From positions 3,633,307 to 3,697,306 of the forward strand of contig NZ_KK073875.1 in NCBI RefSeq assembly GCF_000585395.1: a stretch of 64,000 nucleotides of DNA, given 5' to 3'. Shown piece after piece: positions 1 through 64,000 of this stretch; within the stretch, counting starts at the first letter, position 1, and each line of letters opens with the position of its first letter. The notes under the pieces were generated by a model that saw only the letters and a program-made list of their open reading frames with translations, was not told the DNA's origin and did no database searches. The DNA is from Saccharibacillus sacchari DSM 19268. Its GTDB lineage: Bacteria > Bacillota > Bacilli > Paenibacillales > Paenibacillaceae. The position numbers and the translations under genes were made by a program.

Positions 1-27
1 GACGGCGAAGGGTTGACGACCAAACGC

Positions 28-60
28 AAAAGGTCCCGGTTGCGAAAACCGGGACCTTTT
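28..60. terminator. bidirectional rho-independent terminator
   Basis: A perfect stem, GGTCCCGGTT paired with AACCGGGACC around a short GCGA-type loop, is flanked by AAAA on the left and TTTT on the right, so it can stop transcription in both directions. It lies just beyond the stop codon of the minus-strand lipoprotein gene and also after whatever gene precedes the window. Confidence 0.85.
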
Positions 61-75
61 GCTGAAACTGCTTGA

Positions 76-1113
76 TTACTGAACGGAGACTTTAAAATCG
101 AACGGCTTGAAATCCAGCGAATAGTCGTTGGTCGATCCGCCGACGATCAAGCGCAAATCGCCGTCTTCGGGATCAATCGGCCCGAAAGCCAAAATGCCCT
201 CGCTGCGGATACCCGGAAGAAGCTGGTTTTGAGGTTCGGGATAATCCGCGCGGAAATTGGTGGCTTGCTCGAATTGCGTGCTGCCTTGCGCGATCTTGGC
301 CGTGTGCGTGTAAAAAAGCCCTTCTCTATCCGTAGAATTTTCGACCGATAGGTACAACCGCGTTTCTTTTTCGGCAAATTCGACTTTTTCGAGCGTGACT
401 TTGAGTCCGTGTTGATCTTGGGTTTCGCCGACTTCGACGGTTCGAAGAGACGGAGAGAACCCGGTTATGTAGTCGACGACCTCGACAGACTGGGTCTTGA
501 TTTCGGGAAAGACCATCGGAGCGCCTGTCGTGCTAACCATTTCGGTGCTGCCTTTGACGATGCCTTTCACGCGAATGAAATCGCCTTTTTTGATCTCCTT
601 CATAGGAGTGCGCATAGAAATCAATACGTGTTTGCCGTAGTTGTCGGGGTCGGCGTAGACCTGGATAAACATCCCCCGGTCATGTTCCAACGGATCGTAC
701 GCCACCTGGGAAAAGAACTCCACGCGCTGTTTTTTGAAATCGTCGGGATTGGCGATCATCCGATCGAATTCTTTGTCGCTTAATACGGACGGGCTTGCGC
801 TTTCGGAATCGTTCGGTTCGGAAGGCGAAGTCGCAGGTTCGTTAATCTTCGGCATTTCCGCTTGTGCGGATTCCGACGGTTCGGCGGCCTCGGCCGGTTC
901 GCCGGATTCCGGGGACGTATCGGTTTCCGCGGTGTTTTCGGGTTCGGCAGTCTTTGCGGATTCCGTAGTCGGCGCGGTTTCTTCCGACGTATCGGCAGCA
1001 GCGTTCGCAGCGCCGGATGCCGAAGGACTCGTGGCCGCTTTCGTACCGCCGCAGCCGGACAACACGCCGAGCAGAAGCGCCGAGGCCGACAGCCATAAGA
1101 AAAATCGGTTCAT
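76..1113 (-). CDS. lipoprotein with Ser/Pro/Glu-rich linker and DUF4352-like C-terminal domain
   Basis: This 345-residue protein has a lipoprotein signal peptide ending in the lipobox LSGC, with Cys21 as the expected lipidation site. About 90 residues of low-complexity Ala/Ser/Glu/Pro/Thr sequence follow and would act as a flexible tether at the cell surface. Residues about 115-215 look like a small OB-type beta domain (pattern KKGDFIRVKGIVKG). Residues about 220-345 resemble the immunoglobulin-like DUF4352 domain common in Firmicute lipoproteins. An AAGGAG ribosome site sits 9 bases before the ATG. The gene stands alone between two terminator hairpins. Cell-surface location is well supported, but the function is unknown. 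Confidence 0.8.
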   Translation of the reverse strand: MNRFFLWLSASALLLGVLSGCGGTKAATSPSASGAANAAADTSEETAPTTESAKTAEPENTAETDTSPESGEPAEAAEPSESAQAEMPKINEPATSPSEPNDSESASPSVLSDKEFDRMIANPDDFKKQRVEFFSQVAYDPLEHDRGMFIQVYADPDNYGKHVLISMRTPMKEIKKGDFIRVKGIVKGSTEMVSTTGAPMVFPEIKTQSVEVVDYITGFSPSLRTVEVGETQDQHGLKVTLEKVEFAEKETRLYLSVENSTDREGLFYTHTAKIAQGSTQFEQATNFRADYPEPQNQLLPGIRSEGILAFGPIDPEDGDLRLIVGGSTNDYSLDFKPFDFKVSVQ

Positions 1114-1176
1114 GAATCATACTCCTTTCTGCGTACATAGACGATAAAATTTTACCAAAATCCGCAAGAGTTGACT

Positions 1177-1224
1177 AGGGCATGTACGCAAACTTAACGA
1201 CGTGCGGATTTTGCAGACGCGCCA
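1177..1224. repeat. small palindromic dispersed repeat, copy 1
   Basis: The arms AGGGCATGTACGCAAA and TTTGCAGACGCGCC form an imperfect inverted repeat. The whole unit aligns without gaps to the element at 18768-18816, including spacer length and the shared GATTTTGC and TACGCAAACT blocks. There is no T-tract, so it is not an ordinary terminator. It lies between the starts and ends of two minus-strand genes. It resembles the REP class of intergenic repeats. Confidence 0.6.
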
Positions 1225-1246
1225 CAAACCAACGGTCCGGACTTCG

Positions 1247-1285
1247 AAAAGCGCGATACCGAATGGGATCGGCATCGCGCTTTTT
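1247..1285. terminator. bidirectional rho-independent terminator
   Basis: AAAAGCGCGAT pairs with ATCGCGCTTTTT, and ACCGA with TCGG continues the stem inside it. The hairpin lies 40 bases past the stop of the minus-strand diguanylate cyclase gene, which it most likely terminates. Confidence 0.8.
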
Positions 1286-1324
1286 CGGGGCATTTTTATT
1301 CGTTGCTGCAATCGGGATTCCCGA

Positions 1325-2965
1325 TCACCCTGCCGTAACATCCTCTTCATGGAACGTTACTCGATTTTTACCTGTCTTTTTCGACAGATACAAGCATTCG
1401 TCCGCCGTCTGAATCACTTCGGTTACGCTGTGGTTGCGGCGCGTATAGAAGGCGACCCCGATACTGCACCCGATCGACAACTGATTCATTTCCACGATAA
1501 ACGGATTGTTGATCAGCTTCAGCACTTCGTTGGCCAACTTTTCGGCTTCCGCATAAGCGTCGCGCAGCGGGCTGCGCATGATCAGCAAGAATTCGTCTCC
1601 GCCGAGACGCACGGTGATGCCGTCTTGGCGCGTAGTCGTTTGGAGGCGCTGCGCGACTTTTTTCAACAAGATATCGCCTACTTGGTGGCCCAGCGTATCG
1701 TTGATCTTTTTAAAACCGTCCAGATCCAGATACATGAAGGCCAGCGTCTCCGAAGAAGGGTCGAAGCCTTCGATCGTATCCTCCAGATAGCGCTCCAGCG
1801 CCATGCGATTCGGGAGTTCCGTAAGCTGATCGTGAAGCGCGGCATTTTCCATATGACCGAGCGCGTTTTCCGTGCGAAGCAAAGAATCAAGCAAACTGCG
1901 AAGAGAACGCGACAAACTGCGAATATCCTTGAATCCTCTCGTTTCCGGAATTTCCGGCGCGCCGCCTTGACGAATCCGGTCTGCGGCACGCGTTAGCTTA
2001 CGGATCGGGCGCGAGATGAACTCGGCGGTCAACAAGCCGATTCCGGCAAAAAGAATGGAAGCGAGTATGGCGGCTATAATGATGTCTTGCTGAATTTTGC
2101 TGACCGGCGCGAACGCGACAGACTCCGGTTGGCGAACGAGCACCGTCCAGCCGAGTCCCGGATAATCCAGATACCCGTCACCCGAGGCGTAGCCGGTCAA
2201 ATAGTTTTCTCCGTCCGGCCAACGTTCAAGCACCCAAGAGTTCAAGCCGCTTTGCGCGCTGCCGACGCTTCCTAGATTGATCGGGCGTCCTGCCCAGCCG
2301 TCAGGCCCGAGCAGTACCGTATTGTCTTGCTTGCTTACGATAAAGAGTTCAAAGTCTTTGTCGTGATCGATTTGCGGCTGAAGAAGCGTGCGTTCGACTT
2401 CTTTCGCCCATTCCCAACTCAGATGCGCAGCCAAGACGCCGACCGTATCTCCCGCGTCATTTTTTACGGCATAACTCACATCGACGAATTGAAGAGGTTC
2501 ATCGCTCGGATTCGGGAGTAAGTTGGCGAGAAGTACCGCTTCATGAACGTCTCCAGTGAAAAAGCCTTTGATGCCTTCCATGAACACAGGGCGTTCCGCG
2601 ATGTTTTTGCCTACCAGAATGCCATCCGTTGCGGCCAATACTTTGCCTTCGGCATTCATGAATCCGATCCAAGAGAATGAAGTGAAGCTGGATTGCAACT
2701 GATCGAGCAGCACTTGAACGGCTTTTGGATCTGAGCCGTCCTTGAGCGGATCGAGTTCCGTCAGTAACTTTACTTCGCTGGACCGCGACCACATGAAGTT
2801 ATCCATTTTGTCCGACATCTGATAAGCCGTTCCGGCCAAAGATACGCCAATCTCTTGCTCGATGGCGGCAGTAGAACGTTGACTCATGAGAGATCCCAGG
2901 GTCGCACTGAGCAGAATGACGAATGCGACGAAGATCAGAGCCAGAAAAGTCCGTATTTTAATCAT
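1325..2965 (-). CDS. membrane-bound diguanylate cyclase (extracytoplasmic sensor, HAMP, GGDEF)
   Basis: The protein has 546 residues. A transmembrane helix at about 7-28 is followed by an extracytoplasmic dCACHE-like sensor (about 30-285), a second membrane helix (about 293-315), a HAMP segment beginning SRPIRKLTRAADRI, and a C-terminal GGDEF domain (about 375-540) with the canonical catalytic motif RLGGDEF. It should make cyclic di-GMP from two GTP at the inner face of the membrane in response to an outside ligand. The inhibitory I-site has RQDG where RxxD is expected, so the Asp is absent and product feedback may be weak. A GGAGG site 7 bases upstream supports the ATG. Function is confident; the ligand is unknown. 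Confidence 0.92.
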   Translation of the reverse strand: MIKIRTFLALIFVAFVILLSATLGSLMSQRSTAAIEQEIGVSLAGTAYQMSDKMDNFMWSRSSEVKLLTELDPLKDGSDPKAVQVLLDQLQSSFTSFSWIGFMNAEGKVLAATDGILVGKNIAERPVFMEGIKGFFTGDVHEAVLLANLLPNPSDEPLQFVDVSYAVKNDAGDTVGVLAAHLSWEWAKEVERTLLQPQIDHDKDFELFIVSKQDNTVLLGPDGWAGRPINLGSVGSAQSGLNSWVLERWPDGENYLTGYASGDGYLDYPGLGWTVLVRQPESVAFAPVSKIQQDIIIAAILASILFAGIGLLTAEFISRPIRKLTRAADRIRQGGAPEIPETRGFKDIRSLSRSLRSLLDSLLRTENALGHMENAALHDQLTELPNRMALERYLEDTIEGFDPSSETLAFMYLDLDGFKKINDTLGHQVGDILLKKVAQRLQTTTRQDGITVRLGGDEFLLIMRSPLRDAYAEAEKLANEVLKLINNPFIVEMNQLSIGCSIGVAFYTRRNHSVTEVIQTADECLYLSKKTGKNRVTFHEEDVTAG

Positions 2966-3138
2966 CCAACAACCTCCGCAAGCAATATACCCAATTCATT
3001 ACTACCTATATCGTGCGAAGCTGACTGAATGTGAAGAGACTTTGAAGGATTTATAAGAAATTTCGACAAAAATTGCGTAAATGCTCGAAAATTATGTGTT
3101 AATCGGTACATATCAAGCGAAATAAGGCGAAAAGACGC

Positions 3139-3167
3139 AAAAAAGACGCTCTTCCGAGGAAGGCGTC
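3139..3167 (-). terminator. rho-independent terminator
   Basis: Read on the minus strand, GACGC, then an inner CTTCCTCGGAAG hairpin, then GCGTC is followed by six T. It sits directly after the VOC gene that ends at 3208. Confidence 0.8.
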
Positions 3168-3207
3168 CGCGAATATTAAAGTGAAAGGCAAAGCGAATGA
3201 CGGAAAA

Positions 3208-3639
3208 TCAGGCTTGAGCCGGAGGAACGTTAACTTGGAAAAAGACGCCGAATTGATCGACCACTTGACCGTAAGCAGGACTGAAGAACGTTTCTTGCAA
3301 AGGCATTACGATGTTGGTGCTGCCTTCGCACAGCGCATCGAAAATCTCGCGTGCGCGCGCAGCGTCCTCAATACCGATTGAGACCGTCACATTGTTGCCA
3401 ATCCGGTAAGGCATGCCTGGATAGGTGTCGGACAACATCAGCTGCTGCGAACCGGCGACCACCCGAACATGCGTAATCCGGGATCTGACTTCTTCGGGCG
3501 CAGGACCGTTCGGTCCGTCGGGCATATCGCCGAACGTCATTTTGTCGACCACTTCGCCTCCGAGCGCCTTGGCATAAAAATCAGCAGCTTCTCCGGCATT
3601 TCCGTCCATCACCAGATAGGGAACCCATTGCATACTCAC
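3208..3639 (-). CDS. VOC-family (PhnB/glyoxalase-like) protein
   Basis: This 143-residue protein has the paired beta-alpha-beta-beta-beta modules of the vicinal oxygen chelate fold. It resembles the PhnB / 3-demethylubiquinone-type subgroup, with the opening pattern VPYLVMDGNAGEAADFY and the closing pattern YGQVVDQFGVFFQV. Such proteins bind a metal and small molecules, and the substrate cannot be told from sequence. A GTG start at 3639 is chosen because AAGGAG lies 11 bases upstream; an internal ATG two codons later would be too far from it. The gene is monocistronic with its own terminator. Confidence 0.85.
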   Translation of the reverse strand: MSMQWVPYLVMDGNAGEAADFYAKALGGEVVDKMTFGDMPDGPNGPAPEEVRSRITHVRVVAGSQQLMLSDTYPGMPYRIGNNVTVSIGIEDAARAREIFDALCEGSTNIVMPLQETFFSPAYGQVVDQFGVFFQVNVPPAQA

Positions 3640-3905
3640 GATTGGTTCAGCTCCTTTTAATTGAAATACTCGCTTTCCATTTTATCCTACAAATCGAACG
3701 CGTGTTTGTGAAGCGGTATTTTTGTTAACCAATTATCAGAAAAACTGATGAATGTCATAAAAGGAATCGAATTGACCCCTTTTTGCCCGTATGATACCGT
3801 CAAGAGAGCAAAAGAAATTCTGATCGAATAACTAGGAATTTAAATGATCGGCAGACAATCGAGCCCATGAATCGATAAGAATGAAGCCGTGCGAGGTGGA
3901 AAACC

Positions 3906-5747
3906 ATGGAATTGAACGTAACCAACAGCCCATTTAATCAACAGCAGACTGAACTGCTCAATCAACTTCTCCCTACCTTGAACGGTCATCAGCGAATCTG
4001 GTTGACCGGCTATCTGGCGGCTCAAGCTTCGGTAGCGGCAATCGGCGGCGCGGAATCGCAAAGTACAGGTCAATCGCTTGCCCCTGCGGCCGCCGCGGTC
4101 CCGGCCGCGCCTTCCGCTCCGCGGGAAGTTACCATCCTGTTCGGTTCGCAGACCGGCAACGGCAGCGGGCTCGCCAAGAAATTGGCGAAGCGTCTGGAGG
4201 AGCAGCAGGTGAAGACGGAAGTGCTATCCATGGCCGACTTCAAGCCCGCGAATCTGAAAAAGCTCGAAAATCTGCTCATCATCGTCAGTACGCACGGAGA
4301 AGGCGATCCGCCGGACAACGCGCTGGCTTTCCATGAGTTCCTTAACAGCAAACGCGCGCCGAAGCTGGAGAGCCTGAACTACTCCGTGTTGGCGCTCGGC
4401 GACACCTCTTACGAATTTTTCTGCCAGACCGGCAAAGACTTCGATGCACGGTTGGCGGAACTGGGCGCTTCGCGTCTGGTTGATCGGGCCGATTGCGACG
4501 TGGACTTCGACGAGACGGCCGGGGAGTGGATGAAGGCGGTGACGGAATCGCTGAGCGCGACTCCGGCCGCTGCGACGACCGCGGCGGAATCGGCGGCTCC
4601 GCTCAGCGCCGACCCGGAGTCCGAATACTCGCGCAGTAACCCTTTCCGGGCCGAAGTGCTGGAGAATCTGAACTTGAACGGCCGGGGTTCCGCGCGGGAG
4701 ACGCGCCATCTGGAGCTGTCGCTCGAAGGATCGGGCCTGACGTACGAACCGGGCGACAGCCTGGGCGTCTACCCGGAAAATCATCCGCGCCTCGTGGACG
4801 AGATCATCGAAGCGATGGGATGGAACGCGGAAGAACAAGTGGCAACAGGCAAAAGCGGTACTGCCGCATTGCGGGAAGCCTTGCATCATTACTTCGAGAT
4901 TACCGTATTGACCAAGCCGCTGATCGAACAGGCGGCGAAGCTGACGGGTAACGAGCGGCTGTTGAAACTGGCTTCGCCGGAATCGGCCGAAGAGCTGCGC
5001 GCTTACCTTGGCGAAAACGATCTGCTGGACCTGATCCGCGACTTTAATCTCAAAGGATTGAGCGCGGCGGAACTGACAGGCCTTTTGCGTAAAATTCCGG
5101 CTCGCTTGTATTCGATCGCCAGCAGTTCGAAAGCAACCCCGGACGAAGTGCATCTGACCGTGCGCACCGTGCGTTACGCTTGCGGCGGACGCGACCGTTA
5201 CGGCGTCTGCTCCGTGCAGATGGCGGAACGGTTGGAGCCGGGCGACGCGCTTCCGGTATTCGTGCAGCACAACCCGAACTTTAAGCTGCCGGAGAACCCC
5301 GACACGCCGATTATCATGATCGGACCGGGTACGGGCGCAGCGCCTTTCCGTTCCTTCTTGGCCGAACGCGAAGAAACGGATGCGCGCGGCAAAACATGGA
5401 TGTTCTACGGCGATCAGCATTTCGCGACGGACTTCCTTTACCAAACCGAGTGGCAGCGTTGGATCAAGGACGGCGTGCTCACGAAGATGGATGTTGCCTT
5501 TTCCCGCGATACGGCCGAGAAGGTCTATGTCCAACATCGCATGATGGAGAAAAGCCAAGAGCTGTACGAATGGATCAATAGCGGAGCTGCCGTGTACGTC
5601 TGCGGCGACGAGAAAAATATGGCCCACGACGTGCATGGAGCTTTGGAGACAATCATCGCGCAGGGCGGCGGTTTGAGTCCCGAACAGGCTTCGGAATACC
5701 TGCTTCGCATGCAACAAGAGAAGCGCTATCAGCGCGACGTATATTAA
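3906..5747 (+). CDS. cysJ: sulfite reductase [NADPH] flavoprotein alpha-component
   Basis: The 613-residue product carries FMN and FAD and passes electrons from NADPH to the CysI hemoprotein for reduction of sulfite to sulfide in cysteine synthesis. The N-terminal 50 residues are typical of the Bacillus-type family, followed by an Ala/Pro-rich linker. A flavodoxin domain (about 73-215) contains FGSQTGNGSG. The FAD-binding domain (about 240-460) contains the RLYSIASSS motif. The NADP-binding domain contains IGPGTGAAPFRSFL and ends in the characteristic aromatic DVY terminus. Length matches the family. A 61-base gap separates it from cysI, so the two are probably co-transcribed. Confidence 0.97.
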   Translation: MELNVTNSPFNQQQTELLNQLLPTLNGHQRIWLTGYLAAQASVAAIGGAESQSTGQSLAPAAAAVPAAPSAPREVTILFGSQTGNGSGLAKKLAKRLEEQQVKTEVLSMADFKPANLKKLENLLIIVSTHGEGDPPDNALAFHEFLNSKRAPKLESLNYSVLALGDTSYEFFCQTGKDFDARLAELGASRLVDRADCDVDFDETAGEWMKAVTESLSATPAAATTAAESAAPLSADPESEYSRSNPFRAEVLENLNLNGRGSARETRHLELSLEGSGLTYEPGDSLGVYPENHPRLVDEIIEAMGWNAEEQVATGKSGTAALREALHHYFEITVLTKPLIEQAAKLTGNERLLKLASPESAEELRAYLGENDLLDLIRDFNLKGLSAAELTGLLRKIPARLYSIASSSKATPDEVHLTVRTVRYACGGRDRYGVCSVQMAERLEPGDALPVFVQHNPNFKLPENPDTPIIMIGPGTGAAPFRSFLAEREETDARGKTWMFYGDQHFATDFLYQTEWQRWIKDGVLTKMDVAFSRDTAEKVYVQHRMMEKSQELYEWINSGAAVYVCGDEKNMAHDVHGALETIIAQGGGLSPEQASEYLLRMQQEKRYQRDVY

Positions 5748-5808
5748 TTTCACAGCATGGACAAATAGATGGAAAAGGGCCGTTTGAACGCGAAAGGGGA
5801 AGCTTGAT

Positions 5809-7536
5809 ATGACGCAGCAAACCGAATGGAAAAAGTATCCGCCGCACGATCGGCCGCATAGCGATGTCGAGGATATTAAGCGTAACAGCGATTATTTGCG
5901 GGGCAGTCTCGTCGAGACGTTGAAAGATCCGTTGACCGGTTCGATTCCGGAAGACGATAACCGCCTGATGAAACACCACGGCAGTTATATGCAGGACGAC
6001 CGCGATTTGCGAAACGAGCGCAGCAAGTCGAAGCTTGAGCCGGCGTATCAGTTCATGCTCCGCGTTCGCGCCTCCGGCGGCGTCGTAACGCCCGAGCAAT
6101 GGCTGATGATGGACAGCATCTCGCACAAATACGGCAACGATACGATTCGTCTCACCACGCGCCAATCGTTCCAACTTCACGGCGTGCTCAAATGGAATTT
6201 GAAAAACACGATCCGCGAAGTCAACGACGCGCTGCTCAGCACGCTTGCGGCTTGCGGCGACGTGAACCGGAACGTGATGTGCAATCCGAATCCGTATCAG
6301 TCCGAGGTTCATTCCGAAGTGTACGAATGGGCGGATAAAGTCAGCCGTCACCTCGATCCGCGCACCCGCGCTTATCACGAGATTTGGTTGGATGAGGAAA
6401 AGGTCGTGGATAGCCGCGAGCAGGACCCGGAGCCGATCTACGGCCATGTGTACCTGCCGCGTAAATTCAAGATCGGCATTGCGGTTCCCCCGTCCAACGA
6501 CGTCGATGTGTTCTCGCAGGATTTGGGCTTGATCGCGATCGTGGAAAACGGCCGACTGGTCGGATTCAACGTCACCGTCGGCGGCGGCATGGGCATGTCG
6601 CACGGCGATAACAAGACGTATCCGCAGCTCGGCAAGCTGATCGGCTTTATTACGCCGGAGCAATCCGTCGATCTGGCGGAAAAGGTCGTGACGATTCAAC
6701 GGGACTACGGCGATCGCGCGGTGCGCAAACACGCCCGCTTCAAATACACGATCGATGATCGCGGGCTCGATTGGTTCGTAAGCGAGCTGCATGCCCGTCT
6801 CGGCTGGGAGCTTCAAGCGGCACGCGACTTCAGCTTCGACCATAACGGTGACCGTTACGGCTGGATCAAAGGCAGCAACGGCAAATGGCATCAGACGCTG
6901 TTTATCGAAAACGGGCGGATTGCCGATTTCGAGAACTACCCGCTCATGACGGGTTTGCGCGAGATTGCCCGGATTCACGACGGCGACTTCCGCCTGACCG
7001 CGAACCAGAATCTGATCATCGGCAACGTCAGCACTCAGAAAAAACGCAAAATCGATGCTTTGATCAAAAAGTATAATCTCACGGACGGTCTTCATTATTC
7101 AGCTTTGCGTCGCAGCTCGATGGCGTGCGTGGCGCTTCCGACCTGCGGTCTGGCAATGGCCGAATCCGAGCGCTATCTGCCGGGGCTGATCGATAAGCTG
7201 GAACCGATGCTGGAAGAAGCCGGCTTGCGGGAAAAAGAAATCGTGATCCGCATGACGGGCTGCCCGAACGGTTGCGCGCGCCCGATGCTTGCGGAGCTGG
7301 CCTTCATCGGCAAAGGACCGGGCAAATACAATATGTATCTCGGCGGCGCGCATGACGGAGCCCGCTTGAATAAACTGTACAAGGAAAATATCGGCGAAGA
7401 AGAGATTCTGTCCTCGCTGAAGCCGATTATCGGACGCTATGCGAAAGAACGTTTGGACGGCGAACATTTCGGCGATTTCGCGGTGCGCTCGGGTTACGTG
7501 GAAGCCGTTCGCGACGGACGGCAGTTCCACGCGTGA
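5809..7536 (+). CDS. cysI: sulfite reductase [NADPH] hemoprotein beta-component
   Basis: The 575-residue product is the siroheme and [4Fe-4S] subunit that reduces sulfite to sulfide by six electrons, working with the upstream CysJ in the cytoplasm. The cluster ligands are visible as CVALPTC (Cys440 and Cys446) and CPNGC (Cys485 and Cys489), followed by the usual beta-hairpin sequence of the family. The two repeated ferredoxin-like domains of nitrite/sulfite reductases cover the full length. The AAGGGG ribosome site precedes the ATG. A strong terminator follows. No other sulfate-assimilation genes (cysH, cysC, cysN) are adjacent. Confidence 0.97.
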
Positions 7537-7603
7537 TCGAACCAAGCCGATTTGATCGGAAATGATCCGGTCATGCCGGGCGATTTGAACGCCGAAACAC
7601 TCG

Positions 7604-7652
7604 AAAAGACGAAAAGCAGGGCCGCCGCGCCGACTGCTTTTCGTCTTTTTTT
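7604..7652 (+). terminator. rho-independent terminator of cysJI
   Basis: AAAAGACGAAAAGCAG pairs perfectly with CTGCTTTTCGTCTTTT across a GC-rich loop and is followed by more T residues. It marks the end of the cysJI transcript. Confidence 0.88.
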
Positions 7653-7670
7653 AGTGCGTATAAGCAAACT
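7652..7670. repeat. possible half copy of the small palindromic repeat
   Basis: TAGTGCGTATAAGCAAACT matches the left arm of the repeat at 18767-18785 at 16 of 19 positions, but no matching right arm follows. It may be a decayed copy or chance. Confidence 0.25.
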
Positions 7671-7811
7671 CGTACGTACCGAAATGCCGAACGCTCAACA
7701 AATCGCTTGTCTTTGTCGATTGTATGTCTCCGGCTTCCGATTTACGCTGAAAAGGCAAACGGCGCCGATTCGGAGGCCGTCATCATTCGATAACGGAAAG
7801 AGGTCGTGAAC

Positions 7812-8795
7812 ATGGAAAATCAACAAACGGCAAGCGGTTCGAACAAGACGATGAAAGCCGCGTTGTATCGCGAATACGGAGGTCCCGAGCAGATCGTCGT
7901 GGAGCGCATTCCGATGCCGGTTCCTGCCGCCGGGGAAGTATTGGTTCGGATCGCGGGCAGCGGATTCAATATCGTGGACAATGTGCTGAGGGCCGGTTAT
8001 ATGAGCGGTCAATTCCCGCAAGCCTTCCCGTTCGTGCCCAACATCGAATTGTCGGGCACGGTCGCGGCGGTCGGCGAAGGCGTCACGCGTTGGAGCGCGG
8101 GCGACCGCGTGTATCAATCCAGAACGTTGACCCAAAGCGGAGGCGCGGCGGAATATGCGATCGCCGAAGCAAACGGCTTGGCGGCGGCGCCGCAAACGCT
8201 GGATTTGGCCGACGCGGGCGGCGTGCCGCTATGCGCGCTGACCGCTTGGCAAGCCTTGTTCGAACACGGCGCTTTGAAGGCCGGGCAGCGGGTGATGATC
8301 GTAGGCGCGTCGGGCAGCGTAGGGCATTACGCCGTTCAGTTTGCCCGGAGTGCGAATGCTTACGTGATCGGGGTCTCGTCCGCTTCTTCTTCGGCGCAGG
8401 TCAAAGAACTGGGCGCGGACGCAACGCTCGATTATGCAGAAGACGATTGGACGCGGGCGATCGTCGAACCGTTGGACCTGATCGTCAACGTATCGCTGGC
8501 CGAGCCGGATCAGGTCAACGCTTGGATGCAACTGCTTCGCGAAGGCGGGGCGCTGATCAGTGCTTGGTCGCCTGTCGACGAAGAAATTGCTCGGGACCGC
8601 GGCGTCACGGGCAAAATGATCCATATGCACGGCGATGCCGGACAGTTGGCGGATATTACGCGGCTAATCGACGACGGCGTGGTGAAGATCCGCATCGACG
8701 AACGCATCGGATTGGCCGGCTTGCGCGACGTGCATGCGCGAAGTGCCGCAGGCACGCTTCGCGGCAAAGTGTTGATCGTTCCCGAAGAAGCCTGA
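7812..8795 (+). CDS. NADPH:quinone oxidoreductase-like MDR-family protein
   Basis: This 327-residue protein belongs to the zinc-independent quinone oxidoreductase branch of the medium-chain dehydrogenase/reductase superfamily. It has the GroES-like N-terminal half and a Rossmann half with the nucleotide motif VGASGSVGHYAVQFA at about 160. The Cys/His zinc ligands of true alcohol dehydrogenases are missing. It probably reduces quinones or enones with NADPH. The ATG at 7812 lies 8 bases after AAAGAGG and is preferred to the GTG at 7806, which is too close. It converges with the TetR gene 28 bases downstream. Confidence 0.85.
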   Translation: MENQQTASGSNKTMKAALYREYGGPEQIVVERIPMPVPAAGEVLVRIAGSGFNIVDNVLRAGYMSGQFPQAFPFVPNIELSGTVAAVGEGVTRWSAGDRVYQSRTLTQSGGAAEYAIAEANGLAAAPQTLDLADAGGVPLCALTAWQALFEHGALKAGQRVMIVGASGSVGHYAVQFARSANAYVIGVSSASSSAQVKELGADATLDYAEDDWTRAIVEPLDLIVNVSLAEPDQVNAWMQLLREGGALISAWSPVDEEIARDRGVTGKMIHMHGDAGQLADITRLIDDGVVKIRIDERIGLAGLRDVHARSAAGTLRGKVLIVPEEA

Positions 8796-8823
8796 TCGCG
8801 AGCTCGAGCGCGAGGCCGAATCT

Positions 8824-9417
8824 CTAACGCAAAATACGCTGCATCGCCATCAATTCGTTATAAATCAACGCCAGCTCCTCGGCCGATTCGTTTTGTCCCC
8901 GTTCCAGCCAAGCTTCCATGATGCCGAGCAGCAGCGAAGCGGTATAGGCGGTAAAATAATCGGGAGGAACCGAAGGGTGCCTCTCGAAAATACGACTGTT
9001 GTCCAGCTTTCTATGAAAGCTTCCGGCAACAGTCTTTTTGAGTTTCGCGGGAAAACCCGCTTCTCCTTTTTTGCCGGACAGCAGTTCGAACAGTTCGGCA
9101 TGGTGCGCGAAATAGGCGAAAATCGCCGTGAACTGCGGATAAGGCTTTTTTTCCAAGTAATGACGGTAAGTCTCGCCAAAATCGATCGCCACGATCAGCA
9201 CCTGCAGGAGTCCTTCCAACAGCTCGTTTTGAATCTGCGCCATCAGATCGTATTTGTCCGAATAGTGCAAGTAAAACGTTCCGCGATTGATTGCTGCTTT
9301 TTCTACGATTTGACGAATGGTTACTTTGTCGAAACCCGATTCTCGGACTGATTCGATAAACGTTTCGCGAATGGCGGCTCGGGTTCGCTCGTTCATTTGT
9401 TGGTGGATGGACGGCAT
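8824..9417 (-). CDS. TetR/AcrR-family transcriptional regulator
   Basis: This 197-residue protein has an N-terminal TetR helix-turn-helix (residues about 8-55), with the characteristic pattern TIRQIVEKAAINRGTFYLHY and a following DK(Y) segment. A helical C-terminal ligand-binding domain of the type seen in TetR_C_7-like repressors follows. The start at 9417 is chosen for the AAGGAG site 6 bases upstream; a longer form would begin at 9453. It faces the quinone oxidoreductase gene tail to tail, so whether it regulates that gene is uncertain. Confidence 0.88.
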   Translation of the reverse strand: MPSIHQQMNERTRAAIRETFIESVRESGFDKVTIRQIVEKAAINRGTFYLHYSDKYDLMAQIQNELLEGLLQVLIVAIDFGETYRHYLEKKPYPQFTAIFAYFAHHAELFELLSGKKGEAGFPAKLKKTVAGSFHRKLDNSRIFERHPSVPPDYFTAYTASLLLGIMEAWLERGQNESAEELALIYNELMAMQRILR

Positions 9418-9623
9418 GTTTCGCTCCTTTGTCGGCCGGGTTCTTTTCTCCATTTAAACACGAAATCCGATCGGGACAAACAGCGAAAAAGCAACTTTGC
9501 GAAAAAGCCGCCGGCTCGATGTTCTTTTTTGTCGGCTTCATGCTTTGAATTTGGGGTAATGGAAAAAATAAGATCCTTCAAAAGTGTTTGCTTGCTTTTT
9601 CATTGGGTTATATATTACACAGG

Positions 9624-9652
9624 TTGACTTCTTGTATATACAGGAGTAGAAT
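9624..9652 (+). promoter_or_regulatory. sigma-A promoter of the trehalose operon
   Basis: TTGACT at 9624-9629 and TAGAAT at 9647-9652 are separated by exactly 17 bases. One of the two TreR operators lies inside the spacer. The rest of the interval from 9418 to 9768 holds the second operator and an untranslated leader, with no other coding signal. Confidence 0.85.
9632..9642. promoter_or_regulatory. TreR operator 1
   Basis: TTGTATATACA matches the Bacillus subtilis TreR operator TTGTATATACAA except for its last base. It lies between the -35 and -10 hexamers of the tre promoter, so bound repressor would block RNA polymerase. Confidence 0.85.
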
Positions 9653-9668
9653 CGGCTTCGACACATAC

Positions 9669-9679
9669 TTGTATATACA
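9669..9679. promoter_or_regulatory. TreR operator 2
   Basis: This is a second exact copy of TTGTATATACA. It lies 37 bases after the first and just downstream of the predicted transcription start. Tandem operators around a promoter agree with the Bacillus tre arrangement. Confidence 0.85.
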
Positions 9680-9768
9680 TGAAGGGTATAGGCTGTAGAT
9701 ATTCGCTGTCTGCGAACGGACTTTCGAAAAGTCTGCGGCCTCTGGGTATACCCGAAGGAGGTACGCAG

Positions 9769-11478
9769 ATGACAACTAAGAATTCGAACAACCGGGCAGA
9801 ATGGTGGCGCAGATCGGTCGTTTATCAAGTCTATCCACGAAGCTTTAACGATACGACGGGAAGCGGAGTCGGCGATATTCGGGGACTTACGAAGAAGCTT
9901 GATTATCTGAAAGATCTGGGAACGGACATCGTCTGGTTGCAGCCGGTCTACAACTCGCCGCAGAACGACAACGGCTACGATGTATCGGATTACCGTTCGA
10001 TCGATCCGATGTACGGAACGATGGAAGATTTCGATGAATTGATGGCCGAATTGAAAACTCGCGATATGCACCTGATGTTGGATATCGTGGTCAATCACTC
10101 GTCGACGGAGCATGTCTGGTTCCAGGAATCGCGCAAGTCGAAAGATAATCCGTACCGGGATTATTATATCTGGCGCGACCCGGCTCCCGGCGGCGGCGTG
10201 CCGAACAATTGGCAATCCAAGTTCGGAGGCTCGGCTTGGCAGTACGACGAAGCGACGGGGCAATATTTCCTGGCGCTGTTCGATAAAACGCAGGCCGATC
10301 TGAATTGGGAAAACAAGAAGGTTCGGCAGGAAGCGGCGGATCTGATGCGTTTTTGGGCGGATAAAGGCGTTGACGGTTTCCGAATGGACGTCATCAACCT
10401 GATCTCCAAAGACCAGAACTTCCCGGACGACGACGGCTCGATCATGACGGGAGACGGACGGCGGTATTACACGGACGGACCGAGAGTGCACGAATACATC
10501 AAAGAGTTATATGAGCAAGTATACGGTCCGTACGATCTGATTACAGTCGGAGAGATGTCGTCTACGACGCTTCAGCACTGCATTCGTTATTCGAACCCGG
10601 AGGAACGCGAATTCTCGATGACGTTCAACTTCCATCACCTGAAGGTCGATTATCCGCAAGGCAAGAAGTGGGAATTGATGCCCTACGACTTCGAAGCTTT
10701 AAAAGGTCTTCTGTCTTCTTGGCAGATCGGGATGCATGAAGGCGGAGGTTGGAACGCGCTGTTCTGGAATAATCACGATCAACCGCGCGCGTTGTCCCGT
10801 TTTGCCGACGACGGCCGCTGCCGCGTGGCAAGCGCCAAGATGCTCGCGACCACGCTTCACGGTCTGCAGGGCACGCCTTACGTTTTCCAAGGCGAAGAGA
10901 TCGGCATGCCGAATCCGAATTGGAACGATATCTCCGAATTCCGCGACATCGAGTCGACCAACATGTACCGGATCATGGTCGAGATGGGCAAGACGCCGGA
11001 AGACGCTTTCGAGATCATTGCCAAGCGCTCGCGCGACAACGCCCGTACGCCGATGCAGTGGAACTACGGTCCGCAGGCCGGTTTCACCGACGGTACGCCG
11101 TGGATCAAGGTGGACGAACGTTATCCGGAGATCAACGTCAAAATGCAGCGCGAAGATCCGGAATCGGTGTTCAGCCATTACAAGAATCTGATCGCGCTGC
11201 GCAAAACGGAAGACGTGCTGATCGACGGGCGCTATATCCGGTTGGATGAAGCACATCCGCAGGTATTCGCTTATGCGAGAATGAACGATCGCGACACGCT
11301 GATCGTCGTCTCGAATTTTACGTCTGAAGAAGCCGTCTTCACGCTGCCGGAATCTTATGCCGCGCTCGGTCATTCCCAATTGGAACTGTTGTCCGGCAAC
11401 AGACCCGAAGCGCCGGTTTGGGGCGATCAGCTCGAGCTGGAACCGTACGCATCGTTTATGTGGATCATCCGGGGGTAA
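9769..11478 (+). CDS. treA: trehalose-6-phosphate hydrolase (phospho-alpha-1,1-glucosidase, GH13)
   Basis: The 569-residue cytoplasmic enzyme hydrolyses the trehalose 6-phosphate delivered by the PTS to glucose and glucose 6-phosphate. It is a GH13 barrel with nucleophile Asp207 (GFRMDV), acid/base Glu262 (TVGEMSS) and transition-state Asp337 (NNHDQPR). The segment GDGRRYYTDGPRVHEY is typical of TreA/TreC and not of oligo-1,6-glucosidases. The ATG at 9769 follows AAGGAGG. An in-frame ATG at 9679 lies inside an operator and has no ribosome site, so it is rejected. It is the first gene of the tre operon. Confidence 0.96.
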   Translation: MTTKNSNNRAEWWRRSVVYQVYPRSFNDTTGSGVGDIRGLTKKLDYLKDLGTDIVWLQPVYNSPQNDNGYDVSDYRSIDPMYGTMEDFDELMAELKTRDMHLMLDIVVNHSSTEHVWFQESRKSKDNPYRDYYIWRDPAPGGGVPNNWQSKFGGSAWQYDEATGQYFLALFDKTQADLNWENKKVRQEAADLMRFWADKGVDGFRMDVINLISKDQNFPDDDGSIMTGDGRRYYTDGPRVHEYIKELYEQVYGPYDLITVGEMSSTTLQHCIRYSNPEEREFSMTFNFHHLKVDYPQGKKWELMPYDFEALKGLLSSWQIGMHEGGGWNALFWNNHDQPRALSRFADDGRCRVASAKMLATTLHGLQGTPYVFQGEEIGMPNPNWNDISEFRDIESTNMYRIMVEMGKTPEDAFEIIAKRSRDNARTPMQWNYGPQAGFTDGTPWIKVDERYPEINVKMQREDPESVFSHYKNLIALRKTEDVLIDGRYIRLDEAHPQVFAYARMNDRDTLIVVSNFTSEEAVFTLPESYAALGHSQLELLSGNRPEAPVWGDQLELEPYASFMWIIRG

Positions 11479-11517
11479 ATCCCCCGGCATTTCATAACAA
11501 AGAATGGGGTTGGGAAA

Positions 11518-13554
11518 ATGTCGGTAAAAAGAGAAGATGTCGAGAAGATCGTCCAGGCCATAGGCGGCAAGGACAATATCGAAGTCGCGACGCACTGCGT
11601 CACGCGGCTGCGTTTCTCGCTCGTGGATGAAAGCAAGGTCGACAAGCAGGCGTTGGACGATAACGAGCTGGCAAAAGGCTACTTTTCCACGCAAGGTCAG
11701 TTCCAGGTCATTATCGGTCCGGGTATCGTTGATAAAGCTTATGACGAATTGATCGCGATTACCGGAGGCCAACGCGCTACCAAAGACGACGTAAAATCGG
11801 CGGCGATCAAACATAAGAGCCCGGTGCAGCAGTTTATCAAAACGCTGTCCGATATCTTTATCCCCCTGCTGCCGGCACTCGTTACCGCAGGTCTGCTGCT
11901 CGGCATCAATAACCTGCTCACCGGTAAAGACATCTTCTTCGCCGCCAAGTCGCTGGTCGAAGTTTATCCGCAGTGGGCCGACTTCGCCGCAATCGTGAAT
12001 ACGATTGCAAGCACCGCTTTTACCTTCCTGCCTGCGCTCGTCGGTTGGTCGGCGGCCACAAGGTTCGGAGGCAGTCCGCTGCTCGGCGTCGTGCTCGGTT
12101 TGATCCTGGTAAACCCGGGTCTGATGAGCGCTTACGATTATGCCGCGGCTCTCAATGAAGGAACGGTACCAACCTGGAACCTCTTCGGCCTACATATCAA
12201 TGCGGTCGGCTACCAGGGCCAAGTGCTGCCGATGCTCGTCGCGGCTTACGTATTGGTCGTGATCGAAAAATGGTTGAACCGAAAAGTTCCCGATTCGCTC
12301 AAACTGCTGGTGGTCGCTCCGGTCGCTCTGCTCGTCACGGGCTTCCTGGCCTTTGTCGTCATCGGACCGGTCACGTTCACGCTCGGCAACTGGTTGACTG
12401 ACGGCGTAGTATGGTTGTTCGATACCGTGCCTTGGCTCGGCGGTTTGCTCTATGGCGGTCTTTATGCCCCTCTCGTTATTACGGGGATGCACCACACGTT
12501 CCTTGCGGTCGATTTGCAGTTGATCAACTCCACCGGCGGGACGTTCCTGTGGCCGATGCTGGCGTTGTCCAACATTGCGCAAGGTGCCGCGGCGCTGGCG
12601 ATGATGTTCGTCATCCGCTCGCAAAAAATGAAAAGTTTGTCGGCTACGACTTCCATTACAGCATTCCTGGGCGTAACGGAGCCTGCGGTATTCGGGGTTA
12701 ACGTCCGCTTCAAATATCCGCTGTTCATGGGTATGATCGGTTCCGCGATCGGCGGCGTGCTGCTGACGATGAACGACGTTCGCGCATTCGCGGTCGGCGT
12801 CGGCGGTCTGCCGGGCTTCCTGGCGGTCAATGTCGGCGATTGGAGCATCTTCTTCATCGGCATGGGGATCTGTCTGGTGCTTCCGTTCGTCGGCACGATT
12901 GTTTACGGCAAGATCGTGACCCGCAAACAAGCCGCTGCCGGTGAACCTGTCGAAGAAGAAGACTTGGCGGAACGCGACGTGAAAAAAGTCGAAAACGCGC
13001 AAAGCCCGATTCCGAATACCGGAAACGAAGTGGTCTCGCATACGACTACGGCCAATGCGGGCAGCAAAGACGCGGTGAACGTGTTGGACTTGGCCGCTCC
13101 GATTCAGGGTAAAGCGGTTCTGCTCGAAAACGTGCCCGACCCTGCTTTCGCCGAAAAGCAAATGGGCGAAGGCATTGCGATCGAACCGACGGAAGGGCGC
13201 GTGGTCGCGCCGTTCGACGGAACGGTGGCACACGTCATCGACAAGAGCAAGCATGCCGTCATTTTGGAGCATGCGACCGGCGTTCAGGTGCTGATCCATG
13301 TCGGCATCGACACGGTCGGCTTGAAAGGCAGCGGGTTCAAAGCCCATGTCGCGACCGGCGACGTGGTGAAAGAAGGCCAACTGCTACTCGAATTCGACCA
13401 AGAAATCATTAAAGCCGGCGGCTACGCCACAATCTCGCCTATCATCATTCCGGCGGGGCAGGACATGGTCGAAAGCGTCGAAGAAATTCCGGGCAACGCG
13501 AAAGAAGGCGAAACGCCGGTCATTCGGGTTCATTTGACCGGAGCGGGCGTCTGA
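11518..13554 (+). CDS. treP: trehalose-specific PTS transporter EIIBCA
   Basis: The 678-residue membrane permease phosphorylates trehalose during uptake. The N-terminal IIB domain has phosphocysteine Cys27 in ATHCVTRLRF. The IIC domain (about 105-480) has about ten hydrophobic segments. After a polar linker, a C-terminal IIA domain (about 525-678) carries the phosphohistidine at about 594 in LIHVGIDTV. Fusion to IIA is a difference from the B. subtilis TreP and E. coli TreB proteins, which are IIBC only and borrow a glucose IIA. It lies 39 bases after treA in the same operon. Confidence 0.95.
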   Translation: MSVKREDVEKIVQAIGGKDNIEVATHCVTRLRFSLVDESKVDKQALDDNELAKGYFSTQGQFQVIIGPGIVDKAYDELIAITGGQRATKDDVKSAAIKHKSPVQQFIKTLSDIFIPLLPALVTAGLLLGINNLLTGKDIFFAAKSLVEVYPQWADFAAIVNTIASTAFTFLPALVGWSAATRFGGSPLLGVVLGLILVNPGLMSAYDYAAALNEGTVPTWNLFGLHINAVGYQGQVLPMLVAAYVLVVIEKWLNRKVPDSLKLLVVAPVALLVTGFLAFVVIGPVTFTLGNWLTDGVVWLFDTVPWLGGLLYGGLYAPLVITGMHHTFLAVDLQLINSTGGTFLWPMLALSNIAQGAAALAMMFVIRSQKMKSLSATTSITAFLGVTEPAVFGVNVRFKYPLFMGMIGSAIGGVLLTMNDVRAFAVGVGGLPGFLAVNVGDWSIFFIGMGICLVLPFVGTIVYGKIVTRKQAAAGEPVEEEDLAERDVKKVENAQSPIPNTGNEVVSHTTTANAGSKDAVNVLDLAAPIQGKAVLLENVPDPAFAEKQMGEGIAIEPTEGRVVAPFDGTVAHVIDKSKHAVILEHATGVQVLIHVGIDTVGLKGSGFKAHVATGDVVKEGQLLLEFDQEIIKAGGYATISPIIIPAGQDMVESVEEIPGNAKEGETPVIRVHLTGAGV

Positions 13555-13576
13555 TTTCGAAACGTACGTGAAACCA

Positions 13577-13617
13577 TCCGGCACGCGAATCGCTATCCGA
13601 ATAATTCGCTTGCCGGA
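13577..13617. other. intergenic hairpin between treP and treR
   Basis: TCCGGCACGCGAAT and ATTCGCTTGCCGGA form a 13-pair stem with a single mismatch around a 13-base loop. No T-run follows on the plus strand. It could stabilise the upstream treAP mRNA or reduce read-through into treR. Confidence 0.6.
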
Positions 13618-13642
13618 GTAACGGGAAACATGACAAACTTCT

Positions 13643-13671
13643 TTGCTTTTTCACAAAATCCCCCGTAAAAT
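13643..13671 (+). promoter_or_regulatory. candidate separate promoter of treR
   Basis: TTGCTT and TAAAAT are separated by 17 bases and lie 19 bases before the treR start. This would keep repressor expressed when the main tre promoter is shut. Confidence 0.5.
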
Positions 13672-13689
13672 GGGTCACGGTGATCAACG

Positions 13690-14415
13690 ATGAACAAAAA
13701 CATTTTCTCGCAAATTTATACGGATTATACGCAGCGGATCGAGACGGGCCTGCTGAAAACGGGAATCAAGCTCCCTTCGGAGAATGAGATTGCCGAAGAA
13801 TACGGCACGTCGAGAGAGACAGTGCGCAAGGCGCTCCACCTGTTGTCGCAAAACGGTTACATTCACAAGATTCGCGGTAAAGGTTCCTACGTGCTCGACA
13901 TTAACCGCATGGAGTTCCCGATCTCGGGTCTGGTCAGCTTCAAAGAATTGTCCGAACGTCTGGGACGCTCCGCGCGTACGTTGGTGCATGAGACGATTCG
14001 GATTCCGTGTCCGCAGAACGTGGCGCGACAGCTTCAGATTACCGAGCAGGAAGAGGTCTGGAAGGTCGTCCGGGCGCGGGAGATCGAAGGGGAGAACGTC
14101 ATTTTGGACAAAGATTACTTTCTCGCCTCCGTGATCCCTGCTTTGACTGCGGAGATCGCTGCCGATTCGATCTACGCGTATCTGGAAGGCGAATGCTCGC
14201 TGAAGATCGCGTATGCGAAAAAAGAGATTTCGGTGGAAAAAATATCTGCCGAAGACAAACGGCTGCTCGACCTCGGCCGGGATACGCACATTGTCGTGGT
14301 ACGCAACTATGTGCATCTGGAAGATACCACGCTATTCCAGTACACGGAGTCTCGGCATCGTCTGGATAAGTTTCAGTTTGTGGACTTCGCTCGTCGCGCG
14401 GTGGCGGAGGAGTAA
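13690..14415 (+). CDS. treR: trehalose operon repressor, GntR family
   Basis: This 241-residue regulator has an N-terminal GntR winged helix (residues about 5-70, with LPSENEIAEEYGTSRETVRKA) and a C-terminal UTRA effector domain (about 90-235) that in TreR binds trehalose 6-phosphate. It should repress the tre operon by binding the two TTGTATATACA sites upstream of treA and be released by trehalose 6-phosphate. Gene position after treA and treP is as in B. subtilis. The ribosome site is weak (GGTGAT), which agrees with low expression of a repressor. Confidence 0.94.
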   Translation: MNKNIFSQIYTDYTQRIETGLLKTGIKLPSENEIAEEYGTSRETVRKALHLLSQNGYIHKIRGKGSYVLDINRMEFPISGLVSFKELSERLGRSARTLVHETIRIPCPQNVARQLQITEQEEVWKVVRAREIEGENVILDKDYFLASVIPALTAEIAADSIYAYLEGECSLKIAYAKKEISVEKISAEDKRLLDLGRDTHIVVVRNYVHLEDTTLFQYTESRHRLDKFQFVDFARRAVAEE

Positions 14416-14431
14416 TAGGTTAGGGTACGAC

Positions 14432-14482
14432 AAAAAAAGAAGCCCCGACATTTCGCATGATGCGAAGGTCGAGGGCTTCTTT
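14432..14482. terminator. bidirectional terminator between treR and the amidohydrolase gene
   Basis: GAAGCCCCGAC pairs with GTCGAGGGCTTC, and TTTCGCAT with TGCGAA forms the inner stem. The left flank AAAAAAA gives a strong T-tract for minus-strand transcripts, and the right flank TTTAA a weaker one for the plus strand. The two genes converge here. Confidence 0.85.
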
Positions 14483-14493
14483 AAGTCGTTGCA

Positions 14494-15381
14494 TTATTCA
14501 GCTTCAAGTTCCTTGATCGCGTCTTTCAGCTTAGGGAACACGTCCAGCGCGTTTTGATAGAACACATGATGCCAGTATTTTTCCGGAATCAGATGCTTCA
14601 CGAAGCGAATATACGAATCGATCGGAATCAGCGGCCAGTCGGTCCCGAACACGAGTCGGTCGTAACGCTCGGCGAACACGATCGCTCGTTTGAAGTGATC
14701 GACGTAAGTCTGTTCGGTCAGAAGACGGGTGATTTTATTGTCATCGCCCACGATCCAACCGGACAGATCCGCGTATAGATTCGGATTTTTTTCCAACATG
14801 GCCGCCGTATCCATGACCCACGGATCGCCGAGGTGGCAGATCATGAAGGTGATGTCGCGGTGCGCGAGAAGCGCTTCTTCCATCGACAGGGGATGCGAGT
14901 ATTTCAGCAAGCCGCGATCCGAGTAGGTCAGGCCGCCATGAATCACGATCGGCAGCTTATACTTGGAAGCCAATGCGTAGACCGGATCGTAGATCGGGTC
15001 GTTTACCGCAAAGTGGTAGTACCCCGCATACAACTTGATCCCGACAGTCTTGGGATGTTGAAGAGCTTTTTCCAAAGCCTCCAATTGTCCCGGCTCGCGC
15101 AGCGTGTGCGGGTTGATGCCCGCGCATTCGAATACGGTCTTCGGCAGCGTGTCTAGCGTCCCGCCGCCCAGATCGAGTCCCATCGGGTTCGCTGCGGCAT
15201 TGTCGGGAAATCCGCCGGGAACCGTCTCGGTTACGCCCATGCCGACTGCAGCGATCACGCCGGCCCGACGGAATTCGTCAGCGAGACCTTCCGGCGTATA
15301 GCTGAGCAAAGCCACCTCGTCGGCGGTCTGATGGAAGCTTTCAATCTCGGAGTAGTGAATATGGGCATCGATGATTTTCAT
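14494..15381 (-). CDS. amidohydrolase-family TIM-barrel protein (Amidohydro_2 / ACMSD-like)
   Basis: The 295-residue protein carries the metal-binding signature DAHIH at residues 5-9, a His in IVIHGG, a His in MICHLGDPW, and the closing Asp in VFGTDWP. Together these mark the metal-dependent amidohydrolase_2 family (decarboxylases and lactonases of the ACMSD type). The substrate is not evident. Its ATG overlaps the stop of the upstream GNAT fusion gene by four bases, so the two are translationally coupled and probably work on the same compound. It ends 12 bases before a terminator. Confidence 0.82.
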   Translation of the reverse strand: MKIIDAHIHYSEIESFHQTADEVALLSYTPEGLADEFRRAGVIAAVGMGVTETVPGGFPDNAAANPMGLDLGGGTLDTLPKTVFECAGINPHTLREPGQLEALEKALQHPKTVGIKLYAGYYHFAVNDPIYDPVYALASKYKLPIVIHGGLTYSDRGLLKYSHPLSMEEALLAHRDITFMICHLGDPWVMDTAAMLEKNPNLYADLSGWIVGDDNKITRLLTEQTYVDHFKRAIVFAERYDRLVFGTDWPLIPIDSYIRFVKHLIPEKYWHHVFYQNALDVFPKLKDAIKELEAE

Positions 15382-18300
15382 GCTTGCGGTTCCCCCTTTT
15401 CAAAACGAATACGGCGCAGGTTCGATAATTCGTTGTCCTGCGGATCAAGATCGGTCAATACGTAGAAATAAGGACGAGTGAAGCTGACGCTGCCGTCGCG
15501 TCCGTCGAACTTGTCGTTGTACATGATGCCGGACAGTTCGTTGACCAACACGGCATACTGCTGCAAGGCTTCTTCCTCGCCGGGAATAACGAGCAGCTTT
15601 TCTTTGCGTTCATCGGAGGAGAGTCGCAGCACCCCTTCGAATTCCAGGTCGGTATCGTAACGTCCTGTTTTATACGCGATTCGGTCTCCGCGGGTATCGC
15701 TTACCTCGAATCTTCCGTCGCGCAGATCGGCCGAGCTGGAGTAGTACGCTCCTTTTTGCATGGCGGCATGCTCGATCGGTTTGCCGGAAAGCTGCTCGAT
15801 CTTCGTCACGTGGGCCATGACCGGCGAGCCTGGGCGGAGCAGGAAGTATTGATGGTAACGCATGCCTTTAAGAGCTTCATTTTGCTTGATGTCCACAGAC
15901 ACGCGCATGCCCGACCACATGTTGCCGAGGCTGTCTTTTACCTCGTCGAATTCGGCCGTAATCTCTTCTTCCAGCAGCGAACGCAGCGTGATGCCGGACG
16001 GAGAACTCGCGATTCCGCCGAACCACGGATTCCAGAACGATTTTGGACCCGCCTGAGGGAATGAAGAATGCAGCCATTCGCGTCCGTGATAATTCAGCGA
16101 GTGCAGGGCAGGGCCGAATGCCGGAGAGACGCGAAGCGTCAGAACACCGTTGGTAATCTCATACGTATCGAGTCCTTCTACGGTCAATCGCTGGCTGCGA
16201 ATGCCTTCGCTATCAGCTGTCGGAGCAGGGAATACAAGCTGCCTGCGGCGGAAAGAGAAGGCGTCCATATTGAAATTAAAAGTCGCGATGTCGCTTTCGT
16301 TGCGGTTATCCAATTCGAACGTCTCCGTAACTTCGCGCAATTCCAAGGCCGGATCGGCTTTCAATACCGAAGCTGCGATCGAACCGAGATCGGAAGTCAG
16401 CTCAAGCGTACCGTTCAAACCGACGTCTTTGCGTTCGATCAACTTGGCCTCGAACCGGTCCGGCAGGAACGGGTTCTGGCCGTTCAACGAAGCTGCAAGA
16501 TGATCGGTAGTTTGCGAAGCTCCGTGTTCCCGACGCTTTTCAGCCGATAGCGGCCACGGATGGTGCGGTGCCAGCGCACTTTGTCCCAATGCATGGGCAC
16601 GCAGTTCTCTCCAGTCGTCGAAAGTTCCGACGAACAGCTGGAGCGGGGCGGTAGATACCGATTCGCCTGCCGCGAGCGAACCGATCGCATGCTCGAACGC
16701 ATAACGCCAGCCGTTGCGCACGGGCTGAAGCTCTTTCGACCATACGACGCCGCACGCCGCGCTCGGCCAGCGGAAGAACATCCAGTTTTCCGTCAGCTTC
16801 TCGGGTCTCCAATATTCCCGATGGATCGCGTCCGCGCCGGTTCCCAGATCGACGAAGGTGCCGTCGTAAGGAAGTACGGCTTGCAGGAACGAGATCGGGA
16901 GCGCCAGCTTGAGCTTCAAGTCGTTCGCCAGGGCGTCTCCTTCGGTTCGAAGCACGCGGTGGAAAAGCTTCAATGACCCGTTCGGCGAAAGTTCGGCCAC
17001 TACGGTCAGGCGAACGCCTTCGGGTTCCTGCCAGTCGTAGTCCGCTTCCAACGCGATATGCAGGCCGCGTTGTTCGAATCGGACATCGGTCGGTTTGCGT
17101 TCAATAAACCGATCGCTGAAAGGAGGGCCCAGCTTCGGCAGGTCAAACCAGAACGGAGACTGCTTTTGTCCCGCGATGCGAATGCTTAATTGATTATTCG
17201 ATTTGCTCAAATGAACGGTTGCCGATCCGCTGCCCGCGATCCATTCTTGGGAGGTTTCGCCCCGGAACGTACCGGAAGGCGAAGCGAAATAGGCTTGAAG
17301 CTCTCCGCGCACCGTAAACGTCTCGCTTTGGGAAGTAACCGCGATTTCGACATCCGACGCTGCAATTCCAGGCTGCTGAACCTGAGCTTGTACAGTGGCT
17401 GAAGCTCGACCGCCTGCGGGCAATTGCAGAGTGAGTGTCGAAGGCAGGAAACTTACAGCCTCCGATTCGGGCAGTGCGACTTTGATTTCGACATCTTCGG
17501 CGAAGCGGCTTTCGAAGCCGATTTGAACTTCGCTTTCGCTGCCGGGATCGAATAGAGTGTCCGTTGCGACGGTCGTCAGTTTGATCGGGAATACGGGGGC
17601 TACGCCGGTTTTGAACGAAGCTTTTTTTCCATTGATCGAAAGTTCCGCTTCAACGCCCGGGTGCGTGCGCCATGCGCTCGGTTCTTCCGGTGTTTCGAGT
17701 AGTTCGAACGCACCCGTTACTTCTTTGGTGCTGCCCGCTTCATTCAAAAGGATATGTTCATCCAGCGTAAAGTTAACGTCTTTTCCGTTTTTGCCGGCGA
17801 TGCGTACGTCCAGCGGCGCGCCGCTTTTATTCGTGATTGCATAGGTGACCGGATAGCTGCGTCCGAACGGCAAACGATGGCGCTCGATCACCGCTTCGAT
17901 CGAATAGTCGTCGTTTTCGATTTTCCGCAGCCCGCGTCCTGTCCGTTCAAACTGCATGGTCAGCGAGCGGCCGTCTTTTTCCCATTGATAGGTAAAGAAG
18001 TCGAAGCCGTTCTCTTTGTCGCCGTCAGGACGAAGGGACAGGTCGCGCTTGCCGTCCGCGTACCAGTCGGCCGATGCGAAAAAGTCCGCGACGGCTTCCG
18101 TAGCCAATACGCTCGGAATAAAGTTCATCAGATGCGTCGTATCTTCGCGTTTTTCCCAGAAAAATCCGCACTTTTTATAAGCCGGAACCGCTTTGATATT
18201 GCCTGCCCACGTATACAGGTCAAGACGCGGCCAACCCATCTCGATCGTGCGGCGGACGGCATTGAGGACTAGCATTTTTCCGACTTTGCGTCCGTGATAA

Positions 18301-18575
18301 TCCGGTCTTACGTTCAGAAGCGGAATATACATGGCGCCCTCGTCTTCCTGATAGTAGGAGAAGCTGCAAAAGCCGACGACCGTATCGCCGTCCAGCGCGA
18401 GGAAAGTCTGGAGATCGCTGCTGCGTGCCCGCTTGGCGAGCATTTCTTCTTCCGTATGTACGTATGCGTCCCCGCCCCAGCTCTCGCTGCTGAGATTCCA
18501 CATCTCGGCCAGAGAAGCCGCGTGCTCGGGCTTGTATTCAACGATGCGTATGTTTGCCGTATTGATGGTATTCAT
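15378..18575 (-). CDS. very large GNAT acetyltransferase fusion protein with beta-sandwich and mutarotase-like regions
   Basis: The 1065-residue protein starts with a GNAT domain (about 1-160), with acetyl-CoA loop signature DYHGRKVGKML and a GFF segment near the end. The following 900 residues are beta-rich. They include NEW3-like Ig segments (about 180-430), a further beta-sandwich region, and a C-terminal part (about 790-1060) with the look of a galactose-mutarotase-like carbohydrate fold. There is no signal peptide or membrane helix. ATG 18575 is preferred because AAGGGAGG lies just upstream, giving a protein 9 residues shorter than the longest frame. It is coupled to the downstream amidohydrolase. 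Function is unknown; acetylation of a sugar-containing substrate is a guess. Confidence 0.72.
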   Translation of the reverse strand: MNTINTANIRIVEYKPEHAASLAEMWNLSSESWGGDAYVHTEEEMLAKRARSSDLQTFLALDGDTVVGFCSFSYYQEDEGAMYIPLLNVRPDYHGRKVGKMLVLNAVRRTIEMGWPRLDLYTWAGNIKAVPAYKKCGFFWEKREDTTHLMNFIPSVLATEAVADFFASADWYADGKRDLSLRPDGDKENGFDFFTYQWEKDGRSLTMQFERTGRGLRKIENDDYSIEAVIERHRLPFGRSYPVTYAITNKSGAPLDVRIAGKNGKDVNFTLDEHILLNEAGSTKEVTGAFELLETPEEPSAWRTHPGVEAELSINGKKASFKTGVAPVFPIKLTTVATDTLFDPGSESEVQIGFESRFAEDVEIKVALPESEAVSFLPSTLTLQLPAGGRASATVQAQVQQPGIAASDVEIAVTSQSETFTVRGELQAYFASPSGTFRGETSQEWIAGSGSATVHLSKSNNQLSIRIAGQKQSPFWFDLPKLGPPFSDRFIERKPTDVRFEQRGLHIALEADYDWQEPEGVRLTVVAELSPNGSLKLFHRVLRTEGDALANDLKLKLALPISFLQAVLPYDGTFVDLGTGADAIHREYWRPEKLTENWMFFRWPSAACGVVWSKELQPVRNGWRYAFEHAIGSLAAGESVSTAPLQLFVGTFDDWRELRAHALGQSALAPHHPWPLSAEKRREHGASQTTDHLAASLNGQNPFLPDRFEAKLIERKDVGLNGTLELTSDLGSIAASVLKADPALELREVTETFELDNRNESDIATFNFNMDAFSFRRRQLVFPAPTADSEGIRSQRLTVEGLDTYEITNGVLTLRVSPAFGPALHSLNYHGREWLHSSFPQAGPKSFWNPWFGGIASSPSGITLRSLLEEEITAEFDEVKDSLGNMWSGMRVSVDIKQNEALKGMRYHQYFLLRPGSPVMAHVTKIEQLSGKPIEHAAMQKGAYYSSSADLRDGRFEVSDTRGDRIAYKTGRYDTDLEFEGVLRLSSDERKEKLLVIPGEEEALQQYAVLVNELSGIMYNDKFDGRDGSVSFTRPYFYVLTDLDPQDNELSNLRRIRFEKGEPQA

Positions 18576-18767
18576 GTCTTGCCTCCCTTGCCTGACTGAC
18601 ATCGGGCATAAATTGATTAAACAACTTAATTATAAGCGGAAACTGGTTGGGATTCCAGAAAAGCCCGTTTTGTTCAGCGGGAAAACGAAATTGCTGCACG
18701 TTCAAAGCTTTTTCGGCGTTTTATTCGCAAAAGGCACGGGTATGTGAAAGTAGAGACGAATTAAAAT

Positions 18768-18816
18768 AGGGCGTGTACGCAAACTCCGCCGGAAGCAGAT
18801 TTTGCGTACGCGCCCT
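18768..18816. repeat. small palindromic dispersed repeat, copy 2
   Basis: AGGGCGTGTACGCAAA and TTTGCGTACGCGCCCT form a 16-pair stem with one G-T pair around a 17-base loop. It matches the element at 1177-1224 closely. No T-run follows, so it is not a canonical terminator. It lies in the divergent interval between the GNAT fusion gene and htrA. Confidence 0.7.
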
Positions 18817-18851
18817 AAGCAATCTTAACTTCAACAGAAAGGGTGGATCGC

Positions 18852-20126
18852 ATGGAGCATCGGAATGACCAATCGGGCGCCGGAAATCGCCGTTCAAAAG
18901 GAGGCAGCCGTTTCGGGTATTTTCTGTCCAGCCTGGTCGGACTCGTCGTCGGCGCTTTGCTCGTGGCGTTGATTCTGCCGCGAGTCGGATGGATGGACGG
19001 CGGCGGTTCGTCGGCCGCTTCCCAGCAGCCGCAAGCCGTTCAGGAACAGGCGGAGAGCGACACGGTCGGAACGGCGGGAGCGCCGAACGAAGAAACTGCC
19101 GATCCGGCTTCGTTGACGCTTGCCGAAGGCGCTGACGTGCCCGCGGTCGTGGAACGCGTCGGCGATGCCGTGGTAGGCATCACCAATATCCAAAGCCGGC
19201 AGCAAAACGGACTGTTCGGCATTCCGCAAAGCACCGAAGACGTTCCGGCAGGCACGGGATCGGGCGTGATCTATAAAAAAGAAGGAGACTTGGCTTATAT
19301 CGTGACCAATAATCATGTGGTCGCCGGCGCCAATCAACTCGAAATCACGTTGGCCGACGGCACGAACGTGCAAGGCAAACTGGTCGGAACCGATATTTGG
19401 ACCGATCTGGCCGTCGTAACGATGGAGGCTTCCGCAGCGGACACCGTGATCGAATTCGGGGATTCGTCTGCGCTCAAAGCCGGTCAACCGGTCATCGCGA
19501 TCGGCAATCCGTTGGGACTTGAATTTGCCGGATCGGTCACGACCGGCGTCATTTCCGGGTTGGAGCGGATCGTTCCGGTCGACGTGAACGGAGACCAGCA
19601 GCCGGATTTCCAATCCGAAGCCATTCAGACGGACGCGGCGATCAATCCAGGCAACAGCGGCGGCGCGCTGCTCGATGCGACCGGCAAGTTGATCGGCATC
19701 AATTCGATGAAGATCAGCACCGAGACGGTCGAAGGCATCGGATTGGCGATTCCGATCGATTACGCGATTCCGATCATCGAGCAGTTGGAGGCCAACGGCG
19801 AAGTCCATCGCGCGACGATGGGGGCGACGCTTGCCGATCTGGCTTCGATCCGTTCCGCGTACCGCGCCGAGCTGGGATTGCCGCAAAATCTCGAATCGGG
19901 CGTTATCGTGGATCGCGTATTGGACAACTCCGCAGCGTCGCGCGGAGGCCTGCGATCGCTTGACGTCATCACCGCCGCCGACGGGCAGCCGATCGAAAGC
20001 ACTCAGCAGCTCAGACAGTATCTCTTTACCGAAAAACAGGTCGGAGACGATCTGCGATTGACGATCTACCGCGACGGAAGCGAGACGGAACTGACCTTGT
20101 CGTTGACCGACAATCTGCAAATTTAA
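18852..20126 (+). CDS. htrA: HtrA/DegP-type serine protease with PDZ domain
   Basis: This 424-residue membrane-anchored S1C protease has a cytoplasmic N-terminus of about 22 residues, one transmembrane helix (about 24-43), and an acidic linker. The trypsin-like domain has a triad of His155 (NNHVV), Asp185 (TDLAVV) and Ser269 (NPGNSGGAL). A C-terminal PDZ domain (about 325-415) follows. It would degrade or refold damaged secreted proteins at the outer face of the membrane. ATG 18852 is chosen over GTG 18843 because AGAAAGGG lies just before it. The downstream CBS gene has its own leader. Confidence 0.93.
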   Translation: MEHRNDQSGAGNRRSKGGSRFGYFLSSLVGLVVGALLVALILPRVGWMDGGGSSAASQQPQAVQEQAESDTVGTAGAPNEETADPASLTLAEGADVPAVVERVGDAVVGITNIQSRQQNGLFGIPQSTEDVPAGTGSGVIYKKEGDLAYIVTNNHVVAGANQLEITLADGTNVQGKLVGTDIWTDLAVVTMEASAADTVIEFGDSSALKAGQPVIAIGNPLGLEFAGSVTTGVISGLERIVPVDVNGDQQPDFQSEAIQTDAAINPGNSGGALLDATGKLIGINSMKISTETVEGIGLAIPIDYAIPIIEQLEANGEVHRATMGATLADLASIRSAYRAELGLPQNLESGVIVDRVLDNSAASRGGLRSLDVITAADGQPIESTQQLRQYLFTEKQVGDDLRLTIYRDGSETELTLSLTDNLQI

Positions 20127-20135
20127 GCGAGTCCG

Positions 20136-20162
20136 GGAGGGGAGACCTTCCCAGTGTTTTTT
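20136..20162 (+). terminator. probable rho-independent terminator of htrA
   Basis: GGGAGG pairs with CCTTCCC with one bulge, and AGTG then a T6 run follows. The stem is short, so confidence is moderate. Confidence 0.55.
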
Positions 20163-20175
20163 GTGTGACATATTT

Positions 20176-20190
20176 ATGAGAGCGTTTACA
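20176..20190 (+). promoter_or_regulatory. cre-like site upstream of the CBS gene
   Basis: ATGAGAGCGTTTACA matches the Bacillus catabolite-responsive element WTGNAANCGNWNNCW at all fixed positions but one. It lies 69 bases before the CBS gene. CcpA control is inference. Confidence 0.35.
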
Positions 20191-20258
20191 CTTCGGGCGG
20201 TTAGCAGTAAAATAAAGGTATCCAGCATTCATCTTCACGACAGAAAGAGGGAGAAAAG

Positions 20259-20738
20259 ATGAAGGTACGCGACTTTATGATCAAGGATGTTCTTACGGTG
20301 AATCAGAATGCTCCGCTGTCCGAAGTGCTGCAACTGTTCGTAGCCAAACGGATCAACGGCGCGCCTGTAGTGGACGCGGACGGGAAACTCGCGGGCATGG
20401 TCAGCGACGGAGATATTTTGCGTTACATCAATCCTACTAGGCAGACGGTCTATGACATGTTCAGCTATGTATTCGTCAGCCCGCCAGAAGAGTTGGCCGA
20501 AGCTCTGGCGTACAAGGTGGAGACGCCGGCGAAGAAGATCATGAAGAAGAGCGTGCAGTCCGTTTCTCCCGAACAGGATCTGGAGGAAGCGCTTCGCATT
20601 TTGGCGAAGCATCATTTCAAGAAATTGCCTGTCGTCAATGAGAAAAAAGAAGTGGTCGGCGTGATCAGTCGGGGAGACTTGCTCAAGCAAATTGCCGGGC
20701 GCTTGAACGAACTCAATGCGAATACGGTTAGCCGTTAA
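20259..20738 (+). CDS. CBS-domain protein (two CBS repeats)
   Basis: The 159-residue protein consists of two CBS motifs (about 1-60 and 90-150) with typical sequences MVSDGDILRYI and GVISRGDLLKQI. A CBS pair forms a Bateman module that binds adenine nucleotides. Stand-alone proteins of this kind act as energy or redox sensors for partner enzymes. There is no catalytic domain. The ribosome site AAAGAGGGAGAAAAG precedes the ATG. It is followed by a strong terminator, so it appears monocistronic. Confidence 0.88.
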   Translation: MKVRDFMIKDVLTVNQNAPLSEVLQLFVAKRINGAPVVDADGKLAGMVSDGDILRYINPTRQTVYDMFSYVFVSPPEELAEALAYKVETPAKKIMKKSVQSVSPEQDLEEALRILAKHHFKKLPVVNEKKEVVGVISRGDLLKQIAGRLNELNANTVSR

Positions 20739-20757
20739 ACTCAATTCGTTCCTTATG

Positions 20758-20804
20758 CCCGTTTCGGTCTGCCCAATCAGGGCGAAAGGCCGAAACGGGT
20801 TTTT
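20758..20804 (+). terminator. rho-independent terminator of the CBS gene
   Basis: CCCGTTTCGG pairs perfectly with CCGAAACGGG around a loop with an internal GCCC/GGGC stem, followed by TTTTT. Confidence 0.88.
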
Positions 20805-20808
20805 AGTG

Positions 20809-20847
20809 TTTACACGAATTTTACACAGGTTTGACGCTTGCTTGGTA
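20809..20847 (+). promoter_or_regulatory. Pho-box-like direct repeat array before the EAL gene
   Basis: TTTACA at 20809, TTTACA at 20820, TTGACG at 20831 and TTGGTA at 20842 are spaced by exactly 11 bases. The first two copies equal the PhoP box found before pstS (TTTACA-N5-TTTACA). PhoP binding here is inference from this match. Confidence 0.5.
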
Positions 20848-20926
20848 TCCAAGTGGTACGATAGGCGCATAGAGATGCTCGAATTCCGACTTCAGTCTCG
20901 ATTCCTAAAATATAAGGTGAACGAAC

Positions 20927-21859
20927 ATGAAACTTCCGCTATTAATGCCTGGAATGGCCGCGGCTTGGGGAGATCTTTTGGAAAGCATTCATTCCTCGGC
21001 CCGGTCGTATGGAAGATCCAGGGAGCTGCACCGGATTGTTCAGGGCCGGAAGCTGTCCACGTTTTTCCAGCCTATTCTGAACTTGCAGAGCGGAGAATGC
21101 CTCGGTTACGAAGTGTTGAACCGTCCGCCAGTCTCCGATAGTTTTCCGAATACGGAGATGTTCTACGATTACATCGGACAAACAAACCGGGTATTCGCTT
21201 TTGAACGTTACTGTCGCGAAACTTCGTTTGAACGCTTCGAAGCCGCGAGAATACGCGCTCAAGCGCCGAACGATATCTCGGGGCATGTCGTATTCATCAA
21301 CGTGCATCCTCTCGTGCTGACCGATTCGGCTTATCGCAGCGGAGAAACCGCGCGATTGCTGAAAAGGTACGGCCTGCCGCCGGAACGCGTAGTTTTCGAA
21401 TTAACGGAAAAGCAAGCGGTGACGGATTATGCGGAATTTGAACGCGTGCTCTCGCATTATCGTGCTCAAGGCTTCCGAATCGCTGTAGACGATGCCGGAT
21501 CCGGTTATAGCAGCTTGAAAACCATCGTGAATTTGAAACCGGAGTTCATCAAGCTCGATAAATCCTTGATTCGGGATTTGCATGAACATGAAGACCGGCG
21601 ACGCATGGTGAAATTGTTTCAAGAGTTCGCGCAAGGATCCGGAACCTCGATTATTGCCGAAGGGATCGAAAGCCGTGTCGAAGCCGAATTTTTACGCGCG
21701 GAAGGGATTGAGTACGGACAAGGTTATGCGCTCGGTCGCCCCGATCCTGAGCTGAAGCCGGCTCTTTTTCCGGAAGAAGACCGGGAAATCATTTGGACGG
21801 ACCCGGGTAAAAAGCAAGTTGCTAAAGCGGATATCAAGCCTAGAGGCCGCTTCGCCTGA
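20927..21859 (+). CDS. EAL-domain protein (putative c-di-GMP phosphodiesterase or receptor)
   Basis: This 310-residue soluble protein has a short N-terminal extension and one EAL domain (about 45-285). The signature is EVL instead of EAL (GYEVLNRPP). Other catalytic positions are kept: Asn in FINVHP, Glu in ELTEKQ, both Asp in DDAGSGYSSL, Lys in FIKLDKS, Glu in EGIE and Gln in GQGYALGRP. Activity is therefore possible because the first Glu remains. Its 3' neighbour, 52 bases downstream, is a GGDEF-like gene, suggesting a joint c-di-GMP module. A Pho-box-like array lies upstream. Confidence 0.88.
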   Translation: MKLPLLMPGMAAAWGDLLESIHSSARSYGRSRELHRIVQGRKLSTFFQPILNLQSGECLGYEVLNRPPVSDSFPNTEMFYDYIGQTNRVFAFERYCRETSFERFEAARIRAQAPNDISGHVVFINVHPLVLTDSAYRSGETARLLKRYGLPPERVVFELTEKQAVTDYAEFERVLSHYRAQGFRIAVDDAGSGYSSLKTIVNLKPEFIKLDKSLIRDLHEHEDRRRMVKLFQEFAQGSGTSIIAEGIESRVEAEFLRAEGIEYGQGYALGRPDPELKPALFPEEDREIIWTDPGKKQVAKADIKPRGRFA

Positions 21860-21911
21860 AGCTGCTTTTGGGTCGTTTTGCTGAATAAAGAAAAGAGAGG
21901 GGACGCAGCGG

Positions 21912-22874
21912 TTGCTTACAAAAATCGGAGAGATTGCGGAGGCGATTCCGATCGTCGACGCACGCACCAAGTGCGAAGCGGTAGATGACTTGTTCAAACA
22001 AAACCCGAAGCTCGAAGGATTGGCGATCGCCTGCGACGACGGGACGACGGCGTTGATGATGCGAGTCCAGTTCTATCAGCAAATCGGTACAAGATACGGT
22101 TTTACGCTATTCATGAACCGGCCGGTCGGCGTCATGTCGAACTCTCGGCCGCTCCTGGTGGACGAAGCCGAGTTGATTACGGACGTAAGTATCCAAGCCA
22201 TGAACCGGCCGGAGCAAGAGCTGTATGATCTGGTGCTCGTCAGCGGCGGAGGCGGCTTGCGCGGAGCGGTGAGCGTACGGCATCTGCTGTTGTCCGTCGC
22301 CGATGTGCGCACTCAAATCGCCACCTTCATGAATCCTTTGACCGGACTGCCCGGCAACCGAATCATCGAAGATCGCCTGAACCAGACGCTCGGCTTGGAA
22401 AAGTTCAGCGTGCTCTACATTGATCTCGATCAATTCAAATCCTATAACGACGGGTACGGCTTCAAGCAAGGAGATCTGCTGCTTCAAGCCACGGCAAACA
22501 TCCTGAGCGATATCTTCGGTCAACAGGACGGCTTCTTCGGCCATATCGGCGGCGACGACTACGTGGCAATCCTGCATAACCACGACTACGAAGAATCATG
22601 CAGCCGCGCCGTCGACGAGTTCGAGAAGTTGAAACGCGACTTCTATCGCAGCGAAGACCTGATGCGCGGTTCCGTAACCGGCGAAAACCGCTTCGGCAGC
22701 CGCGGCCTTATCCCTCTCGTCTCGCTCTCCATCGCGGTCGTCACCAACCGAAGCCGCCATTACGACACCATCGACGAAGTCGTCGAAGAATCCGCCCGCA
22801 TCAAAAAACGCTGCAAATCCGTCCAAGGCAGCATCGTTTTCGCCGACGGCCAAACCGCGCAAGTAGGCTCGTGA
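21912..22874 (+). CDS. GGDEF-like domain protein with GGDDY motif
   Basis: The 320-residue protein starts at TTG (AGAGAGGGG upstream). The N-terminal half (about 1-135) has the pattern of a CBS-like or related sensory module. The C-terminal half is a GGDEF domain whose signature reads GGDDY, with IDLDQFKSYND for the metal and substrate loop. Asp in place of Glu and Tyr in place of Phe make cyclase activity uncertain; it may be a weak enzyme or a GTP or c-di-GMP sensor. It follows the EAL gene in the same orientation and probably the same transcript. Confidence 0.82.
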   Translation: MLTKIGEIAEAIPIVDARTKCEAVDDLFKQNPKLEGLAIACDDGTTALMMRVQFYQQIGTRYGFTLFMNRPVGVMSNSRPLLVDEAELITDVSIQAMNRPEQELYDLVLVSGGGGLRGAVSVRHLLLSVADVRTQIATFMNPLTGLPGNRIIEDRLNQTLGLEKFSVLYIDLDQFKSYNDGYGFKQGDLLLQATANILSDIFGQQDGFFGHIGGDDYVAILHNHDYEESCSRAVDEFEKLKRDFYRSEDLMRGSVTGENRFGSRGLIPLVSLSIAVVTNRSRHYDTIDEVVEESARIKKRCKSVQGSIVFADGQTAQVGS

Positions 22875-22894
22875 AAGCTTCGTGGTTTCCCCTG

Positions 22895-22925
22895 CCGCCC
22901 GATTTAATCATCGAGCGGTTTTTTT
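22895..22925 (+). terminator. probable rho-independent terminator
   Basis: CCGC-CCGAT pairs with ATCG-A-GCGG and T7 follows, 20 bases after the GGDEF-like gene. Confidence 0.65.
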
Positions 22926-23161
22926 GTCGTTCTATCGTTTTCTTTCGAATTTCTTTCGTTTTTCAACCTGCGTTCATTAAGAAGCCGCATGTACGATAAA
23001 AAGGCAAAAAGCGAATGTCTCCTTGCCGAAGTGACTTGATTCTGTGCGTGCGGATTGCGCTTCCTGGCGTCAAAAGGCATAATCGAACAGGAAGGTTTGG
23101 ACGTTTGAGGGAATCATACATAGATCAAGCAAGCGGGATCGCGTGGAAGAAAGGAGCCGTC

Positions 23162-23863
23162 ATGACGTATCGGATATTGGTCGTAGAAGATGACAAAGAG
23201 ATTTTGGAGGGGATATGCATCTACCTGCGGACGCAGGGATATGAAGTGTTGCAGGCAACCGACGGAGTAGAAGGGCTGGAGCAGCTTGAACGGGAAGAGG
23301 TCCATCTGGCCGTCGTGGACGTCATGATGCCGCGGATGGACGGAATCGCGATGACGATGCGCTTGCGGGAGAAGTACGATTTTCCGGTCATTTTCCTAAG
23401 TGCCAAGTCCGAAGAAATCGATAAGATCGCAGGGCTGAACATCGGCGGGGACGATTATGTCGCCAAGCCGTTTGCCCCGATGGAATTGCTGGCCCGGGTG
23501 AATTCGCAGCTGCGGCGGTATTCGAGATACTTGTCCGTGCTGTCGGCGCAAGAAGCGAAAGCGGGTCGTTACATGGTCGGCGGGTTGGAGCTGGATGAAG
23601 AGACCGTTACGGTTTGCGTGGACGACGTGCCGATCCGCCTTACGCCGTTGGAGTTCAAAATATTAAATCTGCTCATTCGGCATCCCGGTCGCGTTTTCCC
23701 GGCGGAAGAGATTTACGAACGGGTATGGAATGACCGCGCCGTCTCGACCGAGACGATCATGGTCCATATCCGCAATATCCGCGAGAAGATCGAGATCAAT
23801 CCCAAAAATCCGAAGTACCTGAAAGTCGTATGGGGGGTTGGCTATAAACTTGAAAAACAATAA
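23162..23863 (+). CDS. OmpR/PhoB-family response regulator
   Basis: The 233-residue regulator has a receiver domain (about 1-115, phosphoacceptor Asp in AVVDVMMPRMDG, switch Lys in VAKPF) and an OmpR-type winged helix (about 135-232, with LTPLEFKILNLLIRHPGRVF). The start at 23162 has AAAGGAG just upstream; the longer frame from 23015 is unlikely. Its 3' end overlaps the kinase gene that follows by 14 bases, so they form one two-component system. The stimulus is unknown. Confidence 0.93.
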   Translation: MTYRILVVEDDKEILEGICIYLRTQGYEVLQATDGVEGLEQLEREEVHLAVVDVMMPRMDGIAMTMRLREKYDFPVIFLSAKSEEIDKIAGLNIGGDDYVAKPFAPMELLARVNSQLRRYSRYLSVLSAQEAKAGRYMVGGLELDEETVTVCVDDVPIRLTPLEFKILNLLIRHPGRVFPAEEIYERVWNDRAVSTETIMVHIRNIREKIEINPKNPKYLKVVWGVGYKLEKQ

Positions 23864-26147
23864 AGCACCGCTGTCCGAGGAGCTGGAAGCCGAAAGAAAA
23901 GCGGCTGATCCGGCTAAAAAAACAAAATCGAAAATCAAAATGAAATTCCCGCCGATTCATCCTTGGTTCATTCGAGCGGTTTTGCTGGGCATTGTCGCTG
24001 CGTTCGTGATCATGCAATATCCGTCCATGCAGTACCGGGCAGCGGATTGGACGCGGCAAGAAACGTCCGACATTTCGCTGAACCTGAACGAACCGAGAGA
24101 CTGGATCGAATATATGCAAAAAGCCAACTATGTCCTGCCGTTTACGCTCGCGCAGCAAAATTGGCGAAAAGACCAAGCAGTCGGCGTCGTGCCCGCCGAT
24201 ATTCTGCTGCCGGGCGGTTGGAATGCTTACAATTCCTATCCTTCGGGAGCGCCGATCCCGGAAAGTTTCAAAAACCGGTTCGATGCGTTAGTCATGAGTT
24301 GGCAGTCCAAAATGATGGGCGGAGGCACCGCTTTATCGGATATGCAGTACATGGTAAAACATGAGGGAACCGGACAGCGGCTGATCAACGGCTCCGATTG
24401 GTTAGGTTTATTGGATACCGTTTACAATGAGGAATTGAAAACGAAGCTGTCCGAAGATTACGCGTTTTATGCCCTGATCCGGTTCGACTGGAACGGGTCG
24501 ATGAGCATCCCGATTTGGTATGGACTGCCGGACAGTTGGAAAGACCGCATGACGGTGAATCAACTGAACCGCCAAGATTTCGTATCGGGACTTGGAAGGG
24601 TCGAACCCTCGATGCAGGAGCTTTCCGCGATCGAACCGTACATCAAGCGGATTGAAGCGCCGTCCGAATTCACGATGGTTTATGCGCTGCCGCGCGGTTC
24701 CCATTCTTCTTTATCGAGCCTCGAACCTTATTATGGCTATGCGATGGAAGAATCAGGCTTTAAACAGATAGCGCTTTTGGCGCTCGGCTGCGCGGTTTTG
24801 ATCGGTTTGCTGCCTTTGGAAAGGAAGTCGCGCGCTCCGCGCTTGCCTTTGGAATTTTGGCTGTTCGGAGCCGTGCTTCCTATCCTTTTCTATATCGAAT
24901 TCGCCAGATATTCTTATGTTGTCGCAGAAGCTTTTCGGTCGGGAGAAAGCGTCGTTCCGATCACGCTGGCGATCTGCGTATGGATGTGGACTTTGATTTT
25001 CTGGTGCGGCTCGGCTTGGTTCTTGATGATGGCTTTTCGTCGGGGATTCGGATCGTCGTTAGCGGAAGGAAGCCTGGCGGTGCGCGCTTTTAACGGGCTG
25101 CATACGTTCGATCCGTCCAGCCGGAGCGATCGCTCTTTGATCAAGCTGACGGCCGCGCATTTCTTGATTTTGGCGGCGATCGTATCGTCGGCGGTATGGA
25201 TATGGTTTTACGCACTGATTCCTTTGGCTGTGTATTTGCTGGTTCTGCTTTATTTATTCAAAAAGCAAAAAGATCGGCTGCGTCAGGATTATGCGCGTCT
25301 TTTCGATTCCGTCCGCCTGATGGCTCAAGGCAATCTGGGCATCGAAATCGACGGTCGCATGGGAATGTTCGATCCGCTGAAGCAAGAATTGCAAAAAGTT
25401 CGCGAAGGCTTCAAACGCGCCGTGGACGAGGAAACGAAAAGTCAGAAAATGAAAAGCGAACTGGTGACCAACGTTTCGCATGATCTGAAGACACCGGTGA
25501 CGGCCATTCTCACTTATGTGAATTTGCTCCAGCAAGCGGATCTTCCGGAAGAAGATCGCAAGGCTTATATCGAGGTATTAAGCGGCAAGTCCCAAAGGTT
25601 GAGCCGGCTGATCGAAGATTTATTCGAATATACCCGCGCATCCAGCGGCAACACGGAAATCGCGCCCGTCAGCGTCGATTTGGCGGAACTGCTGAAGCAG
25701 GCGCGCATCGAATTGGAAGACCCATTAACGGAAGCAGGCGTGCAATTGCGCTTGCGCCTGCCGGAACACAAAGTAATTGTACCGTTGGACAGCGAAAAGA
25801 CATTCCGTGTATTCGAGAATCTGTACCTGAACATCGCCAAATATGCAGCACCGGGATCCCGCGCCCATATCGAGTTGACGGAGCTGGAGCATGAAGTCGT
25901 CGTTTCGTTCAAAAACGTGTCCGCCGCCGAACTGGATTTCAAAGCCGACGAGATCACGGAACGCTTCGTCCGAGGCGATCGCTCCCGTCATACGGAAGGT
26001 TCGGGGCTGGGCCTCGCGATCGTAAAAAGTCTGGTCGAACTGCAAGGCGGAACATTCGATCTTCAGCTTGACGGCGACTTGTTCAAAGCGGTCATTCGCT
26101 GGCCGATGCCGAAGCGCTCTTTGGAGACAAACGATGTTTCCGATTAA
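23850..26147 (+). CDS. sensor histidine kinase with large extracytoplasmic region and multi-helix membrane domain
   Basis: The product has 765 residues. A positively charged cytoplasmic N-terminus leads to a membrane helix (about 40-57), an extracytoplasmic region of about 240 residues, then at least four more membrane helices (about 300-460). The kinase core follows, with H-box NVSHDLKTPVTAI, an N-box in ENLYLNIAKYA and G-box GSGLGLAIVKSL. TTG 23850, 12 bases after GGGGGG, is the likely start; TTG 23838 abuts the G-run. Overlap with the response regulator implies coupled translation. The multi-helix module is unusual for a classical two-helix kinase. Confidence 0.88.
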   Translation: MKNNKAPLSEELEAERKAADPAKKTKSKIKMKFPPIHPWFIRAVLLGIVAAFVIMQYPSMQYRAADWTRQETSDISLNLNEPRDWIEYMQKANYVLPFTLAQQNWRKDQAVGVVPADILLPGGWNAYNSYPSGAPIPESFKNRFDALVMSWQSKMMGGGTALSDMQYMVKHEGTGQRLINGSDWLGLLDTVYNEELKTKLSEDYAFYALIRFDWNGSMSIPIWYGLPDSWKDRMTVNQLNRQDFVSGLGRVEPSMQELSAIEPYIKRIEAPSEFTMVYALPRGSHSSLSSLEPYYGYAMEESGFKQIALLALGCAVLIGLLPLERKSRAPRLPLEFWLFGAVLPILFYIEFARYSYVVAEAFRSGESVVPITLAICVWMWTLIFWCGSAWFLMMAFRRGFGSSLAEGSLAVRAFNGLHTFDPSSRSDRSLIKLTAAHFLILAAIVSSAVWIWFYALIPLAVYLLVLLYLFKKQKDRLRQDYARLFDSVRLMAQGNLGIEIDGRMGMFDPLKQELQKVREGFKRAVDEETKSQKMKSELVTNVSHDLKTPVTAILTYVNLLQQADLPEEDRKAYIEVLSGKSQRLSRLIEDLFEYTRASSGNTEIAPVSVDLAELLKQARIELEDPLTEAGVQLRLRLPEHKVIVPLDSEKTFRVFENLYLNIAKYAAPGSRAHIELTELEHEVVVSFKNVSAAELDFKADEITERFVRGDRSRHTEGSGLGLAIVKSLVELQGGTFDLQLDGDLFKAVIRWPMPKRSLETNDVSD

Positions 26148-26160
26148 TTCCCAATTGAAA

Positions 26161-26395
26161 AAACGCCCTTAAACAGGGCGTCGACGTGTCGAGAAAGTCC
26201 AGTGTGCCTGGAAGCGAGAAGACGGAGAGAGAAATTCAGTGAAAAACGCCTTTGAACTCGGAAAATTCCTTATTTAAATCTAATTCAACTTTCCGAGTGA
26301 GACAGCGTTTTGAACGAATTTCTCTCGCAGTCTTCTCGCTTCCCGCGCTAACGTAACTTTCTCGACAACCTGACGCCCTTGACAGGGCGTTTTTT
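26161..26395. repeat. large palindromic intergenic element, copy A
   Basis: Nested perfect arms include GTCGAGAAAGT (26188) with ACTTTCTCGAC (26356), GGAAGCGAGAAGAC (26210) with GTCTTCTCGCTTCC (26330), GAGAGAAATTC (26227) with GAATTTCTCTC (26316), AAAACGC (26243) with GCGTTTT (26305), and ACTCGGAAA (26256) with TTTCCGAGT (26290). CTTTGAA and TGAGACA form an unpaired internal loop shared with copies B and C. Each end carries its own CGCCCT-N-AGGGCG hairpin with a T6 tract pointing outward, so it also terminates both convergent flanking genes. It fills the gap between the histidine kinase and the LysR gene. Confidence 0.8.
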
Positions 26396-26411
26396 CGTTC
26401 AAACAAACAGC

Positions 26412-27323
26412 TCAAAGCGCTTCGCTCAAGCGTCGGTTCACCTGTTCGGCATCTTCGTCCGTCATCAGTCCGATCAATGTGAGCAGCATTTGCGACATCC
26501 ATTTTTTCGGGTGCAGCAGCAGTTGCAGATGGAATTTCAAATCCGGGTGTTCGAACGGGATACTGGCAAGCGTTCCGCGCTGAATTTCTTCCTCGACCGC
26601 GATTTGCGGCAGCAAAGCGATGCCCAAGCCGTTCATGACGCAGTGCTTGATTGCTTCAAGGCTGCCCAATTCGAAACCGATCTTATAGCTGACCTCATGT
26701 TCGCGCAGTACCTTTTCGAAAGTGCTTCGGTACAGGCAGCTTCCTTCCGAGACGATCAGCTCGCAGCCGTTGAGATCGTTCAAGCGGATGGTTTCTTCGA
26801 CCGTCAGCGCATGGCCCGGCGGCGCGACGAGCACCAACGGTTCTTCGCGGATGACGATGCAGCGCAGCGAAGAATCGGCAGGCTTGCGGTCGAGCAGCAG
26901 CGCCAGGTCGTATTCGCCTTCTTTGAGTTTGTTGACCAAATTGCTTTCGCTGTCGGGCAGCATCTGGATACCGATTCCGGGATGTTTGAGCCGAAGCTGC
27001 TGCAGATACGGGGGCAGGTAGTAGGCGGCGAGGGAGTCGATCGTTCCGATCGTGACGGCTCCGTCGAGCTGCTTGCCGATCGCTTCTTTGGATTCGTCGT
27101 ACAGCTCCAGCATTTGCACGGCCAGCTTCAGCAGCGCCTCGCCTGGAGGAGTCAGCCGAAGCTGGCGGCCGAAGCGTTCGAACAACGCCACGCCGTACTC
27201 CCGCTCCAACTTCTGCATCTGCATCGTGACGCTGGATTGGGCGTAACCGAGCTCCTCGGCCGCTTTCGTAAAACTTTGGCGTCGCGCCACTTCCCGAAAC
27301 GTCCGGAGATAGGTCAATTCCAC
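26412..27323 (-). CDS. LysR-family transcriptional regulator
   Basis: The 303-residue protein has an N-terminal winged helix (residues 1-60, with FTKAAEELGYAQSSVTMQMQKLE) and a LysR substrate-binding domain (about 90-295) of the periplasmic-binding fold. It is divergent from the dapA-family gene, with a 126-base interval containing the perfect inverted repeat CATCAAA-N3-TTTGATG. By the usual LysR rule it should control that gene in response to a small molecule. The coinducer is unknown. Confidence 0.9.
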   Translation of the reverse strand: MELTYLRTFREVARRQSFTKAAEELGYAQSSVTMQMQKLEREYGVALFERFGRQLRLTPPGEALLKLAVQMLELYDESKEAIGKQLDGAVTIGTIDSLAAYYLPPYLQQLRLKHPGIGIQMLPDSESNLVNKLKEGEYDLALLLDRKPADSSLRCIVIREEPLVLVAPPGHALTVEETIRLNDLNGCELIVSEGSCLYRSTFEKVLREHEVSYKIGFELGSLEAIKHCVMNGLGIALLPQIAVEEEIQRGTLASIPFEHPDLKFHLQLLLHPKKWMSQMLLTLIGLMTDEDAEQVNRRLSEAL

Positions 27324-27348
27324 TGTATTCGCTCCCGTATGTTTAATT

Positions 27349-27365
27349 CATCAAAAACTTTGATG
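27349..27365. promoter_or_regulatory. candidate LysR operator between lysR and dapA-like genes
   Basis: CATCAAA-AAC-TTTGATG is a perfect 7-3-7 palindrome centred in the divergent interval, with the general shape of a LysR-type recognition site. Confidence 0.5.
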
Positions 27366-27449
27366 TGATGTATCATTTATTATAGCTAACGCTGATGCAA
27401 TTTTCCATGATAAAGTAAACCTAACAAAAGTCTGCTGGGAGGAACCCCA

Positions 27450-28349
27450 ATGTTAACCGAACAACAGCTGCATGGTATTTATTTGCCCGTCGTCACTCCG
27501 TTTTTGCCGGGAGGAGAGCTTGATCTGGAATCGTTCCATAAGCTGTCTTCGTCGCTCGTCTCGCAAGGCATTCACGGCTTGGTCGTGAACGGCACGACCG
27601 GCGAGTCGCCAACCGTAAGCTGCGAGGAGTTAAGTCTGCTGTCTGCCGCCGCCAAGTCCGCGATCGGAGCCGCCAACATCCCGCTTGTCCTCGGAACGGG
27701 CACGAACGATACGCGAGCTTCCGTCAAAAAGACGGAACTTGCGGGAAAATTGGGCGCCGATGCCGTGCTGGCTGTTGTTCCTTATTATAATAAGCCTTCC
27801 CAGCAAGGGATCGTGGCGCATTTTCGCAAGATTGCCGAAGTCGGTCTTCCGGTCATCGTCTATGAAATTCCGGCTCGTACGGGCGTTCGAATGGAAGTCG
27901 ATACGGTACGAACGCTTCTGGAGATCGACGGCATTGCCGGAATCAAGGATTGCTCCGGTAGCCTGGAATTGTTCCAAGCGTTGCAAGCGTCAGGTCATCA
28001 TAAGCCTGTTCTGTGCGGCGACGATATGCGATTGCTGGAGTTTATGGAAGCGGGTGCGGCAGGCGGGATGCTCGTATCGGCCCATGTGTGCACAGAAGCT
28101 CTCCTTACGATTTACCGTCGTTTCCGTGAAGGCAGAGTAGAAGAAGCGCATACGGCGTTCAATGAATTGATCCCGTTGATGAACTTAATGTTCGAAGAGC
28201 CGAATCCGGCGCCTGTAAAATGGCTGCTCGCGGAACTGGGCCAGATCGCGCACGGCACGCTCAGGCTTCCGATGGTCGAGATCGGGGAAGAACTGCGCGG
28301 CAAGCTGCGCCGTACGGGCGTATTGCCGGGCGATGCTTTGGTACTGTAG
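27450..28349 (+). CDS. dihydrodipicolinate synthase-family aldolase
   Basis: The 299-residue TIM-barrel protein has the DapA signatures GTTGESPT, PYYNKPSQQG, Tyr in VYEIPARTG and the Schiff-base Lys in GIKDCSG. DapA condenses pyruvate with aspartate semialdehyde in lysine and diaminopimelate synthesis, but the family also includes sugar-acid aldolases. The C-terminal EEPNPAPVKW pattern is typical of true DapA. Divergent control by a LysR protein and the absence of other lysine genes suggest a second, inducible paralogue. A strong GGGAGGA ribosome site and a terminator frame the gene. Confidence 0.85.
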   Translation: MLTEQQLHGIYLPVVTPFLPGGELDLESFHKLSSSLVSQGIHGLVVNGTTGESPTVSCEELSLLSAAAKSAIGAANIPLVLGTGTNDTRASVKKTELAGKLGADAVLAVVPYYNKPSQQGIVAHFRKIAEVGLPVIVYEIPARTGVRMEVDTVRTLLEIDGIAGIKDCSGSLELFQALQASGHHKPVLCGDDMRLLEFMEAGAAGGMLVSAHVCTEALLTIYRRFREGRVEEAHTAFNELIPLMNLMFEEPNPAPVKWLLAELGQIAHGTLRLPMVEIGEELRGKLRRTGVLPGDALVL

Positions 28350-28375
28350 TCGACGCGCGGCCGCCCGAATTCAAG

Positions 28376-28422
28376 AAACCCTTCCGGATTTCGCATTTTC
28401 GCGGAACCCGGAAGGGTTTTTT
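28376..28422 (+). terminator. rho-independent terminator of the dapA-like gene
   Basis: AAACCCTTCCGG pairs perfectly with CCGGAAGGGTTT, and a T6 run follows. Confidence 0.88.
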
Positions 28423-28444
28423 GCATCCCGTTATGATGAGATTG

Positions 28445-29671
28445 TTATTTTTTTGCTGATGTTTGCTTTCCCTTGCCGAGTCGCCAGTTGCGTCCCGCGC
28501 CGCCGGTCAACCAATGACCTCCCGGTATCCGGGACAACCCGGCGCAGAGCAGTAGAGCGGCCGCAGCAACGCACAAGGCTGTCAGCACGGACACTAACAG
28601 ATGCCAACCGGGGAAGAACCAATTTCGCGTGAGCACCGCAATTCCCGTCAGCAGCATGGCATGGCTCAAATACGCGCCGAACGAGTATTTGCCGCAAGAC
28701 GCGAGCAGTTTGCTCCACCATCCGCCTTGTTTTTGCAGCAGAAGCGCCCATCCGTACAGCATCAGAATTTGAACCGTAACCGCGATGAAGCTGCTCGGCT
28801 TGAGATAGGTCGAGTAGTTGAGATTGATCTGCTCGCCCGAGCTGCGGAGCAAGTCGAGATTCATCCATATGTACATCCCGATAAAAGCAAGCGTGCTCCA
28901 CGGCAGCATTTTAAGCACGAATGCGCGCCATTTCTCCAAATAAGTCCCGCAAATTCCGCCAAGCACAAAGTAAAAGACATAGTACGGAAACTCGTAGGTT
29001 CGGTAATCCAGCAGCGTTTTCCACAGTCCCGACGTTTGCCATTCCGGCATGCGATAGTAGGAGAGGTACATCAGCCAGCCGTAGGCAATCGCCAGCAGCA
29101 GGATCAACAGCCCGATTTTTCCGAATTTCGCCCGCTCCGTCCGAGCTGATCCCGTCCATCGGCCGATACCCGAAGCAACGGCGCGAAACAGCGGAAAGAA
29201 CAGATAGAATTGGAAGATCATCACGACAAACCATAGATGATAACCGTAAGTGGGCGCGATAAATTGTTGGAGAAAAGCAGGCCAGTCGCCCGAGGCGAAC
29301 AGCGGTTGATGGGACAGGGTTTTGGTCAAGATCCAATACAGCACGGTCCAACAAGCGAACGGGACATAGATATCTCCGATTCTTTTGACCAGCACGGGGG
29401 CGTAACGCCGATCGCTCCGTCCGTACTGATAAAAAAGGATCGCTCCGGCGAGAAAAACGAACGTTAGCGTCCCGTAGCGAATCAAATGATACAGCAGCGC
29501 GATCGCCACGGCGTCGGGATACAAGATATCGGCGCGATAAATGAATTCGCCCAGACTATGCTGCATCACGATAGCAAAAAACGACAAGCCGCGCAGCAGG
29601 CCCCACTCGTCCACCCGTTGAAGGGAAGCGCGCGGAGACTTTTGGACGGCCGCCCCGGTAACTTGAGACAT
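28445..29671 (-). CDS. acyltransferase-3 family membrane protein
   Basis: The 408-residue protein has about ten hydrophobic segments and the acyltransferase_3 pattern near the N-terminus, with LRGLSFFAIVMQHS containing the conserved His. Such proteins transfer acetyl or other acyl groups from the cytoplasm to surface polysaccharides, peptidoglycan or teichoic acids. Nothing nearby specifies the acceptor. It is divergent from the GNAT gene and converges with the dapA-like gene's terminator. Confidence 0.85.
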   Translation of the reverse strand: MSQVTGAAVQKSPRASLQRVDEWGLLRGLSFFAIVMQHSLGEFIYRADILYPDAVAIALLYHLIRYGTLTFVFLAGAILFYQYGRSDRRYAPVLVKRIGDIYVPFACWTVLYWILTKTLSHQPLFASGDWPAFLQQFIAPTYGYHLWFVVMIFQFYLFFPLFRAVASGIGRWTGSARTERAKFGKIGLLILLLAIAYGWLMYLSYYRMPEWQTSGLWKTLLDYRTYEFPYYVFYFVLGGICGTYLEKWRAFVLKMLPWSTLAFIGMYIWMNLDLLRSSGEQINLNYSTYLKPSSFIAVTVQILMLYGWALLLQKQGGWWSKLLASCGKYSFGAYLSHAMLLTGIAVLTRNWFFPGWHLLVSVLTALCVAAAALLLCAGLSRIPGGHWLTGGAGRNWRLGKGKQTSAKK

Positions 29672-29780
29672 AACGAAATAACTCCTTCCGCAGCGTTTCT
29701 ACATTATATAATAAATCGGTAGACCTGGTTCAGAACCAAGCCGGCTACAATTATAAACGAAAAAGGAGAACAAGTTAAAC

Positions 29781-30374
29781 ATGAATTCGATCGACTTTGC
29801 GAAAAAACCGGTGTTGACCGGAGAAAAGGTACTGCTGCGCCCGTTCGAAGCGGCAGACGGCGAGCGAATGTTGAGCATTTTGGCGGAGGTCGACGTGCAG
29901 CGATTGACCGGATCCGTACATAACGACGAGGAAGCCCGTCGTTCTCGTACCGCGGAGCAGGAGCAGCAGATCAGGGATTGGTATGCGGGCCGCAGCGCGC
30001 AAACCGATCGGCTGGATCTGGCTATCGTGGATCAAGGCAACGGAACGGTGGTCGGCGAAGCCGTGTTCAACGAGTATGAGGAATATTCGGGCAACGTCAG
30101 CTTTCGGATTTTGATCGGCTCGGACGGACAAGGAAAAGGATTGGGCACGGAAGCGATCCAATTATTTTTGCGATACGGGTTCGAAACATTGGGCCTGCAC
30201 CGCGTATGGCTGGAAGTGTACGGCTTCAATCCGAGAGCCGAACGCGTTTATATCAAAAGCGGCTTCGTGCTTGAAGGCGTGAAACGCGAAGACTTCCGGT
30301 ATGACGGCGAGTATATCGATACGAAGGTATACGGGATGTTGCGATCGGATTATGTCCGGAGCACCCGTAAATGA
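29781..30374 (+). CDS. GNAT acetyltransferase, RimJ/RimL-like
   Basis: The 197-residue protein is a single GNAT domain of the RimJ/RimL type that acetylates N-terminal amines of ribosomal or other proteins, or small amines. The acetyl-CoA loop is seen in SDGQGKGLGTEAIQLFLRYGF, read here as GQGKGLG. The motif LHRVWLEVYGFNPRAERVY is typical of this subfamily. A strong AAAAGGAGAAC site precedes the ATG and a terminator follows. The real substrate is unknown. Confidence 0.85.
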   Translation: MNSIDFAKKPVLTGEKVLLRPFEAADGERMLSILAEVDVQRLTGSVHNDEEARRSRTAEQEQQIRDWYAGRSAQTDRLDLAIVDQGNGTVVGEAVFNEYEEYSGNVSFRILIGSDGQGKGLGTEAIQLFLRYGFETLGLHRVWLEVYGFNPRAERVYIKSGFVLEGVKREDFRYDGEYIDTKVYGMLRSDYVRSTRK

Positions 30375-30381
30375 AGCTGCG

Positions 30382-30425
30382 AAAAAGCCGCCGGATTCGT
30401 CCCGAGACGACAACGGCGGCTTTTT
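30382..30425 (+). terminator. rho-independent terminator
   Basis: AAAAAGCCGCCG pairs with CGGCGGCTTTTT across a 20-base loop, right after the GNAT gene. It also provides a T-tract for the convergent EamA gene. Confidence 0.85.
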
Positions 30426-30460
30426 CTTTGATAGGATATAAAAAATTCCGATTGCGTTTC

Positions 30461-31420
30461 TTATGCCCCGGTTCCGCTCTCGGCTTCGACTGCGCGTACG
30501 CGCTCCGCGGAACGGCGGGAACGTCCGGGAAGTCTCGGCGGACGCGGAATCGAGCGGGCGGGTGCTTGTTTCATCCCCGATACCAGTACGCCGCCCAAGA
30601 TCAGCAGAGCGCCGGCGTAACCTTGAATGCCCAGCACTTCGCCCAGGAAAACGAATCCGAACAACCCGGCGAAGACCGGCTCCAGCGAAAACAATACGCC
30701 GATTCGTTCGGGTGTTGTATATTTTTGCGCAACCGTCTGCATAATGAAGCCGAATGCGCTGCAAATGACGGCAAGCCCGATGACCGAAGTCCACTGGGAA
30801 GCGCCTTGCGGAATCGTCGGCGTCTCGAACAGGAAGCCGAACATCAAGCCGAATAGTCCGATGAATCCGATCTGAAGCACGCCGAGGGTCAGTCCGTCGG
30901 AACGTTTCGTAAAGCGGTTGGTCATCAGGATATGTACGGCGTACACGAAAGCGCCCAGCAGGCACAGCAGCGATCCGCTCTCGAAAGATAACGAGTGTCG
31001 AAGCGTCAGCATGGCGATTCCGCCCATCGTCAGCACGATTCCTCCGGTCATGGCGAGGCTTGGCTTGCGCTTGGTGATCGCAAACTGAAGCATCGGCACG
31101 AACACGACCATGGCGCTGGTTAAAAATCCGGCCGTCGAAGCGGTTGTGGTCTTCAGGCCCGTAATCAGCAGGCTCAACATAACGAACATGACGAAGCCGA
31201 GCAGGGCGCTTTGCCCGACGGTCTTCCAATCAGCCAAGCGAACGCGCCGCCAGAATAGCGGGAGCGTCAGCGCGAAGGCCAGCAAAAATCGCCAAGCGAG
31301 CAGGGTAAAAGGCTCCATGCCCTCCATTCCCATTTTCATCAATAAATAGGACGAGCCCCAGCCCGCCGAGACCAGCGCGATCGCGATATCGGCCGTTCTT
31401 TTCGTCATGCGCAGTTCCAT
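30461..31420 (-). CDS. EamA/DMT-family transporter
   Basis: The 319-residue protein has ten hydrophobic helices in two EamA repeats, with typical openings WGSSYLLMKMG and FGFIMQTVAQKYT. It is probably an exporter of amino acids or metabolites. The start is uncertain: the ATG at 31420 lies 12 bases after AAAGAGG, the one at 31432 abuts that site, and the long frame to 31639 would add a non-hydrophobic leader and is unlikely. A LysR gene is transcribed divergently, and this LysR plus EamA pairing is common for inducible exporters. Confidence 0.87.
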   Translation of the reverse strand: MELRMTKRTADIAIALVSAGWGSSYLLMKMGMEGMEPFTLLAWRFLLAFALTLPLFWRRVRLADWKTVGQSALLGFVMFVMLSLLITGLKTTTASTAGFLTSAMVVFVPMLQFAITKRKPSLAMTGGIVLTMGGIAMLTLRHSLSFESGSLLCLLGAFVYAVHILMTNRFTKRSDGLTLGVLQIGFIGLFGLMFGFLFETPTIPQGASQWTSVIGLAVICSAFGFIMQTVAQKYTTPERIGVLFSLEPVFAGLFGFVFLGEVLGIQGYAGALLILGGVLVSGMKQAPARSIPRPPRLPGRSRRSAERVRAVEAESGTGA

Positions 31421-31512
31421 TTTTCTTGTCATCCTCTTTCGGTCGTAAGGTCGATGCAAAAGCTGCATAAAAATCCGTTGCAATTTCGCCTTTCCCAGTA
31501 TAAGTTGGAGAA

Positions 31513-31544
31513 AAGCATGAGAAAAGCGAATGTTTTTCATGCTT
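31513..31544. promoter_or_regulatory. inverted repeat in the lysR-eamA interval
   Basis: AAGCATGA and TCATGCTT form perfect 8-base arms separated by 16 bases, inside the divergent promoter region. It is a candidate LysR-type operator. Confidence 0.4.
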
Positions 31545-31580
31545 AACATGAACAATTTTAATGATGGAAAGAGGCGCAAG

Positions 31581-32471
31581 ATGTCCACCCACAGATACGA
31601 AGCTTTTCTCAAAACGCTCGAGACCGGCAGCTTGACCAAAGCCGCGGCAGCGCTGGGTTATACCCAATCGAGCATCAGCCATATGTTGAACGCGATGGAA
31701 AAGGAATGGCGTCTGACGCTGCTGATCCGCGACCGTTCCGGCATCCGCCTCACCTCCGACGGACAGCGTCTGCTTCCCTACATCCGCAACATGGTGCAGG
31801 CGCATCGGGAGCTGCTCGACGAGACGGCGAACCTGCGAGGGCTGCGTTCCGGCTTGATCCGTCTCGCCACCTTTACCAGCGCCGCCGTGAATTGGCTTCC
31901 GGGGCTGATTCAGACGTTCCAACAGGAGCATCCGGGCGTTGATTTCGAGCTGCTGCACGGGCATTACACGGATATCGAGAATTGGCTGGACACGGGGCAG
32001 GCCGACTGCGGCTTCCAGCGCCTGCCTGTTCGATCGGATTTCGAAAGCCGCTTTCTGGCACAGGATCGGCTGCTCGTCATTTTGCCGGAAAATCATCCGC
32101 TGGCGGGCGAGGAACGTTTTCCGATCGAAGCGCTCGGCGACGAATCGTTTCTTCTTTTGGAAGAAGGAACGGTCAACGAGATCACGGAAATCTTCAATCT
32201 GCACGGCATTCATCCCAAAGTGCGTTTTACCGCAAGGGACGACTACGCCATTATCTCGATGGTCGAGAGCGGGCTCGGAATCAGCATTCTGCCGGAACTT
32301 GTATTAAACCGAACTCCATACCGCGTGGTGCAAAAAGAATTGAGCATTCCCGCGTACCGCAGGCTCGGCATTTGTCTGAAAAGCAGCGAACATGCGTCTC
32401 CGGCGCTGCGGAAGTTTCTGGAGCATGTCGCGGCTTATCCGGCATTCCGGCAGATTGAAGCGATAGAGTAA
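31581..32471 (+). CDS. LysR-family transcriptional regulator
   Basis: The 296-residue protein has the LysR winged helix (residues 1-60, with LTKAAAALGYTQSSISHMLNAME) and a C-terminal substrate-binding domain. The ATG at 31581 follows GAAAGAGG by 6 bases, so the longer frame beginning 31530 is rejected. It is divergent from the EamA gene and likely controls it. Confidence 0.9.
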   Translation: MSTHRYEAFLKTLETGSLTKAAAALGYTQSSISHMLNAMEKEWRLTLLIRDRSGIRLTSDGQRLLPYIRNMVQAHRELLDETANLRGLRSGLIRLATFTSAAVNWLPGLIQTFQQEHPGVDFELLHGHYTDIENWLDTGQADCGFQRLPVRSDFESRFLAQDRLLVILPENHPLAGEERFPIEALGDESFLLLEEGTVNEITEIFNLHGIHPKVRFTARDDYAIISMVESGLGISILPELVLNRTPYRVVQKELSIPAYRRLGICLKSSEHASPALRKFLEHVAAYPAFRQIEAIE

Positions 32472-32524
32472 GGTCTTTTTTTGTAAAAGCAGGAACAGAG
32501 GGCAGACAAGGCGAAATGTTTAAA

Positions 32525-32539
32525 TTGAAAGCGTTCCAA
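32525..32539 (+). promoter_or_regulatory. weak cre-like site before the GH35 gene
   Basis: TTGAAAGCGTTCCAA has a perfect left half-site and CG core of the Bacillus cre consensus, but the right half is imperfect. It lies 32 bases before the GH35 start. Confidence 0.3.
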
Positions 32540-32570
32540 CAAATCTATCCGCTCAAACGGGAGGTCGCTC

Positions 32571-34421
32571 ATGCCTGTATTCGAAACGCGAGGCAATCAC
32601 TTTTATTACGAAAACGAACCGATTACGTTACGGTCCGGCGCTATCCATTATTTCCGCGTCGTGCCTGAATATTGGGAAGATCGCCTTCGCAAACTGATGG
32701 CGGTCGGTTTTAATACGGTCGAGACTTATGTCGCCTGGAACGTGCACGAGCCGAAAGAAGGCACGTTCGTGTTCGACGGCATCGCCGACCTGGAAGCGTT
32801 CGTCAAGTTGGCCGGATCGCTCGGTCTGCATGTCATCGTTCGTCCGAGTCCGTATATTTGCGCGGAATGGGAATTCGGCGGACTGCCGGCCTGGCTGCTG
32901 GAAAACGGGGATATTCGTCTGCGCGTCTCCGATCCTGCCTTTTTGGAAAAAGTGGACGCCTACTTCGACGAGCTGCTGCCGAGGCTTGTTCCGTTGCTCT
33001 CGACGAACGGAGGCCCGATTATCGCGATGCAGATCGAAAATGAATACGGCAGCTATGGCGCGGATCACGCGTACCTGGAATATTTGCGTGACGGGATGAT
33101 TCGCCGCGGCATCGACGTGTTGTTATTCACATCCGACGGTCCGGAGACTGCCATGCTGCGTGCCGGATCGGTCGAAGGCATACTGGCGACGGTCAACTTC
33201 GGTTCAAGAACGCGGCAAGCCTTCGACATTTTGCGCAAGCATCAGCCGGAAGGCCCGTTGATGGTCATGGAATTCTGGGACGGCTGGTTCGATCGCTGGC
33301 TCGCGCCGCATAACACGCGTCCTTCTTCGGAAATCGTGACGGAGCTTGAGCAGATGCTGGAACTGGAAGCTTCGTTCAACTTCTATATGTTCCACGGCGG
33401 CACGAACTTCGGCTTCATGAACGGAGCCAACCACGTCAACTACTACGAGCCTACGGTCAACAGCTACGACTACAACGCGATTCTGAGCGAGGACGGGGAA
33501 CCGACCGAGACTTATTTTGCCGTGCGCAAGCTGCTGAGCGAACGCCTCGGATTGACGCCGCCCGAGCTTCCAGCTCCTTTGCCGAAGAAAGCGTACGGTC
33601 GCGTAGAACTGACCCAATCGACGCCTTTGTTCGAAAGTGCCGATGCGCTGTCCGGCGGAGCGATTCGAAGCGTCTGCCCGGAACCGATGGAAAAAGTCGG
33701 ACAAGCTTACGGATTCATCATGTACACGACAACGGTCGGGGACGAGCATAACGGCGGCAATCTGATCTTGCAAGAAGTGCGCGACCGAGCACTCGTATTC
33801 GCGGACGGTCAGCAGATCGGCCTGGTCAACCGCTGGGAACCGCAGCCGGGCATCAAGCTGAACGTGCCGACCGGAACCCGCGTACGCCTAGATATCCTGG
33901 TCGAAAACATGGGCCGCATCAACTACGGTCCGCTGATGCGCGACCGCAAAGGCATTACCGAAGGCATCCGCGTCGGCAACCAATTCCTGCACGACTGGGA
34001 AATCCGCCCGCTGCCTCTGAGTGATCTGTCGTCTTTGGAATTTGCTCCTTTACTGCAAGAAGGACAGCCGGCAGAGCACCGATCGAAAGCCAGAACCGGC
34101 GACGAATACTCGGCGGAAGGCTGGGGAGAAACCTCCGATGCGCAGCCTGCCTTTTACCGCGGAACATTCAACGCCGACGACACGGCCGACACCTTCATCC
34201 GCACCGACGGCTGGGCCAAAGGCGTCGTCTGGATCAACGGATTCCTGCTCAGCCGCTACTGGCAAGCCGGCCCGACCAAAACCCTTTACGTCCCGGCCCC
34301 TCTGCTCCGCGTCGGCGAGAACGAAATCATCGTCTTCGAACTGCACGGCTTCGGCGGCGCAGCCGATTCCGGCACTCCAGCTCCTTTCGTCGAATTGACG
34401 GATGTACCGGACTTGGGCTAG
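32571..34421 (+). CDS. beta-galactosidase, glycoside hydrolase family 35
   Basis: The 616-residue enzyme matches GH35 over the TIM barrel (about 1-325), with acid/base Glu158 in IENEYGSY and nucleophile Glu234 in VMEFWDGWF. Two C-terminal jelly-roll regions complete the usual architecture; one contains VWINGFLLSRYW. It hydrolyses terminal beta-galactosides from plant glycans or oligosaccharides. There is no signal peptide, so it acts in the cytoplasm on imported sugars. GGGAGG precedes the ATG. It is separated from the following regulator genes by repeat element B. Confidence 0.93.
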   Translation: MPVFETRGNHFYYENEPITLRSGAIHYFRVVPEYWEDRLRKLMAVGFNTVETYVAWNVHEPKEGTFVFDGIADLEAFVKLAGSLGLHVIVRPSPYICAEWEFGGLPAWLLENGDIRLRVSDPAFLEKVDAYFDELLPRLVPLLSTNGGPIIAMQIENEYGSYGADHAYLEYLRDGMIRRGIDVLLFTSDGPETAMLRAGSVEGILATVNFGSRTRQAFDILRKHQPEGPLMVMEFWDGWFDRWLAPHNTRPSSEIVTELEQMLELEASFNFYMFHGGTNFGFMNGANHVNYYEPTVNSYDYNAILSEDGEPTETYFAVRKLLSERLGLTPPELPAPLPKKAYGRVELTQSTPLFESADALSGGAIRSVCPEPMEKVGQAYGFIMYTTTVGDEHNGGNLILQEVRDRALVFADGQQIGLVNRWEPQPGIKLNVPTGTRVRLDILVENMGRINYGPLMRDRKGITEGIRVGNQFLHDWEIRPLPLSDLSSLEFAPLLQEGQPAEHRSKARTGDEYSAEGWGETSDAQPAFYRGTFNADDTADTFIRTDGWAKGVVWINGFLLSRYWQAGPTKTLYVPAPLLRVGENEIIVFELHGFGGAADSGTPAPFVELTDVPDLG

Positions 34422-34453
34422 GCACTAAAGAGATCTTATTAAATATAAAAGTA

Positions 34454-34742
34454 GTAGCCTGCCTTTCGCCAGAAAGACAGGCTCGACGTTTCGAGAAAGT
34501 CCAACGTAGCTGGAAGCGAGAAGACGGAGAGAGAAATTCAGTTCAAGACGCCTTTGAACTCGGAAAAATCCTTAGTTAAATCCAATCCATTTTCCGAGTG
34601 AGACAGCGTCTTGTGAAGCATTTCGAAGAAATGCACTTCGGAAGCCTATGCTGGCAATTTCTCTCGCAGTCTTCTCGCTTCCCCCCGCCAAAGTAACTTT
34701 CTCGAAAACCTAAGCCTGTCTTTCAAAAGAAGACAGGCTTTT
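34454..34742. repeat. large palindromic intergenic element, copy B
   Basis: The nested arms are TTCGAGAAAGT (34490) with ACTTTCTCGAA (34696), GGAAGCGAGAAGAC (34512) with GTCTTCTCGCTTCC (34669), AAGACGC (34545) with GCGTCTT (34606), and ACTCGGAAAA (34558) with TTTTCCGAGT (34590). CTTTGAA and TGAGACA are conserved as in copy A. The 3' half holds about 40 extra bases with a small GCATTTC/GAAATGC hairpin. The ends carry two related hairpins, AGCCTGCCTTTC and AAGCCTGTCTTTC types, the second followed by TTTT. It fills most of the 350-base gap between GH35 and the AraC gene. Confidence 0.8.
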
Positions 34743-34773
34743 CCCTCATCCACAAAGAAAGGAGCCCGAAATC

Positions 34774-36150
34774 ATGTCCTGGACATCCGAAGCCGGAGGA
34801 GGCAGAGACTTCAATATCGGCCAATACGCCCTGCCGGATCTCAGATTTTCTTTTCAAATGTGCGGCACCCACTGGCGCGAAGTATCGACCGGCTGGTCGT
34901 ATCCCGCGCATAATCATGCCTTATTCGAGCTCAATTACGTCATGGAAGGCCAACAGCTCATGCGTATCGGAGAGCAGCGTTACGTGCAGGAAGCAGGCGA
35001 GTTGCTGCTGCTTGCGCCCGATTGCATGCACGAAAGCCGGATCGGGCGCTGTGCGTCCATGTCTTATTTTTGCATGCATTTCGATATCGAGGACGCCGTA
35101 ATGTACGAGCGGTTCGCCGCGCTCGGCAGCACGCTTTTTGCCGAGAACGCCGAATTGACCGTCAAGCTGAAGCCTGAAATCGAACGTTTGGCACTTTTAT
35201 GCAGCGAACAGGCCGAAGAAGAAGCGGACGAATCATTCGCGGTTCGCGCCTCGGTGCTTAAGTTGCTCTTGGAGTTGTCCCAATATGCATTTTCGCTGCC
35301 GGGCGAGGTCGGCAAGCCTAGTGCGCCGGACGGGCGCGGGACGGAATCCGCCCGGCGTCTGCGCGAGCGTTATGCTTTGGAAAAGAAGATCCAGGATTTT
35401 CTGAGCGGCCCGGAAACGGACGGCTTATGGAGCGAGCGTACGCTGCTGCCGCCGTTCAACTGGGTAGGTTTATTCACGATCATGGTGCCGGACCGAAGCT
35501 TTTGGACCAAGCCGGACCGTTTTCTGGCCAAAATATTGCTCGACGACGCCTTGTCCGAACACGGGATTCCGGCGGTGGCGACGGGCGAACAGCGTTTGAC
35601 CGCCGTATTGTTCATGAACGGTTATAGCGTGCCGCCTTTGGAAGAATACGCTGCCGACTGCCGCAGGCTGCTGGAGCGAAGACTGGGCGAGACGGTGAAG
35701 CTGGGAATCGGCGGCGTGGCCGTATCCCCGGGCGAATTGAAGGGATTGTATCGCCAAAGCCTGCGCGGACTCGGCCTGGACGAAGCGTTCGAATCACTCC
35801 CCGACTTCGAATTTACCAACCGTACCGTTCGATTGGCGCTGCTGGCGATCGAATCGGAATATGCCGAACCGGGATTGACATTGAAGATGCTCGCTGAGCG
35901 GCTGCAAATATCGCCCAATTATTTGAGCGGATTATTCACGGCGGAGACCGGGCATTCGTTCACCTGGCATTTGACGCGGATTCGTATCGATCGAGCTTGC
36001 GCATTGCTTAAAGGAACGCCGATCAAGGTTCATCAGGTGGCCCGTCAGGTCGGGTATGCGGATCAGGCTTACTTCAGCCGCTGCTTCAAGTCGGTCATCG
36101 GAATCAGCCCGGTCGCGTACCGGAATAAAATGCTTGCCTACGCATTTTGA
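34774..36150 (+). CDS. AraC-family regulator with cupin N-terminus
   Basis: The 458-residue protein has an AraC_binding cupin (about 35-115, with NHALFELNYVMEG), a long middle region of about 190 residues of unclear fold, and a C-terminal double helix-turn-helix (about 355-455, with LAERLQISPNYLSGLFTAETG). The middle region resembles the GGDEF-like or spacer region of YesN-type proteins more than ordinary AraC proteins, which are about 290 residues. It probably senses a sugar and controls the adjacent glycan genes. The ATG follows AAAGGAG. Confidence 0.85.
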   Translation: MSWTSEAGGGRDFNIGQYALPDLRFSFQMCGTHWREVSTGWSYPAHNHALFELNYVMEGQQLMRIGEQRYVQEAGELLLLAPDCMHESRIGRCASMSYFCMHFDIEDAVMYERFAALGSTLFAENAELTVKLKPEIERLALLCSEQAEEEADESFAVRASVLKLLLELSQYAFSLPGEVGKPSAPDGRGTESARRLRERYALEKKIQDFLSGPETDGLWSERTLLPPFNWVGLFTIMVPDRSFWTKPDRFLAKILLDDALSEHGIPAVATGEQRLTAVLFMNGYSVPPLEEYAADCRRLLERRLGETVKLGIGGVAVSPGELKGLYRQSLRGLGLDEAFESLPDFEFTNRTVRLALLAIESEYAEPGLTLKMLAERLQISPNYLSGLFTAETGHSFTWHLTRIRIDRACALLKGTPIKVHQVARQVGYADQAYFSRCFKSVIGISPVAYRNKMLAYAF

Positions 36151-36161
36151 AGAATACGCTT

Positions 36162-36181
36162 ACAATTCGGCGTAGAATTGT
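36162..36181. promoter_or_regulatory. inverted repeat before the response regulator gene
   Basis: ACAATTC-GGCGTA-GAATTGT has perfect 7-base arms and lies 100 bases before the regulator start. It may be an operator or a short terminator of the upstream AraC gene. Confidence 0.35.
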
Positions 36182-36263
36182 CCAAAAAAACGTAGACGCG
36201 TACATTGTTCGTTCGTCCTCGCGGTGACATACTGGAACAAATAGGCAGGCGGGAGGAATGGTC

Positions 36264-37745
36264 GTGTACAAAGTCATTGTGGCGGACGACGAACCGTTGA
36301 TGCTGGAAGGTTGGAAAACAATCATCGACTGGAAAAAGTTCGGTTACGAATTGTGCGGAGCGGCTTCGGACGGCGACGAAGCGCTGGAGCTGGTCGAGCG
36401 AATCGAGCCGGATTTGCTGCTGACCGATATTCGAATGCCGGGACTAAGCGGGCTTGATCTGATTCGCGTGTTACAGGAGCGACGAGGCTTGCACACGAAA
36501 AGCGTGATCGTCAGCGGGTATGCGGAATTCGATTATGCCCGTCAGGCGCTGCGTTTCGGCGTAGACCGCTACGTATTGAAGCCGATCGTGTCCGAAGAAA
36601 TTCATGAGCTGCTTCAAGAACTGAGAGCGCCGCTGGACTCTGTTGTGGAAACGCGACGCTCAAGTGCCGAACTGCGCAGCGCAGCCGTGCAGTCCTGCAT
36701 ATCGGGATTGCTTCGGGGTGAGCCGACCGCCGTCAAAGAAGCGGAAATGCTGCTCGGTCCCGACAACCGGCCGCTCTGCATGCTGTTGGCTGAACCCGGG
36801 CTGGAAAAGCGGCAAGAAAACGGACGGTCTGCACGGGCTGTTCTTGAAGGGGTCGCGGAACATTTACAGGCAAAAGGGGTCAATGCCTGGGCGTTCGAGG
36901 ACGCGCAGGGCCGAGCCGGACTGCTGGCCGCTTGTTCAACGCCTTCTTTGCTCAGAGCTTCGCTCCGGTCGGAAGGTCACATGTCGGACTTGTACCGGTA
37001 CAGCGGCGTCGGCGTGCAGGGGTACGAAGCCGTTCCTTTGTTGCATGCTCAGGCGACGGCCGAGAGAGAGAAGCCTTATTTCTTCCGAAACGCCGAAAAA
37101 GAAAGCACCTATACGGATATGCTGACAGCCGCTCAACAGATATTGACGCATATCGAATCCGGTCAACCGTCGGCAGCCGAGCAATCGATATCCGAATTAT
37201 TCAAGCTGTTCGCCCAAAGAGAAGTACCTTCGGGCTGGATCAACTCGTTGATCCGTCACGTTTTGGATAGGCTGTCGCTTATTCGTCCGCCGATTCCCGA
37301 AATTTCGTCAGTCTTTGCCCAGTCGCGCATTTCCGCAGAAAAAGAACTGAAGCTTCGATGCAGGATCGAGGCCGAGCGGATCGCGGAGTCGCTGGCGGCA
37401 AGCGCGGAGATCTCCGAGCATCCGCTTCGGGCCGCGATCGCGCACGTAAACGAACATTACGGCGACAAACTGCAATTGCGCGAATTGGCCGAGAGACTTG
37501 GCATGAATCCGGTCTATTTGGGTCAAGCATTCAAACGGGAAACCGGTTATTGCTTCAATGATTATATTCATCGACTGCGCGCCGAGGAAGCGCAGCGGCT
37601 GCTGCGGCGAACCGACATGAAGATTTCCGAAATCGCCGAACGACTGGGTTATCACGATACCGAATATTTCAGCACCAAGTTCAAAGCGGCGACGGACGAA
37701 CTGCCTTCGGCCTATCGGATCAGGGAGCAGGTGACGGTTTCGTGA
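36264..37745 (+). CDS. YesN-type response regulator with AraC output
   Basis: The 493-residue protein has a receiver domain (about 1-120, Asp in LLLTDIRMPGLSG, Lys in VLKPI), a long linker, and an AraC helix-turn-helix (about 390-490, with LGMNPVYLGQAFKRETGY). It should be phosphorylated by the kinase encoded next and activate sugar-use genes. GTG 36264 lies 7 bases after GGGAGG and is preferred over ATG 36258, which almost touches it. Its stop overlaps the kinase start by four bases. Confidence 0.92.
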   Translation: MYKVIVADDEPLMLEGWKTIIDWKKFGYELCGAASDGDEALELVERIEPDLLLTDIRMPGLSGLDLIRVLQERRGLHTKSVIVSGYAEFDYARQALRFGVDRYVLKPIVSEEIHELLQELRAPLDSVVETRRSSAELRSAAVQSCISGLLRGEPTAVKEAEMLLGPDNRPLCMLLAEPGLEKRQENGRSARAVLEGVAEHLQAKGVNAWAFEDAQGRAGLLAACSTPSLLRASLRSEGHMSDLYRYSGVGVQGYEAVPLLHAQATAEREKPYFFRNAEKESTYTDMLTAAQQILTHIESGQPSAAEQSISELFKLFAQREVPSGWINSLIRHVLDRLSLIRPPIPEISSVFAQSRISAEKELKLRCRIEAERIAESLAASAEISEHPLRAAIAHVNEHYGDKLQLRELAERLGMNPVYLGQAFKRETGYCFNDYIHRLRAEEAQRLLRRTDMKISEIAERLGYHDTEYFSTKFKAATDELPSAYRIREQVTVS

Positions 37746-39556
37746 AACGCCGCCGGTCTTGGATACCCAGACTCAACGATATACCGCTCAAACGAAAATT
37801 TCTGTTGATCTACCTGCTCTGCGTATTGCTGCCGATCATGACGATCAATCTGTTTTTTTACTTCCGGACATCATCCGATATTCAAACGCGCGAGCAGGAG
37901 AATCTCGGGCGCTCCCTCGAACGCGCGCGCGGCGAGCTGATCGGCATGATCGACGAAAGCGTCGCGCTCAGCCGTTCGATCGCCGCCGACGACTCGCTGT
38001 ACCAAGCGTTGGATCGGACTTACGCTTCGCCCTCGGATTATTATGCCGTTTACGACGAATCGTTGAGAGACAAACTGACGCGTTATATGTCGGCGAATAT
38101 TTTCGAGGTCCGCGTCTATACCGAAAATGAAAGCATTCAAAACGGTTCGAACTACGGAGTGATCGAAAACGGAAAGAAATCGCCCGAGTGGATGGAATCG
38201 TTGGGGAAAGACTCTTCGGCGATCGCGGTAGCCGCGTATATGGATAAGGAAACGCACCATCCGCGGCGGAGAATCAGCGTGATCGGAAAGATGGATGTCT
38301 ATTCGTCTTTTTCGACCTATTCCAAATATTCGCGCGTCGATCTCGATCTGGGCCGGATATCGGCAATCTTGAATCGGGAGCGCAGCAGCGTGAAGCTTCG
38401 GCTGGTCGACGATCGGAACAGAGTGGCGGCGGACGGGGGAGGCGGAAGAGACGGGGAAGGCGTGCTGTACGACAACCCTGCGTTCACGCCGGAAGAAGAG
38501 GCTTCAGGCTTTGCATTGGAGCAGCCGCTCGGCAATCTCGGTTATGTGCAGGGGTGGAAAGTCGTCGGCATTGCGGATACGCATTATATCGACGGGCTGC
38601 GGTCGGAATCGATGCGTTCGATATTGTGGCTGGGCATCATCAGTACCATCGTGCCGTCGCTGCTTATTTTTTTCATCTTCCGTTCGTATCATACCCGGGT
38701 CAAGCATCTGTATCGCCATATGGAAAAAGTCGGCGATCAGCGCTTCGATCCGATTGTCATCCCTGAAGGAAAAGACGAAATCGGCGGCTTGATTCGCGCG
38801 TTCAACGTGATGGCCGAGCGGATCCGCTCGCTGATCGACGATGTCTACAAGCTGGAAATCCGGCAAAAAAACCTGGAACTTGACCGGGTGCGGACCGAGC
38901 TTGCGATGCTGCAAAGCCAGGTGAATCCCCATTTCCTGTTCAATACGCTTAATGCCGTAATGATCGTGTGCGCCAAAAACGGCTATCTCGAAGTCACCGA
39001 AATCGTCAAAAATCTGTCCCTGCTTATGCGTCAACTGCTCAGCAGGCCGGATGATCGCGTTCCGTTGGAAGAAGAATTGAAATTTACGCGGATGTATCTG
39101 GAGATCGAGAAGTTTCGCTTCGGGGATCGATTCGATTACGTATTCGAAGTCGAGCCTGCAACCTTGCAGCTGCGAATTCCGCGCATGAGCATTCAGCCGC
39201 TGGTCGAGAATGCGTGCAAACACGGTTTGCAAGCGCGCAAAGACGAACGAAAAATCGAAATCACCGTTCGCATGACCGGGGAAGGGCTTGAACTTTCCGT
39301 GCGGGACAACGGGATCGGGATGAATGAGGTCAGACTTCGCGAAGTCGAAACGTTCATGGATTCGGAGTCGTCGCTCGGAGGCGGCAGCGTAGGGCTGAGG
39401 AATGTGCATCGGCGTCTGAAGCTGTTTTACCGTCAGGATGTTCGGCTTCGACTGCGCAGCGAGGAAGGCAGAGGGACGGAGGTCGGATTCACGATTCCTT
39501 CTTTTTGGCTGCACGCCGGCGATCCGAATCTGTATGCGTGGGACAAGGAGGCGTAA
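37742..39556 (+). CDS. YesM-type sensor histidine kinase
   Basis: The 604-residue kinase has a membrane helix (about 18-42), an extracytoplasmic sensor (about 45-290), a second helix (about 292-318), HAMP, and a His_kinase domain with the H-box NPHFLFNTLN followed by a HATPase_c region (ENACKHGLQ). This architecture is typical of kinases that sense oligosaccharides together with binding proteins in Paenibacillus. It starts at GTG inside the stop of the preceding regulator and ends two bases before the start of a second regulator. Confidence 0.93.
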   Translation: MKRRRSWIPRLNDIPLKRKFLLIYLLCVLLPIMTINLFFYFRTSSDIQTREQENLGRSLERARGELIGMIDESVALSRSIAADDSLYQALDRTYASPSDYYAVYDESLRDKLTRYMSANIFEVRVYTENESIQNGSNYGVIENGKKSPEWMESLGKDSSAIAVAAYMDKETHHPRRRISVIGKMDVYSSFSTYSKYSRVDLDLGRISAILNRERSSVKLRLVDDRNRVAADGGGGRDGEGVLYDNPAFTPEEEASGFALEQPLGNLGYVQGWKVVGIADTHYIDGLRSESMRSILWLGIISTIVPSLLIFFIFRSYHTRVKHLYRHMEKVGDQRFDPIVIPEGKDEIGGLIRAFNVMAERIRSLIDDVYKLEIRQKNLELDRVRTELAMLQSQVNPHFLFNTLNAVMIVCAKNGYLEVTEIVKNLSLLMRQLLSRPDDRVPLEEELKFTRMYLEIEKFRFGDRFDYVFEVEPATLQLRIPRMSIQPLVENACKHGLQARKDERKIEITVRMTGEGLELSVRDNGIGMNEVRLREVETFMDSESSLGGGSVGLRNVHRRLKLFYRQDVRLRLRSEEGRGTEVGFTIPSFWLHAGDPNLYAWDKEA

Positions 39557-39558
39557 CC

Positions 39559-41097
39559 GTGTACGAAGTATTGTTGATCGATGATGAGCCGTTGGCGATT
39601 GAAGGTCTCCAATTGCTGATCGATTGGGAAAAGTACGGGTTTCGAATCGGAGGTACTTACGAGAACGGGGAAGAGGCCGTTAGGCGCATATGCAGCGACC
39701 CGCCGGATTTGGTGGTAACGGATATTCGGATGCCCGGCATGGACGGCTTGCGATTGATCGAAGAGGCGCGAAGCGGCGGCAACCGTTCTACCTTATTCGT
39801 TATTGCAAGCGGCTACGGCGATTTCGATTACGCGCTGCGCGCGATGCATCTGGGCGTCTCCCATTATCTGACCAAGCCGTTGATCGAAGAAGAAGCGGAG
39901 GAAATGTTGGACAGGCTCAGCCGGGAGTTGCAAGAACGCGCGCTGAAAGCCTGCATGGCGCGTCGGGCGGAAGCGCTTGAGGAGCAGCAAGCACTGGAGG
40001 CCGCTTTATTCGGACAAGGCGAACAAAGCCAAAATCAAAAAGCGGTACTGGAGCGGTTGTCGCAAAACTTCTTAAGCTGGTGTTGGGTACAAATTACTGC
40101 CGAATCCCGGATCCTGCCAGCGGTGCGCGAAGCCGTTCGGCTGATCGAATCCGAAGCATATGCGGCATTTTTTTCGAAATGGATCGAAAGCAGCGGCTGC
40201 GGAGTCGTGATCGGCTCCGCGGAAAGCAGCAATGCCGCCGCCGAGATCCGCCGATTGATCGAGCAGCTGCTTGGTCATCTGCCGACGGAATCCCAAGAGC
40301 ATGTTCGTTTGGCGGTCGGCCGGATCGTCATGAAGCCCGAACAACTGCATGCATCGTTGGAAAGCGCCGAGAAGACCGCCCGATGTTCTTTTTACGACGG
40401 ATCGCGGCTCGGCTTTTATGAACAAACCATAGGCATGCAGCTTTCATTTGAAGCGCCGCCGCCCGGTCTGGCCGAACGGATTGCCGGATCGACGGAAAAT
40501 GCAAGCGAAGACGAGGTTCGCGAGAGGCTGGATTCGGTTTTTGCGAATTTCAAGCAGCAGCGGCTGGACCCGAAACTGGTGCTGGTGTTTGCGGAACAGG
40601 TTGTGCTGGCCTGCGCTTCGGTTCTGAAAGAGCTGGGCGGCGATCCCGAATCGTTGATCCGCAGCTCGCCTTTTTGCGGGAATGCGCCGCTGCTGCCTAC
40701 GATAGATCAATCGCAGCGGCATTTGGAACGCTTTTGCCTGAGCTGCCGGAAAGAAGTGATGCTGATCCGCGAGTGCAAAGGAGGCGGCGTACAAGGGCAG
40801 GTGGCCCATTTTCTTCGCGGCAACTATACGGACACGTTCACCATACAGGAGTTGGCCGAGCGCTTTTACGTCCATCCGGCTTATTTGGGGCAATCTTTTA
40901 CTCGCAAATACGGCGTAGGGATTTCCGAATTCGTGCACCGGTTGCGCATCGATGAAGCTTGCCGGCTCCTTAAAAGCAGCGAGCTCACCTCCTATGCGAT
41001 TGCAGAGCGGCTAGGATACAAGGACTATCGACATTTTCTCAAGCAGTTTGAAAAAAGGACCGGAGTCAAGCCGACCGCTTACCGGACGCCGGATTGA
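39559..41097 (+). CDS. second YesN-type response regulator with AraC output
   Basis: The 512-residue regulator has a receiver (about 1-120, Asp in LVVTDIRMPGMDG, Lys in LTKPL), an extended linker, and an AraC double helix-turn-helix (about 410-510, with YVHPAYLGQSFTRKYGVG). The GTG start at 39559 follows AAGGAGG by 7 bases. It is the third gene in a regulator-kinase-regulator set, with no second kinase. It is therefore likely that both regulators share the kinase, or that one answers to a kinase elsewhere. Confidence 0.9.
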   Translation: MYEVLLIDDEPLAIEGLQLLIDWEKYGFRIGGTYENGEEAVRRICSDPPDLVVTDIRMPGMDGLRLIEEARSGGNRSTLFVIASGYGDFDYALRAMHLGVSHYLTKPLIEEEAEEMLDRLSRELQERALKACMARRAEALEEQQALEAALFGQGEQSQNQKAVLERLSQNFLSWCWVQITAESRILPAVREAVRLIESEAYAAFFSKWIESSGCGVVIGSAESSNAAAEIRRLIEQLLGHLPTESQEHVRLAVGRIVMKPEQLHASLESAEKTARCSFYDGSRLGFYEQTIGMQLSFEAPPPGLAERIAGSTENASEDEVRERLDSVFANFKQQRLDPKLVLVFAEQVVLACASVLKELGGDPESLIRSSPFCGNAPLLPTIDQSQRHLERFCLSCRKEVMLIRECKGGGVQGQVAHFLRGNYTDTFTIQELAERFYVHPAYLGQSFTRKYGVGISEFVHRLRIDEACRLLKSSELTSYAIAERLGYKDYRHFLKQFEKRTGVKPTAYRTPD

Positions 41098-41131
41098 GCA
41101 CGTTGATTCTCTTTCATCCATGCGTCTAACC

Positions 41132-41166
41132 AACGCCCCCTTCCTAACGGACAAAGGGGGCGTTTT
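41132..41166 (+). terminator. rho-independent terminator of the regulatory operon
   Basis: AACGCCCCC pairs with GGGGGCGTT and TT follows, about 35 bases after the second regulator. It separates the regulators from the transport operon. Confidence 0.8.
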
Positions 41167-41228
41167 AAATGTAAAGCTCATGATGAGATCCTTAAATCAT
41201 GGGGGGAAGAAGCTTGAATCCAGCCATT

Positions 41229-41243
41229 TTGTAAGCGTATACA
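41229..41243 (+). promoter_or_regulatory. catabolite-responsive element (cre) before the ABC operon
   Basis: TTGTAAGCGTATACA matches the Bacillus consensus WTGNAANCGNWNNCW at every fixed position. It lies 53 bases before the binding-protein start. CcpA repression by preferred sugars is the expected role. Confidence 0.75.
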
Positions 41244-41295
41244 TTCGATCATAATAAAGGAGCAAAGATGATCACATTTCCAAGGAGGTCAACCG

Positions 41296-42945
41296 ATGGG
41301 GGTTTATCAAACGAAAAAGCTATGGGGCGCGGCATCGCTCGTGCTGGCTGCGGCGTTGGCATTGAGCGCATGCGGAGGCGGCGATGCGACTACGGCGGAA
41401 GACGGCACGGAAACCTTGACGATTTCCGCGTTCATCAGCACGCCGAATCAGGCACCGACGGAAGACAACCGGATTTACAAAAAGATTCAAGACGAGCTCG
41501 GCGTCAAATTGAACATGGAGTTTCTGGTCGGCGACTTGCAGCAGAAGCTCGGCGTCATGATCGCGGGCGGCGAGTATCCCGATCTGATCACGGCCGACAC
41601 GAAGCTGGTTGCGGCAGGAGCGGTCATTCCGCTTGAAGACCTGATCGAAGAACACGCGCCGAATTTGAAAAAGCACTACGAGAAATATTGGAACCGCATG
41701 AAGGATTCCAGCGACGGCCACATCTACTGGCTGCCGAACTACGGCGCTTATTCCGGCGAGTTCAGCAGCAACGCGTACAACGGACCGGCATTCTGGGTTC
41801 AAAAAGCGGTATTGGAAGACGCGGGATATCCGACGCCGAAAACGCTGGACGATTTCACCAAGCTGATTCGCGATTATGCTGCGAAAAATCCGACGATCGA
41901 CGGACAGCCGACCATCGGCTTCAGCACGCTCGCTTCCGACTGGCGGACCTTCCCGCTGCTTAACCCGCCGGAGCATCTGACGGGACATCCGAACGACGGC
42001 GGCGTGGTGGTCGACGACGGCGTAGCGACCGTGTTCGCCGATAAAGACATGTCCAAGCAATACTACAAAGAGCTGAACGGTTTGTTCAACGAAGGCTTGT
42101 TCGACAAGGAAGCTTTCGTTCAGAATTATGACCAATACTTAGCCAAGCTGTCTTCGGGACGCGTACTCGGCATGTTCGACCAAAAGTGGAACTTCCAGCC
42201 GGCCGAAGACACGCTGATTTCGCAAGGGAAAATCGACCGCACGTACGTCGGTTTCCCGCTCGTGTTCGATACGGCGACCCAAGACCATTACCTGGATCGC
42301 CCGGTTATCAACCTAAACAACGGCTTCGGCATCAGCAAAAACGCTAAAGATCCCGTGAAGATCATCAAGTTCCTCGACTCGCTGATGGACGAAAAATACC
42401 AAAAGCTGCTGGGTTGGGGCGAAGAAGGCACCGACTATATGGTCGACGAACAAGGCCGTTTCTACCGTACGCCTGAACAGCGCAAAGAGCAGGAAGATCC
42501 GAGCTGGAAACTGGCGAACCGCGCGGACGGTTTCTACGGCGCCGCCCCGAAAATGCAAGGTACGTTTACGGACGGCAACGCCACGGGGCCCGGCGACCAA
42601 CCGGAAGAATTCTATGCCAGCTTGAAAGACGAAGATAAGAAGCTGCTCGACGCTTACGGCTTCAAGACTTGGAGCGACTTTTTCTCGCCCGCGCCGGAAA
42701 ACGAAGTCTATTACCCGGCTTGGCAGATCGACTTGGTCGAAGGTTCCGACGCTTCGGTCGCCAACAAGCAGATGACCGATACTTCGCTGAAGTTCCTGCC
42801 GCAAGCGGTCATGGCTGCGGACGGCAAGTTCGATTCCGTCTGGAACGATTATGTCCAAGCTTTCGGCAAGATCAACGTCAAAGCTTACGAAGACCGCATC
42901 AACGAGCAAATTCAGTGGAGAATCGAGAATTGGGCCGCGGAGTGA
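41296..42945 (+). CDS. extracellular sugar-binding lipoprotein of an ABC importer (LplA type)
   Basis: The 549-residue protein has a signal peptide ending in LSAC (Cys26), so it is lipid-anchored outside the membrane. The rest is a family-1-like solute-binding fold of the large LplA/YtcQ class typical of Paenibacillus oligosaccharide importers. It delivers substrate to the two permeases that follow. AAGGAGG precedes the ATG and a perfect cre lies upstream. The downstream GH10 and GH43 genes point to xylo-oligosaccharides, but the ligand is inferred from context only. Confidence 0.92.
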   Translation: MGVYQTKKLWGAASLVLAAALALSACGGGDATTAEDGTETLTISAFISTPNQAPTEDNRIYKKIQDELGVKLNMEFLVGDLQQKLGVMIAGGEYPDLITADTKLVAAGAVIPLEDLIEEHAPNLKKHYEKYWNRMKDSSDGHIYWLPNYGAYSGEFSSNAYNGPAFWVQKAVLEDAGYPTPKTLDDFTKLIRDYAAKNPTIDGQPTIGFSTLASDWRTFPLLNPPEHLTGHPNDGGVVVDDGVATVFADKDMSKQYYKELNGLFNEGLFDKEAFVQNYDQYLAKLSSGRVLGMFDQKWNFQPAEDTLISQGKIDRTYVGFPLVFDTATQDHYLDRPVINLNNGFGISKNAKDPVKIIKFLDSLMDEKYQKLLGWGEEGTDYMVDEQGRFYRTPEQRKEQEDPSWKLANRADGFYGAAPKMQGTFTDGNATGPGDQPEEFYASLKDEDKKLLDAYGFKTWSDFFSPAPENEVYYPAWQIDLVEGSDASVANKQMTDTSLKFLPQAVMAADGKFDSVWNDYVQAFGKINVKAYEDRINEQIQWRIENWAAE

Positions 42946-43022
42946 CCGCCTTTCTCGCTTCGACGTCGGACATCGCCTGAGATCCGACGAGACCGTCTAT
43001 TGATAAAAGCGGCGTCGAAAGC

Positions 43023-43050
43023 CGGGGGAACGGTTGCCGTTTCCCCCGTT
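43023..43050 (+). other. hairpin between binding-protein and permease genes
   Basis: CGGGGGAACGG pairs with CCGTTTCCCCCG with one bulged base, followed by TTCTT. It may act as a partial terminator or mRNA end stabiliser that keeps binding-protein expression above that of the permeases. Confidence 0.6.
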
Positions 43051-43095
43051 CTTCGCGCCCATCCAGGCTGTAGAGCCGGTTAGGGGGAGAGCACT

Positions 43096-44052
43096 GTGGC
43101 CAAAGCCATCTCGCGTAAATCCGCATCGGCGGATCTGCCTAAATCTTCGTTAATGAAAAAACTTCGGAATCAAAAGCAATTGCTGTTCATGTCGCTGCCG
43201 ATCGTGATTTACATTCTGATTTTCTCGTACTACCCGATCTGGGGGTGGACGATGGCCTTCCAGGACTACAGTCCGGCCAAAGCGCTTTCGGAGCAGAACT
43301 GGGTCGGCTTCAAGCATTTTGCGTTCCTGTTTACCGACGAAGCGTTCCTGCGCGTGCTGCGCAACACGATCGCCATGAGTTTGATCAATATGATCCTCGG
43401 CTTCGTGACCGCCATCTTGTTTGCGCTGCTGCTCAACGAGATCAAAGGCCGCTTTTTCAAACGCACCATTCAAACCGTTTCTTATCTGCCGCATTTCCTG
43501 TCCTGGATCATCGTGACGGGCATCGTGGCCAGTTCGTTGTCGGTAGACGGAGGCATTATCAATATCCTTCTGCTCAATCTCGGCATCATCAGCGAACCGA
43601 TCATGTGGCTCAGCATCCCGGAATACTTCTGGGGCATCGTCGGCGCTTCCCACGTCTGGAAAGAGCTGGGCTGGAACGCGATTATCTATCTGGCCGCGAT
43701 CACGTCGATCGACCCTTCGCAGTACGAAGCGGCAGAGATCGACGGGGCGAACCGGTATCAGAAAATGCTGTACATCACGCTGCCGGGCATCAAATCGATC
43801 GTCGTGATCCTGCTGATCATGAATATGGGTTGGGTACTGGAAGCCGGCTTCGAGGTCCAATACTTGCTGGGTAACGGCGTCGTCGTAGACTGGTCGCAGA
43901 CGATCGACATTTTCGTCTTGAAATACGGCCTGCAAATCGGCAACTACTCGCTAGCCACTGCCGCCGGCATTTTCAAAACGATCGTCAGCATCACGTTGAT
44001 TTTTGCCGCCAATTCCATTGCCAAGCGGCTCGGCGAAGATCGTTTGATTTAG
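43096..44052 (+). CDS. ABC sugar permease (LplB type)
   Basis: The 318-residue protein has six membrane helices and the permease EAA-type motif (EAAEIDGANRYQKML at about residue 215) that docks an ATPase. It belongs to the LplB/YtcP group working with LplA-type lipoproteins. It starts at GTG after GGGGGAGA. The second permease begins 20 bases after its stop. No ATPase gene exists in the operon, so a shared MsmX-like ATPase encoded elsewhere is expected. Confidence 0.93.
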   Translation: MAKAISRKSASADLPKSSLMKKLRNQKQLLFMSLPIVIYILIFSYYPIWGWTMAFQDYSPAKALSEQNWVGFKHFAFLFTDEAFLRVLRNTIAMSLINMILGFVTAILFALLLNEIKGRFFKRTIQTVSYLPHFLSWIIVTGIVASSLSVDGGIINILLLNLGIISEPIMWLSIPEYFWGIVGASHVWKELGWNAIIYLAAITSIDPSQYEAAEIDGANRYQKMLYITLPGIKSIVVILLIMNMGWVLEAGFEVQYLLGNGVVVDWSQTIDIFVLKYGLQIGNYSLATAAGIFKTIVSITLIFAANSIAKRLGEDRLI

Positions 44053-44071
44053 GGAGGAAGGGGAGAAGTTC

Positions 44072-44977
44072 ATGAACACGAAAAGAATACGGCTGGAGCC
44101 GGTTATTTTTCATACGCTGAACGGTCTGCTGATGATCGCGATCGCTGTTATTACGCTGTATCCATTTTTGAATACTTTCGCGGTATCGCTGAACGCGGGC
44201 AACGACACGATCCGGGGCGGCATTTATCTGTGGCCCCGGATCTGGACCGATCAGAATTACAAAGCCGTATTCGCGAACGGGCATATCCTGAACGCGTTCT
44301 GGATATCCGTGGCGCGGACGGTGATCGCGACGGTGCTGAGCCTGTTCCTGACTTCGATGCTCGCGTACACGCTCAGCCGCAAAGATTACGTGTTGCGCAA
44401 GCCGATCACCATTCTGGTCGTGCTGACGATGTACTTCAGCGCAGGCCTGATTCCGACGTATTTCCTGATGAAGGATCTGCACCTGCTGAACAATTTCCTC
44501 GTGTATATCATACCGGGGCTGGTCAGCGCGTTTAACATGATCGTCATCCGAACGTATATCCAGACGCTGCCGGAAGGCCTGATCGAATCCGCCAAGATCG
44601 ACGGGGCCGGCGACTTCCGAACGTTCATCTCGATCATCCTGCCGCTTTGCCAGCCCGTGCTGGCCACGGTCGCGTTGTTCGTCGCCGTCGGGCAATGGAA
44701 CTCCTGGTTCGATACGTTCCTGTACGCTTCGTCGAAGCAGGAACTGAGCACGCTGCAATTCGAATTGATGAAGCTGCTGTCGTCTTCGATGAACTTGAAC
44801 AGCAGCGTGGCGGGGTCCAGCGGAGCCGATCCTGCGGCCGCCGCGCAAAACATGGTCACGCCGGTCTCGATTCGGGCCGCGATCACCATCGTCGCTTCGC
44901 TGCCGATCCTGATGGTGTATCCGTTTTTGCAAAAGTACTTCGTGCACGGCTTGCAGCTGGGCAGCGTGAAAGAATAA
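44072..44977 (+). CDS. ABC sugar permease (LplC type)
   Basis: The 301-residue second permease subunit has six helices and the docking motif ESAKIDGAGDFRTFI at about residue 170. It forms the translocation pore with the preceding subunit. The GGGAGGAAGGGGAG ribosome site is strong. The GH10 gene starts 25 bases after the stop in the same operon, which argues that imported oligosaccharides are its substrate. Confidence 0.93.
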   Translation: MNTKRIRLEPVIFHTLNGLLMIAIAVITLYPFLNTFAVSLNAGNDTIRGGIYLWPRIWTDQNYKAVFANGHILNAFWISVARTVIATVLSLFLTSMLAYTLSRKDYVLRKPITILVVLTMYFSAGLIPTYFLMKDLHLLNNFLVYIIPGLVSAFNMIVIRTYIQTLPEGLIESAKIDGAGDFRTFISIILPLCQPVLATVALFVAVGQWNSWFDTFLYASSKQELSTLQFELMKLLSSSMNLNSSVAGSSGADPAAAAQNMVTPVSIRAAITIVASLPILMVYPFLQKYFVHGLQLGSVKE

Positions 44978-45001
44978 GTCGAAAAAAAAGGAGAATGCCG
45001 G

Positions 45002-46015
45002 ATGGACACCAAAACGCCGTCCCTATGCGGGGCGTATCAGGGTATATTTAATATAGGCGCCGCGGTCGGCACGCGTTCGATCCGTCGGGAACGCGAATTT
45101 ATCGCCGCCCATTATAATAGCGTTACCGCCGAGAACCGGATGAAGTTCGAAGAGATTCATCCCGAAGAGCAGAGGTACGACTTCGATGCGACCGACGAAA
45201 TCATAAAGTTTGCGGAGCAAAACGGCATGGCGGTTCGGGGGCATACGCTCGTCTGGCATAATCAAACGCCCGATTGGGTGTTCGAAGACGCAGCCGGAGC
45301 GCCCGCTTCGAGAGCACTCGTGCTTGAACGCCTGGAAAGCCATGCCTACGCGGTGATGGGACGTTATCGCGGCAAGATTCATGCCTGGGACGTCGTGAAC
45401 GAAGCGATCGAAGACAAGAAAGAATCGGTTCTGCGCGAAACGAAATGGCTGAGCACCGTCGGCGAGGACTATTTGGAGCAAGCGTTCCGGATCGCGCACA
45501 AGGCCGATCCGTCGGCCTCGCTTTTTTACAACGACTATAACGAGACCGATCCGGTCAAGCGGGACAAAATTTACCGGCTCGTGCGTTCGCTGCTGGACGC
45601 GGGGGCACCGGTTCACGGCATCGGCATGCAAGGCCATTGGAATCTGCATGGTCCGTCGCTCGGCGAGATTCGCGAAGCGATCGAGCTGTATGCCTCGCTC
45701 GGCGTGCGGCTGCATATTACGGAATTGGATATTTCGGCTTTTGCGTTCGAGGATCGGCGAAGCGATCTGCTGACGCCGACGGAGGAGATGGAGCGTTTGC
45801 TCACGCAGCGTTACGACGAGGTTTTTCGTGTATTCCGCGAGTACCGGTCGGTCATCGATTCCGTGACTTTCTGGGGAGCTGCCGATACGCATACCTGGCT
45901 GGACGGCTTCCCGGTACGCGGACGCCTCAATTGGCCGCTTCCGTTCGACCGGGAATTGAAGCCCAAGTCTGCTTTTTGGCGCATCGTCGAACATTCCGCC
46001 AGCAGCAAAAAATAA
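45002..46015 (+). CDS. endo-1,4-beta-xylanase, glycoside hydrolase family 10 (cytoplasmic)
   Basis: The 337-residue enzyme is a single GH10 barrel with acid/base Glu134 in DVVNEAIED and nucleophile Glu241 in HITELDISAF. The substrate-binding motifs HTLVWHNQTPDW and FYNDYNE are present. There is no signal peptide, carbohydrate module or S-layer domain, so this is the intracellular form that shortens imported xylo-oligosaccharides. It starts shortly after the permease gene, with AAAGGAG upstream of the ATG. Confidence 0.94.
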   Translation: MDTKTPSLCGAYQGIFNIGAAVGTRSIRREREFIAAHYNSVTAENRMKFEEIHPEEQRYDFDATDEIIKFAEQNGMAVRGHTLVWHNQTPDWVFEDAAGAPASRALVLERLESHAYAVMGRYRGKIHAWDVVNEAIEDKKESVLRETKWLSTVGEDYLEQAFRIAHKADPSASLFYNDYNETDPVKRDKIYRLVRSLLDAGAPVHGIGMQGHWNLHGPSLGEIREAIELYASLGVRLHITELDISAFAFEDRRSDLLTPTEEMERLLTQRYDEVFRVFREYRSVIDSVTFWGAADTHTWLDGFPVRGRLNWPLPFDRELKPKSAFWRIVEHSASSKK

Positions 46016-46121
46016 AGGGGCCGACTATCGAGTTCGATGCGTTTGTCGGTCCGACGCGATATTCGCGGCGCCGTTTTCGTAAAGAACACGTTCCAAATTC
46101 GTCCGGCAAAGGAGAGAAAGC

Positions 46122-47126
46122 ATGCAAACCAAGTTCAACGAGCCTATCGTCACTCATATCTACACGGCGGACCCTTCCGCGCACGTATTCGACGGCAAGC
46201 TGTACATTTATCCTTCGCACGATCTGGATCATGACGGTCCGAGCAACGATAACGGCGACCAGTACCGGATGGAAGATTATCGCGTGCTGTCGATGGACGG
46301 TATCGGATCGGAAGCGATCGACCATGGCGAAGCGCTTCATGTGCGCGACGTGCCTTGGGCTTCCTCGCAGATGTGGGCGCCCGACGCCGCGTTCAAAAAC
46401 GGGAAGTATTATTTGTTTTTCCCGGCCCGCGACCGTGAAAACGTGTTTCGGATCGGCGTCGCGACGTCTTCGTCGCCGTCCGGTCCGTTCCGGGCGGAGC
46501 CGAACTATATTCCGGGCAGCTTCAGCATCGATCCCGCCGTGTTGGTCGATGATGACGGGGAGGCTTATCTGTATTTTGGAGGATTATGGGGAGGCCAGTT
46601 GGAAAAATGGCAAAGCGGAACCTTCGAGGCTCATCGAACGGAAGGGCCGGAGACCGACCAACCGGCAATCGGACCGTACACGGCCAAGCTGAGCGAAGAC
46701 ATGCTGTCTTTTGCGGAACATCCGCATCAGATTGCCGTCATTGACGAAAACGGCAATCCGATTACCGCAGGCGACGAAGAACGACGCTATTTCGAAGGCC
46801 CTTGGGTCCATAAATATAACGGTCTCTACTATTTATCGTATTCCACCGGCAACACTCACCAAATCGTCTATGCCGTAAGCGAAGGCCCTCAAGGCCCTTT
46901 CGTATACAAAGGCGTCATCCTGACTCCCGTAATCGGATGGACCACCCATCATTCCATCGTCGAGTTCGACGGCAAATGGTACCTGTTCTACCACGACAGC
47001 TCTTTGTCCGAAGGCGTCAACCACAAGCGCTGCGTCAAATACGCCGAACTGCACCATAATGAAGACGGCACCATCCGAACGATTGACCCTTACCCTCATC
47101 AATCCGCTATCAAAGCGGAAGCCTAG
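46122..47126 (+). CDS. glycoside hydrolase family 43 enzyme (beta-xylosidase / arabinofuranosidase type)
   Basis: The 334-residue protein is a five-bladed beta-propeller of the GH43 family. The expected base Asp is in YTADPSAHVFDGKLY, the middle Asp in SIDPAVLVDDDG, and the acid Glu in YFEGPWVHKYNG. It should release xylose or arabinose from xylo-oligosaccharides produced by the GH10 enzyme. There is no signal peptide. It lies 106 bases after the GH10 gene and is the last gene before a terminator. Confidence 0.92.
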   Translation: MQTKFNEPIVTHIYTADPSAHVFDGKLYIYPSHDLDHDGPSNDNGDQYRMEDYRVLSMDGIGSEAIDHGEALHVRDVPWASSQMWAPDAAFKNGKYYLFFPARDRENVFRIGVATSSSPSGPFRAEPNYIPGSFSIDPAVLVDDDGEAYLYFGGLWGGQLEKWQSGTFEAHRTEGPETDQPAIGPYTAKLSEDMLSFAEHPHQIAVIDENGNPITAGDEERRYFEGPWVHKYNGLYYLSYSTGNTHQIVYAVSEGPQGPFVYKGVILTPVIGWTTHHSIVEFDGKWYLFYHDSSLSEGVNHKRCVKYAELHHNEDGTIRTIDPYPHQSAIKAEA

Positions 47127-47272
47127 CCTGCCGGAGAATCATTGTACAACAATCCTTCTTTATTCGTATTTATATCTTTTTATATAACACTCCCCACAAA
47201 AACGCCTGGTTATCCGGACGTTCCCGCAGCCTTTTGATTTGATTTTACGAATAGGACTTCCCGAAGCACCGG

Positions 47273-47298
47273 AACGCCCGAATCCCCCGGGCGTTTTT
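47273..47298 (+). terminator. rho-independent terminator of the glycan operon
   Basis: AACGCCCG pairs with CGGGCGTT and T5 follows, in the 367-base interval between the GH43 gene and pstS. Confidence 0.75.
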
Positions 47299-47355
47299 CC
47301 GCATGCTCCCCCGTCACAAACAATTTAGCCGCTCTTTAAACGCAATCCGGAATAT

Positions 47356-47372
47356 TTTACATTCGTTTTACA
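47356..47372 (+). promoter_or_regulatory. PhoP box of the pst operon
   Basis: TTTACA-N5-TTTACA, an 11-base direct repeat, is the Bacillus PhoP recognition pattern. A likely -10 hexamer TACAAT follows at 47404-47409. Phosphate-starvation induction is the expected outcome. Confidence 0.75.
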
Positions 47373-47493
47373 AAACAAGTGTTTTCCGTTGATTTTCGAA
47401 TCCTACAATGGGTACTGTAAAGCGGCGCGGACAACTCGGACAGAGAGAAGACGCCCGCAATCGTATGAATCCACTAGGAGGGTCAAACCAGAC

Positions 47494-48444
47494 ATGAAAT
47501 CGAAAAAAACGTTATTCGGCACTTTAACACTTTCCGCAATGCTCGCGCTTACCGCTTGCGGCGGCAACTCCGGCAGCACGGCAGCAACTACGGAGCCGGC
47601 AGCAGCGGGAACAACTACGACTCCGGCAGCTACCGAGCAACCGGCTGAAGCAAGCGTATCGGGAGAAATCCTGGCAGTTGGATCGACAGCACTGCAACCG
47701 TTGGTCGATCAAGTGGGACAAGAATTCATGACGAATAACCCGGACGTTGTCGTTCAAGTCCAAGGCGGCGGCAGCGGTACTGGTCTGACTCAAGTATCCG
47801 AAGGCGCGGCGAACATCGGCAACTCCGACGTATTCGCGGAAGAGAAGCTGGACGCCGACAAAGCAGCCGAACTGGTTGACCATCAAGTAGCGGTTGTCGC
47901 AATGGCAACTGTCGTTAACAAAGACGCAGGCGTAACGAACCTGACCAAGCAGCAATTGCTGGATGTATTTAAAGGTACCGTAACGAACTGGAGCGAAGTC
48001 GGCGGCGCGGATCAAAAGATCACGATCGTTAACCGTCCGAGCAGCTCGGGCACGCGCGCTACTTTCGAAAAATATGCACTGGGCGAAAAAGTAGAAAACG
48101 TACCGGGCGCAATCGAGCAGGATTCCTCGGGTACGGTTAAACAAATCGTTGCAGATACAAAAGGCGCTGTAGGATACCTGGCGTTCTCGTACCTGGACGA
48201 TACGGTTACGGCTCTGTCTTACGACGGCGTAGAGCCTAAGGAAGAAAACGTACAAAGCGGCGACTACCCGATCTGGGCTTACGAGCACATGTACACCAAG
48301 GGCGATCCTGACGGCGCGACGAAAGCATTCCTGGACTACTTCATGACGGAAGAAGTGCAAAATGCCGACGTGACTGAACTGGGTTACATTCCGGTATCGA
48401 GCATGGAAGTTAAGCGCGATGCGGAAGGTAAAGTGATTCAGTAA
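47494..48444 (+). CDS. pstS: phosphate ABC transporter, substrate-binding lipoprotein
   Basis: The 316-residue protein has a lipoprotein signal ending LTAC (Cys22), an Ala/Thr-rich tether, and a PstS-type binding fold with the phosphate-loop patterns VGSTALQPL, GGGSGTGL and PSSSGTRATF. It captures phosphate for the downstream permease. ATG 47494 is used because AGGAGGG lies 11 bases upstream; the earlier in-frame ATG at 47389 lies within the promoter. A Pho box precedes the gene and an attenuator-like hairpin follows it. Confidence 0.95.
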   Translation: MKSKKTLFGTLTLSAMLALTACGGNSGSTAATTEPAAAGTTTTPAATEQPAEASVSGEILAVGSTALQPLVDQVGQEFMTNNPDVVVQVQGGGSGTGLTQVSEGAANIGNSDVFAEEKLDADKAAELVDHQVAVVAMATVVNKDAGVTNLTKQQLLDVFKGTVTNWSEVGGADQKITIVNRPSSSGTRATFEKYALGEKVENVPGAIEQDSSGTVKQIVADTKGAVGYLAFSYLDDTVTALSYDGVEPKEENVQSGDYPIWAYEHMYTKGDPDGATKAFLDYFMTEEVQNADVTELGYIPVSSMEVKRDAEGKVIQ

Positions 48445-48467
48445 CCGATTCGACGCACCGGCAAAAA

Positions 48468-48492
48468 AGAGGCGGTATCTCCGCCTCTATTT
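48468..48492 (+). terminator. attenuator-like hairpin between pstS and pstC
   Basis: AGAGGCGG pairs with CCGCCTCT around TATCT, followed by ATTTG. The weak T-tract suggests partial termination, which would give more PstS than permease. Confidence 0.65.
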
Positions 48493-48527
48493 GCGCGTTC
48501 ACCAAGGAATGGAGAGGGTATCCACTT

Positions 48528-49451
48528 ATGGAAAATAATAAGGCTGCCGCCGACAACAAACCCCGCGGCTTCGCAAGGCATCGCCGCGAGGACATGATCG
48601 GCAAAATCTATACTTACCTTTGCGTATTAATGCTGATCGTCGTCATCGTGGCGATCGTGTACTTCGTAGCTTCGAAAGGATTGGCGACGTTCTTCAAAGA
48701 CGGAGTCAGCCCGATCGAATTCCTGTTCGGCACAAACTGGAGTCCGGACGGCGATAACCCGTCCTTCGGCGCATTGCCGTTCATCGGCGGCTCGTTCGTC
48801 GTCTCGATGTTGGCTGCTCTGATCGCGGGACCGCTCAGCATCTGTGCGGCATTGTTCATGACCGAGATCGTTCCGGGCAAAGGCAAACGGATCCTTCAAC
48901 CGGTTATCGAGCTGTTGTCGGGCATTCCTTCCGTCGTATACGGCTTTATCGGTCTGACCGTGCTGGTTCCGTTCATCTCGACCTTGACCGGCGGGGACTC
49001 GCTGGGTTACGGTGTGGCTGCGGGGGCACTCGTGTTGTCCGTCATGATCCTGCCAACCATCACGAGTATCGCAGCAGATGCATTGGCTTCGCTTCCGCGC
49101 GGCATGCGCGAAGCGTCGTATGCACTGGGCGCGACGCGCTGGCAGACCATCTACCGCGTCGTGCTGCCGACTTTGGCGCCTTCGCTGTGGACAGGCGTCA
49201 TCCTCGGTATCGCGCGGGCCTTCGGCGAAGCGCTCGCCGTGCAGATGGTTATCGGCAACGCGCCGTTCCTGCCGACGTCGCTGTTGACATCGGCTTCCAC
49301 GCTGACCAGCGTCATCACGTTGAACATGACGAATACTTCGACCGGATCGGTTCAGAATAACGTCCTTTGGAGCATGGCTTTGATGCTGCTCTTCATGACC
49401 TTCGTGTTCATCATCATCGTACGGTTGCTCCAAAGGAGGAATAAGCTGTGA
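48528..49451 (+). CDS. pstC: phosphate ABC transporter permease
   Basis: The 307-residue protein has six membrane helices and the PstC patterns LSGIPSVVYGFIGL and LPRGMREASYALGATRWQT, the latter being the ATPase-docking loop. It forms the channel with PstA. GGAGAGGG precedes the ATG, and its stop overlaps the pstA start by four bases. Confidence 0.96.
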   Translation: MENNKAAADNKPRGFARHRREDMIGKIYTYLCVLMLIVVIVAIVYFVASKGLATFFKDGVSPIEFLFGTNWSPDGDNPSFGALPFIGGSFVVSMLAALIAGPLSICAALFMTEIVPGKGKRILQPVIELLSGIPSVVYGFIGLTVLVPFISTLTGGDSLGYGVAAGALVLSVMILPTITSIAADALASLPRGMREASYALGATRWQTIYRVVLPTLAPSLWTGVILGIARAFGEALAVQMVIGNAPFLPTSLLTSASTLTSVITLNMTNTSTGSVQNNVLWSMALMLLFMTFVFIIIVRLLQRRNKL

Positions 49452-50344
49452 AAGCAAAAACTGCCGATAAAATCGCCACGGGCGTCATCATATTCTTTGC
49501 TGTACTGATCGTCGCCATTCTGGGCGGCCTGCTGGGCTTTATCCTGATCCGAGGCATTTCGCATATCGACTGGCACTTCCTAACTTCGCCTTCGCAAAAC
49601 TTTAAGGCGGGCGGCGGTATCGGTCCCCAGCTGTTCAACTCGCTCTTCCTGCTGGTGCTGACCATGATCATTACCGTACCGCTCGGCTTGGGCGGCGGTA
49701 TCTACATGGCGGAATACGCGAAGGAAAACAAACTGACGGGCTTTATCCGCCTGGTCGTCGAAGTATTGTCGTCCTTCCCGTCGATCGTCGTCGGTTTGTT
49801 CGGTCTGTTGCTGTTCGTCAACACGTTCGGATTCGGCTACTCGCTGCTGTCCGGCGCGATCGCGCTCGCGATCTTCAACCTGCCGCTGATGGTACGGATC
49901 ACGGAGCAAGCATTCCGCGCCGTTCCTCGCGAGCAGAAGGAAGCCGGACTTGCGCTCGGTTTGTCCAAATGGAAAATCATTACGTCGATCTTGCTCCCGG
50001 TTGCATTGCCGAGCTTGATCACCGGTACGATTCTGGCCGCCGGCCGCGTCTTCGGCGAAGCGGCAGCGCTGCTGTTCACGTCCGGCATGACGACGCCGCC
50101 GCTGGACTTCACCGACTGGAATCCGTTCCATGCGCGTTCCCCGATCAACCCGATGCGTTCGGCCGAAACGCTTGCCGTGCACATCTGGAAGGTCAACAGC
50201 GAAGGACGCATCCCGGATGCGAAGGATGTATCCGCAGGCGCTTCGGCCGTGCTCGTCATCATGGTGCTGATCTTCAACCTGGTGGCGCGTTGGTTCGGAC
50301 GCGTCGTGTATCGCAAAATTACCGCTTCCAAACAAGTGAACTAG
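49448..50344 (+). CDS. pstA: phosphate ABC transporter permease
   Basis: The 298-residue second permease has six helices and the motifs [13 protein letters not shown] and [18 protein letters not shown]. It begins at GTG inside the end of pstC, with AAAGGAGG upstream, so translation is coupled. It pairs with PstC in the membrane. Confidence 0.96.
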
Positions 50345-50357
50345 GAGGGCTTCCGTT

Positions 50358-51125
50358 ATGCAGACCAGTACGCAACCTCGCTTCGGTACGGAAGAACTGA
50401 GCGTGTTCTACGGAACCAACGAAGCTGTCAAAAAAATAAACATGGAATTCCCCGAGAAGAGCGTAACCGCCCTGATCGGACCGTCGGGCTGCGGGAAATC
50501 AACATTCCTGCGTTCCCTGAACCGGATGAACGACGAGATCGCGTCCGCGAAAGTGGTCGGCAAGATCTGGATGGACGGACAGGATCTGAACGATAAAGAA
50601 ACGGATGCGGTCACGCTTCGCCAAAAGATCGGCATGGTTTGGCAGCGTCCGAACCCGTTCTACAAGTCGATCTATGAAAACATCGCTTTCGGCCCGAGAT
50701 ACCATGGCACGAAAAGCAAAAAGCAGCTGGACGAGATCGTCGAGCAGAGCCTGCGCCGCGCAGCTCTGTGGGACGAAGTCAAAGACCGTTTGAAAGAATC
50801 GGCTTTGGCTCTCTCCGGCGGCCAACAGCAGCGTCTGTGCATCGCGCGCGCGCTGTCCGTCAGTCCTCAGATCCTGTTGCTCGACGAGCCGGCATCCGCG
50901 CTTGACCCGGTATCGACCGGCAAGGTGGAAGAGTTGATCATCGAGTTGAAAAAAGAACTTCGCATTGTGATCGTGACGCACAACATGCAGCAGGCCGCGC
51001 GCGTGTCCGATTCGACCGCATACTTCTATCTGGGCAACCTGATCGAGCACGACGAGACGACGAAGCTGTTCTCGAATCCCTCCAACCAAATGACTCAGGA
51101 ATACATCATGGGTCGCTTCGGTTAA
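50358..51125 (+). CDS. pstB: phosphate ABC transporter ATP-binding protein
   Basis: The 255-residue ATPase has Walker [10 protein letters not shown], signature ALSGGQQQR, Walker [13 protein letters not shown] and the switch His in VTHNM. It powers phosphate uptake through PstCA. AGGAGGG lies upstream of the ATG. It is the last gene of the operon; no phoU follows, unlike many Gram-negative pst operons. Confidence 0.97.
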
Positions 51126-51205
51126 AAAGGCATGCGATCCGAAAGAGACTTCTTGAGTCCGTCTTTCGGCCGCAGGCTTGAAATCATTCATACGATTTGA
51201 ATTTG

Positions 51206-51246
51206 GACCGTTCTCTTCGAAGCGAAGAAGAACGGTCTTTTTTATT
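51206..51246 (+). terminator. rho-independent terminator of the pst operon
   Basis: GACCGTT(CTC)TTCG pairs with CGAA(GAAG)AACGGTC and a long T-rich tract follows. Confidence 0.85.
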
Positions 51247-51364
51247 TTATCCCAATAGTTCTTTTTTGATTTTTAACCGGTTAACGATTTTCGTTGAACT
51301 CCATCCCGCGATCAAGTACGATAAACCAATGAGAAACATTCCCGATACGGAAAGGATGAACCCC

Positions 51365-52240
51365 ATGTCCGAAGCTTCCAAACCGCAGCAAAGCGCAAAT
51401 GATCCTTATTCCGATCAAATATCCGTTCGATCGAACACGGTCGTTTTCGATCCGTCTTTGATACAGCCCCAGTTCTATATGAGCGCCGAACCGAAGCCGG
51501 GTGCCGCGGCTTCGGCGACGCTGGCCGAGTTATCCACGCCGGAAGGAGCCGAACCTTTCCTTCGCGCGTTTGCCGACGTTTTGCAAGCGCCCGATCTTCA
51601 GGCGGCCGTGACCTATTTTTGCAGTTGGTTCAGCGGAACGGTGAATGCTTCCTTGTATTTCCCGGCGGTCGCAGGCTTGCGTCCGGACTTTTCGGCCGGG
51701 AACTTGAGCGCGCAGCTGTTCGCTTTGGATAACGGAGGCCATTCGCTCTATATCGTGATCGATAGCCGATCAGCCGAGCGGGCGCCTGAAGACGCGAGTG
51801 CCCGCGATAATTGGACGGAAGAAGGCTTACGGTCTTTTTATGAAAAAACCTGCCGACCGTTATTCGAAAATTTCGCGGCCGTGTCCGGTCTTGCCGTCGG
51901 CATGGTCTGGGCGCAGCTTCCCGGACGATTGAATTACTTTGCGGAAACGTGGCGCACCCACCCGGAGATCGGCCCGATGCTCGCCCCGCCCCGCGAACGG
52001 CTGGAACGCGCTTATGAGCAAACCAAGCAGTTGAATCCCGAAATTTTCGGGCGCAAAAAGAATCCGTTCGATCTGCGCTTCCGCTATATCGAGCATCCGA
52101 CCGATCCGTCCCAACAGATTCAAATGCGTCCAAGCTGCTGCTTATATCATGTGCTGCCCGAATCGGAATACTGCTATACCTGTCCGAAACTGACTGAAAA
52201 AGACCGGGCCGAACGCAGGGAGAAGTTGAAAGCGCAATGA
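51365..52240 (+). CDS. FhuF-like ferric siderophore reductase
   Basis: The 291-residue protein ends with the [2Fe-2S] ligand pattern CC-x10-C-x2-C (residues in CCLYHVLPESEYCYTC), the hallmark of FhuF-type ferric-siderophore reductases. The upstream half is the IucA/IucC-like or FhuF helical domain. It would release iron from imported siderophores in the cytoplasm. ATG 51365 follows GGAAAGGA by 8 bases; the longest frame starts 168 bases earlier without a ribosome site. No clear Fur box was found upstream. Confidence 0.82.
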   Translation: MSEASKPQQSANDPYSDQISVRSNTVVFDPSLIQPQFYMSAEPKPGAAASATLAELSTPEGAEPFLRAFADVLQAPDLQAAVTYFCSWFSGTVNASLYFPAVAGLRPDFSAGNLSAQLFALDNGGHSLYIVIDSRSAERAPEDASARDNWTEEGLRSFYEKTCRPLFENFAAVSGLAVGMVWAQLPGRLNYFAETWRTHPEIGPMLAPPRERLERAYEQTKQLNPEIFGRKKNPFDLRFRYIEHPTDPSQQIQMRPSCCLYHVLPESEYCYTCPKLTEKDRAERREKLKAQ

Positions 52241-52803
52241 CAACCGAGATCGGTTTGAGCCGATACGCGTTTCTAACGGAGGCGCTTACGATTGTCGTCG
52301 TGTCCGATACCCATATGCCGCGCATGGCCAAAGCTTTGCCGCCCGCGCTTGTCGCCGAATTGCCCAACGCCGATCTGATTCTTCACGCCGGCGATTGGAC
52401 CCGAACGGAGGTTTATGACCTTCTTGCCGCTTACGCGCCCGTCGAGGGCGTAGCCGGGAATAACGACGGTCCCGAGATCTCGGACCGTTGGGGTTACCAT
52501 CGCATCGTCGAGATCGGCGACCGTCGGATCGGTTTGACCCACGGCCATTTGGGACGCGGCAGCACCGCCGACAAGGCCAGAGCCGTTTTCGAAAATGAAC
52601 AAGCGGACCTGATCGTGTTCGGACATTCGCATATTCCTTTCTTTTCCCGAGAAGAGGGCACGGGCAGCGGCTCGTCCGTTGCGCTGTTCAACCCCGGTTC
52701 CCCGACCGATAAACGCCGCCAAGCGCAGTTTTCTTTCGGAATCTTGACCCTGCAGGACGGCCGGATCGACTGCGAGCATCGGTATTACGACTCGGAAATT
52801 TGA
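52237..52803 (+). CDS. YfcE/MJ0936-type metallophosphoesterase
   Basis: The 188-residue protein has the calcineurin-like phosphoesterase motifs VVSDTHMPR (Asp, His), LHAGDWT, GNND and THGH plus FGHSHIP. These bind two metals and hydrolyse phosphodiesters. Its ATG overlaps the end of the FhuF-like gene, so the two are coupled. The first 17 residues are not part of the usual fold, and translation could begin later near the GGAGG at about 52279. The substrate is unknown. Confidence 0.85.
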   Translation: MTTEIGLSRYAFLTEALTIVVVSDTHMPRMAKALPPALVAELPNADLILHAGDWTRTEVYDLLAAYAPVEGVAGNNDGPEISDRWGYHRIVEIGDRRIGLTHGHLGRGSTADKARAVFENEQADLIVFGHSHIPFFSREEGTGSGSSVALFNPGSPTDKRRQAQFSFGILTLQDGRIDCEHRYYDSEI

Positions 52804-52815
52804 GTTGTCGCAGGC

Positions 52816-52891
52816 GCCGAGAGCCGGTTTCGACCTGCGCTTCGTTGTCCTTTCAGGACAAAGGCGCTTCGGTTCGAAACCGGCTCTCGGC
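52816..52891. repeat. long perfect inverted repeat without T-tract
   Basis: GCCGAGAGCCGGTTTCGA and TCGAAACCGGCTCTCGGC are perfect 18-base arms. Inside, TTGTCCT-TTC-AGGACAA forms a second hairpin flanked by GCGC/GCGC. It starts 12 bases after the phosphoesterase stop. The sequence after it is purine-rich, so it is not a standard terminator. Confidence 0.75.
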
Positions 52892-53016
52892 TGGGTAGGA
52901 GGAAGAAGGGAATTAATACATCAAACATTTAAAGCTTGGACAGGCAATAAGCAATCGAAGCCACTGCATTTGGATCATCTATAGAGCCTAATCCCTAATT
53001 TTAAAAAACACTTACC

Positions 53017-53042
53017 AGCTTACGAATCCATGCTCGTAAGCT
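53017..53042. other. short hairpin in AT-rich interval
   Basis: AGCTTACGA and TCGTAAGCT are perfect 9-base arms around ATCCATGC. The flanking 52900-53110 stretch is clearly richer in A and T than the rest of the window and has no convincing gene. Confidence 0.5.
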
Positions 53043-53118
53043 ATTTATCTTTTACGCAAATTTCAAAACGCCATCTCAAGTTAAAGAAATTTCTGCTCTT
53101 TTTTCCTTCCCCTTTTCC

Positions 53119-53257
53119 GAGCGTGCCAAGCGGAGGGAGAAATTCAGTGAAAGGCGCCTTTGAACCCGGGATTTGCCGTTTGAATGTATATTCAAATGGC
53201 AAATCCCGGGTGAGACAGCGCCTTGAAGGAATTTCTCCCGCAGCGCCCACCACGCTC
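53119..53257. repeat. large palindromic intergenic element, copy C
   Basis: The arms are GAGCGTG with CACGCTC (outer), GGGAGAAATTC (53135) with GAATTTCTCCC (53229), AAGGCGC (53151) with GCGCCTT (53218), CCCGGGATTTGCC (53165) with GGCAAATCCCGGG (53198), and TTTGAA with TTCAAA at the tip. The CTTTGAA and TGAGACA internal loop is the same as in copies A and B. The outer GAAGCGAGAAGAC arm of those copies is missing. It ends just before the promoter of the LTA synthase gene. Confidence 0.8.
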
Positions 53258-53265
53258 CCTCTCCT

Positions 53266-53294
53266 TTGACCATATAAACAGAGTGTCTTATAAT
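53266..53294 (+). promoter_or_regulatory. sigma-A promoter of the LTA synthase gene
   Basis: TTGACC and TATAAT are separated by exactly 17 bases, 46 bases before the start codon. Confidence 0.85.
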
Positions 53295-53339
53295 GGGACT
53301 TTAACCCAAAACACTTTAATCAAAGAAGGTAGTCCATTC

Positions 53340-55313
53340 ATGAAACCATTTTCGTTCCAATCCAAACCGTCGCGCAAACCGGATCGTTTGTTTCTCGCGT
53401 CGGTTAGCATTTTGTTCGCGAAGCTGTTGATGCTGCGCGGATTTTTCTACGGCGATTTCGAGTTCAGCGGCGTATTCATCGATTTGTTCACCGCTCTCGG
53501 CGTCACTTGTTTGTTCGAACTGATTCTCCCGCGTCGTCTTCGGGTCGGCGTGGCATGGGGAGTCAATGTGATATTGTCCGCCGTTTTCTTTTCCGCGGCG
53601 GTCTACCATTCGTACTTCGGCTCCGTGCCGACGTACGTCGTGCTCGGTTCTCTCGGTCAGGTGCCGGAGGTGGGGAATATGGTCGGAGGCTTGATCAAGC
53701 CTGCTTATTTTATTTTCTTTGCCGATCTGCTGGCCGTGGCGCTGCCGTTATGGGTGCAAAAGGTACACCGGGCGAAATCGCGCAAGGCATTGTCATTCGG
53801 CGGTTCGCCGAAAAGCGCGCGTGCTTCCTGGGGAGGTACAGCGGGCCGCATGAGCCGGATCGTCGTGTCCGCGGTTCTTGTCGTCTGCTTGCTGCTGTCC
53901 GGCGTATGGATCAACCGGGGTTCCGCGATCAGCAACGAAATCGTTCGCGCGGAAAATATCGGTTTTATCAACTATCAAGTCAGCACGGCGATCGAGAAGC
54001 GTAAAGAACGCGATTTTCTCGCTTCGACTTCCCCGGAAGAGGTCGCGCGGCAGGTAAAGGAGCTTCAACAATCTTTCCCGTATACGGATGAGCAGAAGAA
54101 CGATTCCACAGGCGCGTCTGCTGAAAATTCTCCCGCATACTTCGGAGCGGCCGAAGGCATGAACGTGGTCGTCGTTCAGATGGAGTCGTTCCAGAACTTC
54201 CCAATCCGCTACAAGCTGGACGGAGAGGAAGTAACGCCGAATCTGAACGCGTTGATGGACGAAAGCTTTTATTTTCCGCATATTTATCAGCAGATCGGGC
54301 AAGGTAATACGTCGGACGCCGAATTCATATCGAATACCTCGATCTATCCGACGGCGCAGATTGCGATGTCTACCGGCTACGGGGATCGCGTGATTCCGAG
54401 TTCTCCGAGAATGCTCGGCGACAAAGGCTACAAGACGGCGACGTTCCAGGTCAATAACGCTTCGTTCTGGGATCGCAATCAGCTTTATCCGGCGCTCGGG
54501 TTCCAGAACTTTTACGACAAACCGAATTACGACAACGATAAATTCAACAATTTCGGGGCTTCGGACGAAGAGATGTACCGCGTAGGCTTGGAAAAAATCG
54601 ACGAGATGGCCGCAGACGGTTCGCCGTTTTATGCACAGTTCGTCACGACGGCCAGCCATGCTCCGTTCGACGTGCCTGAGGAGTTTCCGCAACTTGCCAT
54701 TCCCGAGCGGTTGCAAAACACGCAGCTCGGCAAGTATTTGAATGCTCAACACTATACGGATTACGCGTTGGGCAAGCTGATCGACGGTTTGAAAGAAAAA
54801 GGATTGTGGGACCATACGGTGCTGCTCGTTTACGGAGATCATGGCGGACTGTCCACGGCGGAAAACGACCCTGCGTGGGTATCGTCGATGCTCGGCATTT
54901 CCTATGACGCCAACGCGAGCCGATTCAACATTCCGTTGGCGATCCGCGTTCCGGGCGTGGAAAAAGGCGAGACGGTCGAGCTGGCAGGCGGTCAAATGGA
55001 CTTCGTGCCGACCTTGATGAACCTGCTCGGCATATCGTTGGAGCAAGAATCGTATACCGCATTCGGTCGCGACCTGCTCAATACCGACCGCAACGTAATC
55101 GGCATTCGCTATTATCTGCCAACCGGATCGTTCGTCGGAGACGGCGTTTTGTTTATCCCGGGAGAAGGCTTTGACGACGGAACCGCCATTTCGCTGGATA
55201 CGCATGAAAAAATAAACGACATCGAACCTTATCGCGCAGACTACGAATATATTTTGCAGCTGATGAAGCTATCCGATGATTATGTAAAAGTGCTGCCCAA
55301 ACGCGGATTATAA
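53340..55313 (+). CDS. LTA synthase family protein (polyglycerol-phosphate transferase)
   Basis: The 657-residue protein has about five N-terminal membrane helices (about 15-215) and a C-terminal extracellular sulfatase-like domain (about 275-620). The catalytic Thr is in GQGNTSDAEF, the metal-binding Glu in VQMESFQNFP, and the DHGG motif in YGDHGGL. Such enzymes polymerise glycerol phosphate from phosphatidylglycerol onto a glycolipid anchor outside the cell. ATG 53340 follows AGAAGG; the longer frame from 53223 runs back into repeat C and the promoter. The tag gene follows after 10 bases. Confidence 0.92.
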   Translation: MKPFSFQSKPSRKPDRLFLASVSILFAKLLMLRGFFYGDFEFSGVFIDLFTALGVTCLFELILPRRLRVGVAWGVNVILSAVFFSAAVYHSYFGSVPTYVVLGSLGQVPEVGNMVGGLIKPAYFIFFADLLAVALPLWVQKVHRAKSRKALSFGGSPKSARASWGGTAGRMSRIVVSAVLVVCLLLSGVWINRGSAISNEIVRAENIGFINYQVSTAIEKRKERDFLASTSPEEVARQVKELQQSFPYTDEQKNDSTGASAENSPAYFGAAEGMNVVVVQMESFQNFPIRYKLDGEEVTPNLNALMDESFYFPHIYQQIGQGNTSDAEFISNTSIYPTAQIAMSTGYGDRVIPSSPRMLGDKGYKTATFQVNNASFWDRNQLYPALGFQNFYDKPNYDNDKFNNFGASDEEMYRVGLEKIDEMAADGSPFYAQFVTTASHAPFDVPEEFPQLAIPERLQNTQLGKYLNAQHYTDYALGKLIDGLKEKGLWDHTVLLVYGDHGGLSTAENDPAWVSSMLGISYDANASRFNIPLAIRVPGVEKGETVELAGGQMDFVPTLMNLLGISLEQESYTAFGRDLLNTDRNVIGIRYYLPTGSFVGDGVLFIPGEGFDDGTAISLDTHEKINDIEPYRADYEYILQLMKLSDDYVKVLPKRGL

Positions 55314-55323
55314 GGAGACTTAC

Positions 55324-55932
55324 ATGACTCAATCATCGACGCAACCGATTCGCTGCCGCTGGGTCAATGAAGACCCCTTGTATATTCGTTATCATGACGA
55401 GGAATGGGGCGTACCCGTTCATGACGACCGAAAGTGGTTCGAATTATTGACGCTTGAAGGCGCCCAGGCCGGACTCAGTTGGTATACGGTATTGAAAAAG
55501 CGGGATCGGTACCGCGAAGTCATGGACGGCTTCGATCCCGCGCTTGTCGCCGAATACGATGCCGAAAAGATCGAAAATCTGATGCAGGACGCAGGGATTA
55601 TTCGGAATCGGATGAAGCTGGAATCAACGGTCAAAAACGCGAAAGCTTTTCTGCGCGTGCAACAGGAATTTGGAAGCTTCGACGCGTATATCTGGACGTT
55701 TGTGTCGGGCAAGCCCGTTATCGGGCATCGCGTCCGTCACGAAGATGTCCCGGCCAAGACCGAAATTTCGGATCGTCTGAGCAAAGATTTGAAAAAGCGC
55801 GGCTTCGGCTTTATCGGCAGTACGATCTGCTACGCTTTGATGCAAGCTTCCGGAATGGTCGATGACCATCTTGAGAATTGCTTCCGTAGTCGCTGCGAGC
55901 CTTCCGCCAATCGGTTGTTTACGGAAAATTGA
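55324..55932 (+). CDS. tag: DNA-3-methyladenine glycosylase I
   Basis: The 202-residue enzyme removes 3-methyladenine from alkylated DNA. Family marks include CRWVNEDPLYIRYHDEEWG at the N-terminus, EGAQAGLSWYTVLKKR, and the structural zinc ligands Cys12, His24 and His/Cys near the C-terminus (FVGSTICYALMQA-type helix and DDHLENCF). Length is normal. It starts ten bases after the LTA synthase gene, so the two are probably co-transcribed without obvious functional link. Confidence 0.94.
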   Translation: MTQSSTQPIRCRWVNEDPLYIRYHDEEWGVPVHDDRKWFELLTLEGAQAGLSWYTVLKKRDRYREVMDGFDPALVAEYDAEKIENLMQDAGIIRNRMKLESTVKNAKAFLRVQQEFGSFDAYIWTFVSGKPVIGHRVRHEDVPAKTEISDRLSKDLKKRGFGFIGSTICYALMQASGMVDDHLENCFRSRCEPSANRLFTEN

Positions 55933-56025
55933 GACAACAGAGAGACGAGTCGCCGTGCCCCCGGACAGGGTAATCAAGAGAGAAGGCGGCATGAGCCGCG
56001 CGATAGCGAAAGGGGCATACGGCCA

Positions 56026-56181
56026 ATGAAAATCATGATTACCCAACAAGAAGCGATGCAGCGGAAAATTTGGAGCAAGATTATCGATATGTTCGGCCTG
56101 GAGCCGGACAAGGAATACTGGGAGACCGAACAATTTATTTTGACCGAAGAACAGGCGCGGGAAGTCGGGTTGATCCGTTAA
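56026..56181 (+). CDS. small conserved-looking hypothetical protein (51 aa)
   Basis: A 51-codon frame starts at ATG 56026 after AAAGGGG. The encoded protein is helical and charged, with TQQEAMQRKIWSKIIDMFGL at the front and a LTEEQAREVGLIR tail. It lies between tag and a terminator. The good ribosome site and codon use like its neighbours support a real gene. No function can be assigned. Confidence 0.6.
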   Translation: MKIMITQQEAMQRKIWSKIIDMFGLEPDKEYWETEQFILTEEQAREVGLIR

Positions 56182-56206
56182 AGCATGAAATCGAAAACGA
56201 ACGCGC

Positions 56207-56253
56207 AAAAAAAGCGGTCAGGATTCGCCGATGCGATCCTGACCGCTTTTTTT
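56207..56253. terminator. bidirectional rho-independent terminator
   Basis: AAAAAAAGCGGTCAGGAT pairs perfectly with ATCCTGACCGCTTTTTTT. It serves the small plus-strand gene and the convergent GGDEF-EAL gene. Confidence 0.9.
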
Positions 56254-56277
56254 GGCTGGAAAATTCAATTCGCAAGT

Positions 56278-57930
56278 TCAGACTACATGGTGCTGCATAT
56301 CCGGGAACCATATGTTCGGAAGATCGTCTACGCTCATAGGGCGACAGATTAAGTATCCTTGAATCCCCGGGCAGCCCATATTCATCAGTTGAATTAACTG
56401 CTCTCCATCCTCCACCCCTTCGGCAACCACGTCCAGATTCATCGCGCGAGCCATCGCAAGCAGAGCAGAGATGACGGCGGGGTTCATTTGGACAATAAAC
56501 GAACGGTCCAGCTTGAATTTATCGATCGGAATTTGCGCCAAAATGCCGAGCGACGAATATCCGGTTCCGAAATCGTCGAGCGAAATCGTATAGCCCTGCG
56601 CGCGCAGTTGATCCAGAATTGCGCAGATTTCTTCGAGATTGCGCATGACCAGCGATTCCGTCACTTCCAAGTCGAAGCGTTCGGGGGAGACCCCTTCTTC
56701 GGCCACGATGGCGTTCAGGCGTTCGACAAAATGCTCTTCCTCAAACTGCACGCGCGAAATATTGACGGCGACGCGTACGTTCGGACCGAACTTTTCGCTG
56801 ATCTTGGGCAGGTCTTTGCAGGCTTGACGAATCACCCATTCACCAATCGGCACGATTAAGCCGGTTTCCTCTGCTACCGGTATAAAGTCAGCCGGGGAAA
56901 CAAGACGCTTATGTCCGAGGTTCCAGCGAAGCAAAGCTTCGACTTCCACAACTTGATTGCGCGCAGCATCGAATATCGGTTGATAATGCAGCATCAATTC
57001 ATCGCGTTCGATACATTGGTTCAGCGCGATTTCATAGTCGAATTTGACGACCTGATCATAGCGCAAAGCTTCATTGTATTCATGATACCGATTCCGGCCC
57101 TTGCTTTTTGCATAGTATAGGGCGATATCCGCTTGACGCAGCAGCGTGGACAGTTCGGTCCGTTCCGGCGAGGTAGAGATTCCGACGCTTGCGCTGACCC
57201 GAATCAGTCGATCTCCGAGCAGGAAAGGCTTATCGAGCACTTCCAGAATTCGCTTGGCTTGTTCTTCCGGTTTTGCAATCGGCGTCTCGCAGACAATGAT
57301 AAATTCATCCGCTCCTTGGCGCGCAATGACGTAAGGAGGTCCGAAAGATTGGCGGAACCGCCCAGCTACCTCGATCAACAGCGTATCGCCGGTCTCGTGA
57401 CCCAGCGCATCGTTGATGTTTTTGAAATTATCGAGATCGATCAGGAACAAGCCGAATGATTTATGCAAAAATTCATATAAAAAGCGTCGATTGAACAATT
57501 GCGTCAATTCGTCATGATAAGCATAGTGATGCAAATGTTGTCCGCGCTCCGAGCTTGTAATCATATCCCGCGTCACGCATGCAACCGCAGTAACCTCCCC
57601 GCGTTCGCCGAAGATCGGGGACAGGATGCTTTCTCCGCTCAGTGCGCCTGTCGGCAGCAAAGTTCCGTCGGCGAAACGAATACTTACCCGCTCGTCGATT
57701 ACTTTCATGTATTTATGATGAAGGTATTTGCCCATCTCCGGCTCATGCGCGTACACTTCGGCAAAAGTCCGTCCCATATGTTCCGATCCGATCTGACTAA
57801 GCACGGCTGCTGCACGGTTCACGTACCGATAGCGGAATTGCTCGCCGTCCCAGTCCATCACATAGATGCAGTCCTCGAGCGCATGAAGGAACTGGGCAAG
57901 ATGCGCATCTTGGTGTTTCATTTCTGTCAT
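56278..57930 (-). CDS. PAS-GGDEF-EAL protein (putative c-di-GMP phosphodiesterase)
   Basis: The 550-residue soluble protein has a PAS domain (about 10-125), a GGDEF domain (about 135-280) with the degenerate motif GADEF, and an EAL domain (about 295-540). The EAL domain keeps EALLRW, NISRVQF, ELTES-like EVTESL, DDFGTGYSSL, FKLDRS, AEGVE and QGYLICRP, so it should hydrolyse c-di-GMP, with the altered GGDEF domain acting as a GTP-sensing regulator. The start at 57930 follows AAGGAGGG by 10 bases. Confidence 0.92.
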   Translation of the reverse strand: MTEMKHQDAHLAQFLHALEDCIYVMDWDGEQFRYRYVNRAAAVLSQIGSEHMGRTFAEVYAHEPEMGKYLHHKYMKVIDERVSIRFADGTLLPTGALSGESILSPIFGERGEVTAVACVTRDMITSSERGQHLHHYAYHDELTQLFNRRFLYEFLHKSFGLFLIDLDNFKNINDALGHETGDTLLIEVAGRFRQSFGPPYVIARQGADEFIIVCETPIAKPEEQAKRILEVLDKPFLLGDRLIRVSASVGISTSPERTELSTLLRQADIALYYAKSKGRNRYHEYNEALRYDQVVKFDYEIALNQCIERDELMLHYQPIFDAARNQVVEVEALLRWNLGHKRLVSPADFIPVAEETGLIVPIGEWVIRQACKDLPKISEKFGPNVRVAVNISRVQFEEEHFVERLNAIVAEEGVSPERFDLEVTESLVMRNLEEICAILDQLRAQGYTISLDDFGTGYSSLGILAQIPIDKFKLDRSFIVQMNPAVISALLAMARAMNLDVVAEGVEDGEQLIQLMNMGCPGIQGYLICRPMSVDDLPNIWFPDMQHHVV

Positions 57931-58075
57931 TCCGTAAAAGCCCTCCTTATCCGCTTGTATCCGAGATACCAAATTCGTATAGTCCTATCATACTATGTGC
58001 AAGCGACTACGCAAAGGGAAGAAAGGAGGATAGGGCTTTTAAATATAGCTTTAAGAGTTCCCATTTTTGAGGAAG

Positions 58076-58101
58076 GTTTGACGTTAATCGGTATCGGGTA
58101 A
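58076..58101 (+). promoter_or_regulatory. candidate sigma-B-type promoter
   Basis: GTTTGA and GGGTAA are separated by 14 bases, close to the Bacillus sigma-B consensus GTTTAA-N12-14-GGGTAT, and lie 40 bases before a general-stress-like gene. Presence of sigma-B in this organism is not shown. Confidence 0.5.
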
Positions 58102-58140
58102 AAATGGGCATGCCTACAAGCTAATAGGGAGGAAACGAAC

Positions 58141-58860
58141 ATGATGAAAAAGATTTCGGCGACTTTTGCACGCGAAGAACAAGCCGTACAAGCGATTCAT
58201 GACCTTCAGGAAGCCGGATACGATCGGGAAGATATCTCAGTAGTGACCAAAGATAAGAAAGAAGCGGAAGAGATCCGGAACGAAACAGGAACGAAAGCGC
58301 CGGAAGGGCTGGCGACGGGGGCGGTGACGGGCGGCGCGTTGGGCGGAGCCGCCGGCGTCCTCGCGAGCCTCGGCGCATTGGCTATTCCGGGTATCGGGCC
58401 GCTGCTTGCAGCCGGACCCATCGCGGCAGGCCTCGCGGGAGCAACGGTAGGCGCGGGAGTCGGCGGTTTGGCCGGAGGTTTTATCGGCCTGGGCATCCCC
58501 GAACAAGAAGCCGAATACTACGATGAAAGAGTGCATGAAGGCGATGTTCTCGTCATGGTAGACGCGGACGAAGCCATGCGCAGCCGGATCTACGAGATTT
58601 TCGGTCGCAACGGCGCGACTAACACTTCGTACTTCGATCCGGACGGAACTTCGAGAACGCCCGGGATGGCGCCCGTGGACGAAAGGGTTGCTCCTGCCGG
58701 AGTGGACGATGCCCATTTGCGCGAAGAGCCCGGTTCTGATCGAACGCGCCGTTCCAGCCATGATCCTGCGGACGATGCGGATTTCCGGGACTCGACCGAT
58801 CCCAACCGCCAAGCTTCGAACCTGATTATCGGTCCAAACGATCGCCCTTACAAACGTTGA
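58141..58860 (+). CDS. YflT/general stress protein 17M-like protein with glycine zipper
   Basis: The 239-residue protein begins with a GSP17M-type domain (about 1-45, KKISATFAREEQAVQAI). It continues with a Gly/Ala-rich zipper of about 75 residues that could span or associate with membrane, a short VMVDADE-containing segment, and a polar Asp/Arg-rich tail. Related Bacillus proteins are general-stress proteins of unknown activity. GGGAGG lies upstream of the ATG. The candidate sigma-B promoter fits this family. Confidence 0.8.
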   Translation: MMKKISATFAREEQAVQAIHDLQEAGYDREDISVVTKDKKEAEEIRNETGTKAPEGLATGAVTGGALGGAAGVLASLGALAIPGIGPLLAAGPIAAGLAGATVGAGVGGLAGGFIGLGIPEQEAEYYDERVHEGDVLVMVDADEAMRSRIYEIFGRNGATNTSYFDPDGTSRTPGMAPVDERVAPAGVDDAHLREEPGSDRTRRSSHDPADDADFRDSTDPNRQASNLIIGPNDRPYKR

Positions 58861-58917
58861 TGCTGCGAAGATCCGCAATCCTGAACGGGCAAAAGCGGAC
58901 GATATTAGAATACGACA

Positions 58918-58953
58918 AGAGCACAGGCTCCATGCCTGCGCTCTTTCTTTTTT
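58918..58953 (+). terminator. rho-independent terminator
   Basis: AAGAGC-A-CAGG pairs with CCTG-C-GCTCTT, followed by a T-rich tract, about 60 bases after the stress-protein gene. Confidence 0.75.
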
Positions 58954-58986
58954 GCCGATATGAATCGGATGTCCTGAAGTTTGGAT

Positions 58987-60198
58987 TCAAATCGACGAAT
59001 GCCGGGTCTTCCGCTGCGCGGAAAAAGAAAGCTTGCGCCGTTCTCCCCGATGGTACAGCCCATAATAAGCAACAAGCGACAACAGCACGGTCAGACCGCC
59101 TACCAAATACATGGTCGAATAGCCTGCCGAAGAAGCGATCAATCCCAGCAAGTAAGAGCCTAAGCCGTAACCAAGATCGAAAAAGACAAAATACGTGCCC
59201 GTCGCCAGTCCGCTGCGGTGCGCAGGTGCGGATTGGATCGCCAGCGTCTGGAAGCTTGGAATGATCGCGCCGTAACCGAGTCCGATTATCGCTGCCGTTA
59301 ACAGGAAAAAGACTGCGGAGTCGGCCCGGCTGAGCGCGATCATCCCGACTGCGAACAAGGCGATACCGGGATACACAAGCACATGCGCGCCTCGGCGATC
59401 GAACAAACGGCCCGTGAACGGACGGGATAACAGAACCATGGCTGCGAAAACAATAAAGAAATAACTGGCGACGCTTTTCAAACCGATCGAATCGGCATAC
59501 ACCGAAATGAATGTGGAAATCGCGCCATAGGCAAACGCAATCAAAAATCCGGCGGCCGCTACGGGAATAGCACGGAACTCGATGAACCGTTTAATATCCC
59601 AAGCCCCCAGTTCGCTCGGTTTGCGCTCATGCTGAGGAATAGGAGTCATGACGCCGAACAGACAGGCCAGCGAAGCAAAAATCACCATCAATACAAATAG
59701 CACGGTGTAGCCTGCGCTTGCGGAAACGGACAATCCAACAAATGGACCAAATACCATGGCAAGGCTCATAAACAAGGTGAAATAGCCGATGCCTTCGCCT
59801 TTTCGCTCGCGCGGAATGACGTCAAGCACCACGGTGGACGTCGTGGTCGCCGCGATCCCGAAAGAAATCCCGTGTACGAACCGCAGCAGGAGCAGCATCG
59901 AATAATTAGGCACCCATAGATAGAAGAAACTGCACGCGGCAAACATGAACACAGAGAAGACCAACAGCTTTTTACGATTAATCTCATCCAGCCATTTGCC
60001 TGTCAGCGGGCGGAAGATGACGGCGGCGATCACGAATACGGTTGTCACCAGTCCGATTCCGTCCGCGCTTCCTCCAAGATGCGTCAACGCATATTCCGGT
60101 AACGTCACGGCCAAAATATAAAAGTTGATAAAAATAAAAAAACTGCTGAAACTTATCGTCAAAAAATTACGGCTCCACAATCGTTCTTTTTCCAACAA
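58987..60198 (-). CDS. MFS transporter (drug-efflux-like)
   Basis: The 403-residue protein has twelve predicted membrane helices and the MFS loop motif KWLDEINRKKLL between helices 2 and 3 (DxxxRkk type), with FTGRLFDRRGAHVL as its second-half counterpart. This fits the YfkF/bcr-like drug or metabolite exporter group. TTG 60198 lies 6 bases after GGGAGG and is preferred to the upstream start at 60228, which has no ribosome site. A promoter and a MarR-like palindrome lie upstream. The substrate is unknown. Confidence 0.87.
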   Translation of the reverse strand: MLEKERLWSRNFLTISFSSFFIFINFYILAVTLPEYALTHLGGSADGIGLVTTVFVIAAVIFRPLTGKWLDEINRKKLLVFSVFMFAACSFFYLWVPNYSMLLLLRFVHGISFGIAATTTSTVVLDVIPRERKGEGIGYFTLFMSLAMVFGPFVGLSVSASAGYTVLFVLMVIFASLACLFGVMTPIPQHERKPSELGAWDIKRFIEFRAIPVAAAGFLIAFAYGAISTFISVYADSIGLKSVASYFFIVFAAMVLLSRPFTGRLFDRRGAHVLVYPGIALFAVGMIALSRADSAVFFLLTAAIIGLGYGAIIPSFQTLAIQSAPAHRSGLATGTYFVFFDLGYGLGSYLLGLIASSAGYSTMYLVGGLTVLLSLVAYYGLYHRGERRKLSFSAQRKTRHSSI

Positions 60199-60253
60199 AA
60201 TCGTCCTCCCGAATATCACCCGAAGCAAAAAGGATCAAATTTTCAAAATTTAA

Positions 60254-60265
60254 TTGTCTAAACAA
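60254..60265. promoter_or_regulatory. MarR-like operator before the MFS gene
   Basis: TTGTCTAAACAA has TTGT/ACAA arms of the MarR type and overlaps the downstream edge of the MFS promoter -10. No MarR gene is in the window. Confidence 0.4.
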
Positions 60266-60294
60266 CTATATAGGAAAAAGAAACTAATTGTCAA
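60265..60294 (-). promoter_or_regulatory. sigma-A promoter of the MFS gene
   Basis: On the minus strand, TTGACA (60289-60294) and TATAGT (60265-60270) are separated by 18 bases; TATATA offers an alternative -10 with 16. Confidence 0.7.
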
Positions 60295-60433
60295 TGCAAT
60301 TGAGTGTGAACAGTAGCCGTTTTTATAGGAAATCAGTCTTAAGAAGGCCGCTTTTTGCTCGTTTTTAGCTTTCTTTATGGTATGCTGGAAGCATCCGGTT
60401 CGCCAGGGCCGATACGGAAGCGGAGGGGAAGCC

Positions 60434-60856
60434 ATGTCGGAAGAAGTCAGTCGGGTACACCGAATTCCATTCAGCCGTATTCGCGGCGTGCTGGGAATTC
60501 GGCAAAAGATCACCAATGTATATGCGGATCACGTGAATCAATGCGTCGTCGTGGAGACGGATAAGAATGTGCGCAATCCGAGTACGATTATTGAAGTGAA
60601 AAATACGTATCTCGACGTGCGTAGGGTCAGCGCCGAAGAATATAATCGCATGCCTTACACGCCGAACGTGACCGACAAACTCAAGGCGCTGCTGGATGAG
60701 GCGGAACGCGAAGCGCTGCGAGAAAGTTTGCATCGGGCAATCGGAGAGACGGAGCATCGTTTGCAAGCCGAGATTTCGGAAGAAGAGCGTCGGCGGCAGG
60801 AGAATTTTTTGAAAAACGCGCGGCGTGCTTTTAACAAATTGAACGGCGACTTGTAA
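60434..60856 (+). CDS. hypothetical protein (140 aa)
   Basis: The 140-residue protein has a beta-rich first half (about 5-60, with GIRQKITNVYADHVNQCVVV) and a charged helical second half (about 70-140) of coiled-coil type, rich in Glu, Arg and Leu. GGAGGGGAAGCC gives a strong ribosome site for the ATG at 60434. No family was recognised. It is followed after 123 bases by the yebC gene. Confidence 0.7.
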   Translation: MSEEVSRVHRIPFSRIRGVLGIRQKITNVYADHVNQCVVVETDKNVRNPSTIIEVKNTYLDVRRVSAEEYNRMPYTPNVTDKLKALLDEAEREALRESLHRAIGETEHRLQAEISEEERRRQENFLKNARRAFNKLNGDL

Positions 60857-60979
60857 AGCCAAACGCGCGACTTTACGGACAAACAGCATACGGACTTGTT
60901 CCGTCCTTCGTTTCACGCTACAATGAACAAGTGTGAAATTCGGGACATAACCAATCAATGGAAAGCGAGCGGGATAGAT

Positions 60980-61702
60980 ATGGGTCGTAAATGGAATAAT
61001 ATTAAGGAAAAGAAAGCTTCCAAAGACGCCAACACCAGCCGGGTTTATGCTAAATTCGGCGTTGAAATTTATGTGGCAGCCAAGAAAGGCGAGCCGGACC
61101 CGGAATCGAACCGCGCTCTGAAGGTCGTACTGGAACGCGCCAAGACATACAACGTTCCGAAGGCAATCATCGACCGTGCCATGGACAAAGCCAAAGGCAG
61201 CGGTGACGAGACGTATACGGAACTTCGTTACGAAGGCTTCGGTCCGAACGGATCGATGGTGATCGTGGACGCGCTGACGAACAATGTCAACCGTACTGCT
61301 TCCGACGTTCGTTCCGCATTTAACAAAAATGGCGGTAACCTGGGCGTAAGCGGATCGGTAGCCTACATGTTCGACGAGACGGCGGTAATCGGGATCGAAG
61401 GCAAGAACGAAGAGGAAGTGTTGGAGCTGCTGATGGAAGCAGACGTGGACGCACGCGATATTTTGACTGAAGACGAATCGGTCATCATCTACGCGGCGCC
61501 GGATCAATTCCATGCCGTGCAAGAAGCGCTTCGCGCAGCCGGAATCGAAGAGTTTACCGTAGCCGAAATCACGATGCTGCCACAGACTTTCGTAACGCTG
61601 GATGCCGATTCGGAGAAAGCTTTCGAGAAAATGATCGACGCGATCGAAGATCTCGAAGATGTGCAACAAGTGTATCATAACGTCGATTCCGACGAAGAAT
61701 AA
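60980..61702 (+). CDS. yebC: YebC/PmpR-family transcriptional regulator (TACO1 family)
   Basis: The 240-residue protein is a full-length YebC/TACO1-family protein, with the opening [12 protein letters not shown] and the family patterns YEGFGPNG and [19 protein letters not shown]. Some members bind DNA; others act on translation at proline stretches. The missing H in the second residues (GRKW in place of the GHSKW of E. coli-type proteins) marks the YeeN-like branch. The ATG at 60980 begins the conserved region; the longer frame from 60896 adds nothing conserved. Confidence 0.93.
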
Positions 61703-61724
61703 GCTAACTGTATCAACAGAAAAT

Positions 61725-61757
61725 AAAGCGGAGACCCGAATGGGTTTCCGCTTTTTT
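61725..61757 (+). terminator. rho-independent terminator of yebC
   Basis: AAAGCGGAGACCC pairs with GGGTTTCCGCTTT around GAAT with one G-T pair, and T follows. Confidence 0.85.
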
Positions 61758-61842
61758 GTTTCTCAAGACAAAAGAGTGCGTGAAATATGTCTGAAAAAAA
61801 GATTAAACAAACATAAAACCACAGATTTAAAGTCTGAATATG

Positions 61843-61871
61843 TTGACTCACCCACAAAAAACAGGTAGGAT
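61843..61871 (+). promoter_or_regulatory. sigma-A-like promoter of the rhamnose operon
   Basis: TTGACT and TAGGAT are separated by 17 bases, 40 bases before the rhaB start. Confidence 0.65.
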
Positions 61872-61911
61872 AAAAGCGTAAAGAAGATTGGCTTCAGCGG
61901 AGGAATGAATA

Positions 61912-63390
61912 ATGAGAGTTGCAATCGCTGTTGATATTGGCGCTTCCAGCGGTCGCCTTGTGGCGGCTACCTTAAGGGGGAAGCAGCTTGAGTTGAATGA
62001 GATTCATCGTTTTGGTAACGCTTTTATGGATAAAGACGGGCATGACTATTGGGATATCGATACGTTGTTTCAGGAAATTCTGATTGGCTTGCAAAAGGCA
62101 AAGGCGGCAGGAATCCGCACATGTACATTGGGAATCGATACATGGGGGGTTGATTACGCCTTGTTGAACTCTTTTGGAGAACGTTTGCATGACGTATACG
62201 CGTATCGCGATAATCGGACTTCCGGAGCTGCTGACCGTTTGCATCAGAGCCTGGTAAGCCGGGATTTCGTTTATGCGAAGACCGGAATTCAGGAGCTGAG
62301 CTTCAACACGCTGTACCAATTGTATGTGCATGATCGGCAGCAGTTGGACCAGACGGATCGGATTCTGCTCGTTCCGGATTATCTGTATTATGGCTTGACC
62401 GGAAAAATGATCAACGAATCGACCAATGCTTCAACTACGCAGCTTCTAAATTTGCAAACGCGCGAATTCGATCCGGATTTGCTCAAGGCACTGGGGCTTA
62501 AGCGCGAGCAGTTTGCCGAATTGACGCAGCCGGGTACGGACCTCGGAAGCTTGAAGGCGGAATTGGCGGCAACAGGCGATTACCCCGAATGTTCGGTCAT
62601 TGTTGCGCCGACGCACGATACCGCATCCGCGGTTGTCGGCGTACCGGCCAAGACGGATCGAAGCTGGGCTTATATCAGCAGCGGCACTTGGTCATTACTT
62701 GGCGCTGAGCTAAACGAGCCGCTTAATGGAGACGAAGCGCGCAAAGCCAACTATACGAATGAGTGGGGAGCGTACGGCACATTCCGTTTTCTCAAAAATA
62801 TTATGGGACTATGGATGATCCAGGAGGTTCGCCGCGAACATGGGGGGTCACATCATTTTGCTGAGCTTGCCGAATGGGCCGAGCGAGAAGACGCGTTTCG
62901 GAGTTTGGTTCCGTGCAACGATGAACGCTTCCTGAATCCCCGAAGCATGACCGACGAGATTGTCGCGTTTTGCCAGGAGAGTGGACAACCCGTGCCGGAC
63001 ACGCCGGGACGACTGGCCAGATGTATTTTCGATAGCTTGGCTCTGACGTATTTGGATGCCATGCGCGAATTGGAACGATTGACGGGGCAAACGTACGAGG
63101 TGCTGCATATCGTCGGCGGGGGCTCCAATAACAAATTGCTGTCCCAACTCACAGCCGACCTGCTGGGTATCGAAGTGCGGACAGGCCCTTCCGAAGCCAC
63201 TGCGATCGGTAACATCGCGGTTCAACTGATCGCGGATGGATCGCTGACGGATATCGGACAGGCAAGGCAAGTCATCGCGGACTCATTCCCGCCAACGGTT
63301 TATCATCCAAGCCCGGTATCCAATCGTCATGATCTGGCGGAACGCTGGCAGCGCATCACTCAACTCACCTTGAAGGAGACTTTACAATGA
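61912..63390 (+). CDS. rhaB: rhamnulokinase
   Basis: The 492-residue FGGY-family kinase phosphorylates L-rhamnulose at O-1. The ATP-binding pattern [14 protein letters not shown] opens the protein, [12 protein letters not shown] and [13 protein letters not shown] follow, and the C-terminal nucleotide motif is [12 protein letters not shown]. Length and patterns match RhaB well. GGAGGAATGAAT precedes the ATG, and its stop overlaps the next gene's ATG. It is the first gene of a rhamnose-use operon that leaves the window. Confidence 0.95.
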
Positions 63391-64000
63391 GCGAAGCAAC
63401 GGAGAAAGCTTATCTGGAAGCCAAAAAATTATACGCCAAGCATGGCGTCGACGTGGATGCGGCACTCGCCAAACTGGCGGATATCAAGATATCGATTCAT
63501 TGCTGGCAAGGAGACGACGTGCAAGGGTTTCTGTTCCGCGATAAGACGCTAAGCGGAGGAATTGCAGTAACCGGCAGTTACCCGGGGCGCGCTTCGACGC
63601 CGAATGAGCTGCGTGCCGATCTGGATGCGGCTTTGGCGCTTATTCCGGGCAAACATAAAGTCAACCTGCACGCGATCTATGCGGATACGGACGAGCAAGT
63701 AGACTTGGATGCGTTAGAGCCGCGTCACTTCCAGGGCTGGATCGATTGGGCGAAGAGCAAGGGTCTGGGTTTGGACTTCAACCCGACGCTGTTCTCCCAT
63801 CCAAAGGCTGAGGACGGCTTTACTCTAAGCCATACCGATCCGGAAATCCGCAAATTCTGGATCGATCATTGCAAGGCTTCACGCCGCATCGCCGAGACTT
63901 TCGGTCGCGAGTTGGGTCAACCGTGCGTCACAAACCACTGGATGCCGGACGGATTCAAAGATACGCCGGTCGACCGCTGGTCGCCGCGCGCGCGTCTGCG
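63387..64000 (+). CDS. rhaA: L-rhamnose isomerase, N-terminal part (cut by window end)
   Basis: The first 204 codons are present. The pattern [12 protein letters not shown] followed by [13 protein letters not shown] is diagnostic of RhaA, which converts L-rhamnose to L-rhamnulose before RhaB acts. Metal- and substrate-site segments such as [10 protein letters not shown] and [10 protein letters not shown] are seen. The gene overlaps rhaB by four bases (ATGA). The remainder, roughly half the protein, lies beyond the window. Confidence 0.96.

Follow-up and report, generated by a model that had tools for sequence, protein, structure and literature searches.

Three intergenic sites in the 64,000-nucleotide stretch of the Saccharibacillus sacchari DSM 19268 genome analysed here (the window) carry long hairpins, with folding z-scores against shuffled sequence of -14.6, -10.6 and -12.0 for copies A, B and C, respectively (Table 1). 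Copy A lies between convergent genes for a histidine kinase and a LysR regulator, copy B between those for a family-35 glycosidase and an AraC regulator, and copy C between those for a metallophosphoesterase and a sulfatase. A preliminary description of this DNA had proposed that the three sites share one architecture, and indeed all of them carry one structured core of about 110 nt. The alignment common to the three spans GAGAAATTC..CGCCTTTGAA..GTGAGACAGCG..GAATTTCTC, that is, two arms and two loops, and GTGAGACAGCG is found in the window once at each site and nowhere else. Read from its foot, the core consists of an outer stem ending GAGAAATTC/GAATTTCTC, a second stem, a set of mismatch steps and a distal stem whose tip varies; the variant of the outer stem that had been ascribed to copy B appears in the alignment as CAATTTCTC. 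The CTTTGAA/TGAGACA region is conserved between the aligned sites as had been claimed, but conserved U-A and U-G pairs with two mismatch steps around them, first CU/CA and then tandem GA/GA, describe it better than the asymmetric internal loop of the earlier account. Two further features go beyond that description. A second conserved loop (3x3, GGA/GCA) is found at the foot of the core, and copies A and B have the same terminator hairpin on both flanks. At copy A this direct repeat scores 14 compared to a null 99th percentile of 12, and its fold has an energy of -10.6 kcal/mol. The ends of both elements are inverted repeats, TGTCGAGAAAGTC/GACTTTCTCGACA, which in copy B read TTTCGAG/CTCGAAA. 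Copy C has no such ends and does not share terminal repeats with an insertion sequence (IS) in the way that a MITE would. Several cores also contain an extra small hairpin (GAAGCATTTCGAAGAAATGCACTTCGG) in their 3' arm (window ~34614-34655, the S. sacchari copy L012 and sites B and C of the S. endophyticus genome G015), as if the element were itself an insertion target.

Table 1. Elements of the family in the window and the parts recognised in them
Feature	Position	Strand	Remarks
Copy A, site	26161-26395		
Copy A, left terminator stem-loop (ACGCCCTTAAACAGGGCGT), A-tract before it	26163-26181		direct repeat of 26373-26390
Copy A, element, inverted repeat to inverted repeat, 181 bp	26187-26367	+	ends match IS1182-family IS ends
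Copy A, core	26222-26331	+	model R1, 122.8 bits; among the 29 model-building sequences
Copy A, right terminator stem-loop, then TTTTTT (26390-26395)	26373-26390		
Copy B, site	34454-34742		
Copy B, left terminator stem-loop	34456-34483		element lacking here in seven of eight relatives with both flanks
Copy B, element, inverted repeat to inverted repeat, 219 bp	34489-34707	+	extra hairpin in 3' side of core
Copy B, core as matched by the model	34524-34629	+	model R1, 65.1 bits; outside the model-building set
Copy B, right terminator stem-loop, then TTT	34713-34739		
Copy C, outer stem GAGCGTG/CACGCTC	53119-53257	+	without recognisable transposon ends
Copy C, core	53130-53244	+	model R1, 109.4 bits; among the 29 model-building sequences

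A structure of 36 pairs fits 29 close copies from the S. sacchari genome, and compensatory change, for which the preliminary description had proposed tests, is abundant in it. These 29 come from 32 trimmed cores, themselves taken from 39 that were found; the other seven of the 39 were skipped because of inserts, unusual ends or the lack of a structure. Change on both sides of a pair is seen in 20 of the 36 pairs (52 cells), compared to averages of 6.3 pairs and 10.9 cells in shuffled alignments, and none of 500 shuffles reached either observed value. Further pair types, one of five covariation measures, gave a value that was reached by 39 of the 500 shuffles. The signal was strongly weakened when the pairing partners were slid. 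In a diverged set of 33 copies (model R2), 33 of the 36 pairs change on both sides, in 264 cells.

The family proved to be both abundant and widespread. According to the preliminary description, its proposal would be refuted by a lack of further copies in related genomes or of compensatory changes in the stems, and neither of these outcomes was seen. At least 150 copies are present in the S. sacchari genome, where model R1 matches all 150 of the candidates scored, far above chance. BLAST with copy C gave at least 48 genome matches (40 of 322 candidates were scored), of which a few represent the opposite strand of one place. Across 39 genomes, S. sacchari included, R1 matched all 16 members of the genus, one of eight other members of the family and none of 15 from elsewhere in the order. 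Many copies were also found in Paenibacillus radicibacter, among the matches listed by a pattern scan; three further matches of that scan (L096, L112 and L141) were set aside as chance, since the structure does not form in them. The second model, R2, matched 114 of the 148 Paenibacillaceae genomes that were sampled, in 14 of 19 genera, with 1 to 25 matches per matching genome and at most 25 candidates scored in each. In a class-wide draw of 91 genomes, the seven that matched were all of the members of this family drawn, and R2 had no match in the 84 Bacilli genomes from outside it. With 0.59 bits per position the information content of R2 is low, and its E-values are only approximate; whenever more than 40 genomes were searched with it the filters were stricter, so that weak matches are lost. 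In ten other genera, 30 loci from 15 genomes share the loop signature CCTTTG on the 5' side and CAACAGC on the 3' side, or close variants of it. Their stem sequences differ, and most have, as judged by eye, an extra small side hairpin that turns the core into a three-way junction. Since the loop signature is constant while the stems vary, the model is not merely gathering long hairpins. The supposition that the family was undescribed holds as far as Rfam 15 and open-access full texts are concerned. Among the entries listed by searches of such texts none described it, Rfam 15 gave no match in the window at gathering threshold, and its sole match among 20 loci from other genera was a PyrR site outside the element. 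A relaxed Rfam scan of copy A returned microRNA hairpin models only, far below their thresholds.

Copies A and B are MITE-like elements with terminal repeats of the IS1182-family type, sited in intrinsic terminators whose stem-loop is duplicated around them. Of 109 classified copies in the S. sacchari genome, 20 have both terminal repeats, 27 have one and 62 have none, and A and B thus represent only part of the family. A search for the ends fetched 40 places and yielded 25 paired ends. Over all S. sacchari loci, 32 core-bearing pairings of terminal inverted repeats were tested, some being alternative pairings of one place. Flanking direct repeats reach or exceed the 99th percentile of randomly paired flanks in 18 of the 32, and in 17 of these 18 both repeats fold as hairpins; the remaining 14 pairings show no duplication at that level. 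The eight nucleotides outside the left repeat contain on average 5.1 A and those outside the right repeat 5.5 T, while the stretches of up to 7 nt that face the element average 0.5 T and 0.8 A. We tentatively read the copies without ends (the type of copy C) and the pairings without duplication as older, decayed or wrongly paired. In the other genera, inverted repeats formed by the outer arms reach or exceed the 95th percentile of the null in 19 of 34 cases (5 of 12 in P. radicibacter) and direct repeats do so in 10 of 34 (0 of 12 in P. radicibacter), and the ends differ. Given these weak direct repeats and differing ends, terminator duplication by the element and its connection with IS1182 are established for Saccharibacillus only.

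A candidate autonomous partner is present in the same genome. Two of the five PF13751 matches in S. sacchari are near-identical IS copies of 1.57 kb with the ends TCAGGCTGTCGAGAAACTC..TTTCTCGACATTCTGA, and both lie between two copies of a stem-loop (19 and 18 bp). Their transposase belongs to the IS1182 family (NF033551, E 1.5e-86, 291 bits against a cut-off of 270, from the C-terminal frame alone). Four like IS in genome G101, whose ends were fixed by mutual alignment, are flanked by duplications, each of which coincides exactly with a perfect stem-loop (25, 26, 18 and 34 bp), and one in G003 has a stem-loop duplication of 29 bp. The stem-loop is therefore duplicated at seven of the eight examined IS copies of this type, with a length that follows the target hairpin; the eighth (L279, in G002) is flanked by two different hairpins. 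A second IS1182 type in G101 (L319, L326, L329 and L331) lacks a duplicated hairpin at the ends given by alignment, and so stem-loop duplication is not a habit of the whole IS family. This analysis of IS ends leaves out other PF13751 loci, including L276-L278 of S. sacchari and the copies in G079. The elements share with this IS both their terminal repeats (TGTCGAGAAAGTC ends compared to TCAGGCTGTCGAGAAACTC/TTTCTCGACATTCTGA) and their target preference, seen in 18 of the 32 pairings and seven of the eight IS copies. The IS does not contain the core: both IS places lie outside the R1 core matches, and by eye the core is not in the IS ends. Matches to PF13751 are lacking in six of nine other Saccharibacillus genomes and in five of 12 genomes of other genera, all of which contain copies of the element, showing that the transposase is not present everywhere that the repeat occurs. 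In S. sacchari, G002 and G003 alike, the transposase is split over two overlapping frames with the same layout (L274, nt 515-1890; L279; L280), an arrangement more suggestive of programmed frameshifting than of decay.

Comparison with relatives shows sites both with and without the element. Both flanks of site B were found in eight relatives, and seven of these lack the element, several of them showing one simple terminator; S. endophyticus (G015) is the only one of the eight that has it. Two further sites, 3439753 and 3783137, are empty in G015 at a single hairpin where S. sacchari has two hairpins and the element, and a third site empty in G015, 4325478, shows an insertion that has neither end repeats nor a duplicated terminator. 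Of 43 S. sacchari sites compared with G015, 31 could be mapped, 11 could not and one had no locus of its own, and at 23 of the 31 the distance from flank to flank is within 50 bp of that in S. sacchari, the element itself having been read in G015 at sites A, B and C and the other sites judged by flank distance. The remaining eight mapped sites include the three empty ones (one counted twice via a neighbouring copy), one partial deletion, one rearranged site, one doubtful mapping of low identity and one that is longer in G015. At site A the element is present in G015, and in G003 it is found with another core and in the opposite orientation. The cores at sites A and B in S. endophyticus are of a different subtype within the same surrounding terminator, which suggests replacement between copies. 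Two elements of opposite orientation lie between purF and purM (L025, 1509-1617 on the minus strand and 1994-2061 on the plus strand; the identity of these genes was checked in S. sacchari only), and the purF-adjacent element has counterparts with compensatory changes and similar flanks in three other species (L060, L064 and L065). Nine viral contigs (L341-L349) carry one element each, in a like place; on eight of the nine it lies on the same strand as a nearby small holin-like frame, mostly beside a like upstream frame. Some copies thus seem to have been kept in place for long times.

We interpret the family as high-copy interspersed structured repeats, a part of which, in S. sacchari, carries IS1182-type ends and would be mobilised in trans by an IS1182 transposase, a reading to which we give a probability of roughly 0.75. 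The preliminary description had left the choice between a structured RNA and a mobile repeat, and the second half of it now finds support in the IS1182-family ends, the duplicated terminator hairpins and the empty sites in relatives. In the mechanism that we propose, the IS1182 transposase would move the MITE-like elements in trans and would take a stem-loop as its target, the element being joined to each of the two strands at the 5' foot of the stem; repair would then leave the whole stem-loop duplicated. As the A-tract stays beyond the left copy and the T-tract beyond the right one, each side can retain an outward terminator. Insertion would then cost the host little, with a transcript end that is probably some 200 nt longer. 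The core may be recognised as a folded strand, either RNA or ssDNA, by a host or transposition factor, and might be conserved for that reason.

As kinds of element, interspersed structured repeats and MITEs are already familiar; what is new here is the family itself, its breadth, its core, the IS1182-type ends and the exact duplication of a terminator stem-loop. Bacterial MITEs are short and non-autonomous and have IS-derived ends, and in these respects the present elements are like them. The bcr1-type repeats of the Bacillus cereus group, to which the elements can be likened by description only, are high-copy, intergenic, RNA-like and mobile, and their target duplications are short and of fixed length. 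What sets our elements apart from bacterial MITEs such as MITEAba12 (PMC6382973) is their interior, which is no IS remnant and instead has a conserved structure whose covariation extends over a bacterial family, and the variable length of the duplicated stem-loop. The likeness to REP/BIME repeats and their RAYT partners (PMC3733652, PMC2817692) lies in the intergenic palindromes and the more than 100 copies per genome, but REPs measure 20-40 bp, whereas the elements here measure 110-220 bp with a core of about 110 nt. They also differ from REP/RAYT in their hairpin or three-way-junction core and, in S. sacchari, in having DDE-type IS ends. A further parallel concerns IS1272 of staphylococci, with which they share the transposase family, stem-loops as targets and insertion downstream of genes, according to the parts of PMC5678879 that deal with it. 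There, IS1272 is described as replacing its target stem-loop without duplicating it. In the present case a complete copy of the stem-loop stands on each side, which does not correspond to replacement of the IS1272 type, and the elements are non-autonomous with a conserved structured core. Duplication is drawn as a possibility in the hypothetical pathway b of Figure 13 of that paper (Wan et al., PMC5678879), those parts of which contain no example of it, and the duplications reported here look like the outcome of this pathway. They provide clean genomic evidence that one group of IS1182-type transposons duplicates its entire stem-loop target, and suggest a route by which terminators can survive invasion by a mobile element. 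A large repeat class that is absent from Rfam 15 is thereby added to a widespread bacterial family and, as the core is conserved while the ends change, the question of what recognises the core is directly testable.

A more far-reaching reading, which we offer only tentatively, is that a family-wide folded RNA module spreads on transposons which read and copy terminators, is selected at the RNA level and has in places been domesticated. If true, a single structured RNA domain, whose core is a hairpin or a three-way junction and whose copy number lay between a few and at least 150 per genome when a limited number of candidates was scored, would be added at the 3' ends of numerous unrelated transcripts with termination preserved. 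The strand evidence that bears on this also bears on another possibility, namely that the core itself is the mobile unit, moving as a folded single strand (an RNA intermediate or ssDNA) recognised by some enzyme in the manner of attC or REP/RAYT, and that the IS1182-type ends were gained in Saccharibacillus only. Among diverged copies, G-U mismatches outnumber A-C mismatches by 75 to 27 (20 of the 75 G-U coming from one conserved U-G pair), and in a wider set by 95 to 30 overall and by 49 to 9 at strong pairs, in alignments that were fitted to a model of the plus strand, the strand with the G-U excess. Folding without an alignment favours the plus strand in diverged copies (40 compared to 23, p 0.004) and the minus strand in S. 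sacchari copies (32 plus compared to 56 minus, p 0.014). These strand tests are mixed, and we therefore do not claim selection at the RNA level. Mobility of the core would fit the G-U excess in diverged copies, the strand-specificity of the conserved non-Watson-Crick loops, the presence of the core in 14 of 19 genera while the outer arms and ends differ between them, and the several copy-bearing genomes without a PF13751 match. Against it stand the absence of any such excess in 89 young S. sacchari copies (32 G-U, 31 A-C), the IS-type ends and target duplications in Saccharibacillus and the fact that a partner gene was not identified, and we consider it unlikely.

The location of the copies raises the further possibility that they are domesticated 3'-UTR or terminator elements, kept for stabilising transcripts or for termination. 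The 109 classified S. sacchari copies comprise 34 between convergent and four between divergent gene pairs, and, between genes of the same direction, 38 in sense and 33 in antisense. None of 112 unique copies lies inside a predicted gene, and three are at locus edges; these 112 derive from the best 150 of 223 matches in the fetched loci, which were picked by score, end repeats or region and are a non-random sample, and the genes were called with a simple hexamer model rather than taken from annotation. The corresponding figures are 5 convergent, 2 divergent, 11 sense, 4 antisense and 1 edge in P. radicibacter, and 8 convergent, 2 divergent, 14 sense, 9 antisense, 2 edge and 1 inside a predicted gene in the other genera. 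The preference for 3' ends of genes is thus strong, S. sacchari copies show no preference for sense, and the small samples from outside lean towards it. Domestication would account for the 3' location, for this lean among same-direction copies (11:4 and 14:9), for the 23 of 31 mapped sites with a conserved flank distance in G015, and for the purF-purM elements with compensatory changes in several species and the like placement on nine viral contigs. On the other hand, terminator targeting already explains the location, the S. sacchari copies are without orientation preference, and presence or absence varies between species, all of which make this a doubtful account of the family. The near-equal numbers of sense and antisense copies at the 3' ends of genes also count against an ordinary cis-regulatory RNA. 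A riboswitch or attenuator class would share the conserved structure and loops with their covariation, but at least 150 copies, in both orientations, at 3' rather than 5' ends and without an Rfam match render such a class highly improbable. That the matches are generic long hairpins caught by a permissive model is scarcely credible in spite of the low information content and rough E-values of R2 and the palindrome-like scoring by R1 of the opposite strand of many S. sacchari copies, given that one draw returned 0 of 84 genomes from outside the family and 7 of 7 from within it, and that 30 loci of other genera have the loop signature.

Several elements are found close to one another. On G000:C1 of S. 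sacchari, four pairs near 1196133/1196366, 2381309/2381525, 3348597/3348802 and 4325478/4325711 are spaced by about 205-235 bp, each with a minus-strand element followed by a plus-strand one so that their 5' sides face each other. Two adjoining same-strand model matches at G000:C1:5669607-5669819 represent a tandem or nested copy. Finally, three tandem elements of the same orientation are spaced at about 260 bp in another genome (L287, 976-1612; G056:C43:254777-255413).
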